Of a DNA stretch of 64,000 nucleotides, positions 1 to 64,000 are shown in pieces (within the stretch, counting starts at the first letter, position 1; every line of letters starts with the position of its first letter). Made by a program: the position numbers and the translations under genes. The notes beneath the pieces are model-generated. The model ran no database searches. It saw nothing but the letters and a program-made list of their open reading frames with translations, and had not been told where the DNA came from. Source of the stretch: Desulfovibrio sp. (GTDB taxonomy: Bacteria; Desulfobacterota; Desulfovibrionia; Desulfovibrionales; Desulfovibrionaceae); NCBI RefSeq assembly GCF_009712225.1, contig NZ_WASP01000008.1, positions 62,001-126,000 on the forward strand, read 5' to 3'.

Positions 1-1100
1 CACTTCGTGACTTGCGTCACTATAAGCGAGGGCTGTTGCCCATGGCCCACAGCATCGAACTCAACCTTGAGTTGGACACCCGGTTCCGGTCTACTCCACT
101 ACCGAACTCATGCCCTGATGATTTTTCCCACGTTCTGAGCGCGCTGATCCCTCGCTATCTCCCTGTGGGATTGTGTGAAGCCATTCCGCATTTTGTTCAG
201 TGGGCAAAAGCGCAAACACTACCAAAGCATGGCGCCATAGCCACCTCTGTTGGCCTGTACAATGACCCCGCCTTGATGGTGCTGGCTGGCGTTCGGCAGC
301 GCCCTCTCGCTATTATAGAGCATGGCGGTAACGGCATGCTGCACCAAAGCGACCCACATCTTTTTGCGCAAATGATTACTGCTGACCGATATTATTCAAT
401 GGGACAGACCCAGTTTGCACTCCCATCACCCTATCTTGCATCTAACGGCAAACGCAAAAAACTTTCGCCGCCGCTGCTGGTTACCAACGACGGAGGGCGT
501 TATTTGCCCAGAATAATGCCCACCGTGTGCGAAGGGTCGATGATTCCTTATCACCAGAGACGCAAGGTTTTTCTCTCTTCCATACCGTCTGAAGTTGCGC
601 CGCAGATTCGCCTGTACTACACAGAATACGGGTGGGGAGTACGCCAGAGCACATTACAGGACTTTCCCCACATCCAGTTACAGGAAAGTGGCCAGGTTCC
701 CATGCCGCAAGCGCTTTCTGATACTTGCTTGATAATACTGGACCATTACTCAACCTCCCTGCATCGCGCCATGGCAACTAATACTCCCACGATGATTTTC
801 ACGCCGCCAAGTGGATTCTCAGCAGAGGCAGAAGAGGTTATTCGCGTCATGCGCTCTGCCGATATCTGGCACGACACTCCAGAAGATGCTGCCCGTTTTT
901 ATTTGTCACTCATTGGGAGCAATGCGAGCAACTGGACTGAGGTAGAAGCCAATGTAAAGGACTGGTGGTTTGGTAGCGAAGTGCAGCAGGCACGCAAGGC
1001 TTTTTGCGATAAGTTTGCCCACACATCCCAGAGCTGGAGCAGGGAATGGCTTGTTGCCCTGGATGACCTTGCCGAAGAATGGGAAAGTCTTCGTAATTAA
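1..1100 (+). CDS. LIC12162-family putative surface-carbohydrate transferase (5' truncated by window)
   Basis: The frame is open from the window edge to the TAA at 1098-1100. The first possible start inside the window is a TTG at 12, but the codons before it are also open, so the gene most likely begins upstream. The visible ~365 residues look like the C-terminal part of the LIC12162 family (named from the Leptospira O-antigen locus; usually well over 500 residues). Supporting features are the 'HYSTSLHRAMATNTPT' segment, which resembles the nucleotide-sugar binding half of GT-B enzymes, and a tail rich in W and charged residues ('DWWFGSEVQQAR'). The role is inferred to be a cytoplasmic step in O-antigen or capsule assembly. 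A LIC13510-family gene, the usual companion, lies at 3048. Family assignment is moderate and the reaction unknown. Confidence 0.6.
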   Translation, partial: LRDLRHYKRGLLPMAHSIELNLELDTRFRSTPLPNSCPDDFSHVLSALIPRYLPVGLCEAIPHFVQWAKAQTLPKHGAIATSVGLYNDPALMVLAGVRQRPLAIIEHGGNGMLHQSDPHLFAQMITADRYYSMGQTQFALPSPYLASNGKRKKLSPPLLVTNDGGRYLPRIMPTVCEGSMIPYHQRRKVFLSSIPSEVAPQIRLYYTEYGWGVRQSTLQDFPHIQLQESGQVPMPQALSDTCLIILDHYSTSLHRAMATNTPTMIFTPPSGFSAEAEEVIRVMRSADIWHDTPEDAARFYLSLIGSNASNWTEVEANVKDWWFGSEVQQARKAFCDKFAHTSQSWSREWLVALDDLAEEWESLRN

Positions 1101-1811
1101 AATTTGTGGTTTCAGCATGAAATAGTTGGGATGTGCCCTAGTGAGCACCTGCCCCAGGTGGAGCATCGCAAAGAGTTATAAAAATATTTTGCAGCACAAT
1201 CGCTGCACTCGAAAAAGCAGCTCTTTCTGTTGCCTCTATCTCTTTTTTGTTCCCGCCGCCTTTTCCCAGAGGGCATCAGCCTGCTCGCAAAGCATTCACG
1301 TTGGCGCACGTTATGTCCATGATTTACCGGACAGATGTTCTTGTGTGACGCGCCAGCCTCCCTGGCGAGGAGTATTAGCAGCGCACCGCCCGCTTTTACC
1401 AAGCGACTGATCATACCTGCGAGCAAGCCAGAAACAGTGAATACAATCCGTTCATCAGCTTGTGGCAATGCTGGCATACCTAGGCAAGATCAGCTCTCGA
1501 CCCCTTCAGACTAATCGGCTATACGGGCGGCAGAGCCTAAACCAAAGGCGCCGGCAAAAATTTTATCCAGATACAGAGGAATGGGAACAGTCACAGCCTC
1601 CTGCGCTGATGATGACAGCACGCATAAAGTTTCTGCAACTTATGGGACAGAGCTTCTCAATTTTCGCATAAAAAACGGTGAAGATAGCATCGGCAATCCC
1701 TCTGAACTGTAACCTACGCTGAACTCTAAACAATACCATAACATAAAAAAAGTTTAACGTCCCTCACTGTGCAAAAGTACAAAGTATACCAGACCGTAAA
1801 ATGAGGAAAAT
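1101..1811. other. Gene-poor 711-bp stretch with possible exporter remnant
   Basis: No convincing intact gene lies here. On the minus strand, around 1605-1519, one frame reads VTVPIPLYLDKIFAGAFGLG and then runs into a stop; this resembles the C-terminal end of LysE/RhtB-type amino-acid exporters. A second hydrophobic piece (about 1455-1370, 'VSGLLAGMISRLVKAGGALL') is in another broken frame. The likeliest reading is decayed coding DNA left by rearrangement of the glycan locus. The last 70 bp are AT-rich and should hold the promoter of the following epimerase gene, but no clean -35/-10 pair was seen. Confidence 0.3.
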
Positions 1812-2693
1812 ATGAAGAATAAGAGAATATTAATTACTGGCATTTCAGGTTTAATCGGAAGAGAAACTATAAATTTTCTAAAAGATAACGACTTTGAAAT
1901 AGTTGCAATTTCCAACAATGCTCCTATTGCGGATAAAACAATTGAGCACATCAAGTGCAGCATTTTTGACACGCAATCTCTTCAATCTTTTATAGCATCG
2001 ACAAAACCAACACACCTTTTACACCTGGCATGGAAATCAACTGGCAATTTTAATTCCAATGAAAATTACGACTTTATTTCATCTTCAATCAGTATGCTCA
2101 GGGCATTCGCCGAAAGTGGCGGGGGGAAAGTTGTAATCGCGGGAACCTATGTTGAATATGGATATAATAACAGCCTGTTAAGTGAATTTTCAAGCACAAC
2201 ATCGCCCTTGTACACATACGGACAATGCAAACAACACCTGCACGCCATTGCAGAGTCATTCTGCAAAAGCAATGACATTTCATTAAATTGGGGACGAGTG
2301 TTTTCAGTATACGGGCACGAGACAGACCCTCGACGCCTGACTGCATATGTGGTGAGCAACCTAAAGAATGACAAAGAAGTCATTATTAAAAGCGGATCAT
2401 TAATACGTGACTATATTTATAGCAAAGATGCAGCAGAGGCATTTGTGTGCCTCCTTAAAAGCCCCATAAGTGGGCCAGTAAATATCTGTACGAGTGTTGC
2501 AACATCAATTCGTGATTATGTTTTAACAATTGGGAAATTATTGAACAAGGAACACCTTGTGCACTTTGTAGACGAAAAAAGTGATCAACCTGAACGGGTT
2601 GTCGGCGACAATACCAGGTTAATAAAAGAATTTGGATTCACTCCACAGTATACACTTACAGAAGGCCTCAAAGAGGCACTGATAAAATACTAG
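1812..2693 (+). CDS. NAD-dependent epimerase/dehydratase (extended SDR)
   Basis: This 293-residue protein has the Rossmann dinucleotide motif TGISGLIG at residues 9-16 and the catalytic YxxxK as YGQCK at 136-140, with a Thr/Tyr-rich 'GTYVEYG' segment before it. That is the pattern of extended short-chain dehydrogenases acting on nucleotide-activated sugars (WcaG/RfbD-like). The exact sugar cannot be told. The ATG at 1812 follows an AGGAAA ribosome site. The gene is clearly AT-rich, with many AAA, ATA and TTA codons, unlike the GC-rich genes around it, and is flanked on both sides by gene-poor DNA. Recent acquisition as a single gene is inferred. It probably supplies a modified sugar for the surface glycan made by this locus. 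Confidence 0.75.
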   Translation: MKNKRILITGISGLIGRETINFLKDNDFEIVAISNNAPIADKTIEHIKCSIFDTQSLQSFIASTKPTHLLHLAWKSTGNFNSNENYDFISSSISMLRAFAESGGGKVVIAGTYVEYGYNNSLLSEFSSTTSPLYTYGQCKQHLHAIAESFCKSNDISLNWGRVFSVYGHETDPRRLTAYVVSNLKNDKEVIIKSGSLIRDYIYSKDAAEAFVCLLKSPISGPVNICTSVATSIRDYVLTIGKLLNKEHLVHFVDEKSDQPERVVGDNTRLIKEFGFTPQYTLTEGLKEALIKY

Positions 2694-3047
2694 CAAACTG
2701 GCGCAACAGATTCCTGTATCAGCAAAAAACTTCCCCAAAAACCAGGATCAAGGCGGGGAGGCAATCCATCCCGGAGCAAGGCGTATTTATAAGCTGATGC
2801 CAGCCGGTTACGACAGCGGATGAAGAGAGCGTCGCCTGAAAATTCCTGCTGCGACAAGTGTCCTGATGGCACTATTCTGAGGAGTACATTCTCAAAAAAG
2901 CGCTGGTGAAAATCAGAAACGTACAAAGTTGCATGTGCAGCAGTGCAAGATAAAAACTGTCTTACATCCAACCTACACAATACAATAAACAATCAAATCC
3001 TGTTAATATTTTTTCAAGCAGAGAAACACAGTCGGGTTGCACATAGC
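2694..3047. other. Intergenic stretch between epimerase and LIC13510-family gene
   Basis: No supported gene. A GTG-initiated extension of the next gene back to 2943 is open but has no ribosome site and an AT-rich, poorly protein-like sequence. A minus-strand frame is open across most of the stretch but matches nothing recognised. No hairpin with a T-run was seen after the epimerase stop. Confidence 0.35.
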
Positions 3048-4958
3048 ATGATAAAATCCACAATTGGTCAATCGAACATCACGGGCCTCGACCAGAATCT
3101 CCCAGAATTACATGTCTACCAGAATGTAATGTCCAAGGAACATTCCGGAACTGGCCTTTTGTGGAACCAGTGGGACTGCAACTGCGCCAGCATTCTCGAC
3201 CTCCAGACCCGTTACTTCGAGCAGATACGCGAAGAATTTCTCGAATTTATCTGCGCCCTGGGCAAGAGCGACATCCGGGGGAAAAAGCTTAAAGACCATT
3301 TTCGGCTTAAAGACGGATTTTCTACATGGTGGATATCCAGCCTGTTTGAACGGCACCCGAGCTGTTACGGCCAAAACCTGTTTGAGATATTCAAACTCCG
3401 CGCGCTTGAGATACATCTGACAAAAAATCCATGTGCGGCCCTGCACCTGCACGGCAACAATGCCCCTCTGGCTGAAGCCTTGGGGCAACTCTGCCTGGCG
3501 CTGGGCATTCCGTTTCACAGGCACGCAGCCGGCCCCAAGCCATCCCGTTCATTCAGGCAGCGCCTGAAAAAGGCCCTGCAATCCTGTTCCCCCACAAACA
3601 CCATTTTTTATGCCTTCAAAGCCCTGCACTGGTGGTTCGCCACGCGCAGGCGCTTTCCCGCCAAGCCCTCAGTTACGCCGGGTAAAGGTTTGCTACTGGG
3701 CACATGGTTTCCCAATGTTGACAAGCAGGCCGCTGCCAAGGGGCACTTTCGCTCACGCTACTGGGAGGCAGCGCACGACGCATTGCCCAAGAACCTTCCT
3801 GTTCACTGGCTCTTTGTTCATGTTGATCCCAAAGAAAAAATTCAGGCCAATGTGCAACTGCGCGACAGCCTTATGCCAGAACACGGCAAAGGCGATATGA
3901 CCTTTTGGGAAGAATGCGTGACACCAAGCGTGGCACTGGAGGCATTTAGCCAGTGGCTCTCTGTGGCTGCCAGGGCACGCAAGCTGAAAGCTGAAGTAGG
4001 CAAGGCCTTTATGTGGCCCAATTCCCACCTGAATGTTTACCCCCATCTGCGCGATGCGTGGCACGACTCCACTCAAGGTGGTTTTTTGCTGGATCAACTG
4101 CTATGTCGCAAAGGCATACAGGCGTATTGCCGCGCTATTGGACCACAGAACGCCTGCATTACATCCTCTGAGCTGCAGTCGTGGGAAAGACTGCTCTTTG
4201 AAGAACAACACCGGCAAGGCTGCCCCCATGTGCTGGCAGTACAGCACTCGATTGTCCGCGACGCAGACTTCAGATTTTTTGTTGCCCCCCAACAATGGAC
4301 TGACAGCGAATTTACGCGCCTGATGCCCCACACCTTTTATGCCAACGGCAAGGCGGGGCTGATGGCGATGCGCCACGGCGGTTTTGCCGCCGACAGGCTG
4401 GATATGGTGGAAGCTGTGCGCTTCATGTATTTGGCAGAGGCAAAACCGCTTCCAGAAGTGGAGCCGCAACGGCTGCTTGTTGCCACATCCTATTTCGCCA
4501 AAGAAACAGAAGAGATGCTGAAACTGCTGGCAGAAGCCGCCAACAGCAGTAGCGCCCCGTTGCTGAACAATATTGTCATAAAGCCGCATCCATTCCTGCC
4601 CGTTGACCATCTGGTTGAAAAATATTTTTCCTCAAAGCCAGTTATTGCCGATGGCCCCATAGAAAACCACCTTACCCCTGGAACCGTCGTATTTGCAGAA
4701 TCGGGCACCTCTGTGGCGTTGCTGGTGTTGTGCAGGCAGCTTCCCCTGCTGTTGTATATTGCGGCAGACACATTTGACCTTGGCATCATTCAGGCCGATA
4801 CTCCGGTTGCCCGCATACGCACGGTGCAGGACCTGATTTCGGCCCTGCCACCCAAACCGCTTGGCTGCACTATTGACGACTACTTCTGCCTGGACACTTC
4901 GCTGCCGCGCTGGCACGAACTCTTCAACAAAATTTTTCAGAACGGTAACCATCAATGA
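3048..4958 (+). CDS. LIC13510-family surface carbohydrate biosynthesis protein
   Basis: About 636 residues if started at the ATG at 3048; a GTG at 2943 and an ATG at 3129 are alternatives, none with a strong ribosome site. The N-terminal 'LLWNQWDCNCASILDL' block and the C-terminal half, with 'IVIKPHPFLPVDHL' and 'FAESGTSVALLVL', fit the LIC13510 family of O-antigen-locus proteins. The C-terminal half resembles the GT-B nucleotide-sugar or CDP-alcohol binding fold. It co-occurs with LIC12162-family proteins in other surface-glycan loci, as here. The enzymatic reaction is not established. The stop overlaps the next start (ATGA at 4955), so the glycosyltransferase downstream is probably translationally coupled. 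Confidence 0.65.
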   Translation: MIKSTIGQSNITGLDQNLPELHVYQNVMSKEHSGTGLLWNQWDCNCASILDLQTRYFEQIREEFLEFICALGKSDIRGKKLKDHFRLKDGFSTWWISSLFERHPSCYGQNLFEIFKLRALEIHLTKNPCAALHLHGNNAPLAEALGQLCLALGIPFHRHAAGPKPSRSFRQRLKKALQSCSPTNTIFYAFKALHWWFATRRRFPAKPSVTPGKGLLLGTWFPNVDKQAAAKGHFRSRYWEAAHDALPKNLPVHWLFVHVDPKEKIQANVQLRDSLMPEHGKGDMTFWEECVTPSVALEAFSQWLSVAARARKLKAEVGKAFMWPNSHLNVYPHLRDAWHDSTQGGFLLDQLLCRKGIQAYCRAIGPQNACITSSELQSWERLLFEEQHRQGCPHVLAVQHSIVRDADFRFFVAPQQWTDSEFTRLMPHTFYANGKAGLMAMRHGGFAADRLDMVEAVRFMYLAEAKPLPEVEPQRLLVATSYFAKETEEMLKLLAEAANSSSAPLLNNIVIKPHPFLPVDHLVEKYFSSKPVIADGPIENHLTPGTVVFAESGTSVALLVLCRQLPLLLYIAADTFDLGIIQADTPVARIRTVQDLISALPPKPLGCTIDDYFCLDTSLPRWHELFNKIFQNGNHQ

Positions 4959-5872
4959 ACAAATCTAGTCAACAGCCGCTGTCAGGAGAGCATCCCTTTT
5001 TTTCTGTTATAATTCCGTCCTATAATTGCGCCCAATTTTTGCGCGAAGCGCTTCAAAGCCTGAACAACCAGACATTCCAGAATTTTGACGTGCATATTTC
5101 AGACAGCCACTCCACAGATGGCACTGACTGCGTCCCCCAGGAATTCCCCAATCTGCGCTGCACGGTTCACACCAATGACCGCTTTGGCAATATAGCCGCG
5201 TCACGCAACCTTGCCGCATCACACGCCACTGCTCCCTGGCTGGCTTTTTTGGATGCGGACGATTTCTGGACTCCAGACAAGCTCGCCCGCATCAAAGAGT
5301 CAATTGTCGCAAATCCTGAGGCCGTAATATTTTGCCATGCAGAGCATATTTTTCAGGATGGAAAGATCATAAGTGATCAATACTACTCACCACGAGGCGA
5401 CCATCTTCCCTCAACCCTCATATTCGGGGGCAACGCGTTCAGCACGGCTGCCACGGTACTTCGCCGCGATATTTTTGAAAAAGTGGGCGGATTTGACGAC
5501 AGAGAGGACATAATCACGGCTGAAGATTACAATTTGTGGATATGCGTCAGCCCTTATGGTGAAGCCGTCTTCCTCAAAGACATTCTTGGCTATTACCGGC
5601 TGCACGGCAGTAATTCCTCCGCAAAACTCAAGCGCCACCTGGATGCCACCGAAGCTGTGCTGCTTAAGCATCTGGCTCCGTATCGCGCCAGATATGCATG
5701 GGCCGTAAACAGGCGGATGTTCAGATTCACTGGCCGCTGTGCGATTGATATCCTGCGCCACAAGCACTGGATACCTGGCGCGCAATATGCCTTGAAGGCG
5801 GCAGGATACGCCCTGTGCATGGCTGTCAGCTGGCGTCCTGGCGTTCAGGCCTTTCCACACAGCCCTGAGTAA
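4955..5872 (+). CDS. Family 2 glycosyltransferase
   Basis: This 305-residue protein has the GT-A fold markers of family 2: FSVIIPSYN at residues 16-24, an acidic nucleotide-binding region, and LDADDFW at 99-105 carrying the metal-binding DxD-type motif. A second conserved acidic block, 'TAEDYNLWICVSPYGEA', is where the catalytic base is expected. No membrane segment is obvious, so it should be a cytoplasmic or peripheral enzyme adding one sugar to the growing glycan. It overlaps the previous gene by 4 bp and is followed after 3 bp by the DegT-fold gene, so these belong to one transcript. Confidence 0.85.
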   Translation: MNKSSQQPLSGEHPFFSVIIPSYNCAQFLREALQSLNNQTFQNFDVHISDSHSTDGTDCVPQEFPNLRCTVHTNDRFGNIAASRNLAASHATAPWLAFLDADDFWTPDKLARIKESIVANPEAVIFCHAEHIFQDGKIISDQYYSPRGDHLPSTLIFGGNAFSTAATVLRRDIFEKVGGFDDREDIITAEDYNLWICVSPYGEAVFLKDILGYYRLHGSNSSAKLKRHLDATEAVLLKHLAPYRARYAWAVNRRMFRFTGRCAIDILRHKHWIPGAQYALKAAGYALCMAVSWRPGVQAFPHSPE

Positions 5873-5875
5873 CGC

Positions 5876-6955
5876 ATGAGATTAACCCGCAAGCCTCCCA
5901 CTCGTTATTGGCCCCTGCTGTGCAAACACAACCGGGGCAGCACCAGCCCCGACCAGCACTGGCTGTGGTGCGCTTCGGGGCGCGGAGGCATTGAACTTGC
6001 GTGCTCAGCCGCGAACCTGCGCGAGGGACAAACAGTACTGTTGCCTGAGTATATTTGCGATGTAGTGCTGCACCCCCTGCAGCGGCTCAAACTGAAAGCC
6101 GCATGGTATTCTCTGAATACGGATCTTACTCCGAATTGGCAAAGTCTTGAGGCGCAGTTGCCCGGCGTGCGGGCTGCACTGCTCATGCACCCGTTTGGCC
6201 AGCCGCAGGATGCTCCACGTTTTACAGCCTGCTGCAAAAAGGCGGGAGTGTTGTTTATTGAAGACAATGCCCACGGTTACGGCGCAACCTTAAACGGGCA
6301 ATTGCTTGGAACATTTGGCGATATGGGCGTTACATCACCCTGGAAGCAGTATGCTGTTCCCCATGGGGCTGCACTGTGGCTTCAGGATCCGCAAACTGCA
6401 GACAAAGCCAAAAGCCAGTGCGCACACTGGCCTGTGGCCCCGGTTTCCATAGCAAAGTCATGGTGCAGATCACGCCTGCGTGATGTTCTTACGCTTGTTC
6501 CCACGCTGCGGCGGGCCATCATACCACCGCCTGATGCAGACATGGACGAACCCGAGCAACCGCAGCCCCCCTGCCTGGCTCACCCTGCGGTACTGGCTGT
6601 TCTTGCTGGTGTTCAGCCAGCGCGAGATGCCGCCCGGCGCCGTGCCATTTACGCAGAATGGCAAACCTTCACTGAGGGCAAGGAGCTTACCCCGGTTTTT
6701 TCATCACTGCATCCAGAGGCAGCCCCATTGTGCTTTGCGGCCTATACGGCCGATATAACCACCCGCCAGCGCTGGCTTCGCTGGGGTTGGCAGCACGACA
6801 TTGCCGTGCACACCTGGCCCACCCTGCCAGAAGAGTTACGCAACCGGCCTCAGGCTGCCGACCGCTGGCAACGCCTGCTTTGCTTCCCCATCCACCAGGA
6901 AATGGACCCCAGCCTTTTACGCGCGATGTTGGACAGCCTGCCACCTCCATGTTAG
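5876..6955 (+). CDS. DegT/DnrJ/EryC1-type PLP-fold protein (divergent aminotransferase)
   Basis: At 359 residues this has the layout of sugar aminotransferases of the DegT family, but is divergent. Visible anchors are 'CASGRGGIELAC' near the N terminus (cofactor-phosphate region), 'LLPEYICDVV', 'IEDNAHGYGATL' (the acidic residue contacting the pyridine ring), and 'GVTSPWKQYAVPHGAALWL', which places a lysine where the Schiff-base lysine should be. It may be an active aminotransferase or a fold relative with altered chemistry. The C-terminal third is Trp/Arg-rich and weakly conserved. It sits 3 bp after a glycosyltransferase and 9 bp before a FemAB-like gene, suggesting the pair makes and acylates an amino sugar (inference). 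Confidence 0.6.
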   Translation: MRLTRKPPTRYWPLLCKHNRGSTSPDQHWLWCASGRGGIELACSAANLREGQTVLLPEYICDVVLHPLQRLKLKAAWYSLNTDLTPNWQSLEAQLPGVRAALLMHPFGQPQDAPRFTACCKKAGVLFIEDNAHGYGATLNGQLLGTFGDMGVTSPWKQYAVPHGAALWLQDPQTADKAKSQCAHWPVAPVSIAKSWCRSRLRDVLTLVPTLRRAIIPPPDADMDEPEQPQPPCLAHPAVLAVLAGVQPARDAARRRAIYAEWQTFTEGKELTPVFSSLHPEAAPLCFAAYTADITTRQRWLRWGWQHDIAVHTWPTLPEELRNRPQAADRWQRLLCFPIHQEMDPSLLRAMLDSLPPPC

Positions 6956-6964
6956 AAGCCACGC

Positions 6965-8044
6965 ATGCGCATCACCATTGAAAAATCTATTTCTCAACTG
7001 GATTCTGTCTGGCAACAATGGGAAACTGAAGGCAGTCTGCACGCTTTCCAAACACGGGCTTTTGTACAGACATGGATTGAAACCGCAGCAGCGGCGCAGC
7101 ATCGCCTGCCCCGCCTGGCCCTGGTTGAGCTTGATAACGCTCCGGCCATGCTGTTCCCTCTGGTGCTTCGCCCCAGATTTGGCATGCAGGTTCTGGAATT
7201 TTGCGGCGGTCTGCTGTGTGATTATGAGGCTCCGGTTCTGGCCCCGGACTGTCCAGATCTGGACGCCCGAACCTTCCAGAATATCTGGAGCAGCATTGTT
7301 CGCCAAAGCGGAGCTCAGGCTGCGCATCTTCGCCAGATCAGCACGGTTATTCCCAATGCTGATGGAACAGAACGTTCCAACCCTCTCACCCTGCTGAAAG
7401 CCTGGAACGCTGGCTCCTCAAGTGCCTCGCATAGCGGCGGGGTGGACGGTGCAACGCATCTTGGGCGCATTCACAAGAAAAAACTGGCACAGGATTCCCG
7501 CCGCCAGCTCAAGCGGCTTGCTGAGCTGGGTGAAGTACGCTTTGCCACAGCAGCCCTGCCTGAAGAGGCCATTCGCTTCACAAAGGCCATGATTGTGCAG
7601 AAACGGCGGCGTTACGCAGAAACCGGCGTATTCGATATTTTTTCAATGCCGGGGCACAACGAATTTTATCTGCGCATGTCGCAGCAGTGGTGCGGGCCGC
7701 AGGACAGCCCACGCGTGCATGTTTCGGCCATGATGCTCGACGATACGATTCTGGCCACCCATTGGGGCCTGCAATGGCGCCACAGCTTCAATTATCTTAT
7801 GCCAGCCCACGAAGGTGGGGCTTTGCAAAAGTATTCGTGTGGACGACTTCTACTCGAATGGCTCATATCGCAGGTGCTTGATAACGGTTGCACCTGTTTT
7901 GACTTTACCGTGGGCGCCGAAGGTTACAAGGCAGACTGGTGCAATATGGAGCTGCCCCTCTACGGGCACGTTCAGACAACAGGGGCACGCGGTCTTGCCT
8001 ATGCGGCAATGCTGCGGCTGAAGCAGGCCATGGCGCGAACCTGA
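6965..8044 (+). CDS. FemAB/CelD-like GNAT-fold acyltransferase
   Basis: This 359-residue protein matches the BioF2-like/CelD (COG5653) pattern. The N-terminal GNAT-like half ends near 'IHKKKLAQDSRRQLKRLAEL', and the second half carries the typical 'DDTILATHWGLQWRHSFNYL', 'YSCGRLLLEWLI' and 'CFDFTVGAEGYKADWCN' blocks seen in FemAB-type transferases. Such proteins transfer acyl or aminoacyl groups to polysaccharides, peptidoglycan or amino sugars. Its donor cannot be deduced. The position directly after a DegT-fold aminotransferase suggests N-acylation of an amino sugar in the surface glycan. No signal peptide is seen, so it should act in the cytoplasm. Confidence 0.7.
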   Translation: MRITIEKSISQLDSVWQQWETEGSLHAFQTRAFVQTWIETAAAAQHRLPRLALVELDNAPAMLFPLVLRPRFGMQVLEFCGGLLCDYEAPVLAPDCPDLDARTFQNIWSSIVRQSGAQAAHLRQISTVIPNADGTERSNPLTLLKAWNAGSSSASHSGGVDGATHLGRIHKKKLAQDSRRQLKRLAELGEVRFATAALPEEAIRFTKAMIVQKRRRYAETGVFDIFSMPGHNEFYLRMSQQWCGPQDSPRVHVSAMMLDDTILATHWGLQWRHSFNYLMPAHEGGALQKYSCGRLLLEWLISQVLDNGCTCFDFTVGAEGYKADWCNMELPLYGHVQTTGARGLAYAAMLRLKQAMART

Positions 8045-8117
8045 GGGTCAGCGCTCACCCAGCAAAACAAACATTGCCTGCAGTCGCCTGACATGTGCAG
8101 CCAGAAAGTGAACAAGT

Positions 8118-9836
8118 ATGTGCAAAAACGCCGTTTTCATTGTGCTGTTGGCTATTTTTTTGCTCTTTTACTTTCTTGCATCTCATGCCCCGATGTTTGC
8201 GGACGATTATTCCTTTTTCTTCGACAACCACACCAATCTGCTGCAAACAATCTGGGAAAAGTACTTCACCTGGGGCGGGCGTCTGCTTGGGCATGCATGG
8301 ATGATATCCGTGCAACACATAAGCCCCCAGCTTTTTGGCTTTATCGCAGCGGGTGCGGTATGCCTGCTTCTCACTGGTATACACCTGCTGACATACGGGC
8401 GCGAGTGGAAAGCGAACACAACCCTGTGGCAATGCCTGTTTCCTTTTGCCATTTTCTGGTTCTGCCTGCCTGAAGCATGGGAAGTTCTGCTCTGGCGAAC
8501 AGGAACCATCTACCTGCTAGCCGCTTCGTGTGCCTGCTTTTTCCTTGTGCCATACCGCTTCTACATGGACTCTGGCAGGTGGTTGCCGCAGTGGCTGGCC
8601 TTGCCCTTTGTACTGTTTGCGTTCTCAATCCCTTTCTGGGTTGAAGTCGTCATTCTGCCCACGCTCTTTTTGGGGGCGTTTATGCTCTACCGCAGGCGCA
8701 GCCGCAACGTAACACCTGCATGGGCCATGGCGGCTCTGGCAGCTCTGGCGCTGGGCACGGTATTCAGCATTGGTGCTCCGGGCAACTTTGCAAGGGCGAA
8801 TTCTGCCAACGCTTTTCAGCTGGCAACATTTATCTCTAATGCAATTACCCTAACCTATAAATATTTTTACACCATTTTCCCTTCCCTACTGGTTTCCGGC
8901 TTCTTCTTCGTGATATTCTGGAAAAAGCCCAACCCGGCGCAGGCCTTTCCCACAGCACTCGTTCTGGCTTTTCTTGCTTCCTCTGTTTTTTCAGCTGTCA
9001 TAATTTTTGGCGGTGGCTCCGCGTCATACCGGGCTCTGAGCATGGCCTTTGTGCTGGCGCTTGTTGCGGCCAATATCTCCTTTGGTGCGGCCCTCGCCCG
9101 CTGGTCGGCACTCAAGGCGCTACCCGCCCTGTGCATACCGCTGCTCCTGTTTGCCACCCTTCAGACCTGCAGTGATTACCAGCACCTGTTGACCGCTCAG
9201 GACGCGCGCACGGCTCATGTAAAAGCGGCTTTGCAACGAAACGAGGACACCGTCTACGTTCAGGAATACCCGGCGGTACGGCAAAAAAACTATTTCTTCC
9301 TTGATACACTGCGGGGCAATCCCGTACCGTGGCCAGTGCAATTTTCAAAGTGGTTCGGGCTCAAAAATGCCTATCTGCTTATGGATGCGGCCCCCGCCAC
9401 ACTCAAGGATGCGGCCAGTCAGGCCTGGGCAGGTAACGTGACAATCGGCCAGGGCCTTGCTCTTCAGGGAGTCTACGTTACACCGCGCGACAACGGCAAA
9501 GTGGTTTCGGCAATCTTTCAGGGCGCAACAAGCACAATTGAAGAAATTTTTTTCCTTACTGTGGCGCAAGACAGCTCCCTGATACCGTCCATTGCCAAAC
9601 ACCTGCTGCCCGCCCAGCAATATCCCGCCAGACTGACCACTACTGTTGAAAAAATAGCCTCTGAGCTTTTTGACAGAACACGCATTGAAATCGGCCCAAA
9701 CACCACTATGGACCAAGGCAACAATACTGCCCTGTTTTATGCCAAGCTGCACCCGCGAGGTGGAACAACCGGCAACATTGCTCTGGTAATTCGCATTAAG
9801 GCTCATGGCGAGGCATTCTATATCCGGTGTTTTTAG
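8118..9836 (+). CDS. DUF6056-type polytopic membrane protein
   Basis: This 572-residue protein begins with a membrane segment (residues ~4-24), followed by an 'ADDYSFFFDN' acidic motif near residue 30 and 'YFTWGGRLLGHAW'. Roughly ten hydrophobic segments follow, up to about residue 380, then a soluble C-terminal domain of about 190 residues. The DDY plus WxGR pattern at the external end of the first helix is that of DUF6056, a family resembling lipid-linked-sugar (GT-C type) glycosyltransferases. It probably transfers a glucosyl or similar residue onto the glycan outside the inner membrane; this is inference. The ATG at 8118 has only a weak ribosome site. It follows the FemAB-like gene by 73 bp. 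Confidence 0.6.
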   Translation: MCKNAVFIVLLAIFLLFYFLASHAPMFADDYSFFFDNHTNLLQTIWEKYFTWGGRLLGHAWMISVQHISPQLFGFIAAGAVCLLLTGIHLLTYGREWKANTTLWQCLFPFAIFWFCLPEAWEVLLWRTGTIYLLAASCACFFLVPYRFYMDSGRWLPQWLALPFVLFAFSIPFWVEVVILPTLFLGAFMLYRRRSRNVTPAWAMAALAALALGTVFSIGAPGNFARANSANAFQLATFISNAITLTYKYFYTIFPSLLVSGFFFVIFWKKPNPAQAFPTALVLAFLASSVFSAVIIFGGGSASYRALSMAFVLALVAANISFGAALARWSALKALPALCIPLLLFATLQTCSDYQHLLTAQDARTAHVKAALQRNEDTVYVQEYPAVRQKNYFFLDTLRGNPVPWPVQFSKWFGLKNAYLLMDAAPATLKDAASQAWAGNVTIGQGLALQGVYVTPRDNGKVVSAIFQGATSTIEEIFFLTVAQDSSLIPSIAKHLLPAQQYPARLTTTVEKIASELFDRTRIEIGPNTTMDQGNNTALFYAKLHPRGGTTGNIALVIRIKAHGEAFYIRCF

Positions 9837-10077
9837 TACATTTGATACCGCTTGCGGTACAAATAAATCCGAGATATTATAATTAATACAGTTTGATTTT
9901 TCCGGGAGCGGGGAGAGCCGGCCCCAGGCGGGGTCAGTATATAGCAAACATATACTGATGCATGTTTCTATGAAGCTGAAGGTTGACACCACACTGCTTT
10001 AGACAAAATACACATTCCCTTTTTCCAATTAACAGGTAAAGTCTCACCAACAAAGACTGTGCTGCACACTATCAACG

Positions 10078-11232
10078 ATGCATAACAAAAAAATTATTTT
10101 CCTTGATCAATATGGCTCTCTGGGTGGAGGGCAACAGGTGCTGCTGGAACTGGTACTGGCTGCACAATCTTTGCCTTGCGACATAACGGTACTCATCCCC
10201 CGTGGTAGCTGCGCCGACAGGCTTGCCTCCATGGGTGTGCAGGTGGAGCACATTCATGAATGCCAGCTCACCAGTGGTGAAAAAACGTTTAGCGACATAT
10301 TGCAACTCATCGGCAGTGGCTTGCGTGTTTTTTTTCAGAAACGAAAACTGCTGAGAAATGCCGATGTAATTTATGTAAATGGCAACAGATTGATGCCAGT
10401 CGCCTTATTTTGCATGTTTTTCTTCGCAAAAAGGGCTGTCTTCCATATCCATCTCAACCACGGAAATCTTGAAAAATCCGTTTTTTCCTACATCATCAAG
10501 CTCCGTAATACGGTGGCAATAATCGCGCCGTCAGCCTTTATACGCACCCAGCTGTGCCAGTTCTCATCAAAATTCAACACCCCCAAATTGCGGCTTGTTG
10601 AAAATGGACTGGATTCACGCTTCAGCCAGATACCCTTTTGTGATCGATTTTTGGAAAAACCCATCCGCCACATTGGCATTGTCGGTCGCATTTCGCCAGA
10701 AAAAGGGCAGGATGTACTGCCGCATCTGGCGTTGCAGTTCCCAGAGTTGACCTTTCATGTTCTCGGAGATTCTGCCTTTTCCGACAGGCAATATGAAGAG
10801 CGGCTGAAGGCTGCCGCCCCTGACAACATAGTATTTCATGGATGGGTGGAGAACCTGCCAGCCAAGGTTGATGAAATCGGCTTGCAGATATGCCTTGCGC
10901 CTTCAAGATGCCCAGAGTCCAGTCCGGGGCGCAGCTTTGAAGCCGCTCCCCTTGTACCGCTGCAAATGCTTGCCTTGGGCTGCATGGTGGCGGTGCGCTC
11001 GCTTGGAAGCCTGGAATACCTTGCTAGGGAACTTTCCCTCCCTACTTTTGAAGAGGATCAGGACATTCCCGCCTGCCTGCAAACAATATTGCAAATGCCC
11101 GCACATCAGCTGAGTCAAAAGTGCCAACAAGGGTATACAACCGTAATGGCCCAATACAGTCATGACGCTTTTCAGCAACGCCTTCGTAGCCTGCTCGCCG
11201 ATGTTTGCGGCGTACAAACCACAACACGGTGA
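10078..11232 (+). CDS. Family 4 glycosyltransferase
   Basis: This is a 384-residue GT-B enzyme. 'LDQYGSLGGGQQVLLELV' near the N terminus is the glycine-rich acceptor loop, 'IGIVGRISPEKGQDVLPHLA' starts the nucleotide-sugar domain, and 'PSRCPESSPGRSFEAAPLVP' carries the E-x7-E-type motif (with the E of 'SFEAAPL') typical of family 4. Retaining chemistry and cytoplasmic location follow from the family; the sugar is unknown. The preceding 241 bp contain only a short imperfect hairpin just after the DUF6056 gene (about 9840-9865), so a new promoter may lie there. The next gene starts 7 bp after its stop. Confidence 0.85.
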   Translation: MHNKKIIFLDQYGSLGGGQQVLLELVLAAQSLPCDITVLIPRGSCADRLASMGVQVEHIHECQLTSGEKTFSDILQLIGSGLRVFFQKRKLLRNADVIYVNGNRLMPVALFCMFFFAKRAVFHIHLNHGNLEKSVFSYIIKLRNTVAIIAPSAFIRTQLCQFSSKFNTPKLRLVENGLDSRFSQIPFCDRFLEKPIRHIGIVGRISPEKGQDVLPHLALQFPELTFHVLGDSAFSDRQYEERLKAAAPDNIVFHGWVENLPAKVDEIGLQICLAPSRCPESSPGRSFEAAPLVPLQMLALGCMVAVRSLGSLEYLARELSLPTFEEDQDIPACLQTILQMPAHQLSQKCQQGYTTVMAQYSHDAFQQRLRSLLADVCGVQTTTR

Positions 11233-11239
11233 TCTGCTG

Positions 11240-12280
11240 ATGCTTCCTCTGCCAATCAAACGCCTACTTGTGGAGACCGCACGGGGCGTGGGCCGATTGC
11301 CTGGCATTGCCCGCCTGAGTTCCCCGCTGCGCGGCAACCCTGTAATCGTGGGCTATCACCGGGTCCTGCCCCGGGATCAATGGCAAGAATACCCCTGCAT
11401 TCATGCAGATCTGGCAGTCACACCGGCTCTGTTTTCCGAGCATATGGCCTACTGGGCTGCCAATGCCACCCCTATATCCATGGATGACGTTGCTCAGGGC
11501 AATCTGCCCAGACAGGCAGTTGCTGTGGGCTTTGATGATTTTTATGCCGATGTGGCTCTGCACGCTCTCCCCATACTGGAAAAATACAATATCCCCGCTG
11601 TTCTGTACTTATGCACAGATTTTGTGGAGGGCACCCCTTTTTTGTGGTGGTATGGCATTGATGCAGCAGTAAACAGTGGCGAGAAGCATCTGGATCTACA
11701 TTTTGCAGGTGAGCACTTCACGGGGCCATTGCGTACACCTTCGCAACGCCTGTCCATGTTTCGCCGCCTCAATGCATTCTGCTTCAAGCAAAGTGAAGAG
11801 CAACAAAGGCTGTTCATCGAATGCCTTGGTACAACCCGGCACTGCTATCAGCGCGAAGCCCTGCCCACATGGGAGATGGTTGGCAAACTTGCAGCTCATC
11901 CGCTTGTCACCATTGGCGCACATACGCTGAATCACGGCGCGCTTGGAACACTCTCAGAGCATGAATGCCAGCGCCAGATGCAGCAATCACGCTTACTCAT
12001 TGAAGAAAAGCTGGGCAAACCCGTGCGGCATCTGGCGTATCCCTTTGGGGGGCATAATGCTGCGTGGAACCGGGAATACGCTCTTGCCGCCGAGCTGGGT
12101 TTTGCCACAGCCGTAACCACAGAGCGTGGAACAAACAGCAGCTCCACCAGCCAGCACGCCTTGTTCCGTTCTGTTGTGCTGCAGGAACACGGGCTGTCCA
12201 TGCTGGATTCGTTAAATACAGGATGGGACAACGCACTTCGGAACGCCAGAAAATGCATTTCAGGACGCGCCCATGCCTAA
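11240..12280 (+). CDS. Polysaccharide deacetylase (NodB-homology, CE4)
   Basis: Start chosen at the ATG at 11240, 8 bp after a GGTGA site and just past the previous stop; an upstream start at 11162 would overlap the glycosyltransferase by 71 bp. The ~346-residue protein has CE4 motifs: 'AVGFDDFYAD' (motif 1, with two Asp), 'GAHTLNHGAL' (the HxxxH metal-binding pair) and 'YPFGGHNAAW' (motif 3). It should remove N- or O-acetyl groups from a glycan with a divalent metal. There is no signal peptide, so it may act on a lipid-linked precursor in the cytoplasm. The last 8 bp overlap the next gene. Confidence 0.8.
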   Translation: MLPLPIKRLLVETARGVGRLPGIARLSSPLRGNPVIVGYHRVLPRDQWQEYPCIHADLAVTPALFSEHMAYWAANATPISMDDVAQGNLPRQAVAVGFDDFYADVALHALPILEKYNIPAVLYLCTDFVEGTPFLWWYGIDAAVNSGEKHLDLHFAGEHFTGPLRTPSQRLSMFRRLNAFCFKQSEEQQRLFIECLGTTRHCYQREALPTWEMVGKLAAHPLVTIGAHTLNHGALGTLSEHECQRQMQQSRLLIEEKLGKPVRHLAYPFGGHNAAWNREYALAAELGFATAVTTERGTNSSSTSQHALFRSVVLQEHGLSMLDSLNTGWDNALRNARKCISGRAHA

Positions 12281-13238
12281 AATTACTATCGTTATTCCCG
12301 CGTACAATGCTGCTCCCTGGCTGCCTCACACCTTAAAATCTGTACAGCTGCAGACACACACCGACTTTATCTGCCAGGTTGTGGATGATGGTTCCACAGA
12401 CAACACGGCTGCAACATTTGACAGCTGCGTTGGCAACGATCCCCGTTTTCGGCTGGCGCAGCAACAGAATGCAGGGGAGTGTCAGGCCCGCAATGCGGGT
12501 ATTGGGATGGTGGAAACGCCGTTGGTTACCGTGCTGGACAGCGACGATATCTGGCACCCCACCTTCCTTGCACGCATGACCACAGCCCTTGCCAGTGATC
12601 GCGTTCGCCTTGCGTGGTGCCGCTTTGCAATGTTTATGGATGGTACCAGCCAGCGCAAGCCGCAGCCTTGGTGCAATGTCCACCAGACTGGCAACATATG
12701 GTGGGACATGCTGCTGGACTCAGTTTTTTGCATGGGGGCGTGGGCCGCAAAAACAGCAGATGTGCGCAGTGCGGGCCTGTTTGATCCATCCCTGAAGGTT
12801 GGTGGTGACCGCGATTTTGCCTTGCGCCTGCTGGCCCTGTGTTGCGCCAATGATCCCCATGCCGCTGTCGGCATAGACGAGGAACTTCTGTTCTACCGCC
12901 AACGAGCGGGCAGTGCCGTGCGCAATAGCGACGAAGCCCTTAAAACGGAATGGAATACCATGTGTCGCCACCTGGAACACCCGCTGGTTCCTGCGCAGAT
13001 CAGACGCCGCGGCTATTCATTTCTGGCATTCAAGATGGCGGTTATTGCTGCTTTTGGCGGGCGGGATCTAAAGACTGCGTTTCACTGGTACGCCAGGGCT
13101 GTACGCCTGTGCCCCACCAATATGAATCTGTATCTGCTGCCCATCCGCAAGCTGGCAATGACCTTTTCCCGCAAGGAAGACCTGCCTTGGCTCCACGAAT
13201 TTCTGGCAATGCCCCTTCCCGCTAAAGAAGCACATTAA
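12273..13238 (+). CDS. Family 2 glycosyltransferase
   Basis: A 321-residue GT-A enzyme with VIPAYN at residues 7-12, VDDGSTDNT at 37-45 and LDSDDIW at 88-94, all hallmarks of family 2. A later 'GGDRDFALRLLA' block is the likely acceptor and catalytic-base region. It overlaps the deacetylase by 8 bp and is the last gene of the plus-strand glycan locus; the fucose operon runs toward it from the other strand, ending 27 bp away. No terminator hairpin was seen between the two convergent genes. Confidence 0.85.
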   Translation: MPKITIVIPAYNAAPWLPHTLKSVQLQTHTDFICQVVDDGSTDNTAATFDSCVGNDPRFRLAQQQNAGECQARNAGIGMVETPLVTVLDSDDIWHPTFLARMTTALASDRVRLAWCRFAMFMDGTSQRKPQPWCNVHQTGNIWWDMLLDSVFCMGAWAAKTADVRSAGLFDPSLKVGGDRDFALRLLALCCANDPHAAVGIDEELLFYRQRAGSAVRNSDEALKTEWNTMCRHLEHPLVPAQIRRRGYSFLAFKMAVIAAFGGRDLKTAFHWYARAVRLCPTNMNLYLLPIRKLAMTFSRKEDLPWLHEFLAMPLPAKEAH

Positions 13239-13265
13239 ATCCGTGAGCCGCGCGAAACTACTCTC

Positions 13266-14201
13266 CTAACTCCTGGGGCAGCTTTGCAAAAAAGCGCGAT
13301 AGGTGTCGCGCAAGCCCTGTTCCAGCGCAATGCGCGGTTTCCAGCCCATACCAAAAAGCTTGCCCGAATCCATGAGTTTGCGCGGGGTTCCGTCTGACCT
13401 ACTGGTATCGGTGCAGATTTCACCAGCAAATCCCACCACTCGCGCCACCATGCGGGCAATGTCCATAATGGTGTGTTCCACGCCGCTGCCCACGTTCACA
13501 TGTTCAAAATCTGAATAGTTTTCTAGTAGAAACACGCAGGCTTCGGCCATGTCATCCACATGCAGAAATTCGCGCAGGGCCTTGCCCGTGCCCCAGATGG
13601 TCACGGATTCTGCGCCCGATTCCTTTGCCTCATGAAAGCGGCGTATGAAAGCGGGCAGCACGTGGCTGTTCTGCGGATGATAGTTGTCATTGGGCCCATA
13701 CAGGTTGGTGGGCATGGCGCTGATGGCATCTAGGCCGTACTGCTGGCGGTAGGCCTGACACATTTTTATGCCCGATATTTTGGCAAGGGCGTAGGCCTCG
13801 TTGGTTGGCTCCAGCGCCCCGGTGAGCAGGTATTCTTCCTTGATGGGCTGAGGGCACAGCTTGGGATAAATGCATGATGACCCCAAAAACAGCAGTTTTT
13901 TGCAGCCATTACGCCAGGCACTGTCGATGACATTGTTCTGGATTTGCAGGTTCTGATAAATGAACTCTGCGGGATAGGTGGCATTGGCATGGATGCCGCC
14001 TACCCTGGCGGCGGCAAGAATCACAACGTCAGGACGGTGCCGGGCAAAAAAAGCACGCACCTCGGCCTGGTCGCACAAATCCAGCTCTGCGTGGGTACGC
14101 GTGAGCTGCCGTTCGTACCCTGCACCCGTCAGGGCGCGGCACAGGGCACTGCCCGCAAGGCCACGGTGCCCCGCCACAAATACCAGCCAATCCTTGCGCA
14201 T
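13266..14201 (-). CDS. fcl: GDP-L-fucose synthase
   Basis: This 311-residue SDR has the NADP-binding GHRGLAGS at residues 11-18, the GSSCIYP motif at 107-113 that carries the catalytic Ser, and YALAK (YxxxK) at 137-141. The order and spacing match the GDP-4-keto-6-deoxy-mannose epimerase/reductase (WcaG/Fcl), which makes GDP-L-fucose in two steps. The length is normal. It starts 3 bp after the gmd stop, so the two are cotranscribed and act in sequence. Its stop faces the end of the glycan locus, which probably uses the product. Confidence 0.92.
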
Positions 14202-14204
14202 GCG

Positions 14205-15353
14205 CTACTCGTTGTGGCTGAATGTTTTAAAGCCCGCCACCTTGCACACGGCATCGCGCATGCTCAGGGCAAGGTCTTCGCGCGCCATTTCGGCAACCAT
14301 GTCTTCAAAGGGAATTTTTGGCTCCCACCCCAGCATTTCCTTGGCCTTGGCCGGAAGCCCCAGCAGGGTTTCCACCTCTGTAGGTCGAAAATAACGGGGG
14401 TCAACGCGCACAACAACGTCGCCGGGTTTGAGGTGGTTTTGCAGCCCACTCCGGTTGCCAGCCACATGCTGCAATCTGCTCACGTCAACGGCTGCCACCG
14501 TGCCGGTTTCGTCCACACCTTCGCCCTGCCAGCTCAGGCTCACCCCAAGCTCTGCGGCTGCCGCGTTGACAAAATCGCGCACAGAAAACTGCCGCCCGGT
14601 GGCAATAACAAAATCATCCGGCTTTTCCTGTTGCAGCATAAGCCACTGCATTTCCACATAATCTCTGGCATGTCCCCAGTCACGCCTGGCATTCATATTA
14701 CCAAGGTACAGGCAATCCTGAAGCCCCAGCACCATGCGCGACATGGCGCGTGTAATCTTGCGGGTAACGAATGTTTCACCGCGCATGGGCGATTCGTGGT
14801 TAAAAAGAATGCCGTTGCAGGCATACATGCCGTACGCCTCGCGGTAATTGACCGTAATCCAGTAGGCGTACAGCTTGGCGCAGGCATAGGGCGAACGCGG
14901 GTAAAACGGAGTTTTTTCTGTTTGCGGAACTTCCTGCACCAGGCCAAAAAGTTCTGACGTCGAGGCCTGATAAAAACGGGCAGTGTCCGTCAGTCCGGCA
15001 ATACGAATGGCCTCAAGCAGGCGCAGGGTTCCAAGGGCATCCACATCTGCCGTATATTCCGGCGATTCAAACGAAACCTGCACATGACTTTGTGCGGCCA
15101 GATTATACACCTCACCGGGTTTCACTTCCTGTATGAGGCGCACCAGATTGCTGGAATCGCTCAGATCGCCGTAATGCAGAATAAAGCGCCGGCCAAGGGT
15201 GTGGGGGTCTTCGTAAAGATGGTCTATGCGGTCAGTATTGAACAGTGATGCGCGCCGCTTGATACCGTGCACTTCATAGCCCTTGCGCAACAGAAATTCC
15301 GCAAGATAAGCCCCATCCTGACCGGTTATGCCGGTTATAAGTGCTTTTTTCAT
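14205..15353 (-). CDS. gmd: GDP-mannose 4,6-dehydratase
   Basis: The ATG at 15353 is preferred over a TTG seven codons upstream; it gives the family-typical start [14 protein letters not shown]. The ~382-residue protein has the NADP motif TGITGQDG at residues 7-14, STSELFG at 131-137 and the catalytic YACAK at 156-160, all diagnostic of Gmd. It converts GDP-D-mannose to GDP-4-keto-6-deoxy-mannose, the substrate of the adjacent Fcl. It lies 73 bp after manC in the same orientation and is the third gene of a pgm-manC-gmd-fcl operon. Confidence 0.93.
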
Positions 15354-15426
15354 ATTTTTTCTATTGCCCGCCAAATGATGAAGCTACACGCCCCGAATGT
15401 CTTGCTGCCTGCAACGAGACAAAAAA

Positions 15427-16980
15427 CTACTTTGCACCACGCGCACTGTCCACGGCCTCTTGCGGCAGCACAGACGCCGGTTCTTCGCGCCCGTACACAT
15501 CGGCAAAGCGCACTATGTCATCTTCGCCCAGATACGCGCCAGACTGGATTTCAATGAGCACCAGCGGGATAACGCCGGGATTTTTGAGCCGATGCCTTGC
15601 ACCCACGGGTATGTAAGTGGACTGGTTTTCTGTAAAAAAATGCACAGAATCCCCGTTGGCGACCTCAGCCGTGCCGCTCACCACAACCCAGTGCTCGGCC
15701 CGGTGGTGGTGCATCTGCAACGAAAGCTCGGCACCGGGATTGACGACAATGCGCTTGACCTGAAAGCGCTCGCCCGTGGCAAGTGATTCGTAGCTGCCCC
15801 AGGGCCGGTACACAAGCCGGTGCTGACGGCATTCGGGCCGCTGGTCATGCTGCAGGCGGCTCACAATCTTTTTGACATCCTGCACCCGGTCGCGCGGCGC
15901 AACCAGCACTGCATCCTGAGTTTCCACCACCACAAGACCGGTAACACCCACGGCTGCCACCAGCCGGTGGCTGGCATTGAGATAACAGTCTTGCGCATCC
16001 TCGGTCATTACGTCGCCAAGGCTTACGTTACCGCAGTGGTCACGCTGCCCGACCTGATAAAAGGCCTCCCACGAACCAAGGTCGCTCCAGCTCATGTCCA
16101 GCGGCACCACCGCCGCCAGCGAAGTGTGCTCCATCACAGCGTAATCCATGGAATCAGCAGGGCAAGCCCCAAAGGCATCCTTGTCTGGGCGGCAAAAAGC
16201 ATAATCTTTTTTGCGGCCTTGCCAGGCTTTTTTGCAGGCTGTGTAAATGCCCGGAGCAAAACGTTCAAGCTCTTGCAGATACACAGAGGTTCGCAGCAAA
16301 AACATGCCGCTGTTCCACAGGTAGCCGCCCTTGCCCAGCATGGCGGCAGCCGCCTGCGCGTCGGGTTTTTCCACAAAGCGGGCAACCCTGTAGCAGTTGT
16401 CTCCCAGTTCCTGGCCCTGCTCTATGTAGCCAAAGCCAGTTTCCGGCCCTGTGGGCGCAATGCCAAAGGTAACAATATGGCCCTGTTCTGCCAGCGCCGC
16501 CCCGCGCCTTACGCCTTCAAAAAACATGGCTTCGCTGCCAATGGCATGGTCAGAGGGCAGCACCAGCATGAGGGGGTCGGCATCGCCACTGCGCAGGGCA
16601 AAGGCCGCCAGCGCAATGGCTGGGGCAGTATTGCGCGGCGCGGGTTCCAGCAGAATTCTTGCATAACGGCAGGCTGTGCCCGATGGGCCATCAGCTTGCG
16701 CGCTGTGCGCGTTGTCTTCATGCACGGAATTCTGCACCACCAGACCGGAAGCAATGCCGCAATCATACAGCTCTGCCGTCACATAAAACCTGTGGGCCTC
16801 GTTGCACACAACAACTGGCTCCATGCTGCCTGGCAGGCGACAAGCCCGTGATACCGTATCCTTGAACAGGGTTTTGCCGTCACCCAGGTCAACAAACTGC
16901 TTGGGGTATGTCTCGCGCGAGAGAGGCCAAAGGCGGGTTCCGCTGCCGCCACACAGAATGACCGGGGCGATATCTGGCAT
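15427..16980 (-). CDS. manC: Mannose-1-phosphate guanylyltransferase / mannose-6-phosphate isomerase
   Basis: The start at 16980 has GAGGA 6 bp upstream; a start four codons earlier would have its ATG inside that site. The ~517-residue enzyme has an N-terminal nucleotidyltransferase domain with GGSGTRLWP at residues 11-19 and 'YPKQF' just after, then 'RFVEKPD' in the sugar-binding part. The C-terminal cupin domain, with 'HHHRAEHWVVVSGTAEV', is the type II phosphomannose isomerase module. It makes GDP-mannose from mannose-1-phosphate and can also interconvert fructose- and mannose-6-phosphate. It lies between pgm/manB and gmd, as needed for GDP-fucose synthesis. It is slightly longer than typical AlgA/ManC (~480). 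Confidence 0.92.
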   Translation of the reverse strand: MPDIAPVILCGGSGTRLWPLSRETYPKQFVDLGDGKTLFKDTVSRACRLPGSMEPVVVCNEAHRFYVTAELYDCGIASGLVVQNSVHEDNAHSAQADGPSGTACRYARILLEPAPRNTAPAIALAAFALRSGDADPLMLVLPSDHAIGSEAMFFEGVRRGAALAEQGHIVTFGIAPTGPETGFGYIEQGQELGDNCYRVARFVEKPDAQAAAAMLGKGGYLWNSGMFLLRTSVYLQELERFAPGIYTACKKAWQGRKKDYAFCRPDKDAFGACPADSMDYAVMEHTSLAAVVPLDMSWSDLGSWEAFYQVGQRDHCGNVSLGDVMTEDAQDCYLNASHRLVAAVGVTGLVVVETQDAVLVAPRDRVQDVKKIVSRLQHDQRPECRQHRLVYRPWGSYESLATGERFQVKRIVVNPGAELSLQMHHHRAEHWVVVSGTAEVANGDSVHFFTENQSTYIPVGARHRLKNPGVIPLVLIEIQSGAYLGEDDIVRFADVYGREEPASVLPQEAVDSARGAK

Positions 16981-17093
16981 GGGCGTCCTCATTCATTACA
17001 GCAATCGTAACAGGCAGAAAATTTACCATTTCCCTACCCTGAGGCAGCCGGGCATGCCATGCTGCAAACCCGCTTTGCCTCAACCAGCAAGGC

Positions 17094-18497
17094 TCAGGCG
17101 GGCACGGCCCCGCCCATGTCTTTCAGCAGGTCAAGTATCTCTGCGGTTTTTTCGTCCACAAGGGCCTTGTTTCCTCTGCTTTCCACATTGAGCCGCAACA
17201 GGGGTTCGGTATTGGACATGCGCAGGTTGAAACGCCACTGGTCAAATTCCAGGTTCACCCCGTCCATGCTGTCCTCGTACCTGGCCTTGGGGGCGTACCT
17301 GTCGCGCACCAGTTTCATGAGGGCGGGGGCATCCTGCACACGAAGGTTGATTTCGCCGCTGCACGGATAAGCCGCCATGCGCTCGGCCACAAGCTCCGCC
17401 AACGACTTGCCGCTAGTATGCAGCAATGCGGCCACCAGCAGCCAGGGCAGCATGCCCGAATCGCAGTAGGCAAAATCGCGAAAATAATGATGAGCACTCA
17501 TTTCGCCGCCATACACAGCGTCTTCGGCGCGCATGCGTTCCTTCATAAAGGCGTGGCCGGTCTTGCCCATCACAGGCTGCCCACCGGAGGCCAGCACGAC
17601 ATGGCGGGTGTTCCAGTACACCCGGGTGTCATACACAACCTTGCCGCCGGGCATGCGGCGCAACAATTCCTGCGCCAGCAGGCCGATGCAGTAATAGCCT
17701 TCGATAAAATTGCCTTCTGCATCATAAAAAAAGCAGCGGTCAAAATCGCCGTCCCACGCAACGCCCAGATCCGCGCCCGACTCACGCACCGCAGCAGCCG
17801 TGGCCGCGCGACGCTCTGGCAACAGGGGGTTGGGCACGCCGTCGGGAAAGGTTCCATCGGGCTGCATCTGACGGCACACAAATTCAAAGGGCAGGCAGGG
17901 CATGAGATCTTTGAGCACAAGGCCAGCGCAGCCGTTACCGGCATCGGCAACAATTTTGAGAGGCTTGCGACCCGGCACGGCAGCAAGCCTTCCGGCACCG
18001 CTGTATTCCAGCAGCCACGCCACATAGCTGGCACGAAACGAGGCCTTGTGCATGGGCGGTGCAGACACGCAAGTTTCCAGGCCGCCCTGTGCCAGAATGC
18101 CTGCCACCCTGTCGCGCAGGGCAAACAGGCCCGAATCGCGGCTGACAGGTATGGCCCCTCGCCGCACCAGCTTAAAACCGTTTTCGTCTGCCGGATTGTG
18201 GCTGCCCGTAATCATTATGCCCGCGTCAAAGGGCTGGTTGGCGGCGGCATAATATATTTCTTCGGTACCGCACATGCCAATGCATGTAACCTGCGCACCG
18301 GCCTCGCTCAGACCCAGAGCAAGCGCATCGCGCAGTTCAGGCCCCGAAAGGCGGGCATCGTGCCCGATAACAACGCTCTTTGCACCGATAACTTCAACCA
18401 CCGCCCTGCCCAGGGCACGGGCCAGCTGGGGGTTGAGCGCGTCTGGCACATGGCCCCTGATATCGTAGGCTTTGAAGCACGCAAGTGAATTGCCCAT
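17094..18497 (-). CDS. manB: Phosphomannomutase / phosphoglucomutase
   Basis: The start at 18497 follows an AAGGGGA site; an ATG nine codons upstream lacks one. In the ~467-residue protein, 'FKAYDIRG' opens the family signature, TGSHNP at residues 97-102 holds the phosphoserine, and 'DGDFDRC' is the Mg-binding loop. This fits the AlgC/ManB branch that interconverts hexose-6- and hexose-1-phosphates. It is the first gene of the GDP-fucose operon and supplies mannose-1-phosphate to ManC. A promoter-like pair lies about 70-95 bp upstream. It could serve glucose-1-phosphate as well. Confidence 0.9.
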   Translation of the reverse strand: MGNSLACFKAYDIRGHVPDALNPQLARALGRAVVEVIGAKSVVIGHDARLSGPELRDALALGLSEAGAQVTCIGMCGTEEIYYAAANQPFDAGIMITGSHNPADENGFKLVRRGAIPVSRDSGLFALRDRVAGILAQGGLETCVSAPPMHKASFRASYVAWLLEYSGAGRLAAVPGRKPLKIVADAGNGCAGLVLKDLMPCLPFEFVCRQMQPDGTFPDGVPNPLLPERRAATAAAVRESGADLGVAWDGDFDRCFFYDAEGNFIEGYYCIGLLAQELLRRMPGGKVVYDTRVYWNTRHVVLASGGQPVMGKTGHAFMKERMRAEDAVYGGEMSAHHYFRDFAYCDSGMLPWLLVAALLHTSGKSLAELVAERMAAYPCSGEINLRVQDAPALMKLVRDRYAPKARYEDSMDGVNLEFDQWRFNLRMSNTEPLLRLNVESRGNKALVDEKTAEILDLLKDMGGAVPA

Positions 18498-18563
18498 GAC
18501 GCTCCCCTTCATCATATGATGCACGGCCCGTGTCTGTTACGGGCAGCATAGAACAATGCTTAC

Positions 18564-18593
18564 ATTTTACCCAACTTACACACCGATTGCCAA
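18564..18593 (-). promoter_or_regulatory. Probable sigma-70-type promoter of the manB-manC-gmd-fcl operon
   Basis: On the minus strand TTGGCA (18588-18593) and TAAAAT (18564-18569) are separated by 18 bp. The -10 is about 65 bp upstream of the manB start. Both hexamers are near consensus in otherwise GC-rich DNA. Confidence 0.5.
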
Positions 18594-18727
18594 TCATTTT
18601 GGCGCTCACACGCTGGATTCTCTCCCTGTGAGCTGACGGCCAATGTGTGTGGCACCGCATGGTGCAGACCTCATACTCGGGTTTCACAATAAAAGGCAGC
18701 AGTCGAAACTCTGCCGGCGCCGCCAAT

Positions 18728-18755
18728 ATGTGCACAAAAAAATGTGCACAAAAAA
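18728..18755. repeat. 14-bp perfect tandem duplication
   Basis: ATGTGCACAAAAAA occurs twice head to tail (18728-18741 and 18742-18755). The second copy supplies the T-tract of the tRNA terminator on the minus strand. It looks like slippage or duplication of the terminator tail. Confidence 0.8.
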
Positions 18756-18786
18756 TAAGGGGTTACGGTATTATCCGTAACCCCTT
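18751..18786 (-). terminator. Rho-independent terminator of tRNA-Ala
   Basis: A perfect 12-bp stem (18757-18768 with 18775-18786) has a 6-base loop, followed on the minus strand by a T-run. It starts 7 bp after the tRNA 3' end. Confidence 0.92.
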
Positions 18787-18793
18787 GATATTG

Positions 18794-18869
18794 TGGTGGA
18801 GAAGAAGGGATTTGAACCCTCGACCCCCGCCTTGCGAAGGCGATGCTCTCCCAGCTGAGCTACTTCCCC
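18794..18869 (-). tRNA. tRNA-Ala (anticodon CGC)
   Basis: The minus strand folds as a full cloverleaf of 76 nt including an encoded CCA. The acceptor arm is GGGGAAG paired with CTTCTCC and carries the G3-U70 wobble that is the alanine identity element. The D-arm is AGCTCAGCTGGGAGAGC, the anticodon stem TCGCC/GGCGG with loop TTCGCAA gives anticodon CGC, and the T-arm contains GGTTCAAATCC. It reads GCG codons, which are frequent in this genome. Confidence 0.97.
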
Positions 18870-19016
18870 ACAATGGAAAGCTAAACGCAGGAATTGACCA
18901 ATAGGCAAAACTGTCCGGCTTGTCAAGCAGTTCTGTTTGCCAGAGGCGCAGAGCAAGCGCGTGTTGCTGGCATCTGCATTACTTCCGTTCGCGCCCATAA
19001 ACTGCTGACCGCAACC

Positions 19017-20636
19017 TCAGGCCAGCGTTTCAATGATGCGCAAGATGCGGTGTTCATAGCCATGAACTGCGCGCAAATGTTCGCGCCAGGCGCGGCGCAG
19101 ATCAAGCGCCCCTGCGGGGTGAGCCTGCAGCCAGGCGCACCTGTTCATAAAATCATCCGGCCCGTGCAGGCGCATGGGGTCTACCAGCTCATCCGGAAAT
19201 ATCTCGAGCCCACGCGTGGCATCACTGAGCAGCAAGCCACCACTGGCCCATACGTCAAAGTGGCGCTGGCTCAAGCTGTGAGGCATGAGCAGGCTGGTCA
19301 CGTTCAGTACGGCCAGTGTCTGAGCATAACAGTCTGGTAGCGTTGTATAATAATCTATCGGCGGGAGGATGTCGGCACCGGGCAGCAGGGCCTTCCAGCC
19401 CTCGTCACCGATCACGCGTGGCCCGCCAGACCCGCCCGCCCCTGCCGCCAAAAGCCAGCGGGTTCGGTTGGCCTGCGCGCAGCGCTCGGCCCCAAGGCCG
19501 GGACGCCGCACATCGTAGCCCGGCCACAGGCTGCCGCCCAGTCGACTGTGCCACCAGAAGAAATGCGGCGCGTCCTGCGGCCCGGTGCTGCGCGCAAGCA
19601 GGCTCGCGGCTTCGGCCTCCAGCGCCTGCGGCACAGTGGCCGCAGCAAAAAAATGCTCCTTTTCGGGAAAGGCCGACCGCCCCACAAACAGCGGAGGCTG
19701 CAACCTCGCGGGCAGGTCTGCAAGCTCGCGCCACATGTGCGGGGCCACGGCCAGCGGCAGATGGTAAACCCGCTCCGCGCCCTGCTCTTTCAGCCCATCC
19801 ACAAAACCGGCATCTGTCACATAAATATGGGCATCCTGCCACCAGGGCAGCTTCACCCCCGAAAGTACATGCCAGGGATTATCCACAAACCACAGGGCCA
19901 CAGGAATGCCCATGGCCCGGCATAGGTGAAAAATGCGCCCTTCGGCATCCATCCCCCGCAGGTTCACCGAAAGCAGCAATTCGGGATTGCTGCCCTGCAA
20001 AAAATCACGCCAGTTTGCAGTAAAGGCATCCCCGGCGATACTGCCTCCCCCAGTTCGGGTTTGCGGCTGGGGCAGATTTTCCAAAACCGGCCCAAGGCCG
20101 CACAGGGCAAGGGCATAGCGCAATTCCTGATGCAGCAGCTGCCCGTCATTGCCCGGCAGCAGCACAGCCCTGCCCACGGCATTCCGAGCGGGCAGAGGTG
20201 CAGCTGCGCTTTGCGCGGCATCAATCCTGCCCAGCACCGGCCCCCAGAAATGGGGATCAATCCGCAGCCCAGGCGTGTAGACATGGCAGCGGCAAGAGGC
20301 GGCCAGTTCCACAGCCTCATGTACGCTGACAGCACGCCAGCTTGCAGGCAGGCATGCGCCCGGTTCAATCCCCGCCTGCGGCATGGCCTGCTTATCAGCT
20401 GGTTCCCGTGCCTGCTGGATTGCACTGGCAATACGTGGAGATTCCAGCCAGTAAACTTCACCGGCACCCGCCAGAAATGGCAGATTCCAGGGTTGCCCCG
20501 GCCCCAGCCCCAGAAGCAGAACAGCGTCGCCATTGCCCCGGCAGCTCCAGGCTTCCGGGCCATCGGGCAGGCTCATGCTACGCCCAGAAAAATCGGGCAG
20601 GCTCACCCTTTTGGGACGTGTATTTTGCTCGGCCAT
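19017..20636 (-). CDS. CgeB/DUF3880-type glycosyltransferase-like protein
   Basis: The start is taken at the ATG at 20636; longer forms would run into the terminator at 20703-20733. The ~539-residue protein has an N-terminal domain, a central 'LFVDNPWHVLSG' block near which 'LWFVDNP' is typical of the DUF3880/CgeB group, and a C-terminal GT-B-like domain with 'LPDCYAQTLAVLNVT' and 'RHFDVWASGGLLLSD' (the acceptor-side loop seen in the Glyco_trans_1_2 family). The donor and target are unknown; relatives are found with spore-coat, capsule and flagellin glycosylation genes. It is a single gene between tRNA-Ala and sodC, outside the main glycan locus. Confidence 0.6.
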   Translation of the reverse strand: MAEQNTRPKRVSLPDFSGRSMSLPDGPEAWSCRGNGDAVLLLGLGPGQPWNLPFLAGAGEVYWLESPRIASAIQQAREPADKQAMPQAGIEPGACLPASWRAVSVHEAVELAASCRCHVYTPGLRIDPHFWGPVLGRIDAAQSAAAPLPARNAVGRAVLLPGNDGQLLHQELRYALALCGLGPVLENLPQPQTRTGGGSIAGDAFTANWRDFLQGSNPELLLSVNLRGMDAEGRIFHLCRAMGIPVALWFVDNPWHVLSGVKLPWWQDAHIYVTDAGFVDGLKEQGAERVYHLPLAVAPHMWRELADLPARLQPPLFVGRSAFPEKEHFFAAATVPQALEAEAASLLARSTGPQDAPHFFWWHSRLGGSLWPGYDVRRPGLGAERCAQANRTRWLLAAGAGGSGGPRVIGDEGWKALLPGADILPPIDYYTTLPDCYAQTLAVLNVTSLLMPHSLSQRHFDVWASGGLLLSDATRGLEIFPDELVDPMRLHGPDDFMNRCAWLQAHPAGALDLRRAWREHLRAVHGYEHRILRIIETLA

Positions 20637-20702
20637 GACTCCCCCGGAACTTTCACCAGCTTCAAGTACAAACGTGCGATGACACCTGCCGCAGATTCTC
20701 AT

Positions 20703-20733
20703 AAAAAAACCCCGCCGCGGCAAGCTGACGGGG
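20703..20733 (-). terminator. Terminator downstream of sodC
   Basis: On the minus strand CCCCG pairs with CGGGG around an interrupted stem (20710-20733) and is followed by seven Ts. It lies 150 bp after the sodC stop and just before the next minus-strand gene. Confidence 0.65.
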
Positions 20734-20883
20734 CATATGGTCAATGTTGGTTGAGGCTTATTGTGGCCTGCTCCTGCCAGAATCGCAACTCCAGGCCCTG
20801 CAACAATATTATTGGGTGCCGACAGTCGCGCCAGCGATTTTCAACCCGCCTCTCAGCGCGCCGTCAAGATCCCCTGCTTCAAA

Positions 20884-21420
20884 CTACTTGATGACGCCGC
20901 AAGCTATGCGGGCACCGCCGCCGCCAAGAGGCGCAGGCTGATCGGAGTAGTTGTCGCCACCGGCATGGATCATGAGTGAACGGCCCTTGATATCCTTGGT
21001 GGTCAGATCAGCCACATGCAGCTTGGCCTTTACAGTCTGCTGGGCATCGGCAGTGATAAGGGGCAGGTCACCCTTGTGTCCGTGCTTGCCGGGGCCTTCG
21101 TGCTTGCCTGCGTGGGTGGGGTCATAATGCCCGCCAGCCCCGAGACCGGCCACATTGACGCCGTCCTTCTGGGCAGGGGCGCAAGAGGGGTTTTCATGAA
21201 CATGCATGCCGTGGTCGCCCGGAGCTATGCCCATAACGTCCACAGTAATATCCATACCGCCCTTGCCATCATCATCAAAAACAACAAAGCCGATGGCTTC
21301 GCCAACGCCTTCGCCACTGATCTTGTTTACCGGAACCTTAACACTTTCTGCCAATACCGTCTGCGCGCCCAGTCCAAGCATGCAGCCCGCAATGCAAGCG
21401 GCCAAGAGAATCCGTTTCAT
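20884..21420 (-). CDS. sodC: Periplasmic Cu,Zn superoxide dismutase
   Basis: The 178-residue protein has a signal peptide of about 24 residues ending in 'VLA'. The mature part has the bacterial SodC metal site: 'HGMHVHEN' (copper ligands), 'GGHYDP' and 'HAGKHEGPGKHGHKGD' (zinc loop), 'MIHAGGDNYSD', and the C-terminal 'GGGGARIACGVI' with the active-site Arg and disulfide Cys. It dismutates superoxide in the periplasm, which fits an anaerobe coping with oxygen exposure. The ATG follows AAGGAG. It is a single-gene unit with its own terminator. Confidence 0.95.
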   Translation of the reverse strand: MKRILLAACIAGCMLGLGAQTVLAESVKVPVNKISGEGVGEAIGFVVFDDDGKGGMDITVDVMGIAPGDHGMHVHENPSCAPAQKDGVNVAGLGAGGHYDPTHAGKHEGPGKHGHKGDLPLITADAQQTVKAKLHVADLTTKDIKGRSLMIHAGGDNYSDQPAPLGGGGARIACGVIK

Positions 21421-21600
21421 AACGACTCCTTACAGGTGACAGTGTGCATAACAGTTACTCTAAAAACTTATTGAAAAAGTATCCTGATAGCCCCCGCCGG
21501 TCAACAGGTTTGCGCAAACTTTGCAGCAAGGTTTGAGGGGCGCAACTGCCTACTTGGCGAACGCAAGAAAAAAGGATACGGTTACCTGTTGGAACTCACC

Positions 21601-22281
21601 ATGAAAGAATACCGCGATCATTATTTCCTCAAAGCCAAGCGCGAGAACTACCCCGCGCGCTCGGTCTACAAGCTCAAGGAGCTGGACTCCAAGTTCCGCC
21701 TGCTGCGCCCTGGCCAGCGTGTGCTCGACCTTGGCGCGGCCCCTGGCTCGTGGTCTCTCGGCGCAGCAGAAAAGGTGGGATCGCGCGGGCTGGTGCTGGC
21801 CTGCGACATCCAGAGCACCGAGACGGTTTTTCCGCCGCAGGTGACCTTTATGCAGGAAGACGTGTTTAACCGCTCGGCAGAATTCGAGGCCAAGCTCATA
21901 GAGCTGGGCCCCTTTGACCTTGTCATCAGCGACATGGCACCGCGCACCACAGGCACGCGCTTTACCGATCAGGCCCGTTCGCTCGACCTTACGGTCGAAG
22001 CGCTGGCCGTTGCCTGCCTGCACCTCAAAAAGGGCGGCAGTTTTGTGGTCAAGATTTTTATGGGGCCGGATATTCAGGAGCTGCTTGCGCCCATGCGCAA
22101 GGCTTTTGATACGGTCAAATCATTCAAGCCCAAAAGCTCGCGGGCCGAAAGCAAGGAAACATTTTTTGTGGGCCTTGGTTTTCGCGGTCAGGCGGGCGTT
22201 GCCCAACCGGCAGACATGCCGGGCGGAGCCGCTGGCGAACCTTCGCAGGAAGTAGCCGACGACGCGCCGCCGGGCATATAA
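21601..22281 (+). CDS. rlmE: 23S rRNA 2'-O-ribose U2552 methyltransferase
   Basis: The start at 21601 gives the usual '[20 protein letters not shown]' beginning; a TTG four codons earlier is possible. The ~226-residue protein is RlmE/FtsJ/RrmJ: 'SVYKLKELD' supplies the first catalytic Lys, '[12 protein letters not shown]' is the SAM loop, 'ISDMAP' the catalytic Asp, and 'VVKIFMG' and '[15 protein letters not shown]' the remaining Lys and Glu of the K-D-K-E tetrad. It methylates 23S rRNA in the large ribosomal subunit. The C-terminal ~30 residues are a low-complexity tail not needed for catalysis. yebC follows 32 bp later in the same direction. Confidence 0.93.
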
Positions 22282-22313
22282 ACTTATACTCTACACTAGG
22301 TTTCGGAGGTTTT

Positions 22314-23051
22314 ATGTCAGGTCACAGTAAATGGGCCAATATCCAGCACCGTAAGGGTCGCCAGGACGCCAAGCGCGGCAAGATTTTCACCAAAGCCGCC
22401 AAGGAAATCATCATCGCAGCCAAGGGCGGCGGTGATCCTGTGGGCAACTCGCGCCTGCGTGCGGCCATTGCCGCCGCCAAGGCTGTCAACCTGCCCAAGG
22501 ACAAGATTGATGCGGCTATCCGCAAGGGTACGGGCGAAGACGCTGGTGGCGACCTGACCGAAACCTTCTACGAAGGCTACGGCCCCGGTGGCATTGCCAT
22601 TATGGTAGAAGTGGCAACTGACAACAAAAACCGCACTGTTGCAGAAGTACGCCACTTGTTCACCAAGCACGGCGGCGCCATGGGCGAAAACGGCAGCGTG
22701 GGCTGGATGTTTGACCGCAAGGGCGTCATCACCGTGGACAAGGCCGCCTACCCCGAAGACAAGATCATGGAAGCCGCGCTTGAAGCCGGTGCAGACGATG
22801 TTATCGACGATGAGGATGTGTGGACCATCCACACCGCCATGACCGATTTCACCTCTGTGCGCGACGCGCTCGAAGCTGCGGGCATTGCCATGCAGAACGC
22901 CGAGCTGGCAATGATTCCGCAGAATCTGGTGGCGGTTAACGCCGACATGGGCATGAAGGTGCTGCGCCTCATGGACGCTCTGGACGACAACGACGACGTA
23001 CAGAACGTTTACGCCAACGCCGACTTCCCCGACGACATGCCCACCGACTAA
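22314..23051 (+). CDS. yebC: YebC/PmpR-family DNA-binding or translation-related regulator
   Basis: This 245-residue protein begins '[20 protein letters not shown]', the invariant YebC opening, and has '[14 protein letters not shown]' and '[15 protein letters not shown]' in the central domains. The family is widespread; some members are transcription regulators and others help ribosomes through proline-rich stretches. Length and sequence are typical. A GGAGG site lies 4 bp before the ATG. It is often next to ruvC, but here it lies between rlmE and the mla genes. Confidence 0.93.
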
Positions 23052-23308
23052 AAGTACGTGGCAGGCCTGCCCTGCCACTGGTTTGCGGATGTTGCCGCAT
23101 TGCAGCCCAGAGTGCTGCGCGGCCACATCACATTCTCCGAAATACATCCGTGCGGCGGGTCAACAGCCCGTCGCACGGCACCTCAGCCGCGCTTGTTCCT
23201 CCCGCCTCACTGCGTTATGCTGCACCACGCCACAAAGCCGCAGCGCGTAAACAGAGCGCGGGCACCCCACCCAACAGACAAATCACCCCAGAGGCACAGG
23301 CGGTATTC

Positions 23309-24124
23309 ATGCAGGCATGGGACATTGAATTTAGGGCTCTCAGCGTTGGCTACGGCGAACATGTAGTTCTGCGCGATGTCAATGCGGTGCTGCCGGGCGG
23401 CAAGGTTTCCGTGATTCTTGGCGGCTCAGGCTGCGGCAAGTCTACCCTGCTGCGCCACATCATCGGGCTTTCCCGCCCGCAGGCCGGTCAGGTGCTCATA
23501 GGCAACAACGACCTTTTTGGCCTGCCTCAAAAAGAATTTCGCCGCATGCGCCGCCACATGGGCGTGCTGTTTCAGGACGGCGCCCTGCTTGGCGCGCTCT
23601 CACTGGTGCAAAACATCACCCTGCCCCTTACCGAGCATCTTAATCTTTCTAAAGAGCTGGTGCGCGAGGCTGGCCTGAGAGTGCTGCGCATGGTGGGTCT
23701 TGAAAATTTTGCCGATTTTTATCCCAACCAGCTTTCCGGCGGTATGCGCAAGCGTGCCGGCCTTGCGCGGGCCATTGTGGCGGAGCCGCGCATTCTGCTG
23801 TGCGACGAGCCCACATCGGGCCTCGACCCTATCACCGCCGCCCGCATGGACGAGTTGCTGCTTGCCATGCGCAAGCAGTACAGTGACATGTCGGTGGTGG
23901 TGGTGAGCCACGACCTTGCAAGCCTGCGCGCCATTGCCGACCACGTGCTCGTGCTTGGCGAGGGCCGCGCGATTTTTTCAGGCTCGCTGGACGACCTTGA
24001 AAAAAGCGACAACCCCTACCTGCGGCAGTTTTTGCGGCGCGAACCGGGCGACACCGATGCCGCCATGCAGGAAGCGCCCAACCCCGAGGTACGGCAGGCG
24101 CTTGACCACTGGCTGGCATCATAA
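23309..24124 (+). CDS. mlaF: Phospholipid-transport ABC ATPase MlaF
   Basis: The start at 23309 has AGGCGG upstream; an open frame extends to 23150 but is not protein-like. The ~271-residue ATPase has Walker A 'GGSGCGKSTLL', Q-loop 'LFQDGALLGALS', the MlaF-type signature 'LSGGMRKRAGLARAI', Walker B 'ILLCDEPTSGLDP' and the H-loop 'VVSHD'. It drives lipid movement between inner and outer membrane together with MlaE, MlaD, MlaC and MlaA. mlaD, mlaC and mlaA follow, but the permease gene mlaE that normally accompanies it is not in the window; the 257 bp upstream hold no gene. Confidence 0.9.
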   Translation: MQAWDIEFRALSVGYGEHVVLRDVNAVLPGGKVSVILGGSGCGKSTLLRHIIGLSRPQAGQVLIGNNDLFGLPQKEFRRMRRHMGVLFQDGALLGALSLVQNITLPLTEHLNLSKELVREAGLRVLRMVGLENFADFYPNQLSGGMRKRAGLARAIVAEPRILLCDEPTSGLDPITAARMDELLLAMRKQYSDMSVVVVSHDLASLRAIADHVLVLGEGRAIFSGSLDDLEKSDNPYLRQFLRREPGDTDAAMQEAPNPEVRQALDHWLAS

Positions 24125-24252
24125 GTTTGCCAGTGGCTTCCCCTGGCACGGGCAAATACCTACCGTATCAGAGGGCTTGAAACTTTATCAGGGCACACAT
24201 ATACTGCCATTGAATCTTATTGCCGAATTATTTGTGGAGATGCCGAAACCTT

Positions 24253-24705
24253 ATGAACACTGTTCGTGAAACCGCCGTGGGCCTGTTTGTTTTGATCGGC
24301 CTTTTGTGTGTTGCCTATCTGACCATCAAGCTTGGCAAGATGGAGGTTTTCGGACAACAGGGCTTTGAACTGTCCGCCAGTTTCGATTCCGTTTCCGGCC
24401 TGAGGGTCGGGGCGGATGTTGAAATGTCTGGCGTGCCGGTGGGGCGTGTCATCAGCATAGGGCTTGACCCAGACCCCGTGCGCAATCAGGCTGTTGTACG
24501 CCTGCGCCTCGACAAGGACCTGAAACTTTCAGACGACAGCATAGCATCTATCCGCACCAGTGGCCTCATAGGCGACAAGTTTGTCAGCCTTTCGCGGGGT
24601 GGCTCCGAGCACATACTCGCCGCTGGCGACACCATTACTGAAACAGAATCAGCCGTTGATCTCGGCACCCTGATCGGCAAATACGCCTTCGGAGGAGTCA
24701 AATAG
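24253..24705 (+). CDS. mlaD: Outer-membrane lipid asymmetry protein MlaD (MCE domain)
   Basis: The ATG at 24253 gives 'MNTVRETAVGLFVLIGL', a short N-terminal anchor helix. The rest (~150 residues in all) is one MCE domain with 'FDSVSGLRVGADVEMSGVPV' and 'RTSGLIGDKFVSLSRGG'. In the periplasm MlaD forms a hexameric ring on the MlaFE transporter and passes phospholipids to or from MlaC. Length is that of a minimal MlaD without a long C-terminal tail. It lies 128 bp after mlaF; mlaC starts 2 bp after its stop. Confidence 0.9.
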   Translation: MNTVRETAVGLFVLIGLLCVAYLTIKLGKMEVFGQQGFELSASFDSVSGLRVGADVEMSGVPVGRVISIGLDPDPVRNQAVVRLRLDKDLKLSDDSIASIRTSGLIGDKFVSLSRGGSEHILAAGDTITETESAVDLGTLIGKYAFGGVK

Positions 24706-24707
24706 CC

Positions 24708-25352
24708 ATGTCTACCCATGCGATCATGCGCCATATAGTTTTCGGTTTCCTTTTTGTGCTCATGGCAGTTGCCGTGCAACCTTCACAGGCGCGCGCCAGC
24801 TCACCGGCACAGACTGCGCTGGAAACCTCCATCACGCGCATTCTCGGCTCCATCAAGAATCCGGACTACGTCAACCCGGCCACTCGCAAGCCCCTGCGCC
24901 AGCAGATTGAAGACGAAGTTCTGCATATTTTTGATTTTAAAGAATTTTCTTCGCGCACGGTTGGCCCCCGCTGGTCAACCTTTACCCCTGCCCAGCAACA
25001 GCAGTTCAGCGACGCTTTTGCAGAGCTGCTGCTCAACACCTACCTGAGCAAGATTGACGGCTACAACGGCGAGCAGGTCGTGTACACGGGCGAGGTCACC
25101 TCGCCCAAGGGCGACCGCACCGAGGTGCGCACGGTCATCACCATGAAGGACTCCAAAAAGGTTCCCGTGGCCTACCGCATGCTGCCCAAGGACGGAACGT
25201 GGTTTGTTTATGACGTGCTGATTGAAAATATCAGCCTGGTCAAAAACTACCGCACCCAGTTTCAGGATATTCTGAACAGCGGCAGCCCTGACCAGCTCAT
25301 CGCCAAGGTCAAGGCCAAGGCGCAGGAGGTTCGACAGGGTAATGGGCAGTAA
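24708..25352 (+). CDS. mlaC: Periplasmic phospholipid shuttle MlaC
   Basis: This 214-residue protein starts with a signal peptide of about 28 residues ('FGFLFVLMAVAVQPSQARA'). It then shows the MlaC/Ttg2D pattern: 'FDFKEFSSRTVGPRW', 'QQQFSDAFAELLLNTYLSKI' and 'YRMLPKDGTWFVYDVLIENI'. It carries a phospholipid across the periplasm between MlaD and the outer-membrane MlaA. It begins 2 bp after mlaD and overlaps mlaA by 11 bp, so translation of the three is coupled. Confidence 0.9.
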   Translation: MSTHAIMRHIVFGFLFVLMAVAVQPSQARASSPAQTALETSITRILGSIKNPDYVNPATRKPLRQQIEDEVLHIFDFKEFSSRTVGPRWSTFTPAQQQQFSDAFAELLLNTYLSKIDGYNGEQVVYTGEVTSPKGDRTEVRTVITMKDSKKVPVAYRMLPKDGTWFVYDVLIENISLVKNYRTQFQDILNSGSPDQLIAKVKAKAQEVRQGNGQ

Positions 25353-26187
25353 CACCTCATCACCAGTGCCGGGACATTTGTGTGTCTCCGGCATTTTGCT
25401 GGCAGCCTTGCTGTGCCTGTGGCATGCGCCCACCAGCGCGGCCACCAGCCAGTCGCCTGCGCCTTCCACGGTGTATGGCAAGGCTCCCCAGCTGCAGCCG
25501 GGGGCCATCACGGTTGCCCCATACGGAACCATGCGGTCTGACAACAGCTTGGACGACTACGACAATGAGCCTATCCAGAGCATTTCTGACCCCATCGAAC
25601 CCTGGAACCGGTTCTGGTTCCATTTCAACGACATATTCTTTCTGTATGTCGCCAGGCCGGCCTATACAGCGTGGGAAACGGTTACCCCGCACCAGCTGCG
25701 ATCAGGGCTGAAAAATTTCTTTTCCAACCTGCTTTTTCCTGTACGGTTTGTAAACAATATCTTGCAGTTCCGCTTTTTTGAAGCAGGCGTGGAGTTCGGG
25801 CGGTTTGTCATCAATACCACTTCCAGCGCAGGCTTTGCCGACGTGGCCAAGGGGCACAAAACCATTGTGCCGGTTGACCCCACGGGCGAGGACTTTGGCC
25901 AGACCCTTGGCCGCTGGGGGATTGGTCACGGTTTTTACATAGTATGGCCCATCATTGGCCCCAGCTCGGCGCGTGATACCGTTGGCCGTGCGGGCGACCT
26001 TTTTGCAGACCCCATGTTTTACCTGCAGCCCACCGAACTTGCCCTTGGCGTGGGCGGCAGCCTGCGGTTTAACGCCCTTGGCGACGTGCTGCCCCTCTAC
26101 GAAGACCTGAACACCGTGGCTGTAGACCCCTACATTGCCATGCGTGAGGCCTATGTTAACTTCCGCAAGGCGCAGGTTATGCATTAG
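25342..26187 (+). CDS. mlaA: Outer-membrane phospholipid-removal protein MlaA (VacJ)
   Basis: The 281-residue protein has an N-terminal hydrophobic stretch (about residues 14-32) that is probably a signal sequence; a clear lipobox Cys is not seen, so lipoprotein status is uncertain. The core carries 'DPIEPWNRFWFHFND', 'GRFVINTTSSAGFADVA', 'EDFGQTLGRWGIGHGFYIVW' and 'GPSSARDTVG', the conserved VacJ/MlaA blocks. MlaA removes misplaced phospholipids from the outer leaflet of the outer membrane and hands them to MlaC. A good terminator follows, so mlaA closes the operon. Confidence 0.9.
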   Translation: MGSNTSSPVPGHLCVSGILLAALLCLWHAPTSAATSQSPAPSTVYGKAPQLQPGAITVAPYGTMRSDNSLDDYDNEPIQSISDPIEPWNRFWFHFNDIFFLYVARPAYTAWETVTPHQLRSGLKNFFSNLLFPVRFVNNILQFRFFEAGVEFGRFVINTTSSAGFADVAKGHKTIVPVDPTGEDFGQTLGRWGIGHGFYIVWPIIGPSSARDTVGRAGDLFADPMFYLQPTELALGVGGSLRFNALGDVLPLYEDLNTVAVDPYIAMREAYVNFRKAQVMH

Positions 26188-26210
26188 GCGTAGTTAGTAC
26201 AAACTGAATG

Positions 26211-26257
26211 AAAGCCTCTGGCGGAAACATGTTGTTTCAAAGCCGGGGGCTTTTTTT
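26211..26257 (+). terminator. Rho-independent terminator after mlaA
   Basis: AAGCCTCTGGC (26212-26222) pairs with GCCGGGGGCTT (26242-26252), an 11-bp stem with two G-U pairs, followed by seven Ts. Confidence 0.88.
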
Positions 26258-26302
26258 GCACCCTCTGATTCATTTTTTGCTGCACCTCAAACACGATGTT
26301 TT

Positions 26303-26458
26303 TCGCCTGTCAGGCGATTAGGACGCCTATGCAACCGCGAAAGGTAGAGGTTATGCGACTAAGCCATTAAGTCTGGTGCAAATCCATTTTGCGGGTTTGG
26401 ACTGCCCTCGACGGCATTGCCGCCGGGCGGAAAGGCGCGGATATCATTCCTGACAGGC
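26303..26458 (+). ncRNA. Candidate structured RNA or riboswitch, family not recognised
   Basis: The 315 bp between the mlaA terminator and the OppD-like gene hold dense secondary-structure potential. A 10-bp inverted repeat (GCCTGTCAGG at 26305-26314 and CCTGACAGGC at 26449-26458) could close a ~150-nt domain. Inside are CAAATCC/GGGTTTG (26379-26385 with 26393-26399) stacked on AGTC/GACT (26370-26373 with 26400-26403); GCCC/GGGC enclosing CGGC/GCCG (26404-26428); and AACC/GGTT (26333-26336 with 26349-26352). The 5' arm can instead form a local hairpin, TCGCCT/AGGCGA (26303-26317), which would be exclusive with the closing stem. An eight-T run at 26538-26545 follows. The arms are themselves near-palindromes, which weakens the case. 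Strand is inferred from the downstream gene. Confidence 0.45.
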
Positions 26459-26537
26459 TCTACACCGCTACCGAACTCCCCTGCCTCTGGCCCCCTACCC
26501 TTCGCTTTCCATCCGGGGCAAGCCTCAACCAACAAGC

Positions 26538-26545
26538 TTTTTTTT
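26538..26545 (+). terminator. Possible weak terminator or expression platform before the OppD-like gene
   Basis: AAGC (26530s) and GGGGCAAGC upstream can pair with GCTT and TTGCCCC around an eight-T run, 28 bp before the ATG at 26573. The stem is short, so termination is doubtful unless it is regulated. Confidence 0.3.
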
Positions 26546-26572
26546 GCCCCCGCCTTCTGTTAGGCTCAAAAC

Positions 26573-27559
26573 ATGAACGAGCCCCAAGCCCCCTCCGCCC
26601 CCCTGCTGCAACTGGATAACCTGTCGGTGACCTTTACAACGACAAACGGCCCCCTGCATGCCGTGCGCAATGTGGATTTCAGCATGAACGAGGGCGAAAC
26701 GGTCTGTCTTGTGGGCGAATCCGGCTGCGGCAAAAGCCTTACGGCCAAAGCTATCATGCGTCTTGCACCAGCCAATGCTGTGCTTGGCGGACGCATACTG
26801 TTGCACGGACAAAACCTGCTGGACCTGCCGGAAAAATCCATGCACACGGTGCGCGGGCGCCAGATCGGCATGATCTTTCAGGAGCCCATGACATCCCTCA
26901 ACCCGGTGCTCAAGGTTGGCGACCAGGTGGCAGAGCCATTGCGCCTGCACGAAGGTCTGAACCGCGCGCAGGCCCGCGAGGCGGCCATAGAACTGCTGAC
27001 CGAGGTTGGCATTCCCGCGCCTCAAAGCAGGTACGATGATTACCCCCACCAGCTCTCGGGTGGCATGCGCCAGCGCGTCATGATTGCCATGGCCCTGTCG
27101 TGCAGACCGGGGCTGCTGCTGGCCGACGAGCCAACCACCGCTCTGGACGCCACAATTCAGGGGCAGATTCTGCGCCTGCTTGCCGCCCGCTGCCACGAAC
27201 GCCGCATGGCCGTGCTGCTGATCACCCACGATCTGGGCGTTGCGGCCCAAATGGCCGACACCGTGGGCGTCATGTACGCGGGCAGGCTGGTTGAGAGCGC
27301 CCCGGCGCAAGATCTGTTTGCCGATGCGCGCCACCCCTACACTCAAGGGTTGCTGCACGCCGCACCCAGCGCCCGCTCACGCGGTCTCGAGCGCCTGCCC
27401 ACCATACCGGGTACGGTTCCCTCGCTGCAAAACATGCCTGCGGGCTGTCCCTTTCACCCCCGCTGCACGGCGGCCATGCCCCGCTGCAAGACAGAAATGC
27501 CGCCCACCATTGCCCAGGGCGCGCACCGCACAGCCTGCTGGCTGGTAAACCCTGCCTGA
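26573..27559 (+). CDS. OppD/DppD-type ABC transporter ATPase, without its transporter partners
   Basis: This 328-residue ATPase has Walker A 'GESGCGKS' at residues 48-55, '[16 protein letters not shown]' (Q-loop typical of the peptide/nickel family), signature '[15 protein letters not shown]' and Walker B '[11 protein letters not shown]'. The C-terminal peptide-transporter extension has '[14 protein letters not shown]', whose cysteines bind an Fe-S cluster in some relatives. It would energise import of peptides, nickel or similar solutes. No permease, binding protein or second ATPase gene is adjacent: upstream is a structured RNA candidate and downstream a chemoreceptor. It must work with subunits encoded elsewhere or be a remnant. 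Confidence 0.85.
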
Positions 27560-27949
27560 GATGACAACGGGCCTGGCCCTTTGTCGCCGCCTGTGCACTT
27601 TGAGCCTCGAGCATCAAGAAACACAATCATCACGCTTAGCCAATAGCCAGGTCCCCCTTGCGCAGACATATTGCCTCTGCTATAAACCTTTTCTTCAAAA
27701 CTCCGTAAGTTCAGATAGTAGATTGCCGGGTTTTCGCCTGTTCGATGGCCCGCATTCCTCCGCCGCAAAAGCGCATCGCCCCCCCATAATTGCGATACGC
27801 AGGCACTGTCCTTGTATTTGCGGCGCATTCTCTCTCCGCCAGACTGTCAGTTGAAGGCCGCCCCCCTTTGCGGCCCATGTTTGCTGCCAACGTAACTCTG
27901 ACCTGCCACAGGCAGGCCGGTGTTCAGCTGTATGTGGAGGAAGCCTTAC
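27560..27949. other. 390-bp intergenic region before a chemoreceptor gene
   Basis: No gene or strong hairpin was found. The final 20 bp hold the GGAGGA ribosome site of the chemoreceptor gene. A promoter must lie here, but no convincing -35/-10, sigma-28 or sigma-54 site was seen. Confidence 0.4.
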
Positions 27950-29707
27950 ATGAAACTTGGCGCAAAACTTGTGCTCTCCTTCGGCTGTCTGATTGCGGTA
28001 ATTCTGGTCTCTTCTGCCATTACCATTCGCAACGTGGGTGAAATGAACGGCAAAGTGCGCGAAATTGACGAAGCGTGGCTGCCCTCTGTCATTGCCATTC
28101 AGTCCATGAATGTGCAGCTAAATTCCCTGCGCGCTGACCTTGCGTCAATTATGTCGCAAAACTATGCGGAAGAAATCCACAAGTACGAAAAGAATCTTCA
28201 GGATTCCATAAATTCCATCCAGCGCGACCATACTGCCTACATGCAGCTGCGCAGCACCACCCCCGGCATGGAAACAGAAGAAGGCAAGGCGCTGATGACG
28301 CGCATTGCCGACCTTTCCGAACAGGAAAGCAAGGCGCGCGACGGCATCATCAAGGGAGTACTGGACGGGAGGCGCGGGGTGGCCAATGTGGCCTATGACA
28401 AAAAATATCGCCCTGTATTCCAGCAGCTTGGCGACACGTACGGCGAAGTGGTTCACATAAATGTTACCGGCAGCAAGGCGGCGGCCCAAAGTGCAGCAGA
28501 CGCGGGGCAAAAAACCAGCAACATGTCCATTGCCATAACACTGGCGGCAGTGCTCATCAGCATCTGCATTACATGGATACTCACCCGTTCGGTTGGTCGC
28601 CAGCTGGGTAAAGATCCTGGCGAACTGGCGGTCATTGCCCGCCGTGTTGCCAACGGCGATTATGATATAGACGACGGCGGCCCCAAAACCGGCGTCTACG
28701 CCGACATGGTTTCCATGGCGCAAACACTCAAGGAGAACATGGCCCGGGCAAGGCAGGAATCGGAAAACGCCCGCAACAGTGCGCAGCAGATAGAGCAGGC
28801 GCTACGGCAGGCAGAGGAAGCAAGCACAGAAGCCCAAAGCAAAACCACGGCCATGCGCGCGGCAGCAGCCAGTCTTCAGGATGTGGCGCACGTGGTAAAT
28901 GTGGCCACCACCCAGCTCGCGACGCAGATCGAGCAGTCCGACAAAGGCTCGCGGCAAACTACCGGCAGGCTCACAGAAGCGGCCACTGCCATGCAGCAGA
29001 TGAACGTGACCGTGCAGGAAGTGGCCCGCAATGCTTCTGTTGCCTCGCAAGCCTCCACCGAAACACGCATCAAGGCCGAAAACGGCTCGGAAATCGTCAA
29101 GCGATCCCTGCACAGCATCGACGAGGTGCACAAGGTTTCCATGGAGCTTAAAGACGACATGGCGCAACTGAACGAGCACACGCAGAATATCAACCGCATC
29201 ATGGGCGTCATTTCAGACATAGCCGACCAGACCAACCTGTTGGCCCTCAACGCGGCCATAGAAGCGGCCCGCGCGGGCGATGCCGGGCGCGGCTTTGCCG
29301 TGGTGGCCGACGAAGTGCGCAAACTGGCGGAAAAAACCGTGGCATCCACCCGCGATGTGGCAAATGCCATTGAGGCCATCCAGTCCAGCGCCACACAGAG
29401 TATCAATTCTGTGGACAAGGCCGCCAGACAGATAGAAGAAGCGAACGATTACGCCAACCAGTCTGGCGTGGCGCTTGCCGATATTGTGGCCACCATCGAG
29501 AGCACGGCGGATCAGGTAAACGCCATTGCCGCTGCCAGCGAACAGCAGTCTGCCGCCAGCGACGAGGTAAATGGAGCCATCAGCGAAATCAACGAGATGT
29601 CACAGCAAACCACGCAGGCCATGGGGCAGGCGGCAGAGGCCGTTGCCAACCTTGCGGCCCAGGCCCGTAACCTCATGGAACTGGTGGAGGCCATGAACCG
29701 CGACTGA
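27950..29707 (+). CDS. Methyl-accepting chemotaxis protein (4-helix-bundle sensor)
   Basis: The start at 27950 has GGAGGA 8 bp upstream; an upstream frame to 27920 is not used. The ~585-residue receptor has TM1 (residues ~5-25), a periplasmic four-helix-bundle sensor to ~185, TM2 (~188-210), a HAMP segment beginning '[20 protein letters not shown]', and a long coiled-coil signalling domain. The hairpin tip, '[20 protein letters not shown]', contacts CheA and CheW. It reports a periplasmic ligand to the chemotaxis kinase. No C-terminal CheR/CheB-binding pentapeptide is evident. Its signalling half is almost identical to that of the next gene. A strong terminator follows. Confidence 0.93.
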
Positions 29708-29751
29708 TCCTGAGGCCCTGCCAGCAAAGCCAGATACCCGCATCAACTGAC

Positions 29752-29782
29752 AAAGCGGTGGTTTTTAAACCACCGCTTTTTT
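29752..29782 (+). terminator. Rho-independent terminator after the first chemoreceptor gene
   Basis: A perfect 13-bp stem (29752-29764 with 29767-29779) ends in a six-T run (29777-29782). Confidence 0.93.
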
Positions 29783-29887
29783 GCGTTGCATGCCTTGCAA
29801 TCTCTATAAAAACCATTAGCACGCTAATTGCATAGTATATACAGTCATCGCAGGTGCGTGGCGCACAAATTCAGGAGGTGATAGCCT

Positions 29888-31645
29888 ATGCGACTAATTG
29901 TAAAACTTGGCTTATCTTTCTTTCTTATTACACTTGTAATACTTGCCATGAGTGGAATATCAATTAAAAATATTTCATCAATGAATAAAAAATTTACTGA
30001 AATAGACACATCTCTTCTTCCATCACTCATTGAATTACAGGAAATGCAGCTGAAATTCTGGATAATCCGTTCAGACGTATTGGCTCTTATTTCACAAACT
30101 GCCTCCTCAGAGATAGAACGCTACACCACCAACATCACCAGCACTCTGGATTCCATCAGGGAAAACCACGACAGGTATTTTGAAATAGTTGGCGAATCTG
30201 AAGACGAAAGCCATACTAAAGCCAAAGATCTCATTGAAAAAATAGACGCAATTTCACGCAAACTGAATACAGTTCGCAAGGAAATTCTTGCATTTGTTCA
30301 GTGTGAAGAACGTGGTGAAGCAATAAGTATTTTTGAAAAAAAATACACCCCGCTTTTCAGCAGCCTTGCTCCTCTCTATGCAGAACTTATGGAACTTACA
30401 AAATCTGAAAGTAGAAAGGCTACTGCAGAGGCAGTTACTACCGGAGAAAATGCCGTCACAGGTGCATTTATTCTCAGTGCTGCCGCAGTGCTGTTCAGTA
30501 TCATTGTTTCGCTGGTGCTTTCGCGCTCCATCAAGCGGCAGCTTGGCAAGGATCCCGGCGAGCTTCAGGCGGTGGCAAGCCGTGTTGCCGCTGGCGACTA
30601 CGACATTAATGACGCAAAGAACGACAGCATGGGCGTATATGCATCCATTGTTGCCATGGTACAGGCCCTTAAAACCCACATAGAAAGCGCCCAGCGCGAA
30701 TCGCAGATAGCCAGGGAGCAATCGGCCAAGGCCAACGAAGCGCTGCGCCAGACTGAAGAGGCCAACTTGCAGGCTCAAAGCAAAACCGAGGCGCTTCGCA
30801 CTGCCGCCGCCAGACTTCAGGAAGTGGCCCAGGTGGTAAGCGCCGCCACCACGCGCCTGGCCGCCCAGATCGAGCAGTCTGACAAGGGCGCGCACGAAAC
30901 CTCGGCCAGACTGAGCGAGGCCGCTTCTGCCATGCAGCAGATGAATGCCACGGTGCAGGAAGTGGCCCGCAACGCATCCGTCGCTTCGCAGGCCTCCAGC
31001 GAAACACGCGACAAAGCCGAAAATGGCTCGGAAATCGTCAAGCGTTCCCTGCACAGCATTGATCTGGTGCATCAGACTTCCATGACGCTGCGGGACGACA
31101 TGTCGCAGCTGCATAACCACACGCAGAACATCAACCGCATCATGGGCGTCATTTCAGACATTGCCGACCAGACCAACCTGCTGGCCCTCAACGCGGCCAT
31201 CGAGGCCGCACGCGCGGGCGACGCCGGGCGCGGTTTTGCCGTGGTGGCCGACGAGGTGCGCAAGCTGGCGGAAAAAACCATGGCCTCGACCCACGATGTG
31301 GCCAGCGCCATTGAAGCCATACAATCCAGCGCCACTCAGAGTATGGACTCTGTGGACAAGGCCGCCAAGCAGATTGAAGAGGCCAACACCTATGCCAACC
31401 AATCTGGTGTGGCTCTGGCCGATGTTGTCTCCACGGTCGAGGGCACTGCCGACCAGGTCAATGCCATTGCCGCAGCCAGCGAAGAGCAGTCGGCAGCGAG
31501 CGAAGAGGTAAACCGCGCCATAACCCAGATCAGCGAGATGTCGCACCAGACATCGGCTGCCATGCGCGAGGCCGCAGACGCGGTGGCGGAACTGGCCGGG
31601 CAGACAAAAAACCTTATGGATCTGATGTCCAGCATGCAGCAATAA
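29888..31645 (+). CDS. Methyl-accepting chemotaxis protein (AT-rich sensor half)
   Basis: This 585-residue receptor is preceded by AGGAGGTGA. TM1 covers residues ~7-27, the periplasmic four-helix-type sensor runs to ~195, and TM2 is near '[20 protein letters not shown]'. HAMP begins '[14 protein letters not shown]', and the signalling domain has the same hairpin tip as its neighbour. From 29888 to about 30480 the DNA is markedly AT-rich, with TTT, AAA and ATA codons, while the rest is GC-rich and nearly the same as the upstream receptor. This suggests a foreign or fast-evolving sensor domain joined to, or converted with, the local signalling module. The ligand is unknown. Confidence 0.92.
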
Positions 31646-31651
31646 TACACA

Positions 31652-31702
31652 AGGGGGCCGTTGCAGCCCGAGCAGTGCGTGTCTCGTCTGTAACGGCCCC
31701 CT
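31652..31702 (+). terminator. Long-stem hairpin after the second chemoreceptor gene
   Basis: A 12-bp stem (31652-31663 with 31691-31702) encloses a 27-base loop. There is no T-run, so it may act as a 3' stabiliser or a weak terminator between convergent genes. Confidence 0.5.
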
Positions 31703-31772
31703 GCATCTGGCAACACCAATAATCTCGGCCAACGACCAATATCAGCAGGAACTGTTCTTTTGCCCCAGGGCG

Positions 31773-32741
31773 CTAGGCAGCGCAACGCGCCTGCGCTTCC
31801 TCCGATTCTGCGGCAGTGTTTTTTGCCGAATACTGCCTTTTGACGATATACACGCCCGCCATGACAACCACGATGCCGAGAATTTCCAGCGTTGAAAGCT
31901 GCTCTGAAAACACGACCCATGAATACACCGCCGCAATGGCTGGCTGGGTCAGACAGATGACAGAAGACAGGTTTACGCTGAGCTTGCCCTGACAGTGCGT
32001 GAGCAGATTATGCCCCACCACCTGCACGCACAGCGTAAGCGCAAGTATGGGCCATATGTCGTCCCAGCTCTGCGGAACCTGCAAGCCCTCCACCGCCAGA
32101 GAAGCCACAAACAGCCCCACCAGCCCGCCAAAAGCGCTCACAAACATGATTACGCTGCTCTTAATGCTGTCGCGCAGGCGGTAGGCAATGAGCAGAAAAC
32201 CCGCATAAAAAAATGCCGCCGCCAGAGCCAGAAAATCGCCAAAATAGTTGGCAGGCACCGGGCTGGCCTTGCCGCCCACCAGCAGCAGCACGCCAGCAAG
32301 AGTTACGGCCGCACCGGGCAAAAACAGCCTTGGCAGCCGCTCGTGAAACAGAAAATACGAAACGGGTATTACCGTAAAAGGCGTGAGATTGGTAAGCAGA
32401 TTGGCATTGGCAACGGTGGTATAGCCAAACGAGGTATTCCACAGCGCCACATCGCCCGCCAGAAACAGACCCGCCACAAAAAGCAGGGCCACCTGACTAC
32501 GGGTAAGCCGGTGCAACCGGCCATAGGCCAGCGGCCAGAGCAACGGAATGGAAAACAGCATGCGGTAAAAACCCGTGTTGATCGGCGACAGCCCGCTTTG
32601 CCGCACAAATATGCCCCCGGTCGCCAAAAAGGCCACTGCCAGCAGGGCCAGAAGCACGAACCTTGTGGCATTGTTTCTCTGCCGCGTGCCGCCCTGCGCT
32701 TCTGTGTTGTCCTGCGCCGCTGTTTCGCCCTTTGTGCCCAT
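31773..32741 (-). CDS. EamA/DMT-superfamily transporter
   Basis: This 322-residue protein has about ten hydrophobic helices arranged as two five-helix EamA repeats. The first contains 'INTGFYRMLFSIPLLWPLAYG' and 'LFLAGDVALWNTSFGYTTVA' and the second 'QVVGHNLLTHCQGKLSVNLS' and 'VYSWVVFSEQLSTLEILGI'. Such carriers usually export amino acids or other metabolites. It is transcribed away from a MocR-type regulator 110 bp upstream, an arrangement in which the regulator normally controls the carrier. The N-terminal ~28 residues are a charged, non-conserved tail, and the C-terminus is also cytoplasmic. Confidence 0.87.
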   Translation of the reverse strand: MGTKGETAAQDNTEAQGGTRQRNNATRFVLLALLAVAFLATGGIFVRQSGLSPINTGFYRMLFSIPLLWPLAYGRLHRLTRSQVALLFVAGLFLAGDVALWNTSFGYTTVANANLLTNLTPFTVIPVSYFLFHERLPRLFLPGAAVTLAGVLLLVGGKASPVPANYFGDFLALAAAFFYAGFLLIAYRLRDSIKSSVIMFVSAFGGLVGLFVASLAVEGLQVPQSWDDIWPILALTLCVQVVGHNLLTHCQGKLSVNLSSVICLTQPAIAAVYSWVVFSEQLSTLEILGIVVVMAGVYIVKRQYSAKNTAAESEEAQARCAA

Positions 32742-32787
32742 AACTGCCTACCTGCCTTGAGTTGTCATTGCTGCCCCCTTTGATATA

Positions 32788-32839
32788 GTGCCATTGGCCC
32801 TATCAAAAGCGCCACCTTGCATATAATTTATGGTGCCAC
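32788..32839. promoter_or_regulatory. Three direct repeats, candidate MocR operator
   Basis: GTGCCAT (32788-32794), GCGCCAC (32809-32815) and GTGCCAC (32833-32839) lie in direct orientation, 21 and 24 bp apart, about two helical turns. They fill the divergent promoter region between the EamA transporter and the MocR-type regulator. A TATAAT hexamer (32822-32827) sits between the second and third. Direct repeats spaced by about two turns are common for MocR proteins. Confidence 0.45.
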
Positions 32840-32850
32840 CCGGAGAGCGC

Positions 32851-34308
32851 ATGATCAGCATCAACAAGGCTAGCTCTGGCCCCCTGTATCTGCAGATATA
32901 CAACCAGCTGCGACAGGACATAGCCAGCGGCGCACTGACAGAGGGCGCCGTGCTCACCGGCAGCAGAATGCTGGCAACCATGCTGGGCGTAAGCCGCAAT
33001 ACGGTGGATAACGCCTACGGGCAGTTGATGGCAGAGGGCTACATTACCCCGCGCAGGGGTGTCGGTTTTGAAGTGCTGCACGTGCCCTGCCTGGGGAGGG
33101 CAACGCCTTGCACAAAAAAAGCAGGCACAACATGTGCGCAACATCCGCAGCCCGACCATCCAGAATCCCGGTCAGCCCATACCCAGCAGCCCCAACCAGA
33201 CAGTATTGTCTACGACCTTACCAACAGCAGCCACACGGTTGACCTGTTTCCCAAGGGGCTGTGGAAAAAGTACACGCTCGAATGCCTTGAAATGCTGGAA
33301 CGCGAAGAAAAAATTTCTGCTCTCCAGGCCATGCAGGGCGAGCCATACCTGCGCAGACATCTGCTGGCCTACCTCAAGCGCATCCGGGGGGTGCACTGCA
33401 CCGAAGACCAGATCATCATCACCTGCGGGCTTCAGCAATCGCTGGAATATATTTGCAAAATGGCCGCCCGCCACGGGCAGACAATCCTGATGGAAGACCC
33501 CGGCTACAACAAGGCCGCCGCCGTTTTTCGCAGCAACCATATAACAGTGCAGACAGTACCGGTGGACGAAAACGGCCTTACAGTATCGAGCCTGCCCGCA
33601 CAAAGCGGGGCGTTTGCCCTTTACGCCACGCCCTCGCACCAGTTTCCCACTGGCGTAACCCTGCCCATCGGGCGCAGGCACGCCCTGCTAGCCTGGGCCC
33701 AGCGCAACAGTGTCTATATTCTCGAAGACGACTTTGACAGCGAACTGCGCTACTATTCCAAGCCCATCCCCTCGCTGCAATCCATTGATACTACGAACAG
33801 GGTCATCTACCTTGGCACTTTTTCCAAGGGCATATCACCCTCCATCCGCATGGGCTACATGATTCTGCCGCCGCAACTGGCAACGGTATTTCGCGAAATG
33901 TTCGCGGAATACAACAGCACCGTACCCGTGCTCAACCAGTACATCATTGGTCGCCTGCTCGAAACCGGACAGTACGACAGGCATATTCGCCGTCTCGGAC
34001 TTGTATTCAAAAACCGGCTGGCCCTGTTTATCAAGGAGCTTACGGGCCTTGGGGCTGGCGTACGCATAACAGGCAACGGCACAGGCCAGTATTTTCTGTT
34101 GCGCTTTCCCGAAGGCACAGACCAGCAAAAACTGATCGCGCAGGCGCTGGCCCACGGGGTGCGTGTGTACCCCACCATGCAGTTCTGGCAGGAAAAAGCC
34201 GAATGTCCGCCGCACACGCTGTTTCTGGGGTTTGGGAAAATCCGGCTTGAGGATATTCCCGATTGCGTGGCGAGGCTCAAGGCAGCCTGGGCCGGGTGGC
34301 TGCAATAA
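32851..34308 (+). CDS. MocR/GntR-family regulator with aminotransferase-like domain
   Basis: The start at 32851 has GGAG 7 bp upstream; the ATG at 32830 lies inside the repeat region. The ~485-residue protein has an N-terminal winged helix ('YLQIYNQLRQDIASGALTEG', 'MLGVSRNTVDNAYGQLMAEG'), a linker of ~50 residues, and a fold-type I aminotransferase domain. The latter contains 'ITCGLQQSLEYI', 'LEDDFDSELRY' and the PLP lysine in 'YLGTFSKGISPSIRMGYM'. It should sense PLP and/or an amino compound and control the divergent EamA transporter. A role as a PdxR-type vitamin B6 regulator is possible, but pdxST is 10 kb away. Confidence 0.88.
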   Translation: MISINKASSGPLYLQIYNQLRQDIASGALTEGAVLTGSRMLATMLGVSRNTVDNAYGQLMAEGYITPRRGVGFEVLHVPCLGRATPCTKKAGTTCAQHPQPDHPESRSAHTQQPQPDSIVYDLTNSSHTVDLFPKGLWKKYTLECLEMLEREEKISALQAMQGEPYLRRHLLAYLKRIRGVHCTEDQIIITCGLQQSLEYICKMAARHGQTILMEDPGYNKAAAVFRSNHITVQTVPVDENGLTVSSLPAQSGAFALYATPSHQFPTGVTLPIGRRHALLAWAQRNSVYILEDDFDSELRYYSKPIPSLQSIDTTNRVIYLGTFSKGISPSIRMGYMILPPQLATVFREMFAEYNSTVPVLNQYIIGRLLETGQYDRHIRRLGLVFKNRLALFIKELTGLGAGVRITGNGTGQYFLLRFPEGTDQQKLIAQALAHGVRVYPTMQFWQEKAECPPHTLFLGFGKIRLEDIPDCVARLKAAWAGWLQ

Positions 34309-34315
34309 AAGATCA

Positions 34316-34349
34316 GGGCTGTTGCGCCAGCCAGGCAGCGCAACAGCCC
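34316..34349. terminator. Perfect hairpin between convergent genes
   Basis: GGGCTGTTGCGC (34316-34327) pairs fully with 34338-34349 across a 10-base loop, 8 bp after the MocR stop. No T-run flanks it, but it separates convergent transcripts. Confidence 0.55.
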
Positions 34350-34398
34350 CAAGGGTATGCATATGGGGTCAGCTGTTTGAGCTGGCCCGCTGCGGAAG

Positions 34399-36198
34399 CT
34401 AGTTTTTCATGTCCACAATCAGTTCGGCCAGACCTCTGGCCTGCTGGGCCAGCTCGGCCACGGCCTTTTGAGCCTGATCCATGGCATCCGCCGTCTGGCG
34501 GGCTACCTGGGTTACGTTGTCGATGGAATGGTTGATTTCTTCGCTGGCAGCAGACTGCTGGCCGCTGGCCTCAGCAATGGCATTGACCTGACTGGCCGTG
34601 GATTCGACAGTGGCAACAATCTCTTCCAGCGCCTTGCCCGACTGGTTGGCAAAATCTGTGGCCAGCTGTACCTGCCCCACGGCGTTATCCATATCTGCCA
34701 CGCTTTTTGCCGTGCTCGCCTGAATGGCGGCAATGGCATTGCCCACATCCTGCGTGGATGCCAGTGTTTTTTCCGCCAGCTTGCGCACCTCATCTGCCAC
34801 CACAGCAAAGCCACGCCCGGCATCGCCTGCCCGCGCAGCCTCGATGGCCGCGTTGAGAGCCAGCAGGTTGGTCTGGTCGGCAATGTCTGAAATGACATTC
34901 ATGATGCGCGTGATAGCCTGAGAGTGGTTGTTGAGCTCGGCCATGCCATCCTTGAGCCGTAGCGATACTTCGTGCACGCCGCCGATACTCTGCACGGCCT
35001 TTTCCACTATTTCAGCCCCGGCCAGCGCCCGTTCGCGCGTACGGCCTGCGGCATCTGACGCGCTGGAAGCACTGAAGGCCACCTCCTGCACGCTGGCGTT
35101 CATCTGGTTCATGGCCGTGGCCGCGTCTGTGAGCAGCTGGGCCGAGTGCTCTGCCCCCCGGTCAGACTGCTCTATCTGGGCGGAAAGCTGGGTGGAAGCA
35201 GTGCTAACTGCCTGCGCCACCAGCTCAAGCCTTTGGGCGGCCTGAATCATGGCTGCTGTTTTATCCTTGGCCTTGCGCTCTGCTTCAAGCGCCTCTGCCT
35301 GCGCAAGCTGGGCCTCGCTGGCGGCCTTGCCAGCCAGACGGCTCTGTTCCTCGGCCTGAGCGATAAAGTCCCTGAGTTTGACCACCATGGCCTTCAGAGC
35401 CTGCTGCAGGGTGGCTACCTCGTCGCGGCCAGTAGCTTCAAATTCCTCATCCAGGTTGCCCTGCGCCACGGCGCGGGCGTGATGGGTTATGCCAGCAAGG
35501 GGCCGGGTTATGGAAACGACCATCACGTATGAGAGCGGGCAGATGCCCAGCAGCAGTACCGCCAGAAAAATACCGCCGTACAGGGCTACCCTGCCATGCA
35601 GCAAGGCGCGCATGGTACTGCTCAGGTGGTTTTCTGCCTTGTCCACATTGTCGATGTACACGCCGGTACCGATCCAGAAGGGCGTGCCCCCGATCTGCTC
35701 CGCGTAGCCCAGCTTGAACACGTCGCCAGCGCCCGGTTTGGGAAATACAAAGCCCACAAAGCCGCCGCCTGACCGCGCGGCACTGTGCAGTTCGCTCACA
35801 TAATGCACGCCCTTGCTGTCGGTAGTATTGCCGAGATCCTTGCCCACCAGCTGCTTTTGCGTGGGGTGCGCCGCATTCACCGTGCCCTTGTACACATAAA
35901 AATAGCCGGAATTGTCGCTTTCAAAGCGCACCTTGTCCACATACTGCGTGATGGTGCGCAACTGGTCCTCTTCTGCCTGCCCGGTCACAAGGGCCGACAG
36001 ACCAAGAGCCTGCGAATGGGTTATGTCCTTGATGCGCTCTTTCTGGGCATCAAGCAGCATTTCCTTGGCAAGAGCCGTGCCGTCGCCAATGATACCATCG
36101 GTCATACGTACAGAAATCGCCGCAGTAGAAACAATCATGGCGATCATGATAATGACAAAAACTACAATCCGCTGGCTGATGCTGAAATTTCTGAGCAC
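34399..36198 (-). CDS. Methyl-accepting chemotaxis protein with single Cache sensor
   Basis: A GTG at 36198 is preceded by AGGAGATT at good spacing. The 599-residue receptor has TM1 (residues ~8-30), then an sCache_2-type sensor recognised by '[20 protein letters not shown]', '[18 protein letters not shown]' and '[20 protein letters not shown]'. TM2 is near residue 200, followed by HAMP and a signalling domain with the hairpin tip '[20 protein letters not shown]'. sCache_2 domains often bind small organic acids. Unlike the two receptors on the other side of the MocR gene, its sensor is of a different class, though the signalling half is related. Confidence 0.92.
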
Positions 36199-36730
36199 GT
36201 CTGAATCTCCTCAGTAAACACGGTACAGGCTGGCCGGAAAGGGCCGTCGCAAGGGTCAGCGGCACAAGGCCGCGCGGCAGGGCTGGCACAGCATTGCTGT
36301 ACCTTCTGTTGCGCAGGAATGCGGAAGCACTGGCCGGACATATGAAACTTTGCCGCCTGCGCCGGTAAAACACAGGGACAGATGGAGGGGCAAATTACAC
36401 AAAAGCTGTGTGGAAAAGGTAATGCGGAAGGCAGGTGATTCTTGATGCATTGGCAAGCCAGAACAGCAAAAAACCATGCCCGCACACTACGGCACACCGA
36501 CCAGCCGACGCGGCAAACCGGCGCATGGAAATCATCAGCTTCATATACAGATGCTGCATGTCATCACTGTGGCAAATAGTAATTATTTTGGCAACATACA
36601 AAAACAGATAAAATCTATCAAACTACTGGGCTAACAGCCCGATCGTGTAGCCAAAACAGTAATGATAGCCAACAGGCTCAACGATGCCAGCACATTTCGA
36701 TTACCCTATATAAAAAAGCATTGCATGTTG
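36199..36730. other. ~530-bp non-coding region between a chemoreceptor gene and ilvC
   Basis: No supported gene. It must contain the promoter of the minus-strand chemoreceptor gene. A small hairpin, GGGCT/AGCCC (about 36628-36642), is present without a T-run. The half nearer ilvC is AT-rich. Confidence 0.4.
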
Positions 36731-36773
36731 AAAAAAAAGAAGGCCTTTCATGCAGATAGCGCGAAAGGCCTTC
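36731..36773 (-). terminator. Rho-independent terminator after ilvC
   Basis: A perfect 11-bp stem (36739-36749 with 36763-36773) is followed on the minus strand by eight Ts (complement of 36731-36738). It lies 40 bp after the ilvC stop. Confidence 0.93.
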
Positions 36774-36812
36774 GTAAAGCCGGTATCCAGGGCTGAGCCA
36801 GCCCGGATCAGA

Positions 36813-38162
<1,350 letters not shown>

Positions 38163-38651
38163 CTAATCCGTTTTCTTGGAACGACGCATGGCCACCGCAC
38201 CGGTGCGCGCCAGTTCCTTGATTCCAAACCGATGCAACAGGCTGATGATGGCGTCCAGTTTGTTCTGGTCGCCTGTGGCCTCAATGGTCATTTCATTGGG
38301 GCTCACGTCCACCACTTTGCAGCGGAATATTTCAACAGTTCGCAGAATTTCGCCCCGCATGGGGCCTTCTGCCTGCACTTTGACAAACATCATCTCACGC
38401 GCAACAGCGGGGATATCCGCAAAGTCCACCACCTTGATGACCGAGACAATCTTGTGGAGCTGCTTCATGATCTGCTCCAGAATAAGACTGTCGCCATCTG
38501 TGGTGATGGTCATGTGCGAAACACCCTCTTCAAGCGAGGGGGCCACGTTGAGCGAATGGATATTGAAGCCGCGCCCGCTGAACAGGCCAGCCACACGCGA
38601 AAGCACACCGGGTTCGTTTTCCACCAGCACGGAAAGCACATGTCGTTGCAT
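38163..38651 (-). CDS. ilvN: Acetolactate synthase small (regulatory) subunit
   Basis: The second ATG (38651) is chosen because the GGGAG site abuts the first one at 38657. The ~162-residue protein has an N-terminal ACT domain ('HVLSVLVENEPGVLSRVAGL', 'FSGRGFNIHSLNVAP') and the C-terminal IlvH-type domain ('VDFADIPAVAREMMFVKV'). It binds valine and sets activity of the large subunit encoded 11 bp upstream. Length is typical of IlvN/IlvH. Confidence 0.95.
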   Translation of the reverse strand: MQRHVLSVLVENEPGVLSRVAGLFSGRGFNIHSLNVAPSLEEGVSHMTITTDGDSLILEQIMKQLHKIVSVIKVVDFADIPAVAREMMFVKVQAEGPMRGEILRTVEIFRCKVVDVSPNEMTIEATGDQNKLDAIISLLHRFGIKELARTGAVAMRRSKKTD

Positions 38652-38662
38652 AGCCATCTCCC

Positions 38663-40354
38663 TTACACCAGCAACATTTCATCAAGCGCCGCACCGACTG
38701 GCACGATGGGGTACACGTTTTCTTCGCGTTCTACCACCACGTCGATAAAGGCAGGGTTGGGCGAAGCCAGGGCCTTTTCGAGCACGGCCCGCATGTCCTC
38801 AGCCTTTTCAATGCGATAGCCCTCGGCCCCATAGGCCTCGGCCAGCTTCACAAAGTCGGGCTGGGCTTCCATGTTGGTGGAACTGTAGTTGTTGTTGTAA
38901 AAGAGCTCCTGCCACTGGCGCACCATGCCCAGATAGCGGTTGTTCAGAATGATGACCTTGATGGGCAGCTTGTTGCTCACCACTGTTGCCAGTTCCTGAA
39001 TATTCATCTGCAACGAGCCGTCGCCCGCCACTGCAATGACTTTCTTGTCGGGGAAGGCAAACTGCGCGCCCACAGAGGCGGGAAAGCCATACCCCATGGT
39101 TCCGAGACCACCGCTGGTCAGCAGGGTGCGCGGCTTGGTGAATGAATAGAACTGGGCCACCCACATCTGGTGCTGGCCCACCTCGGTGGCAATGATGGCA
39201 TCGCCCCCGGTAATGTCGTACAGGGCTTCAATGACAGCCTGCGGCTTGATATTGCCGTTATCCTGATAGCACAGGGGCTTGCTCGACTTCCACTCGGCCA
39301 CGGCGGCAATCCACGCGGCGTGCTCGCCAGCCCAGTCCTTGTTTTCAAGCTTGGCGTCGCAGATTTCGCTAATGCCCTCCAGAGCCAGGCGGCAATCACC
39401 CACCACAGGAACCTGCACCTCCACGTTTTTGCGAATGGAGGTGGGGTCGATATCGATGTGCACAATGCGGGCCTTGGGCGCAAAAGCCGCCAGCCTGCCG
39501 GTTACGCGGTCGTCAAAGCGCGCGCCCACGCACATGAGCACGTCGCAGTTGTTGATGGCCAGGTTTGCCGCATAGGTGCCGTGCATGCCCACCATGCCGA
39601 GCCACAGGGGATCGGTGGCGGGGAAGCCCCCAAGCCCCATGAGCGTGCAGGTAACGGGAATCTGCAGTTTGCGGGCGAGGCTGGTGAGGGCCTCGGCCGC
39701 ATTGGACATGATTACCCCGCCGCCAGCCAGAATAACCGGCCGTTCAGCCTTGGCCAGTTCTTCCACCGAGCGGCGCAACTGGTTGAGGTTGGGCTTGTAG
39801 GTGGGATTGTAGCTGCGCATGTAGATGTCTTCAGGCCAGACAAATTCTGTCCGCTTCTGCATGACATCCTTGGGCAGGTCCACCAGCACCGGGCCGGGAC
39901 GCCCCGACCGGGCAAGATAAAAGGCCTGGCGGATGGTAAGCGCCAGTTTGGTGATGTCCTTTACCAGAAAGTTGTGCTTGGTGCAGGGCCGGGTAATACC
40001 CACAATATCCACTTCCTGAAAGGCGTCGTTGCCAATCAGCTGGGTAGGAACCTGCCCGGTAAAAATCACCAGCGGTATTGAATCGGAATAGGCCGTGGCT
40101 ATGCCCGTGACCGTGTTGGTGGCGCCTGGGCCAGAGGTAACCAGACATACGCCGGTCTTACCTGAGGCACGGGCATAGCCGTCAGCCGCGTGCACAGCTC
40201 CTTGCTCGTGCCGTACTAGCACATGGCGTAGTTCCGGGTGGCGCGGTAGTTCGTCGTAAATGTCAATGACCGCACCGCCGGGATACCCGAACAGCACATC
40301 CACGCCCTCTCGCTTCATGGACTCAAGGAGAATCTGCGCACCAGTACATTCCAT
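38663..40354 (-). CDS. ilvB: Acetolactate synthase large subunit
   Basis: This 563-residue ThDP enzyme contains 'VLFGYPGGAVIDIYDEL' with 'RHEQGAVHAADGYARASGKT' (the catalytic Glu region), 'FQEVDIVGITRPCTKHNFLV', and the ThDP-Mg motif 'GDGSLQMNIQELATVVSNKL' followed by 'NNRYLGMVRQWQ'. It joins pyruvate with pyruvate or 2-ketobutyrate, the first step of branched-chain amino-acid synthesis, in the cytoplasm with FAD and ThDP. A GGAG site lies 7 bp before the ATG. It follows a DUF465 gene by 25 bp and precedes ilvN by 11 bp. Confidence 0.96.
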   Translation of the reverse strand: MECTGAQILLESMKREGVDVLFGYPGGAVIDIYDELPRHPELRHVLVRHEQGAVHAADGYARASGKTGVCLVTSGPGATNTVTGIATAYSDSIPLVIFTGQVPTQLIGNDAFQEVDIVGITRPCTKHNFLVKDITKLALTIRQAFYLARSGRPGPVLVDLPKDVMQKRTEFVWPEDIYMRSYNPTYKPNLNQLRRSVEELAKAERPVILAGGGVIMSNAAEALTSLARKLQIPVTCTLMGLGGFPATDPLWLGMVGMHGTYAANLAINNCDVLMCVGARFDDRVTGRLAAFAPKARIVHIDIDPTSIRKNVEVQVPVVGDCRLALEGISEICDAKLENKDWAGEHAAWIAAVAEWKSSKPLCYQDNGNIKPQAVIEALYDITGGDAIIATEVGQHQMWVAQFYSFTKPRTLLTSGGLGTMGYGFPASVGAQFAFPDKKVIAVAGDGSLQMNIQELATVVSNKLPIKVIILNNRYLGMVRQWQELFYNNNYSSTNMEAQPDFVKLAEAYGAEGYRIEKAEDMRAVLEKALASPNPAFIDVVVEREENVYPIVPVGAALDEMLLV

Positions 40355-40379
40355 GTCCGACTCCTTAAAAAAAGCCCGG

Positions 40380-40607
40380 CTATCCTTGTTTCTTCAGACG
40401 ATCCAGAACAGCCATGAGCTGGGTTTTGCCTTCGAGCTTCTGCTTTTTCAATTGCTTGAGCGTCTGCTCTTCGGTTGGCGAGCGAAAAGCCTTGGTTTCA
40501 AGCTTTTCGACCTGCTTTTCGTAGAGCACATGATCTTCCCAAAGGGATTTCAGCTCCGGATCAGTGGCAGCATACGTTTCCAGAAGTTTCAGTTCTTGCT
40601 GATCCAT
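40380..40607 (-). CDS. DUF465 (YdcH-like) small protein
   Basis: This 75-residue highly charged protein is predicted all-helical: 'ELKSLWEDHVLYEKQVEKLE' followed by 'EEQTLKQLKKQKLEGKTQLM'. This is the DUF465 pattern, a small coiled coil of unknown function. GGAG lies 7 bp before the ATG. It is 25 bp upstream of ilvB in the same direction and is probably the first gene of the ilv transcript. A regulatory role for ilv is not indicated. Confidence 0.8.
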   Translation of the reverse strand: MDQQELKLLETYAATDPELKSLWEDHVLYEKQVEKLETKAFRSPTEEQTLKQLKKQKLEGKTQLMAVLDRLKKQG

Positions 40608-40801
40608 AAGAAATCTCCATTGTTAGATGTTCATAGGCTTATGCCTGCGCATCAACTGAGGCTTTTACCCTGGTGGATAGCCCTGCATGAGCCCGCCCGA
40701 CCTTTGCCAGCGGTGCCGCATGACATGGGTTCATCCCCTTGGCGCGGATTCTCAGAATATCCGCATGGAGCAACTTACAAATCCTTATAGCCCGGCCCTT
40801 G

Positions 40802-41104
40802 CTAATGAAGGGTCATGGCATACTGTGCCAGCGAGGCCACAACAATTCGGTTAAACAGCTCAATGGCCAGCAACACCACCACGGGCGAAAAATCCATGCC
40901 GCTCGTGTAGGTGAAGGGCAGCCATTTGCGTACACGGTAAAATACGGGTTCGGTCATGGTGCGCAGGGCGCGCACTATGGGATTATACGGATCGGGGCGC
41001 ACCCACGTAAGCAGGGCCGCGATGATAACAATCCAGAAATAAAGGCTGAGCAGCGACCCAAGCACCAGGGCAACGGCACTCAGGGTATTGGCAAGAACAA
41101 TCAT
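40802..41104 (-). CDS. YggT-family membrane protein
   Basis: This 100-residue protein has two hydrophobic helices (about residues 5-32 and 70-92) separated by the family motif 'LLTWVRPDPYNPIVRAL' and 'TEPVFYRVRKWLP'. YggT proteins are inner-membrane proteins linked to cell-shape, division or cation tolerance in different bacteria; the function here is not known. GAGGGC lies before the ATG. It forms a minus-strand run with the HAD hydrolase upstream. Confidence 0.85.
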   Translation of the reverse strand: MIVLANTLSAVALVLGSLLSLYFWIVIIAALLTWVRPDPYNPIVRALRTMTEPVFYRVRKWLPFTYTSGMDFSPVVVLLAIELFNRIVVASLAQYAMTLH

Positions 41105-41148
41105 GAGCCCTCCAGCGTGGCTTTCTTTTTTATTCGCACAGGGTTGGC

Positions 41149-41829
41149 CTAAAGGCCGGAAACAGGCGGCAACACTGCATCAAGCGCATTGTGCAGGGCA
41201 GTGTAGTCTGCAGCCGTAATCTCACCCCGTAGCGGGCCGCCGTTAAATGCGGCAAATATTACACCCGCCCCTCTGGCAGCCTCTTTGTCGTGCTCGCTGT
41301 CGCCAACAAACAGCACGTTTTGCGGAGGGCACTGCCATACGGCACATATGTGCCGCGTACCCTCGGCTGAAGGCTTTGGTGCGGCTGTATCCGCCGCGAC
41401 CACAGGATTAAAATAGGAGGGCAGGGAAAAAATGTCCAGAACCGTTTGTATTCCATCGAGCTTTCGGTTGGTGTGCACGGCCATGCGCACCCCCCTGCTT
41501 CGCAGGTTGTCAATAAAGCTCATAAATCCGGGTTGTAAACGAAGCATGGGCACGATATCGCGATGGTAAACCACTTCGTTTCTTGTCACATAATCGATTT
41601 CGTGGTGCAGGTGCGGCGGCACTATGTGCAGCAACGCCTGACGCGATGTGGCCATGAAGCTGTAAGCTTCCTGCTCCTGGGTCATGGGCGGCAGCCCAAA
41701 ATAGGCCAGTACCCGGTTGTAATAGATGTTGTTTGCCGAACGCGAGTCGATCATCACGCCGTCGCAGTCAAAAATAACGCCTGCGATACCGCGGGGAAAC
41801 AAGGCCTGAGCGTTGAACGGCTGCGCCAT
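41149..41829 (-). CDS. HAD-superfamily phosphatase
   Basis: The ATG at 41829 lies 6 bp after the previous stop with GAGG upstream. The ~226-residue protein has motif I 'FDCDGVMIDS' (nucleophile and acid Asp), motif II Thr in 'VHTNRK', motif III Lys in 'AAPKPSAEG', and motif IV 'FVGDSEHDKEAA'. A cap domain between motifs I and II places it with phosphoglycolate-phosphatase-like enzymes. The substrate is unknown. It is probably cotranscribed with the unknown gene upstream and YggT downstream. Confidence 0.85.
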   Translation of the reverse strand: MAQPFNAQALFPRGIAGVIFDCDGVMIDSRSANNIYYNRVLAYFGLPPMTQEQEAYSFMATSRQALLHIVPPHLHHEIDYVTRNEVVYHRDIVPMLRLQPGFMSFIDNLRSRGVRMAVHTNRKLDGIQTVLDIFSLPSYFNPVVAADTAAPKPSAEGTRHICAVWQCPPQNVLFVGDSEHDKEAARGAGVIFAAFNGGPLRGEITAADYTALHNALDAVLPPVSGL

Positions 41830-41834
41830 TTCTG

Positions 41835-42737
41835 TCACGCCTCGACCCTCCAGGTTATCCACACGCGCTCAGCATCCAGCGGCGGCTGGCCGGTGGGCCG
41901 GGTGTGGCCAAGCACCTTCCAGCCCGGGGCGCGGGTTTCCACCGCAACGGCCCTGGCCGCTGCGCCCGCAAGAAGCCCCTGCCTGTTCGGGGCCGGGACA
42001 AAATCAAACAGATCAAGCAGATCTTCACGCATGGGGTCTTCAATAATCAGGGGGGAGTCTGCGGGCACAAAGTAGAGTGCATTGGCCGTCACCAGACGCC
42101 ACGGCGGCACAAGGCCCGCATCCAGCGCTATGGGCGCGCTAAGACGCACCAGATCACCCGTGAGGGCGTCGGGCGCAAGCCCGTCCAAGTCTTCGTCGGC
42201 ATCCACGCCAAGGGCGGCGGTGAGCCCGCCCGCCGTGTTGGCGAAACAGGCCGTAAGTTCAGCCAGATCAGCCAGTCTTTCCTCTTGCAGCCAGGTCCAC
42301 AGCAGGGTTTTTTGCGCCTGGCTGAGCGCCAGCTGTTCCTTGCGGGCAGCCTCTGCCGCAAGCGCGGCTGCTGTGTTGCCGTCCGAATTATCCAGCCCCT
42401 TGATCAGGGCCATTTCGGAGGCGCGACGCGCGGCGCGCGAATTGCCAGCGGCGGCAGCAGCCCCAACCGGCAAGCCGGAAAGAGCAGCGTCGCCCATCTG
42501 TTGCAGGTCGCCAAGGCAAGCCTGGGCCTCGCGCGGCGAAAAAGGATATTTATCCGGGCAGAAATAATCGGCGGGTGCATCGGGCAAGCCAGGCCAAAGG
42601 CGCAAAGCCCCGCTCCACTGGGGGGCTGATCCTGTCCCGTCGATCGGGGCATGATCGGGTTGCGCGGGCGTTTCAAACGCGTGCGAAGGCAGTGGGCCGC
42701 GAAGCAATGGCAAAAGAATGGGGGAACTTTCTGTCAT
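41835..42737 (-). CDS. Alanine-rich protein of unknown function
   Basis: The start at the second of two adjacent ATGs (42737) fits the AAGGA site best; an upstream frame to 42857 exists. The ~300-residue protein is Ala/Leu-rich with a proline-rich N terminus, 'YFCPDKYPFSPREAQACL' near residue 65, a helical middle with 'EAARKEQLALSQAQKTLLWT', and a C-terminal 'WRLVTANALYFVPADSPLII'. No signal peptide, membrane segment or known catalytic motif is seen. It is 5 bp upstream of the HAD gene. I do not recognise it; it may be lineage-specific. Confidence 0.65.
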   Translation of the reverse strand: MTESSPILLPLLRGPLPSHAFETPAQPDHAPIDGTGSAPQWSGALRLWPGLPDAPADYFCPDKYPFSPREAQACLGDLQQMGDAALSGLPVGAAAAAGNSRAARRASEMALIKGLDNSDGNTAAALAAEAARKEQLALSQAQKTLLWTWLQEERLADLAELTACFANTAGGLTAALGVDADEDLDGLAPDALTGDLVRLSAPIALDAGLVPPWRLVTANALYFVPADSPLIIEDPMREDLLDLFDFVPAPNRQGLLAGAAARAVAVETRAPGWKVLGHTRPTGQPPLDAERVWITWRVEA

Positions 42738-42858
42738 CATACTTCCTTTTGAGTCCTTAAGCATAGCCAGAGGAAGCCCGAAGCGCAAGCCACAGTGGGC
42801 CGGAGCAAAAGTTTTTTGCCCCGTCACGCACCGGGCGAGGATCATGACAGGTATCATA

Positions 42859-42887
42859 TTGTCAGGTGCGGTTTATTGACATATATA
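42859..42887 (+). promoter_or_regulatory. Probable promoter of pdxS-pdxT
   Basis: TTGTCA (42859-42864) and TATATA (42882-42887) are 17 bp apart, about 80 bp before the pdxS ATG. No MocR-like repeat comparable to that at 32788-32839 was seen here. Confidence 0.55.
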
Positions 42888-42967
42888 CACGCCAGCAAAG
42901 CCGCCGATTGGGCGGTGCGCAGATATTTATCACAAGCCGTTCCACGGCTCAGAAGGAGTAGAAAGAT

Positions 42968-43849
42968 ATGGAACAGGGCACCATCCGCCTGAAGACAGGC
43001 CTTGCTGAAATGCTCAAAGGCGGCGTGATCATGGACGTCACCACTCCCGAACAGGCTAAAATCGCCGAAGCAGCGGGAGCTTGCGCAGTCATGGCCCTGG
43101 AACGCGTACCCGCCGACATTCGCGCCGCAGGCGGCGTGGCCCGCATGGCCGACCCCACCATCGTCAAGCGTATCATGGAAGTGGTGAGCATTCCCGTCAT
43201 GGCCAAGGCCCGTATCGGCCACTTTGTTGAAGCCCGTATTCTTGAGGCCATGGGTGCGGACTATATCGACGAAAGCGAAGTGCTCACCCCCGCCGATGAC
43301 AAATATCATATCGACAAGCGCGACTTTACCGTGCCTTTTGTGTGCGGTTGCCGCAACCTGGGCGAAGCCCTGCGCCGCATCGCCGAAGGCGCTGCCATGA
43401 TCCGCACCAAGGGTGAACCCGGCACCGGCAACGTGGTTGAAGCCGTGCGCCACTGCCGCCAGGTGATGGACGATGTGCGCAAGCTGTGCAGCCTGCCCGA
43501 AGCCGAAGTTGCCAACTACGCCAAGGAAATCGGCGCTCCCCTTGAAGTGTGCTACGCCGTGCGCAAGGAAGGCCGCCTGCCCGTGGTGAACTTTGCCGCT
43601 GGTGGCATTGCCACCCCCGCCGACGCCGCCATGATGATGCACCTCGGCTGCGACGGCGTGTTCGTCGGCTCCGGCATCTTCAAGTCTGGCGACCCCGCCA
43701 AGCGCGCCAAGGCCATTGTGCAGGCCGTGACCAACTACAACGATTTCGCCATGCTTGCCGAAATCTCGCGCGATCTGGGCGAACCCATGGTGGGCATTGA
43801 AATCTCCACCATTCCTTCTGCCGAGCGCATGCAGGAACGGGGTTGGTAA
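42968..43849 (+). CDS. pdxS: Pyridoxal 5'-phosphate synthase subunit PdxS
   Basis: This 293-residue TIM-barrel protein is highly conserved: '[20 protein letters not shown]', '[20 protein letters not shown]', the active-site Lys in '[14 protein letters not shown]' (K80), and '[17 protein letters not shown]' with the second lysine. It builds PLP from ribose-5-phosphate, glyceraldehyde-3-phosphate and ammonia delivered by PdxT. An AGGAG site precedes the ATG. Its TAA overlaps the pdxT ATG by one base. Confidence 0.97.
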
Positions 43850-44427
43850 TGTCTGGACTTTGTGTAGGCGTTCTGGCTCTTCAGGGAGCCTTTCGCGAGC
43901 ATGTGGCCGCTGTTGCCCGCCTGGGCGCAACGGCCCGCGAGGTGCGCCAGCTCAAGGATATTGATGGCATCGACGCCCTGATTATTCCCGGCGGCGAAAG
44001 CACCACCATGGGCAAGCTGCTTAACGAATGGAACATGCTTGAGCCCCTGCGCCAGCGCATACTCGACGGCATGCCTGTTTATGGCAGTTGCGCCGGGCTG
44101 ATTCTGCTGTGTCGCGAAATTGAAAACTCGGACCAACCCCGCCTGGGCGTGCTAGACGCAACCGTGCGCCGCAACGCTTTTGGCAGGCAGGTGGACAGCT
44201 TTGAAACCGATCTGACCATACCCGAGATTGGGGCCGACCCCATCCCGGCGGTTTTCATCCGCGCGCCAGTGATCACCGGCGTAGGTGCGGGCGTAACCGT
44301 GCTGGCAGAAGTAAACGGTCAGGCTGTAGCCGTGCGCCAGAACAACATTCTGGCCACGTCCTTCCACCCCGAGCTCACGCCAGACACACGCATGCACAGC
44401 TACTTTCTGTCTTTTTGCGGCAAATAG
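43849..44427 (+). CDS. pdxT: Pyridoxal 5'-phosphate synthase glutaminase PdxT
   Basis: The ATG at 43849 shares one base with the pdxS stop (TAATG). The ~192-residue class I glutaminase has 'VGVLALQGAFREH', 'IPGGESTTMGKLL', the nucleophile Cys in 'YGSCAGLILL' and the His-Glu pair in 'TSFHPELTPD'. It releases ammonia from glutamine for PdxS in the 12+12 PLP synthase complex. Length is normal. A terminator follows 27 bp after the stop. Confidence 0.96.
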   Translation: MSGLCVGVLALQGAFREHVAAVARLGATAREVRQLKDIDGIDALIIPGGESTTMGKLLNEWNMLEPLRQRILDGMPVYGSCAGLILLCREIENSDQPRLGVLDATVRRNAFGRQVDSFETDLTIPEIGADPIPAVFIRAPVITGVGAGVTVLAEVNGQAVAVRQNNILATSFHPELTPDTRMHSYFLSFCGK

Positions 44428-44453
44428 CCGCAAGCTGAACAGATAGAGACAAT

Positions 44454-44485
44454 AAAGCCCATCCCGCAAGCGGGGTGGGCTTTTT
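44454..44485 (+). terminator. Rho-independent terminator after pdxT
   Basis: AAAGCCCATCCCGC pairs with GCGGGGTGGGCTTT through one G-U pair and a 3-4 base loop, then Ts. Confidence 0.92.
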
Positions 44486-44650
44486 CATTTGAAGCACCCG
44501 TCGCCCCTTCTGCCCCCCCTGCCCTCCACAAATTTGCCGCCAACATGACGCACAAATTCACCTGCGCGTCACCGTAACGCAAACCTGCAAGTTCATGATG
44601 CCCCAAGAGCAACAGTTCAACCATCGGAGCAATCCCGGAGGAGGCAGACC

Positions 44651-45046
44651 ATGGACAACATGCACACTTTGCAGCGTCTACAGGGTGAACTGAACGAAGA
44701 AATGCACCGTCTCACCCAGCTGCGCGACGTTTTTCAGGCGCAGCACTGCGCGGACGAACTGGACGCAGCCAGCCATCTTGAGGCGGCCCACATAGCCCAT
44801 TGCAGCGCCCGCCGCAGCTCGCAGCGCATTCAGGAACTCCAGAGCCTTGTGAGCCTGCTGCGTCACGGCGGCCCGCGCCGCTGTGAGGAATGCGGCGAAG
44901 AAATTCCCCTTGCCCGTCTTATGGCCGCGCCGGGAGCAACCCGTTGCTGCGAATGCCAGCAAAATATCGAAAACGACATGCAGATAGGCATGATCCAGAT
45001 GAAGAAAACACAGTTTTCCAACGAATGCTGCGCTGAATACTGCTAG
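44651..45046 (+). CDS. DksA/TraR-family zinc-finger protein
   Basis: This 131-residue protein has an N-terminal helical half ('LQGELNEEMHRLTQLRDVFQ') and a C4-type zinc finger 'CEECGEEIPLARLMAAPGA' followed by 'TRCCECQ'. This is the DksA/TraR layout in which the coiled coil enters the RNA-polymerase secondary channel. Four cysteines are spaced CxxC-x17-CxxC. It may help adjust transcription in stress, with or without ppGpp. It lacks an obvious DxxDxA acidic tip, so activity may differ from true DksA. Extra cysteines occur at the C terminus (NECCAEYC). A GGAGGAGG site precedes the ATG. Confidence 0.85.
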   Translation: MDNMHTLQRLQGELNEEMHRLTQLRDVFQAQHCADELDAASHLEAAHIAHCSARRSSQRIQELQSLVSLLRHGGPRRCEECGEEIPLARLMAAPGATRCCECQQNIENDMQIGMIQMKKTQFSNECCAEYC

Positions 45047-45151
45047 TGCACCCTGCGCGACAGTAACCCACAAACAGCTTTCGCAGAATCGGAACCCGCC
45101 AGCAAGGCGCATGCAACGCGTGCGCCCTGGCCCAAGCACAGGAGAATCCAC

Positions 45152-46906
45152 ATGCCCGGCAATGCAGACACCTTATCCCTTGCGCCTGGCCGCCCGCTGG
45201 TCAGAAGTGTTGGGCGGCTGGCCCGCGCCATGGCCCGCCAGATTTCGGGCTTTGCCCGGCTGGGAAAAATGGCCTACACGCTTCCCCAGTGCGGCGACCC
45301 CCAAACCTTTGCTACGGCCTGCCTCACGGCCCTTGATGTAATCCCCGAGTGCCTGCGTGGCGACCTGGGTCGCATCCCCGCCGAAGGCCCGGTCATTCTT
45401 TTTGCCAACCACCCTTCCGGCGCGCTGGAAGGGTTGATGATGGCCGCCCTGTGCGGCAGGGCGCGGCCCGATCTCAAAATCCTCGCCAGTGCCGCTCTCT
45501 TGCGTATTCCGCAGATTGCCCAGCTGGCTCCCATGCTGCTGCCGCTCGACCTTTCTGGCGGCGCGGTATCCAACGCAGCTGTGCTGCGCAGCGCCATGAA
45601 CCACCTGCGCAAGGGCGGTGCCCTGGGTATTTTTCCTGCTGGCGAGGTGGCTCGCTGGCACTTTGGGCGTGGCATTGCCGAGCAGCCCTGGTCGCGCCTG
45701 CTCAGCAGGCTCACTGGCCGCAATTCGGACGTTCCCGGCCTGAACTTTGTGCCCCTGCACATGTCTGTGCGCTACAACCCCCTGTTTATCGCTGCCACCA
45801 TGCTGCGCGACAATCTGGGCGAGGCGCTTCTGCCCCACACATTGTTCAGGCAGCGTGGCAGCAACGCACGCATGATCGTGGGCGAGGCCATTGCCGCAGA
45901 TACTCTGACCGGCCTGACCCACGAACAGCGCACCCACTGCCTTGGTCTGTGCCGCTCTGCCCTTGGCTCCGAAGTTCACACAGAACGCCGCGCCGAGCAG
46001 TGCGCGCCGCTGGCCACGGCAGCGGAAAAAATGGACATCATGGTCAGCCTGGCCGCCCTGCCGGAAGACCGCCTGCTGGCTCGCGAAGGTCGCTATGCCG
46101 TGTATCTTGTGGAAGGTGACGAATCTCCTCTGTTGCTCGACGAACTGACCAGAAGGCGCGAGGAGGCGTTCCGCGCTTTGGGCGAAGGCTCTGGCCAGTC
46201 GCGCGATACAGACTGCTACGACCCGCAGTATTCGCACCTGTTGCTGCTGGACGAGGAAGGCAAAAGCATCGCCGGATCATACCGCGCCCGCGTTGTCCGC
46301 CCCGAAGACACCCGGCACTGTTCAAAAAAACACCTCTACACAGCCTCTCTCTTTGACTACGAGCCGGAATTTTTCCAGCAGTGCGGCAATGCGCTGGAAT
46401 TGGGCCGCGCCTTTGTTTGCCCCGAATACCAGCGCGACTACACCCCCCTGCTCCTGCTGTGGAAGGGCATTGGCCAGCTGGCCCTGCGCAACAGGGTGCG
46501 TACCCTGTTTGGCCCCGCCAGCATCGGTCTGAATTACCGCCAGCAGTCTGTGGACCTGTTGTGGCGGCATCTGCGGCTGCGTCACTGGGATGCGCCGCTG
46601 GCCACCCTTGTGCGCGGCAAGCACCCCCGCAGACTGCGTGAAGAACTGCCCTTTGCCCAGCACCTCGACTACAAGGCCGTCAACAACCTGGTGCGGCAAA
46701 TGGAAGGTGGACGCACCCTGCCCATACTTTTCAAGCATTATCTGCAACTGGGCGGACGCATTGCCGCCTTTCACGAAGATCGCACCTTTGGCACACTCGA
46801 CGCACTGCTGGTGGTTGACCTGCTCAACGCCCCCGACAAGCAGTTGCGCCGCTATGTGGGCGAGGAAGGCATGCGCAGGTTGCGTAACAGTTCCGCGCCA
46901 GTCTAG
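45152..46906 (+). CDS. OlsF-like acyltransferase fusion (ornithine-lipid synthesis type)
   Basis: This 584-residue protein joins two domains. Residues ~50-290 are PlsC-like, with 'LFANHPSGALEGLMM' (HP...G motif, here E where D is more usual) and 'GGALGIFPAGEVARW'. Residues ~300-584 resemble the GNAT/OlsB N-acyltransferase group: 'YAVYLVEGDESPLLLDELTR', 'REEAFRALGEGSGQSRDTDC', 'LELGRAFVCPEYQRDYTPLL'. This order matches OlsF, which both N- and O-acylates ornithine to make phosphorus-free ornithine lipids. The lipid product is inferred. AGGAG lies before the ATG. It stands between the DksA-like gene and the hemerythrin receptor. Confidence 0.75.
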   Translation: MPGNADTLSLAPGRPLVRSVGRLARAMARQISGFARLGKMAYTLPQCGDPQTFATACLTALDVIPECLRGDLGRIPAEGPVILFANHPSGALEGLMMAALCGRARPDLKILASAALLRIPQIAQLAPMLLPLDLSGGAVSNAAVLRSAMNHLRKGGALGIFPAGEVARWHFGRGIAEQPWSRLLSRLTGRNSDVPGLNFVPLHMSVRYNPLFIAATMLRDNLGEALLPHTLFRQRGSNARMIVGEAIAADTLTGLTHEQRTHCLGLCRSALGSEVHTERRAEQCAPLATAAEKMDIMVSLAALPEDRLLAREGRYAVYLVEGDESPLLLDELTRRREEAFRALGEGSGQSRDTDCYDPQYSHLLLLDEEGKSIAGSYRARVVRPEDTRHCSKKHLYTASLFDYEPEFFQQCGNALELGRAFVCPEYQRDYTPLLLLWKGIGQLALRNRVRTLFGPASIGLNYRQQSVDLLWRHLRLRHWDAPLATLVRGKHPRRLREELPFAQHLDYKAVNNLVRQMEGGRTLPILFKHYLQLGGRIAAFHEDRTFGTLDALLVVDLLNAPDKQLRRYVGEEGMRRLRNSSAPV

Positions 46907-47017
46907 CTTGCGGCTGTGACCGCCTTTTTGTGGCAGTACGCCGCAGACAGAGGCTGATAAAAACGACTTTTCATGGACCCGGCATAAACACCCTGCAATC
47001 AGCCGTCCCTCACGGCA

Positions 47018-47078
47018 GGGGGGGGCCCCCCCCCCCCCCCGCGGCGCCCCCCCCCCCCCCCCGGGGGGGGGGCCCCCC
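47018..47078. other. G/C homopolymer tract, possible assembly or sequencing artefact
   Basis: The 61 bp read G8, C15, GCGGCG, C16, G10, C6 with no interruption. Such pure blocks are unlike anything else in the window. They could form a very stable cruciform or hairpin, or may be low-quality consensus at a hard-to-sequence hairpin. Confidence 0.85.
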
Positions 47079-47120
47079 TTCTGCATGTGATGCTGCATAT
47101 TCCACAGCGCTGCCTGCAAC

Positions 47121-47148
47121 AAAAAAGGAGGCCCCTTGGGGCCTCCTT
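47121..47148 (-). terminator. Rho-independent terminator of the hemerythrin chemoreceptor gene
   Basis: AAGGAGGCCCC pairs with GGGGCCTCCTT (47125-47148) and on the minus strand is followed by a T-run, 30 bp after the gene's stop. Confidence 0.88.
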
Positions 47149-47178
47149 ATCACGTTCAGTCTACCAGCTCTGCCAGCT

Positions 47179-48867
47179 TTAAAAGCCGGGCTCCTTGTCC
47201 TCTGTACGCAGGAAAGGCAGATAGGTGGGGTCTGTGCCCATAATGTGCTGCACCAGCCAATCCTTGAGGAAGGTCAGCAGATCCATGCTTACCGTGGCAG
47301 TACCCATGCGCAGCTGCTCTTCCACTTCATCCAGCTTGGCGACGAATTTTTTGTGTATCTGCATGTGTTCTGCGGCGGCCTTGTAGGCGGGCACGTTGAA
47401 CAGCTTTTCTTCGTCACCGAAGTGCGTAGCCGTGTAGTCGCGCAGTTTTTTGAGCACTGCAATCATCTCAGAGATGGGCTTGTTGTGCGTCATGGCCTGA
47501 TGGAGCTCGTTGATGTAGTCGATGAGCAGCTTGTGTTCCCTGTCCACCAGCGGCACATGCAGAGCAAGCTTGGGCGTCCATTCCACAAACCTGTTCGAGG
47601 TGGCCTGATCATAATCGCCTGCCACCAGGGCGTTGACGATCATGTCCAGTTCTTCCATGCCGCTCTGAAAGGCCAGCAGCGACGCGGTGAAGACTTCCAT
47701 GTTTTTGGAGGTCTTTTCTGCCGCGCCGCGAATCTCCTCAAGGGCTCCATTGGTTCCCGCGCTACGCTCGGACTGCTCTACCGCGCCGGAGGCAATACTG
47801 CCAAGGTGGTCTGCCGTGTCGGCCATGCTCTGCAGAATGGTGCGCATTACCGAACCGGCATTGGTGGCCTTGTCTGCCGCATCCACGCTCAGCTGGGCGG
47901 CGCTGTCCACGGTCAGCACATTGCGGCGGGTTTCTTCCTGAATGGCTTTGACGGCTTCTTCCACTTCCTTGGTGGCGCCCATGGTCTTTTCAGCCAGTTT
48001 GCGCACCTCGTCGGCCACTACGGCAAAGCCGCGCCCGGCCTCGCCCGCGCGGGCTGCCTCGATGGCGGCGTTAAGGGCCAGCAGGTTGGTCTGGTCGGCC
48101 ACCTCGTTGATGACACTCATGACCTGACCGATATTGCTGGCTTTTTCACCCAGACCAGCCATGGCTTCCTTGAGCTGCACAATGGTATCGCGCACCCTGT
48201 CAATGGAACCCACGGCGCCCACAACTTCCTGCTCGCCCGTGGTCGCGCTGGCGCTGGAACTCTGGGCACTTTCTGAAAGCTCTCGCACACGCAGCGATGC
48301 AAGACTGGCAGTGTCGGCCACCTGTTCCATGGCGGCGCTGGTGTGTTCAAGCCTGTCGCGCTGCACGGCCACACTGCCGTTCACGTCCTTGATCAGGCTT
48401 GCAAGCTTGCGCATGTCGCCAGAGAGCCTGTTGCACACGTCATGGGCCTTGTTCAGGGCTATAACGCCCTTTTCACGCCTCTTGCGCAGGGTTTCGACCA
48501 GGGTTTCAGATTCCTTGAGCTTCTGGTCAAGCTCGTTGTTACGCGCCTGCAATGTCGCAACAACCTGAGGATCAACCTTGGCTTTCAGCGTATCGCGCAG
48601 GGTATCGATGCACAGCACAGCCCGCAGTTCCACCTCGGCCTCGCCAGAAGGCGATGAAGCCCCCGGCCTCGGGCTGGCAAGCGGCGCTGCACCAAGGCAC
48701 TGTTCCAGGCGTGCCGTCCGGTTGCGCCTGCTCACCCACAGCCACATATCCACTGCCGCACAAACAAAAGCAATGCTGGCAACAAGCCAGCCAATGCCCT
48801 GTATGCCCCCCAGCAAGGCAAGACCTGCCAGAGCGACAATTATTATTACCTGAAGCGCAATGCCCAT
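47179..48867 (-). CDS. Chemoreceptor with C-terminal hemerythrin domain (DcrH-like)
   Basis: This 562-residue protein has two adjacent N-terminal hydrophobic helices (~5-22 and ~27-44) with almost nothing between them, so there is no periplasmic sensor. A coiled-coil region and the methyl-accepting signalling domain follow, with the tip '[20 protein letters not shown]'. Residues ~430-555 are a bacteriohemerythrin: '[20 protein letters not shown]', '[10 protein letters not shown]', 'HMQIHKKF' and '[17 protein letters not shown]' supply the di-iron His/Glu/Asp ligands. It should sense oxygen or redox in the cytoplasm and signal to CheA. DcrH of Desulfovibrio vulgaris is the known model but is larger. 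Confidence 0.92.
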
Positions 48868-48963
48868 ATATGCCTACCTTACTTTAACTTGCCTATCGGC
48901 TTTTTTCTCTCTACCCTTACCCTTAATAGTTGTAAATCTCACATACTTGGCCGGAGGATAATT

Positions 48964-49566
48964 ATGGAACAGCTTGATTGCCGGGGGCTTGCCTGCCCCC
49001 AGCCGGTGATACGCAGCCGCGATGCCGTGACGGGCGGCGCTCGGGCACTTGAAGTGCTGGTGGATAATGAGCCTGCGCGTGAAAACGTGCGGCGCTTTTT
49101 TGAAGGGCGCGGCTTTTGTGTTGCTGCAAATCAGGAAGGCCCCGACTGCTGGCGCATAAGCGCCACTGCAGATGGTGAGGCCCCCGCCCCGCAGCAGACA
49201 CCGCAGGCCGCGCCCGCAGCAGAAGGCAACAGCCGTACTCTGGTGCTCATAACCACAGAAACCATTGGCCGTGGCGACGACGTGCTGGGCGGCAAGCTTA
49301 TGGGCAACTTTCTGGGCACCCTGCCAGAGCTGGGCTCACGTCTGTGGCGCATTGTGCTCATCAACGGCGGCGTGAAACTGGCATCATGCCCCGGACCCGC
49401 CCTCGATGCGCTGAAAAAGCTGGAGGCTGAAGGCGTTTCGGTGCTGGTTTGCGGCACATGCCTTGCACACTTTGGCCTGCTGGAAGCCAAGGCCGTGGGC
49501 GACACCTCAAACATGCTTGATATTGTCACCAGCCTTGATCTGGCGGGCAAGGTCATCCGTCCCTGA
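48964..49566 (+). CDS. yedF: Sulfurtransferase-like selenium metabolism protein YedF
   Basis: The start at 48964 follows GGAGG 7 bp upstream; an upstream frame to 48889 is not used. The ~200-residue protein has an N-terminal TusA-like domain, 'MEQLDCRGLACPQPVI' with the CPxP cysteine at residue 11, and a C-terminal DsrE-like domain with 'LLITTETIGRGDD' as its likely start and 'GVKLASCPGPALDALKKLEA'. This two-domain form is associated with selenium metabolism in anaerobes, where it may carry selenium or sulfur. No selenocysteine codon is needed here. A long terminator follows. Confidence 0.85.
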   Translation: MEQLDCRGLACPQPVIRSRDAVTGGARALEVLVDNEPARENVRRFFEGRGFCVAANQEGPDCWRISATADGEAPAPQQTPQAAPAAEGNSRTLVLITTETIGRGDDVLGGKLMGNFLGTLPELGSRLWRIVLINGGVKLASCPGPALDALKKLEAEGVSVLVCGTCLAHFGLLEAKAVGDTSNMLDIVTSLDLAGKVIRP

Positions 49567-49597
49567 GGCATCGATCCTCGGGCATGGTCTGCCCACA

Positions 49598-49642
49598 AAC
49601 GCAAAAAGCGGCATGGACCCTGTCCACGCCGCTTTTTGCGTT
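49598..49642. terminator. Bidirectional terminator between yedF and the alcohol dehydrogenase gene
   Basis: A perfect 15-bp stem (49598-49612 with 49628-49642) is continued by a small GGAC/GTCC hairpin in the loop. A-runs and T-runs within the stem make it work in both directions for these convergent genes. Confidence 0.9.
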
Positions 49643-49712
49643 ATTGTAGTTCCAGAAACCTCAGCAGGACCGCCAATGGAGGCAGTTCAGACTTCCGGAA
49701 TCGTCTGTTCCG

Positions 49713-50912
49713 CTACAGGGCAGCCTTGTAGATGCTGGCCACGGCCGCATCGGTCATGGTGCGGGGGTTGGTGAGGCCGCAGGCGTCCTTCTGGGCGTTG
49801 GCGGTCATGGTAGGAATGTCGGATTCACGCACTTCCTTGCCATACTTTTTGCCAAGAGCGATCAGGCCGTCAGGAATGCCCACGTCCTTGGAAAGAATGT
49901 TGATGGCGGTGATGGCCTTGCGCGAGGCTTCGTCGGCGCTGATGCCCTGGGTCAGTTCGCCCAGCAGCTGGGCAATGCGGCCAAAACGGCGGCGGCTGGA
50001 GATGCGGTTGTATTCGCACACATGGGGCAGCAGAATGGCATTGCATTCGCCGTGGGGCAGGTCATAGAAGCCACCCAGCTGGTGGGCCATGGCGTGCACG
50101 TGGCCAAGGCTGGCGTTGTTGAAGGCCATACCGGCCAGATACTGGGCGTAGCACATGCCTTCGCGGGCTTCCTTGTCGCGGCCGTTGGCAACGGCGCGGC
50201 GCAGGTAGCGGTTGATGTATTCCATGGCTTTTTCAGCGCAGGCGTCGGTCATGGGCGTGGCGGCGGTAGAAACATAGGCTTCTACGGCATGGGTCAGAGC
50301 ATCCATGCCCGTAGCGGCGGTAAGCGCCGGGGGCATGCCCATCATCAGAACCGGGTCATCGATGGCAACACTGGGGGTGCAGCGCCAGTCAACAATGGCC
50401 ATCTTAACCTTGCGCGAGGTGTCGGTGATGATGCAGAAACGCGTCATTTCCGAGGCCGTACCAGCGGTGGTATTTACTGCAACATAAGGGGGGAAGGGCT
50501 TTTTGGACTTGTCCACGCCTTCGTAGTCATGGATCTTGCCGCCGTTGCCAGCGAGAAAGCCCACGCCCTTGCCGCAGTCGTGCGAGCTACCGCCACCAAG
50601 GGTAACAATGCTGTCACACTTTTCCTTTTTGTATACTTCAAAGGCTTCGGCAACGTTGTTGTCAGTGGGGTTGGGGATGGTTTTGTCGTATATGGCGTAC
50701 TTCATCTTGGCGGCATCAAGAATATCGGTGATCACTTTAAGGATACCGGCATTCACGATGCCCTGGTCGGTCACAACCAGGGGCTTGGCACCGCCAATGC
50801 TTTTCAGACGAACAGGAATCTCTTTAGAACATCCCTCACCCACCAAAGTGACGTTGGGGATAAAGAACGAGGTGATCTGACCCATATGCATGCTCTTAAG
50901 ATCTGTACTCAT
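49713..50912 (-). CDS. Iron-containing alcohol dehydrogenase
   Basis: This 399-residue protein is a group III (Fe-type) alcohol dehydrogenase. 'VTLGGGSSHDCGKGVGFLAG' binds NAD(H), 'AVNTTAGTASEMTRFCII' follows, and the iron ligands lie in 'DALTHAVEAYVSTAATPMTD' and 'GHVHAMAHQLGGFYDLPHGE'. It oxidises alcohols or reduces aldehydes; ethanol or 1,3-propanediol-type substrates are typical. Desulfovibrio species use such enzymes in ethanol metabolism. The ATG has AGGAG 7 bp upstream. It is a single-gene unit with a direct-repeat operator candidate in its promoter. Confidence 0.94.
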   Translation of the reverse strand: MSTDLKSMHMGQITSFFIPNVTLVGEGCSKEIPVRLKSIGGAKPLVVTDQGIVNAGILKVITDILDAAKMKYAIYDKTIPNPTDNNVAEAFEVYKKEKCDSIVTLGGGSSHDCGKGVGFLAGNGGKIHDYEGVDKSKKPFPPYVAVNTTAGTASEMTRFCIITDTSRKVKMAIVDWRCTPSVAIDDPVLMMGMPPALTAATGMDALTHAVEAYVSTAATPMTDACAEKAMEYINRYLRRAVANGRDKEAREGMCYAQYLAGMAFNNASLGHVHAMAHQLGGFYDLPHGECNAILLPHVCEYNRISSRRRFGRIAQLLGELTQGISADEASRKAITAINILSKDVGIPDGLIALGKKYGKEVRESDIPTMTANAQKDACGLTNPRTMTDAAVASIYKAAL

Positions 50913-50957
50913 TCGTGACTCCTTTTGTTATACAGGGGCACATCAGTATGAAATAGC

Positions 50958-51018
50958 CCTGTGGTAAGTAAGAATTACTCCTGTGGTAAAAAATATCCCA
51001 TATAAAATGCCAATGCAA
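50958..51018 (-). promoter_or_regulatory. Promoter and paired direct repeats of the alcohol dehydrogenase gene
   Basis: On the minus strand TTGCAT (51013-51018) and TATTTT (50990-50995) are 17 bp apart. TTACCACAGG is repeated exactly at 50980-50989 and 50958-50967, with start-to-start spacing 22 bp (about two helical turns), just downstream of the -10. The position suggests repressor binding over the transcript start. Confidence 0.5.
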
Positions 51019-51465
51019 GCATATCAGTGCAATTGTTTAGTTCTTTTTTTCTCTACATATTCACATTTGTAAGTTATTTTTTGCACAAGCTTTTGCATCG
51101 CAAGAGGCGTATATACACAGAATACCTTTGATTGATTGAACACACAATGCTCTCGATTTAATCAAAACCGTGATATAACAGGATTGTTGCACGCCAGCCT
51201 TTTTTATCCACCCCAAAAACGAAAAAGCCACCGCCAAAAGTTACCTTTCGTCGGTGGCCTGAAGAAGGGAACCGCGTCGTTCCCATACTTCGCATGTATG
51301 GCGGGTCAGGGCCCGTCAGCGGCGGCAAGCGCCGTAGTTGCAATGAGAGGTTGTGAATTCGTGCCCCAGATACAAACTGCCCAATTTTCTTTAAATACAG
51401 ACTGTTAGATAGCTAAGTAGCATTTTTCGCGGGCTTTGACCAGCCATAAAAAAATTTTTTATCCG
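51019..51465. other. Structured non-coding region between two minus-strand genes
   Basis: No protein gene is supported. The minus strand has a series of hairpins: CGGC/GCCG near 51326-51335, CATAC/GTATG (51284-51300), GGGAAC/GTTCCC (51268-51285), and a terminator at 51221-51258. Closer to the 1019-residue gene there is an AT palindrome (51445-51461). The series could be a 3' UTR, a small RNA, or a leader of the alcohol dehydrogenase gene 300 bp downstream. Confidence 0.4.
51221..51258 (-). terminator. Rho-independent terminator inside the structured region
   Basis: GCCACCG (51227-51233) pairs with CGGTGGC (51252-51258), with an AAAG/CTTT inner stem; on the minus strand TTTTTCGTTTTT follows. 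It is 208 bp past the stop of the upstream gene and 309 bp before the alcohol dehydrogenase start. Confidence 0.75.
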
Positions 51466-54400
51466 TTAAAATGCACCGGGTTCGCGCATCTTCCCTGGCC
51501 GGCACATGCGGCTCAATCGACGCAGATATTCTTTGCGTTTATCCAGATAGAAAGCCAGCGGACGGGAAAAATTGCGGCCCAGCAGGCCGTCCACCAGCAT
51601 CTGGCTGACCTCGCGCTCACGGGTAAGCACAAGCTGGGCCCGCGCGAGCACGTTGCGGTCGGCCTCTGGCATGGTTCTGGCGATCTGGCGAAAGGCATCC
51701 TGGGCACGCGGCTGGTAAAACCAGATATACATGAGGTCGAGGGCATTGATGATAAAGGCCCGCTCGACTTCCTTGCCCATCACACCACCGCTGCCCTGCA
51801 AGCCCCCAGGCTTGGCCAGCTTGATAAGCGCATCTTCGTCGGGAAACAGCAGTTCAAGGCGGGTATAACAGTCAAAAACGTTGGTCAGCTTGCTGCGGTA
51901 GTCCCACCGCCGCATGCGCAGGTTCACCTGGCTGTCGGCATAACCTTCAATAATGGCCGCTACGGTGTCCGATGCCGTTTTGGAAATAACGGCGGCACTG
52001 GGCACCAGATACATGGCAGGATTATCCACCCCCAGAAGAAAGGCTGCCTGGTACAGTACCCAGTTGTACAGCGACGAGATGGGGATGGCCATGATGCTGC
52101 GAAAGAGGTTTCCGATGGCCGCTTCCTTGGGAAAGCCGCGAAATACGTTGTGGGCGCACAGGTATATGCCGTTCACAAGACTGAGCACGCCGAAGACCAC
52201 CCAGGGATTCTGGGCTGCGGTAATGCCAAGGGTTCTGTCGAGCAGCACCACACGCACCAGCATTTCGAGCAGCAGCACTGAAAACCCTGTAAACATGAGC
52301 GAATCGCACAAACGGCTTACATTTACCTGATCGCGCCAGTGTATGAGTGTGGAGCGCGTGGCCCCCTTGGCCGCCATGACCATCTGCACCACGTTGCGCA
52401 CACCCGTGATGCCAAACCATATAAACGTGCCAAACCAGGCCAGAAACCACCAGTTCTGGGTGTACATGAACGAAAAAAACGCGGGGCAAAAGCCCAGCAG
52501 CACCTTGAGGCAGTTGCCAATGGTGCTGTTGAGATAGGCCGTGCCCAGAGGCACGTTTTCCTTTTCCGTGGGCTTGGCCACCAGACCGTTGCCGCTCGTA
52601 AGGCTCAGACCGCCCAGATTGAGCACGTTGCCCTTGCCGCATACCCTGAAATCCACACTGGCGGTTTTCCACACCGTATGGCGTTCCATGCCCAGATGGC
52701 GGCAACCCGGCAGAGGACTGAGCACCCTCAGGGCGCGCTGCCAGGGCGATGGATTGCGCGGCTTGATATAGCGCACGCATTCCTCAACGGGTGAGCACAC
52801 GGGGATATCGGGCTGTTTCTGGTCACGGGCGTAAAACTTGCGGCTACGCGCGGGCAGGGTTTCGCGCAGAACAAAGCCCATGCCGTAAGAATCGCGGCTC
52901 ACAGAGCTTGTGCCAAGACGCGACCCCAGAGGCTTGTTGCGGTAGTGTTCCCACAATTTCGGTACGTTGTGCAGAATATGTCGAAACTTGGCCGCCCGCG
53001 TCTCGTCCTGGTTGTCCATGCGCCGCACCATGAGGCGGATCATCTGCTTTACACGCGGGCCAAGTCCTTCGTTGAGCGCCTGCTGCAACTCGCTGATGGC
53101 CTTGAGGCTGGCGTGCTTGCCTTCCATCCAGCCGCGCATGTTGAAAATTTCCAGATGGCTGATACTGCCCTGACTGTCCCATAAAAGTTCGGCCACGTCT
53201 TCCACGCTCAGGCCCTTGGTGGTGAGCACAAGCCGGTAACCAGGGTTGAGGTCGGCCAGTTCACGGGTCAACTCGCCCACAGAAAGCTGCATGAGCGGAG
53301 GCAGCTCGCTGTATGTGCAGGGGTTGGTGAGATCGGGCATTTCCGGGTGCTCCACGGGAGAAAGCCAGTGGTCGGCAATGTATTCTGCGCCCAGGTTTTC
53401 CAGAAATACCAGCTCGGCTGCAGCCTCGTCGCCGCCGCGTTCCTGCAACAGGGCTGCCCGCTGTCGCAGAGAGGGCAGCACATGGTGGTGCAAGGCTTCC
53501 GCAAGGTGCAGGCCAGAGGCCTGCCCACGGCCCACATGCCGCAAAAAATCCTCGCCGGGCATTTCCGGCACGGGCACTTCCCACTGCGCCTCAAGCTGTG
53601 GACGCTGGTACTCGTTCCACAAAGCCAGACTTTCGAGCACGCGCTCGCGCCGCCAGCGCAGAACCTCGCGGCCACGCTTCATGAGCTCGGCCATCTTGGG
53701 GCTGTGCAAAAATTCCAGAAAATCTTCGTTGGAGCTGAAACCGCGGGGAATCCAGAACAGACTGATGAAACGCCCGTAGAACGGCAGGTGAAATTCCAGC
53801 CCGATACGCACGCCAATGCCAGTAATTTCTGCCGCACGCAGTATTTCGCGCGCAGCTTCTGGCTGCACCCAGTATTCGTAGGCAACAGTAAGGGAACGCA
53901 TGCCCTTGATCCAGGCATCCATAATCAGGTGCGTGGGCGTTTTACGGCCCTTGGTGTTGGCATCGTAAACGTGGTCGTCAAATGCCAGCTGGTTCCAGCT
54001 TTCAGGCATTTCGGGCAGGTGGTAACGGGCGAGCATGCGCCGCACCACGCGTGGGGTTCCCTGCACGGTACGCCGAAAATCGTGGGCCAGTTTGAGCTGC
54101 TCAAGCTGGTCGCCGTGGGCGCGCACCATACTTTTCATGATCTGCATGAGCGCGCGCGCCGTGTTGCGTCGCAGGGCAGAATGCGCGCTGTTGAGCACTT
54201 CGTCGTACAGGGTCTTGAGAGCAAGCAGACGATCACGTGCCTGGGTGCGCCCTGCCTGCAGGTTGCGCAGCAGGTTGATGACCGCATATGCCATGCGTGA
54301 AACAGGCGTTGCCACCAGTTCCTTGATGCCGTGGGGGTGCAGACTGGGGTCAAACAGGAAGGTGTCCGACTGTTTGCCATCGGATTCCAGAATACGGTTC

Positions 54401-54525
54401 ACCAGAGCCAGTATATCTCTGTCCTGCTTGTCAAAATAGATACCTTGCGACTTGGCACACACGGCGTAACTCCTTTCTGCCGTTTCCCATACACGTTTTG
54501 GGGAAAGACCGGCAACGAACTGCAT
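51466..54525 (-). CDS. 1019-residue membrane protein of unknown function
   Basis: I do not recognise this protein. Residues 1-660 look soluble and mostly helical, with 'GIGVRIGLEFHLPFYGRF', 'GAEYIADHWLSPVEHPEMPD', 'YRLVLTTKGLSVEDVAELLW' and 'HLEIFNMRGWMEGKHASLKA'. The alternation of short strands with acidic/His residues recalls a TIM-barrel or PHP-like domain, but no metal motif is certain. Residues ~670-835 contain four to five hydrophobic helices, and the last ~180 residues are soluble and Arg-rich. There is no signal peptide. It is a single gene with gene-poor DNA on both sides. Possibly a lineage-specific inner-membrane protein linked to envelope or glycan work. Confidence 0.75.
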   Translation of the reverse strand: MQFVAGLSPKRVWETAERSYAVCAKSQGIYFDKQDRDILALVNRILESDGKQSDTFLFDPSLHPHGIKELVATPVSRMAYAVINLLRNLQAGRTQARDRLLALKTLYDEVLNSAHSALRRNTARALMQIMKSMVRAHGDQLEQLKLAHDFRRTVQGTPRVVRRMLARYHLPEMPESWNQLAFDDHVYDANTKGRKTPTHLIMDAWIKGMRSLTVAYEYWVQPEAAREILRAAEITGIGVRIGLEFHLPFYGRFISLFWIPRGFSSNEDFLEFLHSPKMAELMKRGREVLRWRRERVLESLALWNEYQRPQLEAQWEVPVPEMPGEDFLRHVGRGQASGLHLAEALHHHVLPSLRQRAALLQERGGDEAAAELVFLENLGAEYIADHWLSPVEHPEMPDLTNPCTYSELPPLMQLSVGELTRELADLNPGYRLVLTTKGLSVEDVAELLWDSQGSISHLEIFNMRGWMEGKHASLKAISELQQALNEGLGPRVKQMIRLMVRRMDNQDETRAAKFRHILHNVPKLWEHYRNKPLGSRLGTSSVSRDSYGMGFVLRETLPARSRKFYARDQKQPDIPVCSPVEECVRYIKPRNPSPWQRALRVLSPLPGCRHLGMERHTVWKTASVDFRVCGKGNVLNLGGLSLTSGNGLVAKPTEKENVPLGTAYLNSTIGNCLKVLLGFCPAFFSFMYTQNWWFLAWFGTFIWFGITGVRNVVQMVMAAKGATRSTLIHWRDQVNVSRLCDSLMFTGFSVLLLEMLVRVVLLDRTLGITAAQNPWVVFGVLSLVNGIYLCAHNVFRGFPKEAAIGNLFRSIMAIPISSLYNWVLYQAAFLLGVDNPAMYLVPSAAVISKTASDTVAAIIEGYADSQVNLRMRRWDYRSKLTNVFDCYTRLELLFPDEDALIKLAKPGGLQGSGGVMGKEVERAFIINALDLMYIWFYQPRAQDAFRQIARTMPEADRNVLARAQLVLTREREVSQMLVDGLLGRNFSRPLAFYLDKRKEYLRRLSRMCRPGKMREPGAF

Positions 54526-54862
54526 TTACACCACATTCTGTCTTTGGGCAAACAAAGGCCCAAAAATTATGCGCCTCTGGCTTGCCAGCCATATCGCCAG
54601 ACAGATTGTGATGAAATGAACAGTCCTAGTATTTATCGTTACTTAACCTGTGGCAAGGGCTTCGTCAAACAGAGCTTTTTCCTTAGCTGGCGAATAAAGC
54701 CCAAAAAGGCATACTGCCCTGCCCCTTGCACCAGGCTACCCTGCGGCTATTTTATATCTTGTTGTAACATTTAATAAAATTTTAAATTCGGCATATAATT
54801 GTTTTAAAAATCACAATCGAAGGTCAGAACGAAAATTTTTTCGCCTCCCCCCTACCAAATAG
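54526..54862. other. AT-rich non-coding region upstream of the 1019-residue gene
   Basis: No gene is supported. The part 54750-54830 is very AT-rich and should contain the minus-strand promoter of the large gene, but no single -35/-10 pair stands out. The ribosome site before the ATG at 54525 is weak (GTGGTG). Confidence 0.4.
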
Positions 54863-54894
54863 CAGGCCCGGCCCACAAAAATGGGCCGGGCCTG
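54863..54894 (-). terminator. Strong hairpin terminator after the lipoprotein gene
   Basis: A perfect 13-bp GC-rich stem (54863-54875 with 54882-54894) has a 6-base loop, 23 bp after the stop at 54918. The following sequence is only partly T-rich. Confidence 0.75.
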
Positions 54895-54917
54895 ATCAGA
54901 AAGATTGCGGCAAGAGG

Positions 54918-55676
54918 CTAAAAGGCCTTTGTACCAAATATGGTGTCGAAAAACGATTTTTCCTTGGATGAGGGGTCAACCCAGGCCAGAACCTCGCGCC
55001 CCATGTCCCAGGCCAACGAACGGGCAATAAAGCCCGAGGGATCGCCAGGGTTACGCTCGCGTATGGAGAAAAGATAAAAATCGTGCACCTGGCGTGCTTC
55101 CATCATGCCGCCCTGGGCCATTGACCACAGCAGCGTGCCGGAACGGGCGTCGTACACCTCGATCGCCAGCGACATGGAGCTGGAACCACCGCTGCCACCA
55201 TCCATATAATGATTGATGTAGCCGCCCACGACCATTTCCGCCCCTTTCTGGCGGGCAAGGGCAATGGCGCGCGAAGGTTCAAAAGGTGCGCCCTGCGGGG
55301 CGTATTCCAAAGCCTGAAAAGCGTTGAGCGAAAGCCATACCTGCCAAACCTGACGGGAGAGCATTTCGCTGAAGCTCACGGGGTTGGCTATCTGCTGGGT
55401 GGCGCGCAGGGGAACGAACAGGGCACGGGGCCGACGCCCCAGCACAGATTGCGGGGCCACGTAAATCGCCGGGGGCTGGCGACGCACAAAATTGTTTATC
55501 TGCACCTGAAAGGGCGTGCCAAAATTGCCGGTCACGTTGACGGTCTGGTAGCTGTCATCGTGGGGTGTGGCGCAACCGCCCAGCAGTATCACCACAACCA
55601 GCGATGCCACCAGTGCCGCGCGTCTGCACATACGCAAGCCCCTGCCGTTGCCCGAGCGTTCATTATGAAGAATCAT
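54918..55676 (-). CDS. Putative outer-membrane lipoprotein of unknown function
   Basis: The start at 55676 makes an ATGA overlap with the previous gene and has GGAG 8 bp upstream; an ATG at 55631 gives a more compact signal peptide. The lipobox is LLGGC in 'VVVILLGGCATP', so the protein is lipid-anchored. The ~215-residue mature part has 'PPAIYVAPQSVLGRRPRALF', 'VWQVWLSLNAFQALEYAP', 'ALARQKGAEMVVGGYINHYM' and 'LAIEVYDARSGTLLWSM'. This pattern, a small domain that handles 'GGYI..Y' and 'D..SG.LLW', resembles curli-regulator or LpoB/penicillin-binding-activator-like lipoproteins. Function unproven. It is the last of a three-gene set. Confidence 0.75.
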   Translation of the reverse strand: MILHNERSGNGRGLRMCRRAALVASLVVVILLGGCATPHDDSYQTVNVTGNFGTPFQVQINNFVRRQPPAIYVAPQSVLGRRPRALFVPLRATQQIANPVSFSEMLSRQVWQVWLSLNAFQALEYAPQGAPFEPSRAIALARQKGAEMVVGGYINHYMDGGSGGSSSMSLAIEVYDARSGTLLWSMAQGGMMEARQVHDFYLFSIRERNPGDPSGFIARSLAWDMGREVLAWVDPSSKEKSFFDTIFGTKAF

Positions 55677-56017
55677 TGCGTTTTCTCCGAGGCCAGACAT
55701 GACTTTTGCATGGAATCGAGCAGCTTCTGCCTGGCCTGCGACAAACTTTCGTACAGATCCCGGCGTTTTTCTGCCGGAATTCTGCAAAAGGTGGTCTGCC
55801 TGGTCATAAGCACAAGATTGCGCATTTCCTGCCCTAGCTGCGCCAGGTGGCGCGACTCCGCTTCTGCCAGCGCACCGCTCCGTCCAGCCAGTTCCGCCAG
55901 GTGCCCAAGGTCTTCGGCCTGAGCGCGGATGGAGTCCGGCTTTATGATTGCGCCATATTTACGACAATTGCGAAATTCATGCCAGAATTGCGCAATCCTT
56001 CGCCAGAAGCGGGCCAT
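55673..56017 (-). CDS. Small helical protein of unknown function
   Basis: The start at 56017 has GAGGA 6 bp upstream and lies 8 bp after the previous stop; a longer frame back to 56203 overlaps the Yip1-type gene and is not used. The ~114-residue protein starts 'MARFWRRIAQFWHEFRNCRK' and is rich in Ala, Arg, Glu and Leu, with helical, coiled-coil-like stretches ('AEAESRHLAQLGQEMRNLVL'). No signal peptide or known motif. It overlaps the lipoprotein gene by 4 bp, so it is coupled to it. Confidence 0.7.
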   Translation of the reverse strand: MARFWRRIAQFWHEFRNCRKYGAIIKPDSIRAQAEDLGHLAELAGRSGALAEAESRHLAQLGQEMRNLVLMTRQTTFCRIPAEKRRDLYESLSQARQKLLDSMQKSCLASEKTQ

Positions 56018-56025
56018 GGCTATCC

Positions 56026-57315
56026 TCAGAATTGAGCGGCCTTCATCACCTGCAACAATAGGGGCGCAAGCAGCAGCACCACGGGCGCAAACCCCATGAA
56101 TGCCTGAGGCCATGTAAGATTGAGCACCGTACGGCAGCCCACAAGCACGCAGGCAACCATCCATATGAAGCCCACAATGGAGCCAAGCAGTGGCACAACG
56201 CACAGCAGCGAAGGCGCGGCCGCGTACGCCGCCACCTGAAACACCAGCGAAAATTCGGGCCTTTTGCCGGTAATAAAGCCATAGGTAAAATGCATCAGGG
56301 CCGTAAGCACATACAGCTGCACCACTGAAACGCCCGTTTTGAGCAGAATGGTCATGGGCAGACTGAGCTGGGGTGACAGCAGAATGAGCATTTTTTCCAG
56401 CTCTGGATCAGTTGCGGCGCTGGGTGACATAAGCGAAAGAAATATGCCCGACCACACCCTTTCAATGATCACCTGAATGACGCTAATGATCAGATAGAAC
56501 ACCAGAGGACGCACCTGCGGAGTATCGGCGCGTACGTGGTCATAAAAATTGTGCGCGCCAAACATGACCCGCATGCAGGTGTGATAAAAGGCGGGTATCC
56601 AGCCGTCTGGTTCCGGGGCCGCATCCCAGGGGTTGGCTGGCACATGGTTGCTGTCGTCGTCTCCGTTTTCAAAACGGGCCGCCTCACGCGCATAGGCGTC
56701 GCTGGCAGCGCGGCCTTCGTCCCCACGATCGTTGCCCGCTCCAAAAATACTGCGGTGAGAGTTGCGGCTGTCGCCGTCGTCATCCCGACCGTTACCCCTG
56801 TCGTTATCCCGGCTGCGGGCATCGGTTTGCTTGCCGCCCCGCTGCCCAAAAATACTTTTGCCGCCCAGCAGCCCCCAAAGGTTGCCAAGGCCCTTTTCCT
56901 CGCTATCTTCCTGCGCGGGCTGTTTCGCCCCCTGCCTGCGGTTGTCCCCCCCCGAAGTGTAGCGGGGTTCGGAATCGGACTCGGCATCGGCATCAACATC
57001 AGTACCTGCGCTTTTGCGGGGGCTGGAATTGCCGGGCACGATGGCTCCCGGCGGCAGAGGATCATCGCCGCCGCTATGCCAGCCGCCCTGAGGAGGATGG
57101 GAATAACCGGATTCATCAGACTGTGGCTGGCCGCCCTGCTGCTCGTCGTTTAATTCAGGTTCCGGCGGTTCAGAAATCACATCTGTAACACCAGTGCCAG
57201 GCACAAGGCGGAACCGGCAGGCGCAGTGGGGGCAGGTGGCGATTACGGCCTTGGAAGGCGCACGATCGGCGGGCAATTCGCGGCTGAAACCGCAACGCGG
57301 GCAAGTAATATTCAC
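56026..57315 (-). CDS. Zinc-ribbon protein with C-terminal Yip1-type membrane domain
   Basis: A GTG start at 57315 is chosen: AGGAG lies 7 bp upstream and the protein then begins directly with the zinc ribbon 'VNITCPRCGFSRELP' and 'TCPHCACRFRLVPG' (MJ0042 type, two CxxC). The ~429-residue protein continues with ~180 low-complexity residues rich in Asp, Gly, Ser and Arg, then a four- to five-helix Yip1-like domain (from 'PLVFYLIISVIQVIIERVWS' to 'GFAPVVLLLAPLLLQVM'). This layout is seen in anaerobes; the role is unknown. It is the first gene of the set leading to the lipoprotein. Confidence 0.75.
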   Translation of the reverse strand: MNITCPRCGFSRELPADRAPSKAVIATCPHCACRFRLVPGTGVTDVISEPPEPELNDEQQGGQPQSDESGYSHPPQGGWHSGGDDPLPPGAIVPGNSSPRKSAGTDVDADAESDSEPRYTSGGDNRRQGAKQPAQEDSEEKGLGNLWGLLGGKSIFGQRGGKQTDARSRDNDRGNGRDDDGDSRNSHRSIFGAGNDRGDEGRAASDAYAREAARFENGDDDSNHVPANPWDAAPEPDGWIPAFYHTCMRVMFGAHNFYDHVRADTPQVRPLVFYLIISVIQVIIERVWSGIFLSLMSPSAATDPELEKMLILLSPQLSLPMTILLKTGVSVVQLYVLTALMHFTYGFITGKRPEFSLVFQVAAYAAAPSLLCVVPLLGSIVGFIWMVACVLVGCRTVLNLTWPQAFMGFAPVVLLLAPLLLQVMKAAQF

Positions 57316-57496
57316 AAAAAGACTCCTAGGCTGGCCGATAAAAACCGACGCATGATTCCCCGCCACTCTAGCCGCAGCCCACTGTGCTGGCAAGTGCCGC
57401 CACCACCGCATTATACAAATGACCATAAAAACGGCCCCAGAGGCGGTTTTCCCGCGCCGAAGCATTGACAGCCTGAGCCGCTGCGGCTATTTTGAG

Positions 57497-57621
57497 GGCT
57501 CAAGGGGAGTAACTGGGTTCTTGAAACCCCGGCGACATCAACAGCATGGCCATTGGCCTGGTGTCGCCATCGGTACTACCGATTAGTGAGACCTTGGCGT
57601 TTACGCCAAGGTCTTTTTTTT
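57497..57621 (+). promoter_or_regulatory. yybP-ykoY-type manganese riboswitch with terminator
   Basis: The leader has the conserved 5' block GGGGAGTA (57504-57511), internal pairing around 'CCGGCGACATC' with 'GGTGTCGCC', and the 3' block GTGAGACCTTG (57586-57596) that overlaps the first arm of a terminator. The terminator GACCTTGGCG/CGCCAAGGTC (57590-57613) is followed by TTTTTTT. This order is that of the yybP-ykoY aptamer, which binds Mn2+ and controls metal exporters. Binding of metal should prevent termination and turn on the exchanger gene 19 bp further on. Aptamer limits are approximate. Confidence 0.8.
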
Positions 57622-57639
57622 ATTTTTTAAGGAGAGCAT

Positions 57640-58860
57640 ATGACAGTTCGCGCTTTGCGCCCCTACATTATCGCCGTTGGCATGACTCTGCCCGGCCTTT
57701 GCATCCGTTTTCTGCACCCGGATGTTTCGCCCCTGGTTGTGGCCCTGCTTTCGGGCATGGCCATTCTGGGCGCGTCATTTCTGCTTACCTGGGCCTGCGA
57801 GGTCGCCCAGATGGACATTCCCCAGGCCGTGGCCGTGGCCGTGGTGGCCTTTATCGCAGTGCTGCCAGAATACGCCGTGGACATGTACTTTACCTGGATG
57901 GCCGGGCAACACCCCGAGAGTGCGTATTCGCACTACGCCATCGCCAACATGACCGGTGCCAACCGGCTGCTCATAGGCGTGGGCTGGTCGGCCATCGTGC
58001 TGGTGTTTGCGGGCAAGTTTCACTCTGGTGTCTCCCTGCCCGACGACAAGCGTACAGACGTGCTCTTTCTCGGCCTGGCTACCCTTTACGCCCTGTTCAT
58101 TCCCATCAAGGGTTCGCTCACCTGGGTTGACGGCGTGGTTCTGCTGGGCATCTATATCTGGTACATCTGCATTATCGCCCGCAGACCTGTGGAAGAAGAA
58201 GAACCCGAAGGCCCCGCCGCCCTGCTGGCGCAATTTGCCAAAAAAGTACGCCTGCGCAGCGTTATTGCGATTTTTATTTTCTCGGCGCTGGTTATCATGT
58301 GCAATGCCGAGCCCTTCAGCGAAAGCCTGGTAGCCAGCGGCAAGCTGCTTGGTATCAACGAATTTCTTCTGGTGCAGTGGCTTGCGCCTATCGCCTCTGA
58401 ATCGCCGGAATTCATCATTGCCCTCATGTTTGCCGCCCGGGGCAACGCCTCGCTGGCACTGGGCAGCCTGCTTTCGTCCAAGCTCAACCAGTGGACCCTG
58501 CTCGTCGGCATGATTCCCGGTGTCTACGCCGCGTCATTTGGTTCGCTTTCACCCTCTATTAATCTTGACACCCACCAGTTTCAGGAAATACTACTGACGG
58601 CCGGACAATCACTGTTTGCGGTAGCCCTGCTGGTAGATCTGCGCCTGCAGGTGCGAGAAGCCGTGTGGTTGCTCGTCCTTTTCGCGGCCCAGCTGCTTTC
58701 GCCCATGTATGATGTTCAGCTCGAAGCCCTGCTGGGGCTTGCGCACGACCCGCTGCGCCTGCACTTTTTCTTTGCGCAGGTGTATCTGGTTCTGGCTGCG
58801 GTGCTGCTGCTGCGCAACTGGCGCGGTTTGCTGCGTCTGCGTGAAGGTTTTAAGGTTTAA
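57640..58860 (+). CDS. CaCA-family cation exchanger, probably Mn2+/Ca2+ exporter
   Basis: This 406-residue inner-membrane protein has about ten helices. The two alpha-repeat motifs of the Ca2+/cation antiporter family are visible: 'VVAFIAVLPEYAVDMYFTW' and 'APIASESPEFIIALMFAAR' followed by 'SLALGSLLSSKLNQWT'. It would export a divalent cation in exchange for protons or sodium. Calcium is the classic substrate, but the yybP-ykoY-type riboswitch directly upstream points to manganese. GGAG precedes the ATG. A palindromic hairpin follows the stop. Confidence 0.87.
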   Translation: MTVRALRPYIIAVGMTLPGLCIRFLHPDVSPLVVALLSGMAILGASFLLTWACEVAQMDIPQAVAVAVVAFIAVLPEYAVDMYFTWMAGQHPESAYSHYAIANMTGANRLLIGVGWSAIVLVFAGKFHSGVSLPDDKRTDVLFLGLATLYALFIPIKGSLTWVDGVVLLGIYIWYICIIARRPVEEEEPEGPAALLAQFAKKVRLRSVIAIFIFSALVIMCNAEPFSESLVASGKLLGINEFLLVQWLAPIASESPEFIIALMFAARGNASLALGSLLSSKLNQWTLLVGMIPGVYAASFGSLSPSINLDTHQFQEILLTAGQSLFAVALLVDLRLQVREAVWLLVLFAAQLLSPMYDVQLEALLGLAHDPLRLHFFFAQVYLVLAAVLLLRNWRGLLRLREGFKV

Positions 58861-58873
58861 CTCTGTATCTGAC

Positions 58874-58910
58874 GCCCGCATGCACGCCCTGCGGCCTGCA
58901 TGCGGGCTTT
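58874..58910 (+). terminator. Hairpin after the exchanger gene, weak terminator
   Basis: GCCCGCATGC (58874-58883) pairs fully with 58898-58907, and only three Ts follow. Confidence 0.5.
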
Positions 58911-58958
58911 GCCGCACAATTCAGTTGGCCTGACGGTACGGCCATTTATTGGAATATT

Positions 58959-60023
58959 ATGCCTCGCCTAGTCGCTTTATTGCTCTTTACGCTGCTGCTT
59001 TCTGCGCAAGTGGTCTCTGCCGCCCGCCTGCCAGAGATGCAGCCTGCTGGCTCATCAAAAGCCGGAACGGCTGTTCTGAGCAACAAAGATAATTCGCCCC
59101 GGCCAGAGGCCGCTGCTGCCCACGAAGAGACCCTTGTGGCCGACGCCGTTCAGGCAGGCATGCAGGGCGACCCGCCCCAGACTGAAACGCAGCTGGGCAC
59201 CCCCGCCGCAACTGCTCAGGTAGATGCTGACACCGCGGAAAAGGCAGAAGGAACTCCGGCACACGAACTGGCGGCCAGCCCTGCCCTTAACAATTCTGGC
59301 TCCAGCAATCCGAGCCCGACCCCGGCAGGCGACAGCGCCAACCCGACAAAAACCGACAAGGACGCGGCAGCCGCCATCATCTCCGGTTCCCGCCGCCCCG
59401 GTGTCATTGAACACCAGATAGTACGCACCAATCGTGGTGACAAACCGGACATCAACCTCAGCTACCCCTCGCTGGGCGTTCGCGCCATTGATGCCAATAT
59501 CCGCAATTGGGCCACCGGCATCGCCGACGCTTTTGAAGAAACCTTCAATTCGCCTGGCCTGTACCCGGACAACAACCGCCCGGTTCCCGAGCTGTGGTGT
59601 TCGTATGCCGTCAGTCACCCCTCGGACAAGGCGCTGAGCATCACCTTTGAGGTGTGGACCTACACAGGCGGCTCGCAGGGCAATCTGGACGTGATGACTC
59701 TCAACTACAGCCTGCTCAGCGGGCAGCGGCTTGGACTGGTGGATATTTTTGAAGATCCCGATGCCGCTCTGGCCATCATGTCCGCATGGTCGCACAAGGA
59801 GCTGACCCAGCGACTGGGCGGCATGCGGCAGGAGCAGATGCTGCGCACGGGCCTGAGCCCGGTGCCTGAAAATTTCGCCAGCCTGACGCTGACTCCTTCG
59901 GGCATACGCATCAACTTTCAGCCCTACCAGGTGGCTCCCGGCATGGCTGGCGCACAAAAGGTGGATATCCCCCTTGAGGAACTGCTGCCCGCCCACCCCC
60001 TTCTGTTGCTCTGGGGAAAATAG
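58959..60023 (+). CDS. Exported DUF3298-domain protein
   Basis: This 354-residue protein has a signal peptide (about residues 1-21, 'LLLFTLLLSAQVVSAA'), a low-complexity Ala/Thr/Pro-rich linker to ~145, and a C-terminal DUF3298/RsiV-like domain with 'INLSYPSLGVRAIDANIRNW', 'TFEVWTYTGGSQGNLDVMTL' and 'INFQPYQVAPGMAGAQKVDI'. RsiV-type domains bind lysozyme in some bacteria, but here it is free-standing and periplasmic. Function unknown. GGA lies 8 bp before the ATG. A strong bidirectional terminator separates it from uvrC. Confidence 0.78.
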   Translation: MPRLVALLLFTLLLSAQVVSAARLPEMQPAGSSKAGTAVLSNKDNSPRPEAAAAHEETLVADAVQAGMQGDPPQTETQLGTPAATAQVDADTAEKAEGTPAHELAASPALNNSGSSNPSPTPAGDSANPTKTDKDAAAAIISGSRRPGVIEHQIVRTNRGDKPDINLSYPSLGVRAIDANIRNWATGIADAFEETFNSPGLYPDNNRPVPELWCSYAVSHPSDKALSITFEVWTYTGGSQGNLDVMTLNYSLLSGQRLGLVDIFEDPDAALAIMSAWSHKELTQRLGGMRQEQMLRTGLSPVPENFASLTLTPSGIRINFQPYQVAPGMAGAQKVDIPLEELLPAHPLLLLWGK

Positions 60024-60062
60024 GGCAAAGCCAGCGTGCTACATTCCCCCTTTCAGATATGC

Positions 60063-60088
60063 AAAAAGCCCCTGTCGGGGCTTTTTTT
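60063..60088. terminator. Bidirectional terminator between the DUF3298 gene and uvrC
   Basis: AAAAAGCCCC (60063-60072) pairs with GGGGCTTTTT (60077-60086) around TGTC, with Ts on the plus strand and As on the other side; the genes converge here. Confidence 0.93.
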
Positions 60089-60112
60089 ATGGGCAATATC
60101 CGGTTAGCGGCA

Positions 60113-61996
60113 TCAGTCCAGGCCGCGCAGCTTTTCGCGCAGCAAGGCCGCCTTGGCAGGACCGATACCGGGAATCCTGCACAAGTCGTCCACGCTGGCG
60201 GCCCGCATGGCCTCCACGCTGCCAAAGTTGTCCCACAGCAGACGGGCAGTCGCAGGGCCAATACCGGGCAGCCGCATGAGCTCGCCCGAAAGGGCCGCGC
60301 CCTGTCGCGCCCTACGGTGGCGGCCAATGGCAAAACGGTGGGTATTATCGCGCACATTCTGCAAAAAGAGCAGCTCTGGCCCGCCCTCGCGCAGTGGCAG
60401 CGGATTGGAACGGTTGGGCACAAATATCCTGTCGGCCACGTTGCCCGCACGGCGGTCAGCATGCCCCTCCTCGTCCCTGGCCTTGGCAATGGCGGCCAGG
60501 GCAAACAGGTCTTCCTTGCCTGCCTCGCGCAAGGCCCGCTGTACAGCACCCAGCTGACCGCGCCCGCCGTCTATAAGCAGCAGGTCGGGCCACGGCGGCC
60601 CGCTCTCAAGCCTGCGCGCAACCCAGGCGTACAGGGTTGCGTAATCGTCGCCGCTGTCGGGCATGGCATAGGCCCGGTACTGCGAGCGTTCCGGCTTGCC
60701 GTCTTCAAACACAACCATGCCCACGCGGGTTTGCTGGCCGCCAGTGTGCGAAACGTCCACGCATTCGATGCGCATTGGCAGCTCTGGCAGGTGCAGTGCC
60801 CTGGCCAGCCGCTCAAGAATATTCAACTCCGACTTCTGCTCCTGCCGTCGGGCTTCTTCCCTGGCGTTGGACTGCGCAAGATCAATAAGCTGGTTGTCAC
60901 CCGCGTTTTGCGGCGGCACAATGCGCACGGCCCCACCCCGGCGATCCGCAAGAGTCTGCTCCAGTGTTTCACGGGTTGAAAGCCCGCCGGTCTGCGGCAC
61001 GGCCTCGGCCCCTTCGTTGCTTTCGGCGTCTTCGGCCTCTTCCTGGTCGGCGGGAATCCACGGCAGCAGCACGCGCGGGGGCGGCGTGGCCTGACTGTAA
61101 TACTGCCCCATAAACGACCACAAAAGCTCTGGCGCATCCTCAAAGGTCAGGCCCGGCCAGTAAAAAGCCCGGCCATCGGTTACAGCCCCATTGCGCACAA
61201 AGAGCAGCCCAAGGGCCAGCCCCCGGTCTGCCGCAAACAGGCCCACGGCGTCCATATCTCCGCCGCCGGGCAGCACAGCCGCCTGCCGCTCCACGGTGCT
61301 TTCAACCGCGCGTATCTGGTCACGCAGGCTGGCGGCCCGTTCAAATTCCAGATCTTCGGAGGCCTGTTCCATGGCCGCGCGCAGGCTGCCCAGCAGCTCT
61401 GCCGACCGCCCCTGAAGCAGGTCGGTAACCTTGCGCACGTTTTCGTTGTATTCCTGCGAGGTAACAAGGCCCATGCAGGGGGCGGGGCACTGCCCCATAA
61501 AATGGTACAGGCAGGGACGCACACGGTTTTTCATGGCCTTGTCCGTGCAGCGCCGCAGGGCAAAGGCCCGATGAATGAGCTTCCACGTTTCGCGTGCGGC
61601 CAGTGCCGAGGTAAAGGGGCCAAAATAGCGCGCGCCGTCACGCCGCGCCTGCCGCACAATTTCAAGCCGGGGAAAGGGATGCTTGGGATTGATACGAAAA
61701 AGCACGTACTGCTTGTCGTCGCGCAGCACGATATTGTAGTGGGGCCGGTGCTTTTTGATGCAGCTGGCTTCCAGCAGCAGGGCTTCTTTTTCCGTGGTGG
61801 TAGTCAGATACTCAATGCTCACGGCATGCGAAAGCATGGCCCGGGTCTTGGCGGGCAATCCCTCAGGCCGAAAATACGAGAGCACCCTGCGGCGCAGCAC
61901 ACGTGCCTTACCCACATAGATGATACGGCCCTTGGCGTCCTTATAAAGATAGACACCGGGCGTAAGGGGTATACTGGAAGGTTCGGGCTTTTGCAT
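60113..61996 (-). CDS. uvrC: Excinuclease ABC subunit C
   Basis: The start at 61996 gives 'MQKPEPSSIPLTPGVYLYKD', the family beginning; an upstream frame to 62053 lacks support. The ~627-residue nuclease has the GIY-YIG domain (GVY at residues 14-16, YVG at 27-29), a UvrB-binding region ('FERAASLRDQIRAVESTVER'), the RNase H-like endonuclease half with 'RIECVDVSHTGGQQTRVGMV' and 'LLIDGGRGQLGAVQRALREA', and a C-terminal helix-hairpin-helix pair ('RLPGIGPATARLLWDNFGSV'). It makes both cuts in nucleotide-excision repair. It follows trpB on the same strand. Confidence 0.96.
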   Translation of the reverse strand: MQKPEPSSIPLTPGVYLYKDAKGRIIYVGKARVLRRRVLSYFRPEGLPAKTRAMLSHAVSIEYLTTTTEKEALLLEASCIKKHRPHYNIVLRDDKQYVLFRINPKHPFPRLEIVRQARRDGARYFGPFTSALAARETWKLIHRAFALRRCTDKAMKNRVRPCLYHFMGQCPAPCMGLVTSQEYNENVRKVTDLLQGRSAELLGSLRAAMEQASEDLEFERAASLRDQIRAVESTVERQAAVLPGGGDMDAVGLFAADRGLALGLLFVRNGAVTDGRAFYWPGLTFEDAPELLWSFMGQYYSQATPPPRVLLPWIPADQEEAEDAESNEGAEAVPQTGGLSTRETLEQTLADRRGGAVRIVPPQNAGDNQLIDLAQSNAREEARRQEQKSELNILERLARALHLPELPMRIECVDVSHTGGQQTRVGMVVFEDGKPERSQYRAYAMPDSGDDYATLYAWVARRLESGPPWPDLLLIDGGRGQLGAVQRALREAGKEDLFALAAIAKARDEEGHADRRAGNVADRIFVPNRSNPLPLREGGPELLFLQNVRDNTHRFAIGRHRRARQGAALSGELMRLPGIGPATARLLWDNFGSVEAMRAASVDDLCRIPGIGPAKAALLREKLRGLD

Positions 61997-62163
61997 GGCC
62001 GCGCGGGGGTGTTGAAAAGGGAAGAAAAGGAATGTGCGGGGGAGAAGACCCAAAAGCCCTCATCCCCCGCGCTCCTCCTGCAAAGTATGTACGGTACGGC
62101 ACATGCGCAAGGGGGCAAACCCTAGCCTGCCGTATCTCAATCGGTCAGTTCTGGGGTACCCCC

Positions 62164-63375
62164 CTAAATCAGCCCTTTCTGCATCATTTCGGCCACCTGG
62201 GCCACATCCTTGTCGCCACGGCCAGAGAGGTTCACCAGAAGGATGTCGTCCGTGGACATGCCGGGAGCCATCTTTATGGCGTGGGCCAGTGCGTGCGAAG
62301 ATTCCAGAGCCGGGATGATGCCCTCGTGACGCGAGAGGGAGAAAAACGCATCCAGGGCTTCCCTGTCGGTCACGCTGACGTATTCGGCGCGGCCCATATC
62401 CTTCAGCAGGGCGTGTTCCGGCCCAACGGAGGGATAGTCCAGCCCGGCAGAGATGGAGTACACCTCGCCCGCTTCGCCAGCCGGATCCTTGATCATGTAG
62501 GAATTGAAACCGTGCATGACGCCGGGTTCGCCCAGGCACAACGAGGCCGCGTGCTCGCCGTAGCTGTTGCCACGGCCACCCGGCTCCACACCCAGCAGGC
62601 GCACGTCGGTGTCATCCAGAAAACCAGCGAACAGGCCGATGGCGTTGGAGCCACCGCCCACGCAGCCAAGGCAGGCACTGGGCAGACGCCCGGTTTCGGC
62701 CAGCATCTGGGCGCGGGCCTCGCGGCCCACAACAGACTGGAAAACACGCACCATGTAAGGATAGGGGTGCGGCCCCACGGCAGAGCCAAGCACGTAAAAC
62801 ATTTCCGGGTCTTCAATCCACATGCCCAAGGCTTCGTCCACCGCTTCCTTGAGGGTACGCTGGCCGGTTTTGGCGGCAACCACGCGCGATCCCAGCATTT
62901 CCATGCGGATCACGTTGAGGTGCTGGCGCTCCATGTCCACTTCACCCATGCAGATGGTGCATTCAAGTCCCATGAGGGCGGCGGTGGCGGCGGTGGCAAC
63001 TCCGTGCTGACCTGCGCCGGTTTCGGCGATAACGCGCTTTTTGCCCATGCGCTTTGCCAGCAGGCACTGCCCGAGGGTGTTGTTGATCTTGTGCGCGCCA
63101 AGGTGATTGAGGTCTTCACGCTTGAGCCATATCTGCGCCCCGCCGAGGCTACGGCTCAGATTGGCGCAGTGGAACACGGGGTTGGGACGCCCGGTGTAGT
63201 GCGAGCACAGATAATCCAGCTCTTTCTGAAAGGAGGGATCCGCCTCGGCGGCCTTCATGGCTTCCGCCACTTCGTCCAGGCGTGCCTTGAGGGGCTCGGG
63301 TACAAACTGCCCGCCGTAGGCCCCAAAAAAGCCGTTGCTGTCGGGTTTGCCGTAAGGGGCGGAATGCTGGCTCAT
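62164..63375 (-). CDS. trpB: Tryptophan synthase beta chain
   Basis: The start at 63375 has AAGGAG 7 bp upstream; a much longer frame to 63609 is not used. The ~403-residue PLP enzyme has 'FVPEPLKARLDEV' early on, the PLP lysine in HLGAHKINN (K96), 'ETGAGQHGVATAA' with the catalytic Glu, the phosphate loop 'CVGGGSNAIG', and 'SISAGLDYPSVGPEHALLKD'. It condenses indole and serine to tryptophan. No trpA or other trp gene is near; only uvrC follows. It may pair with TrpA encoded elsewhere or act as an indole scavenger. Confidence 0.95.
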   Translation of the reverse strand: MSQHSAPYGKPDSNGFFGAYGGQFVPEPLKARLDEVAEAMKAAEADPSFQKELDYLCSHYTGRPNPVFHCANLSRSLGGAQIWLKREDLNHLGAHKINNTLGQCLLAKRMGKKRVIAETGAGQHGVATAATAALMGLECTICMGEVDMERQHLNVIRMEMLGSRVVAAKTGQRTLKEAVDEALGMWIEDPEMFYVLGSAVGPHPYPYMVRVFQSVVGREARAQMLAETGRLPSACLGCVGGGSNAIGLFAGFLDDTDVRLLGVEPGGRGNSYGEHAASLCLGEPGVMHGFNSYMIKDPAGEAGEVYSISAGLDYPSVGPEHALLKDMGRAEYVSVTDREALDAFFSLSRHEGIIPALESSHALAHAIKMAPGMSTDDILLVNLSGRGDKDVAQVAEMMQKGLI

Positions 63376-63574
63376 GCGATCTCCTTGGTACTGCTGGGGT
63401 TCTGCCGGATCGGCGACCTGTGGTTTTTCTGCCATGGCAGGGCACGCCACAGGTAGCGTAAAAAACTTTGTAACTCTGTCGTTTTGACAGCGCCATGTCA
63501 AGATAGCTGCCTCAAACCCGCACAGAACGTAAGTTTTTGGCTGTTGGGCATTGGTCAGGCGCTGTCGGGCCGCC

Positions 63575-63603
63575 TTGCCCGTCCGGGCTCTTTGCCCTAT
63601 AGT
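63575..63603 (+). promoter_or_regulatory. Probable promoter of the thyX-like gene
   Basis: TTGCCC (63575-63580) and TATAGT (63598-63603) are 17 bp apart, ending 30 bp before the ATG at 63634. Confidence 0.45.
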
Positions 63604-63633
63604 CCCCACTCAATAACAAAGAGGCGGAGTACC

Positions 63634-64000
63634 ATGCTTGAAGAAAAATTCACCGGCAACGGCAAAGTAGTGCTGCTGGCAGGTGGCGGAAAAATCTATA
63701 CGGATATCGCCGCCCGCTTTGTGCGCAGTGAACGCGATCTGGAAGAAATTGTGGCCTCGCCCTATTCGCGCCAGATTGTGCAGAACATTCTCGATTCCGG
63801 CCACAGGGCCGCGCTTGAGTTCGACTTTTTTCTGTTCGGCGTCGAGGGCTATTCGCGCGTTACCGAAACGCAGCTGGTGCGCAAGCGACTTGCTTCGTAC
63901 CTCATCAAGTCTGGCCGAGCCGAGCTGAACGGCAAGCGCAGCTATTCTGTAGTGTATCCGCGCAGCGTGGCGGAATTTACCGCACAGGTTACCCTGCCCG
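63634..64000 (+). CDS. thyX: ThyX-like flavin-dependent thymidylate synthase (3' end outside the window)
   Basis: The frame starts at the ATG at 63634, with GGAG 6 bp upstream, and is open to the window end (122 codons). 'ILDSGHRAALEFDFFLFGVE' and 'EGYSRVTETQLVRKRLASY' align with the ThyX core, where the signature is usually QxxRHRxxS; here it reads QLVRKRLAS with Lys in place of His. ThyX methylates dUMP using FAD and methylene-tetrahydrofolate. The His change may alter FAD/dUMP binding or mark a subfamily. It is divergent from trpB with ~258 bp between them. Confidence 0.65.
   Translation, partial: MLEEKFTGNGKVVLLAGGGKIYTDIAARFVRSERDLEEIVASPYSRQIVQNILDSGHRAALEFDFFLFGVEGYSRVTETQLVRKRLASYLIKSGRAELNGKRSYSVVYPRSVAEFTAQVTLP

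Follow-up and report, generated by a model that had tools for sequence, protein, structure and literature searches.

A riboswitch-like block upstream of an oppD-like gene of Desulfovibrio is very probably an eroded mosaic of dispersed repeats

A folded block of about 150 nt lies between mlaA and an oppD-like gene in the window, the 64,000-nt stretch of Desulfovibrio DNA analysed here (contig NZ_WASP01000008.1), and had been proposed as a candidate structured RNA of riboswitch type. We find that it is very probably an eroded mosaic of dispersed repeats with no regulatory role for oppD, in which a truncated copy of a structured element, here called B, is nested in the front part of a longer repeat, A...C, and that B itself is probably a nonautonomous mobile element; we hold this joint reading with high confidence. 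Element B, found through the block, is the part of this analysis that merits further work.

Layout of the mlaA-oppD interval

The features of the interval are collected in Table 1. Direct reading confirms that the two arms of the 10-bp inverted repeat are exact reverse complements, that a local hairpin is present around 26303–26317 (with counterparts in other copies of A), and that the predicted internal stems of the block exist. The clear terminator reported for mlaA is also present, and the locus alignment contains its counterpart, with letters changed, at L149, L150, and L152. The assignment of the downstream gene as OppD-like agrees with its Pfam matches. The run of eight T residues is likewise real, but it begins 80 nt past the 3′ arm rather than directly after the block, 28 nt before the ATG of the oppD-like gene, and persists in relatives without the block. 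Further downstream (27920–31645) are two similar neighbouring genes, which from their translations we take to encode methyl-accepting chemotaxis proteins.

Table 1. Features between mlaA and the oppD-like gene, in window positions
Feature	Position	Strand	Basis or remark
Intrinsic terminator of mlaA	about 26212–26257	+	Read from the sequence; outside the block
Eroded 5′ part of dispersed repeat A...C	26279–26363	+	Alignments and profile of A
Left arm of 10-bp inverted repeat, GCCTGTCAGG	26305–26314	+	Within the local hairpin
Truncated copy of structured element B	26376–26454	+	Model match and BLAST
Right arm of inverted repeat, CCTGACAGGC	26449–26458 (feature to 26460)	+	Probable 3′ terminus of C, CCTGACAGGCTC, or else an altered continuation of B
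T8 run	26538–26545	+	Kept upstream of oppD-like genes with or without the block
Possible extended −10 element	26559–26566	+	6 nt before the ATG; suggested by conservation of TGnTA
OppD-like ABC transporter ATPase	26573–27559	+	Pfam ABC_tran, 2.5e-30; oligo_HPY, 5.7e-21

Strength and conservation of the closing stem

The minimum-energy fold of the plus strand of the block includes the closing stem. The folding z-score of this strand is −1.69, with 15 of 200 shuffles folding equally well, and the minus strand folds better (z-score of −3.15; 1 of 200 shuffles as good). Inverted repeats of at least 10 bp with a 60- to 200-nt loop arise in 68 of 2,000 dinucleotide shuffles of 26190–26572 (153 of 2,000 if any loop is allowed), and also occur in 3 of 167 equal-sized tiles of the window; the original caution that the near-palindromic arms might pair by chance was apt. 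At gathering thresholds, Rfam identifies a single tRNA in the whole window, and a permissive search (to E 10) of 26180–26620 returns three subthreshold matches of 7.9 to 18.3 bits, none of them within the block proper; the note had likewise found no fit to the seven riboswitch patterns that it considered. Consensus scans, limited to loops of 3 to 8 nt in the case of terminators and missing the mlaA terminator too, revealed neither a plus-strand terminator at the T8 run nor a sigma-70 promoter upstream of the oppD-like gene, and a plasmid search with the block gave no match.

We compared the closing stem in register among 11 distinct elements, with L032 belonging to both sets. All 10 pairs are formed in the window, compared with one to four of the 10 in eight A...C elements and, likewise, one to four of the 10 in four A-B composites; the outcome is the same whether the right arm is taken as C or as B. 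The original prediction held that a lack of compensatory changes among homologues would speak against it, and with so few pairs kept this is what the comparison gives. The long-range 10-bp stem thus appears to be an accident of a deletion, formed by chance pairing.

The oppD-like gene is matched at E 1e-100 in 73 of 79 genomes of the genus, and we inspected the mlaA-oppD junction in 12 relatives. Genomes G101 and G052 carry a full A...C repeat (about 715 nt) without B between the two genes, the shorter junction of G042 looks like a decayed A, and G037 has a 103-nt gap with no block. In G102 and G011 only the part near oppD is visible and ends in a C-like tail; in G017, G110, G055, and G059 there is no mlaA match in the stretch examined, and in G013 and G023 the examined sequence stops at the oppD-like gene. 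The T8 run is present in all six relatives with a comparable junction (G042, G101, G102, G052, G011, and G037); because it is conserved regardless of the block, it is not the block's terminator. TGnTA and its 6-nt spacing to the ATG are kept in L149 to L153 and L159, and could represent an extended −10 element giving a nearly leaderless oppD mRNA.

Mosaic make-up of the block

The block was searched against 101 genomes (its own and 100 relatives). Outside its own genome, it matches G052 (E 1.5e-14) and several G013 sites best; among the matches listed, every one with an E value under 1e-4 belongs to the same genus, and short matches up to E 1, which carry little meaning, are found in 82 of the 101 genomes. 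Four loci (L032, L033, L034, and the first copy of L035) align with the block over nearly its whole length, and from these two modules can be seen: A, the front of a dispersed repeat, and B, which lies inside A. The block's own genome has five places where a back part, C, comes after A, the two together spanning about 390 to 690 nt, and four other matches to B; at other loci B stands alone, outside A.

The A...C repeat (L180 to L184 in the same genome, and L150 and L152) is 390 to 715 nt long and rich in inverted repeats, and all five copies in this genome are in the plus orientation of their contigs. B is present at an identical place within A at four loci (L032 to L035; three in G013 and one in G052), so that either B targets the hairpin of A or the composite has multiplied.

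In the window, the best match to the A profile is 26297–26355, but with an E value of 0.037, and the C profile at the right end of the block ranks seventh and is not significant (E 5.7). At the orthologous locus, the end of C is identical to the right arm in 12 of 12 letters; a local alignment favours the C end, with these 12 identical letters, over B, and two other alignments, BLAST included, put the first letters of the arm in B. We consider it probable from these alignments that the right arm is the 3′ end of C. The copy of B is better defined, matching the model at 26376–26466 (41.2 bits, E 3.3e-9) and, by BLAST, G052 at 26388–26454 (85% identity, E 1.5e-14). It lacks 39 model positions from the middle; helix 1 is largely kept, helix 3 has been lost, and little of helix 2 is left. 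With a flank score of 5 it has no flanking hairpin repeat, and is thus a degenerate B fragment at most. Given the A...C repeat of about 715 nt at this locus in G101 and G052, and the much shorter window copy with the front of B inside A, an order also seen at three G013 loci and one G052 locus elsewhere, we infer that sequence close to the end of C was fused to the middle of B by a deletion and that the 10-bp inverted repeat arose by chance.

How do these data bear on the reading, following from the original prediction, that the block is a riboswitch or other cis-regulatory leader of the oppD-like gene, with the choice between pairings of the 5′ arm determining termination at T8? Like riboswitches, the block is a folded stretch upstream of a transporter gene, both pairings and the T run exist in the sequence, and the closing stem is part of the plus-strand fold. 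However, that stem is private to the window copy, orthologous loci have no block, a decayed one, or a related repeat without B while T8 is still there, the consensus scan places no terminator after the block, and the possible −10 element six nucleotides before the ATG would leave almost no leader. The homologues are multicopy and lie beside many different genes rather than being tied to one, and the block is not kept at orthologous loci, an outcome that the original prediction itself took to count against it. We therefore regard regulation of oppD by this mechanism as extremely improbable, and we rejected riboswitches of any class, there being no aptamer family match, no conserved structure in orthologous leaders, and no gene association. 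What survives of the predicted structured element is that B, a covarying element, contributes to the block. That the truncated B of the window still works independently of oppD as a structured element, in RNA or DNA form, would be in keeping with B being a covarying family and with the retention of much of helix 1, yet the losses in helices 2 and 3 and the missing hairpin repeat make this quite improbable too. Some observations sit less well with a mosaic of dispersed repeats, including the same missing hairpin repeat around B, the weak A and nonsignificant C matches, the alignments in which the right arm begins in B instead of C, and a minus strand that folds better than 199 of 200 shuffles. 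Nonetheless, the mosaic is the reading that we strongly prefer.

Structure and distribution of element B

A MAFFT alignment of 17 copies gives a consensus for B of about 150 nt with four helices. In these copies, 21 of 38 pairs change on both sides, compared with 8.1 ± 1.9 in shuffles; none of 500 shuffles is as high, and structures slid along the alignment give two to eight pairs. With 91 matches (90 distinct) fitted to the model, an alignment that is biased toward the model, the numbers are 34 of 38 pairs and 21.3 in shuffles. B is present in at least 25 of 79 genomes of the genus at E 0.001, with at least 18 matches in the richest genome; these are lower bounds because at most 39 candidates per genome were scored and the filters were strict. 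Across the order, 26 of 247 genomes have B at E 1e-5, all of them in the window's own family and distributed among 7 of 51 genera. A strict B pattern matched three stretches in a named genome collection, titled Deltaproteobacteria bacterium or uncultured Desulfovibrio, and gave no match in viral contigs, and one B copy had no match in phages and plasmids.

B adjoins terminator-like hairpins and many different genes. Among 57 loci, with orientations from a crude open reading frame picker that yields many overlaps, the flanking genes are arranged + B − at 24, − B − at 13, + B + at 10, and − B + at 8, with one side missing at 2. Tandem pairs of B, about 150 to 190 nt start to start and with a hairpin or similar spacer between, are seen in L114, L144, L111, L131, and L097. 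A gathering-threshold Rfam search of 13 loci found one tRNA, no intron, and no family for B, and the best match in a permissive search of one B locus is Acido-1, at 20.6 bits compared with a gathering score of 50. Peptide strings had at first suggested a small protein from the minus strand or an antisense RNA of phage type; this reading was dropped because the open frames differ among 18 copies and the Rfam searches gave no such family. We found no description of B or of similar behaviour in Rfam or in the portions of the literature searched, including parts of PMC2267715, PMC12306157, and PMC4424553, and by these two sources B is apparently undescribed.

Hairpins flanking B and sites without B

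We compared the flanks of 82 of the 91 matches, which come from 77 selected sources; the nine left out are one duplicate locus, three copies cut by contig ends, two partial tandem copies, two antisense matches, and one further L110 match. A direct repeat between the flanks reaches a score of 15 in 48 and a score of 12 in 54 of the 82, compared with 0.53% and 1.1%, respectively, of mispaired controls (n = 3,000), although the 82 are not independent, since tandem copies and orthologous copies from close relatives are included. At score 15, no hairpin repeat is seen in the remaining 34 copies. Each locus has its own hairpin as the repeated flank (for example, at L036, L035:10530–10674, L039, L046, and L123). 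Among 38 clear, hand-picked cases, one was under the cut; in the 37 used, the repeated hairpin has a median length of 27 nt (range, 13 to 37), both flanking stems score at least 6 in 31, and the number of T residues after the hairpin averages 4.0 downstream and 2.1 upstream (higher downstream in 27, lower in 7; p = 6e-5). At L108 and L056, the loops of the two hairpins around B are reverse complements, as if one had been inverted.

Relatives without B are informative at two sites. At the second L035 copy, in G013, B is flanked on each side by a 28-nt hairpin, and the corresponding site without B has one hairpin in the window's own genome (L203), G042, and G052; the excerpt from G101 has no such hairpin. 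Similarly, the L036 site has one hairpin and no B in G042, G101, and G102; in the window's own genome this site is an N run and is unusable for the comparison. At L199 of that genome (G000:C7, near 121650), an assembly N run with homopolymer G and C flanks lies beside a hairpin, at the position where G013 carries B. The better B copy of the same genome, L096, lies between two similar hairpins by eye, with an automatic score of only 6.

A tentative model for the movement of B

Because the length of the repeat tracks that of the hairpin and the U run tends to lie with the downstream copy, we favour a model in which B enters at the 3′ edge of the stem and the hairpin is copied; because the repeated length varies, copying that follows the hairpin is likelier than the action of a transposase with a fixed stagger. 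We tentatively propose, as a possible rather than a probable account, that B is a new mobile structured RNA of about 150 nt whose insertion separates the stem of an intrinsic terminator from its U run and places a copy of the target hairpin on the far side of B. The gene would still end in a hairpin and U run, and B would be transcribed as an untranslated 3′ tail without breaking termination. A rather unlikely alternative is a joint tandem duplication of hairpin and B, by slippage, instead of copying of the hairpin on insertion. Tandem B copies do exist, and the loops of paired hairpins differ at some loci, which exchange from hairpin to hairpin would also produce; nonetheless, the hairpins are locus specific while B is common to the loci, and at two loci relatives have a single hairpin and no B. 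As for a mover, reverse transcriptase (RVT_1) is present in 9 of 25 genus genomes with B and 11 of 54 without, and Y1 transposase in 14 of 25 and 29 of 54, respectively; neither follows B across the 79 genomes, and both were rejected. The window's own genome has no Y1 transposase at E 1e-8 and no reverse transcriptase at the threshold used.

Comparison with known systems

B resembles REP/BIME and other dispersed stem-loop repeats in being multicopy, intergenic, foldable, and often between convergent genes, but it differs in its four covarying helices and in the direct repeat of the local hairpin, and Y1 transposases do not follow it. Its size, about 150 nt, also differs from that of REP elements. 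Like MITEs, B is short and multicopy, has no conserved reading frame, and has direct repeats at its borders; in contrast, what is repeated at the flanks is an entire hairpin, variable in length, and no terminal inverted repeats were noticed by eye. Group IIC introns, according to PMC4424553, insert at intrinsic terminators, and B is found at similar places, flanked by terminator hairpins. However, B is far shorter, duplicates the hairpin, has no Rfam intron match in the 13 loci searched, and has no link to reverse transcriptase.

Implications

The block in the window is ordinary and of low interest by itself, but B, found through it, deserves follow-up. A false riboswitch lead is removed, and the locus illustrates that a nested, partly deleted repeat can imitate a riboswitch. 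If B behaves as proposed, it would represent a mobile element whose damage is kept small through duplication of an entire terminator hairpin, and the model yields testable predictions about transcription through gene ends.
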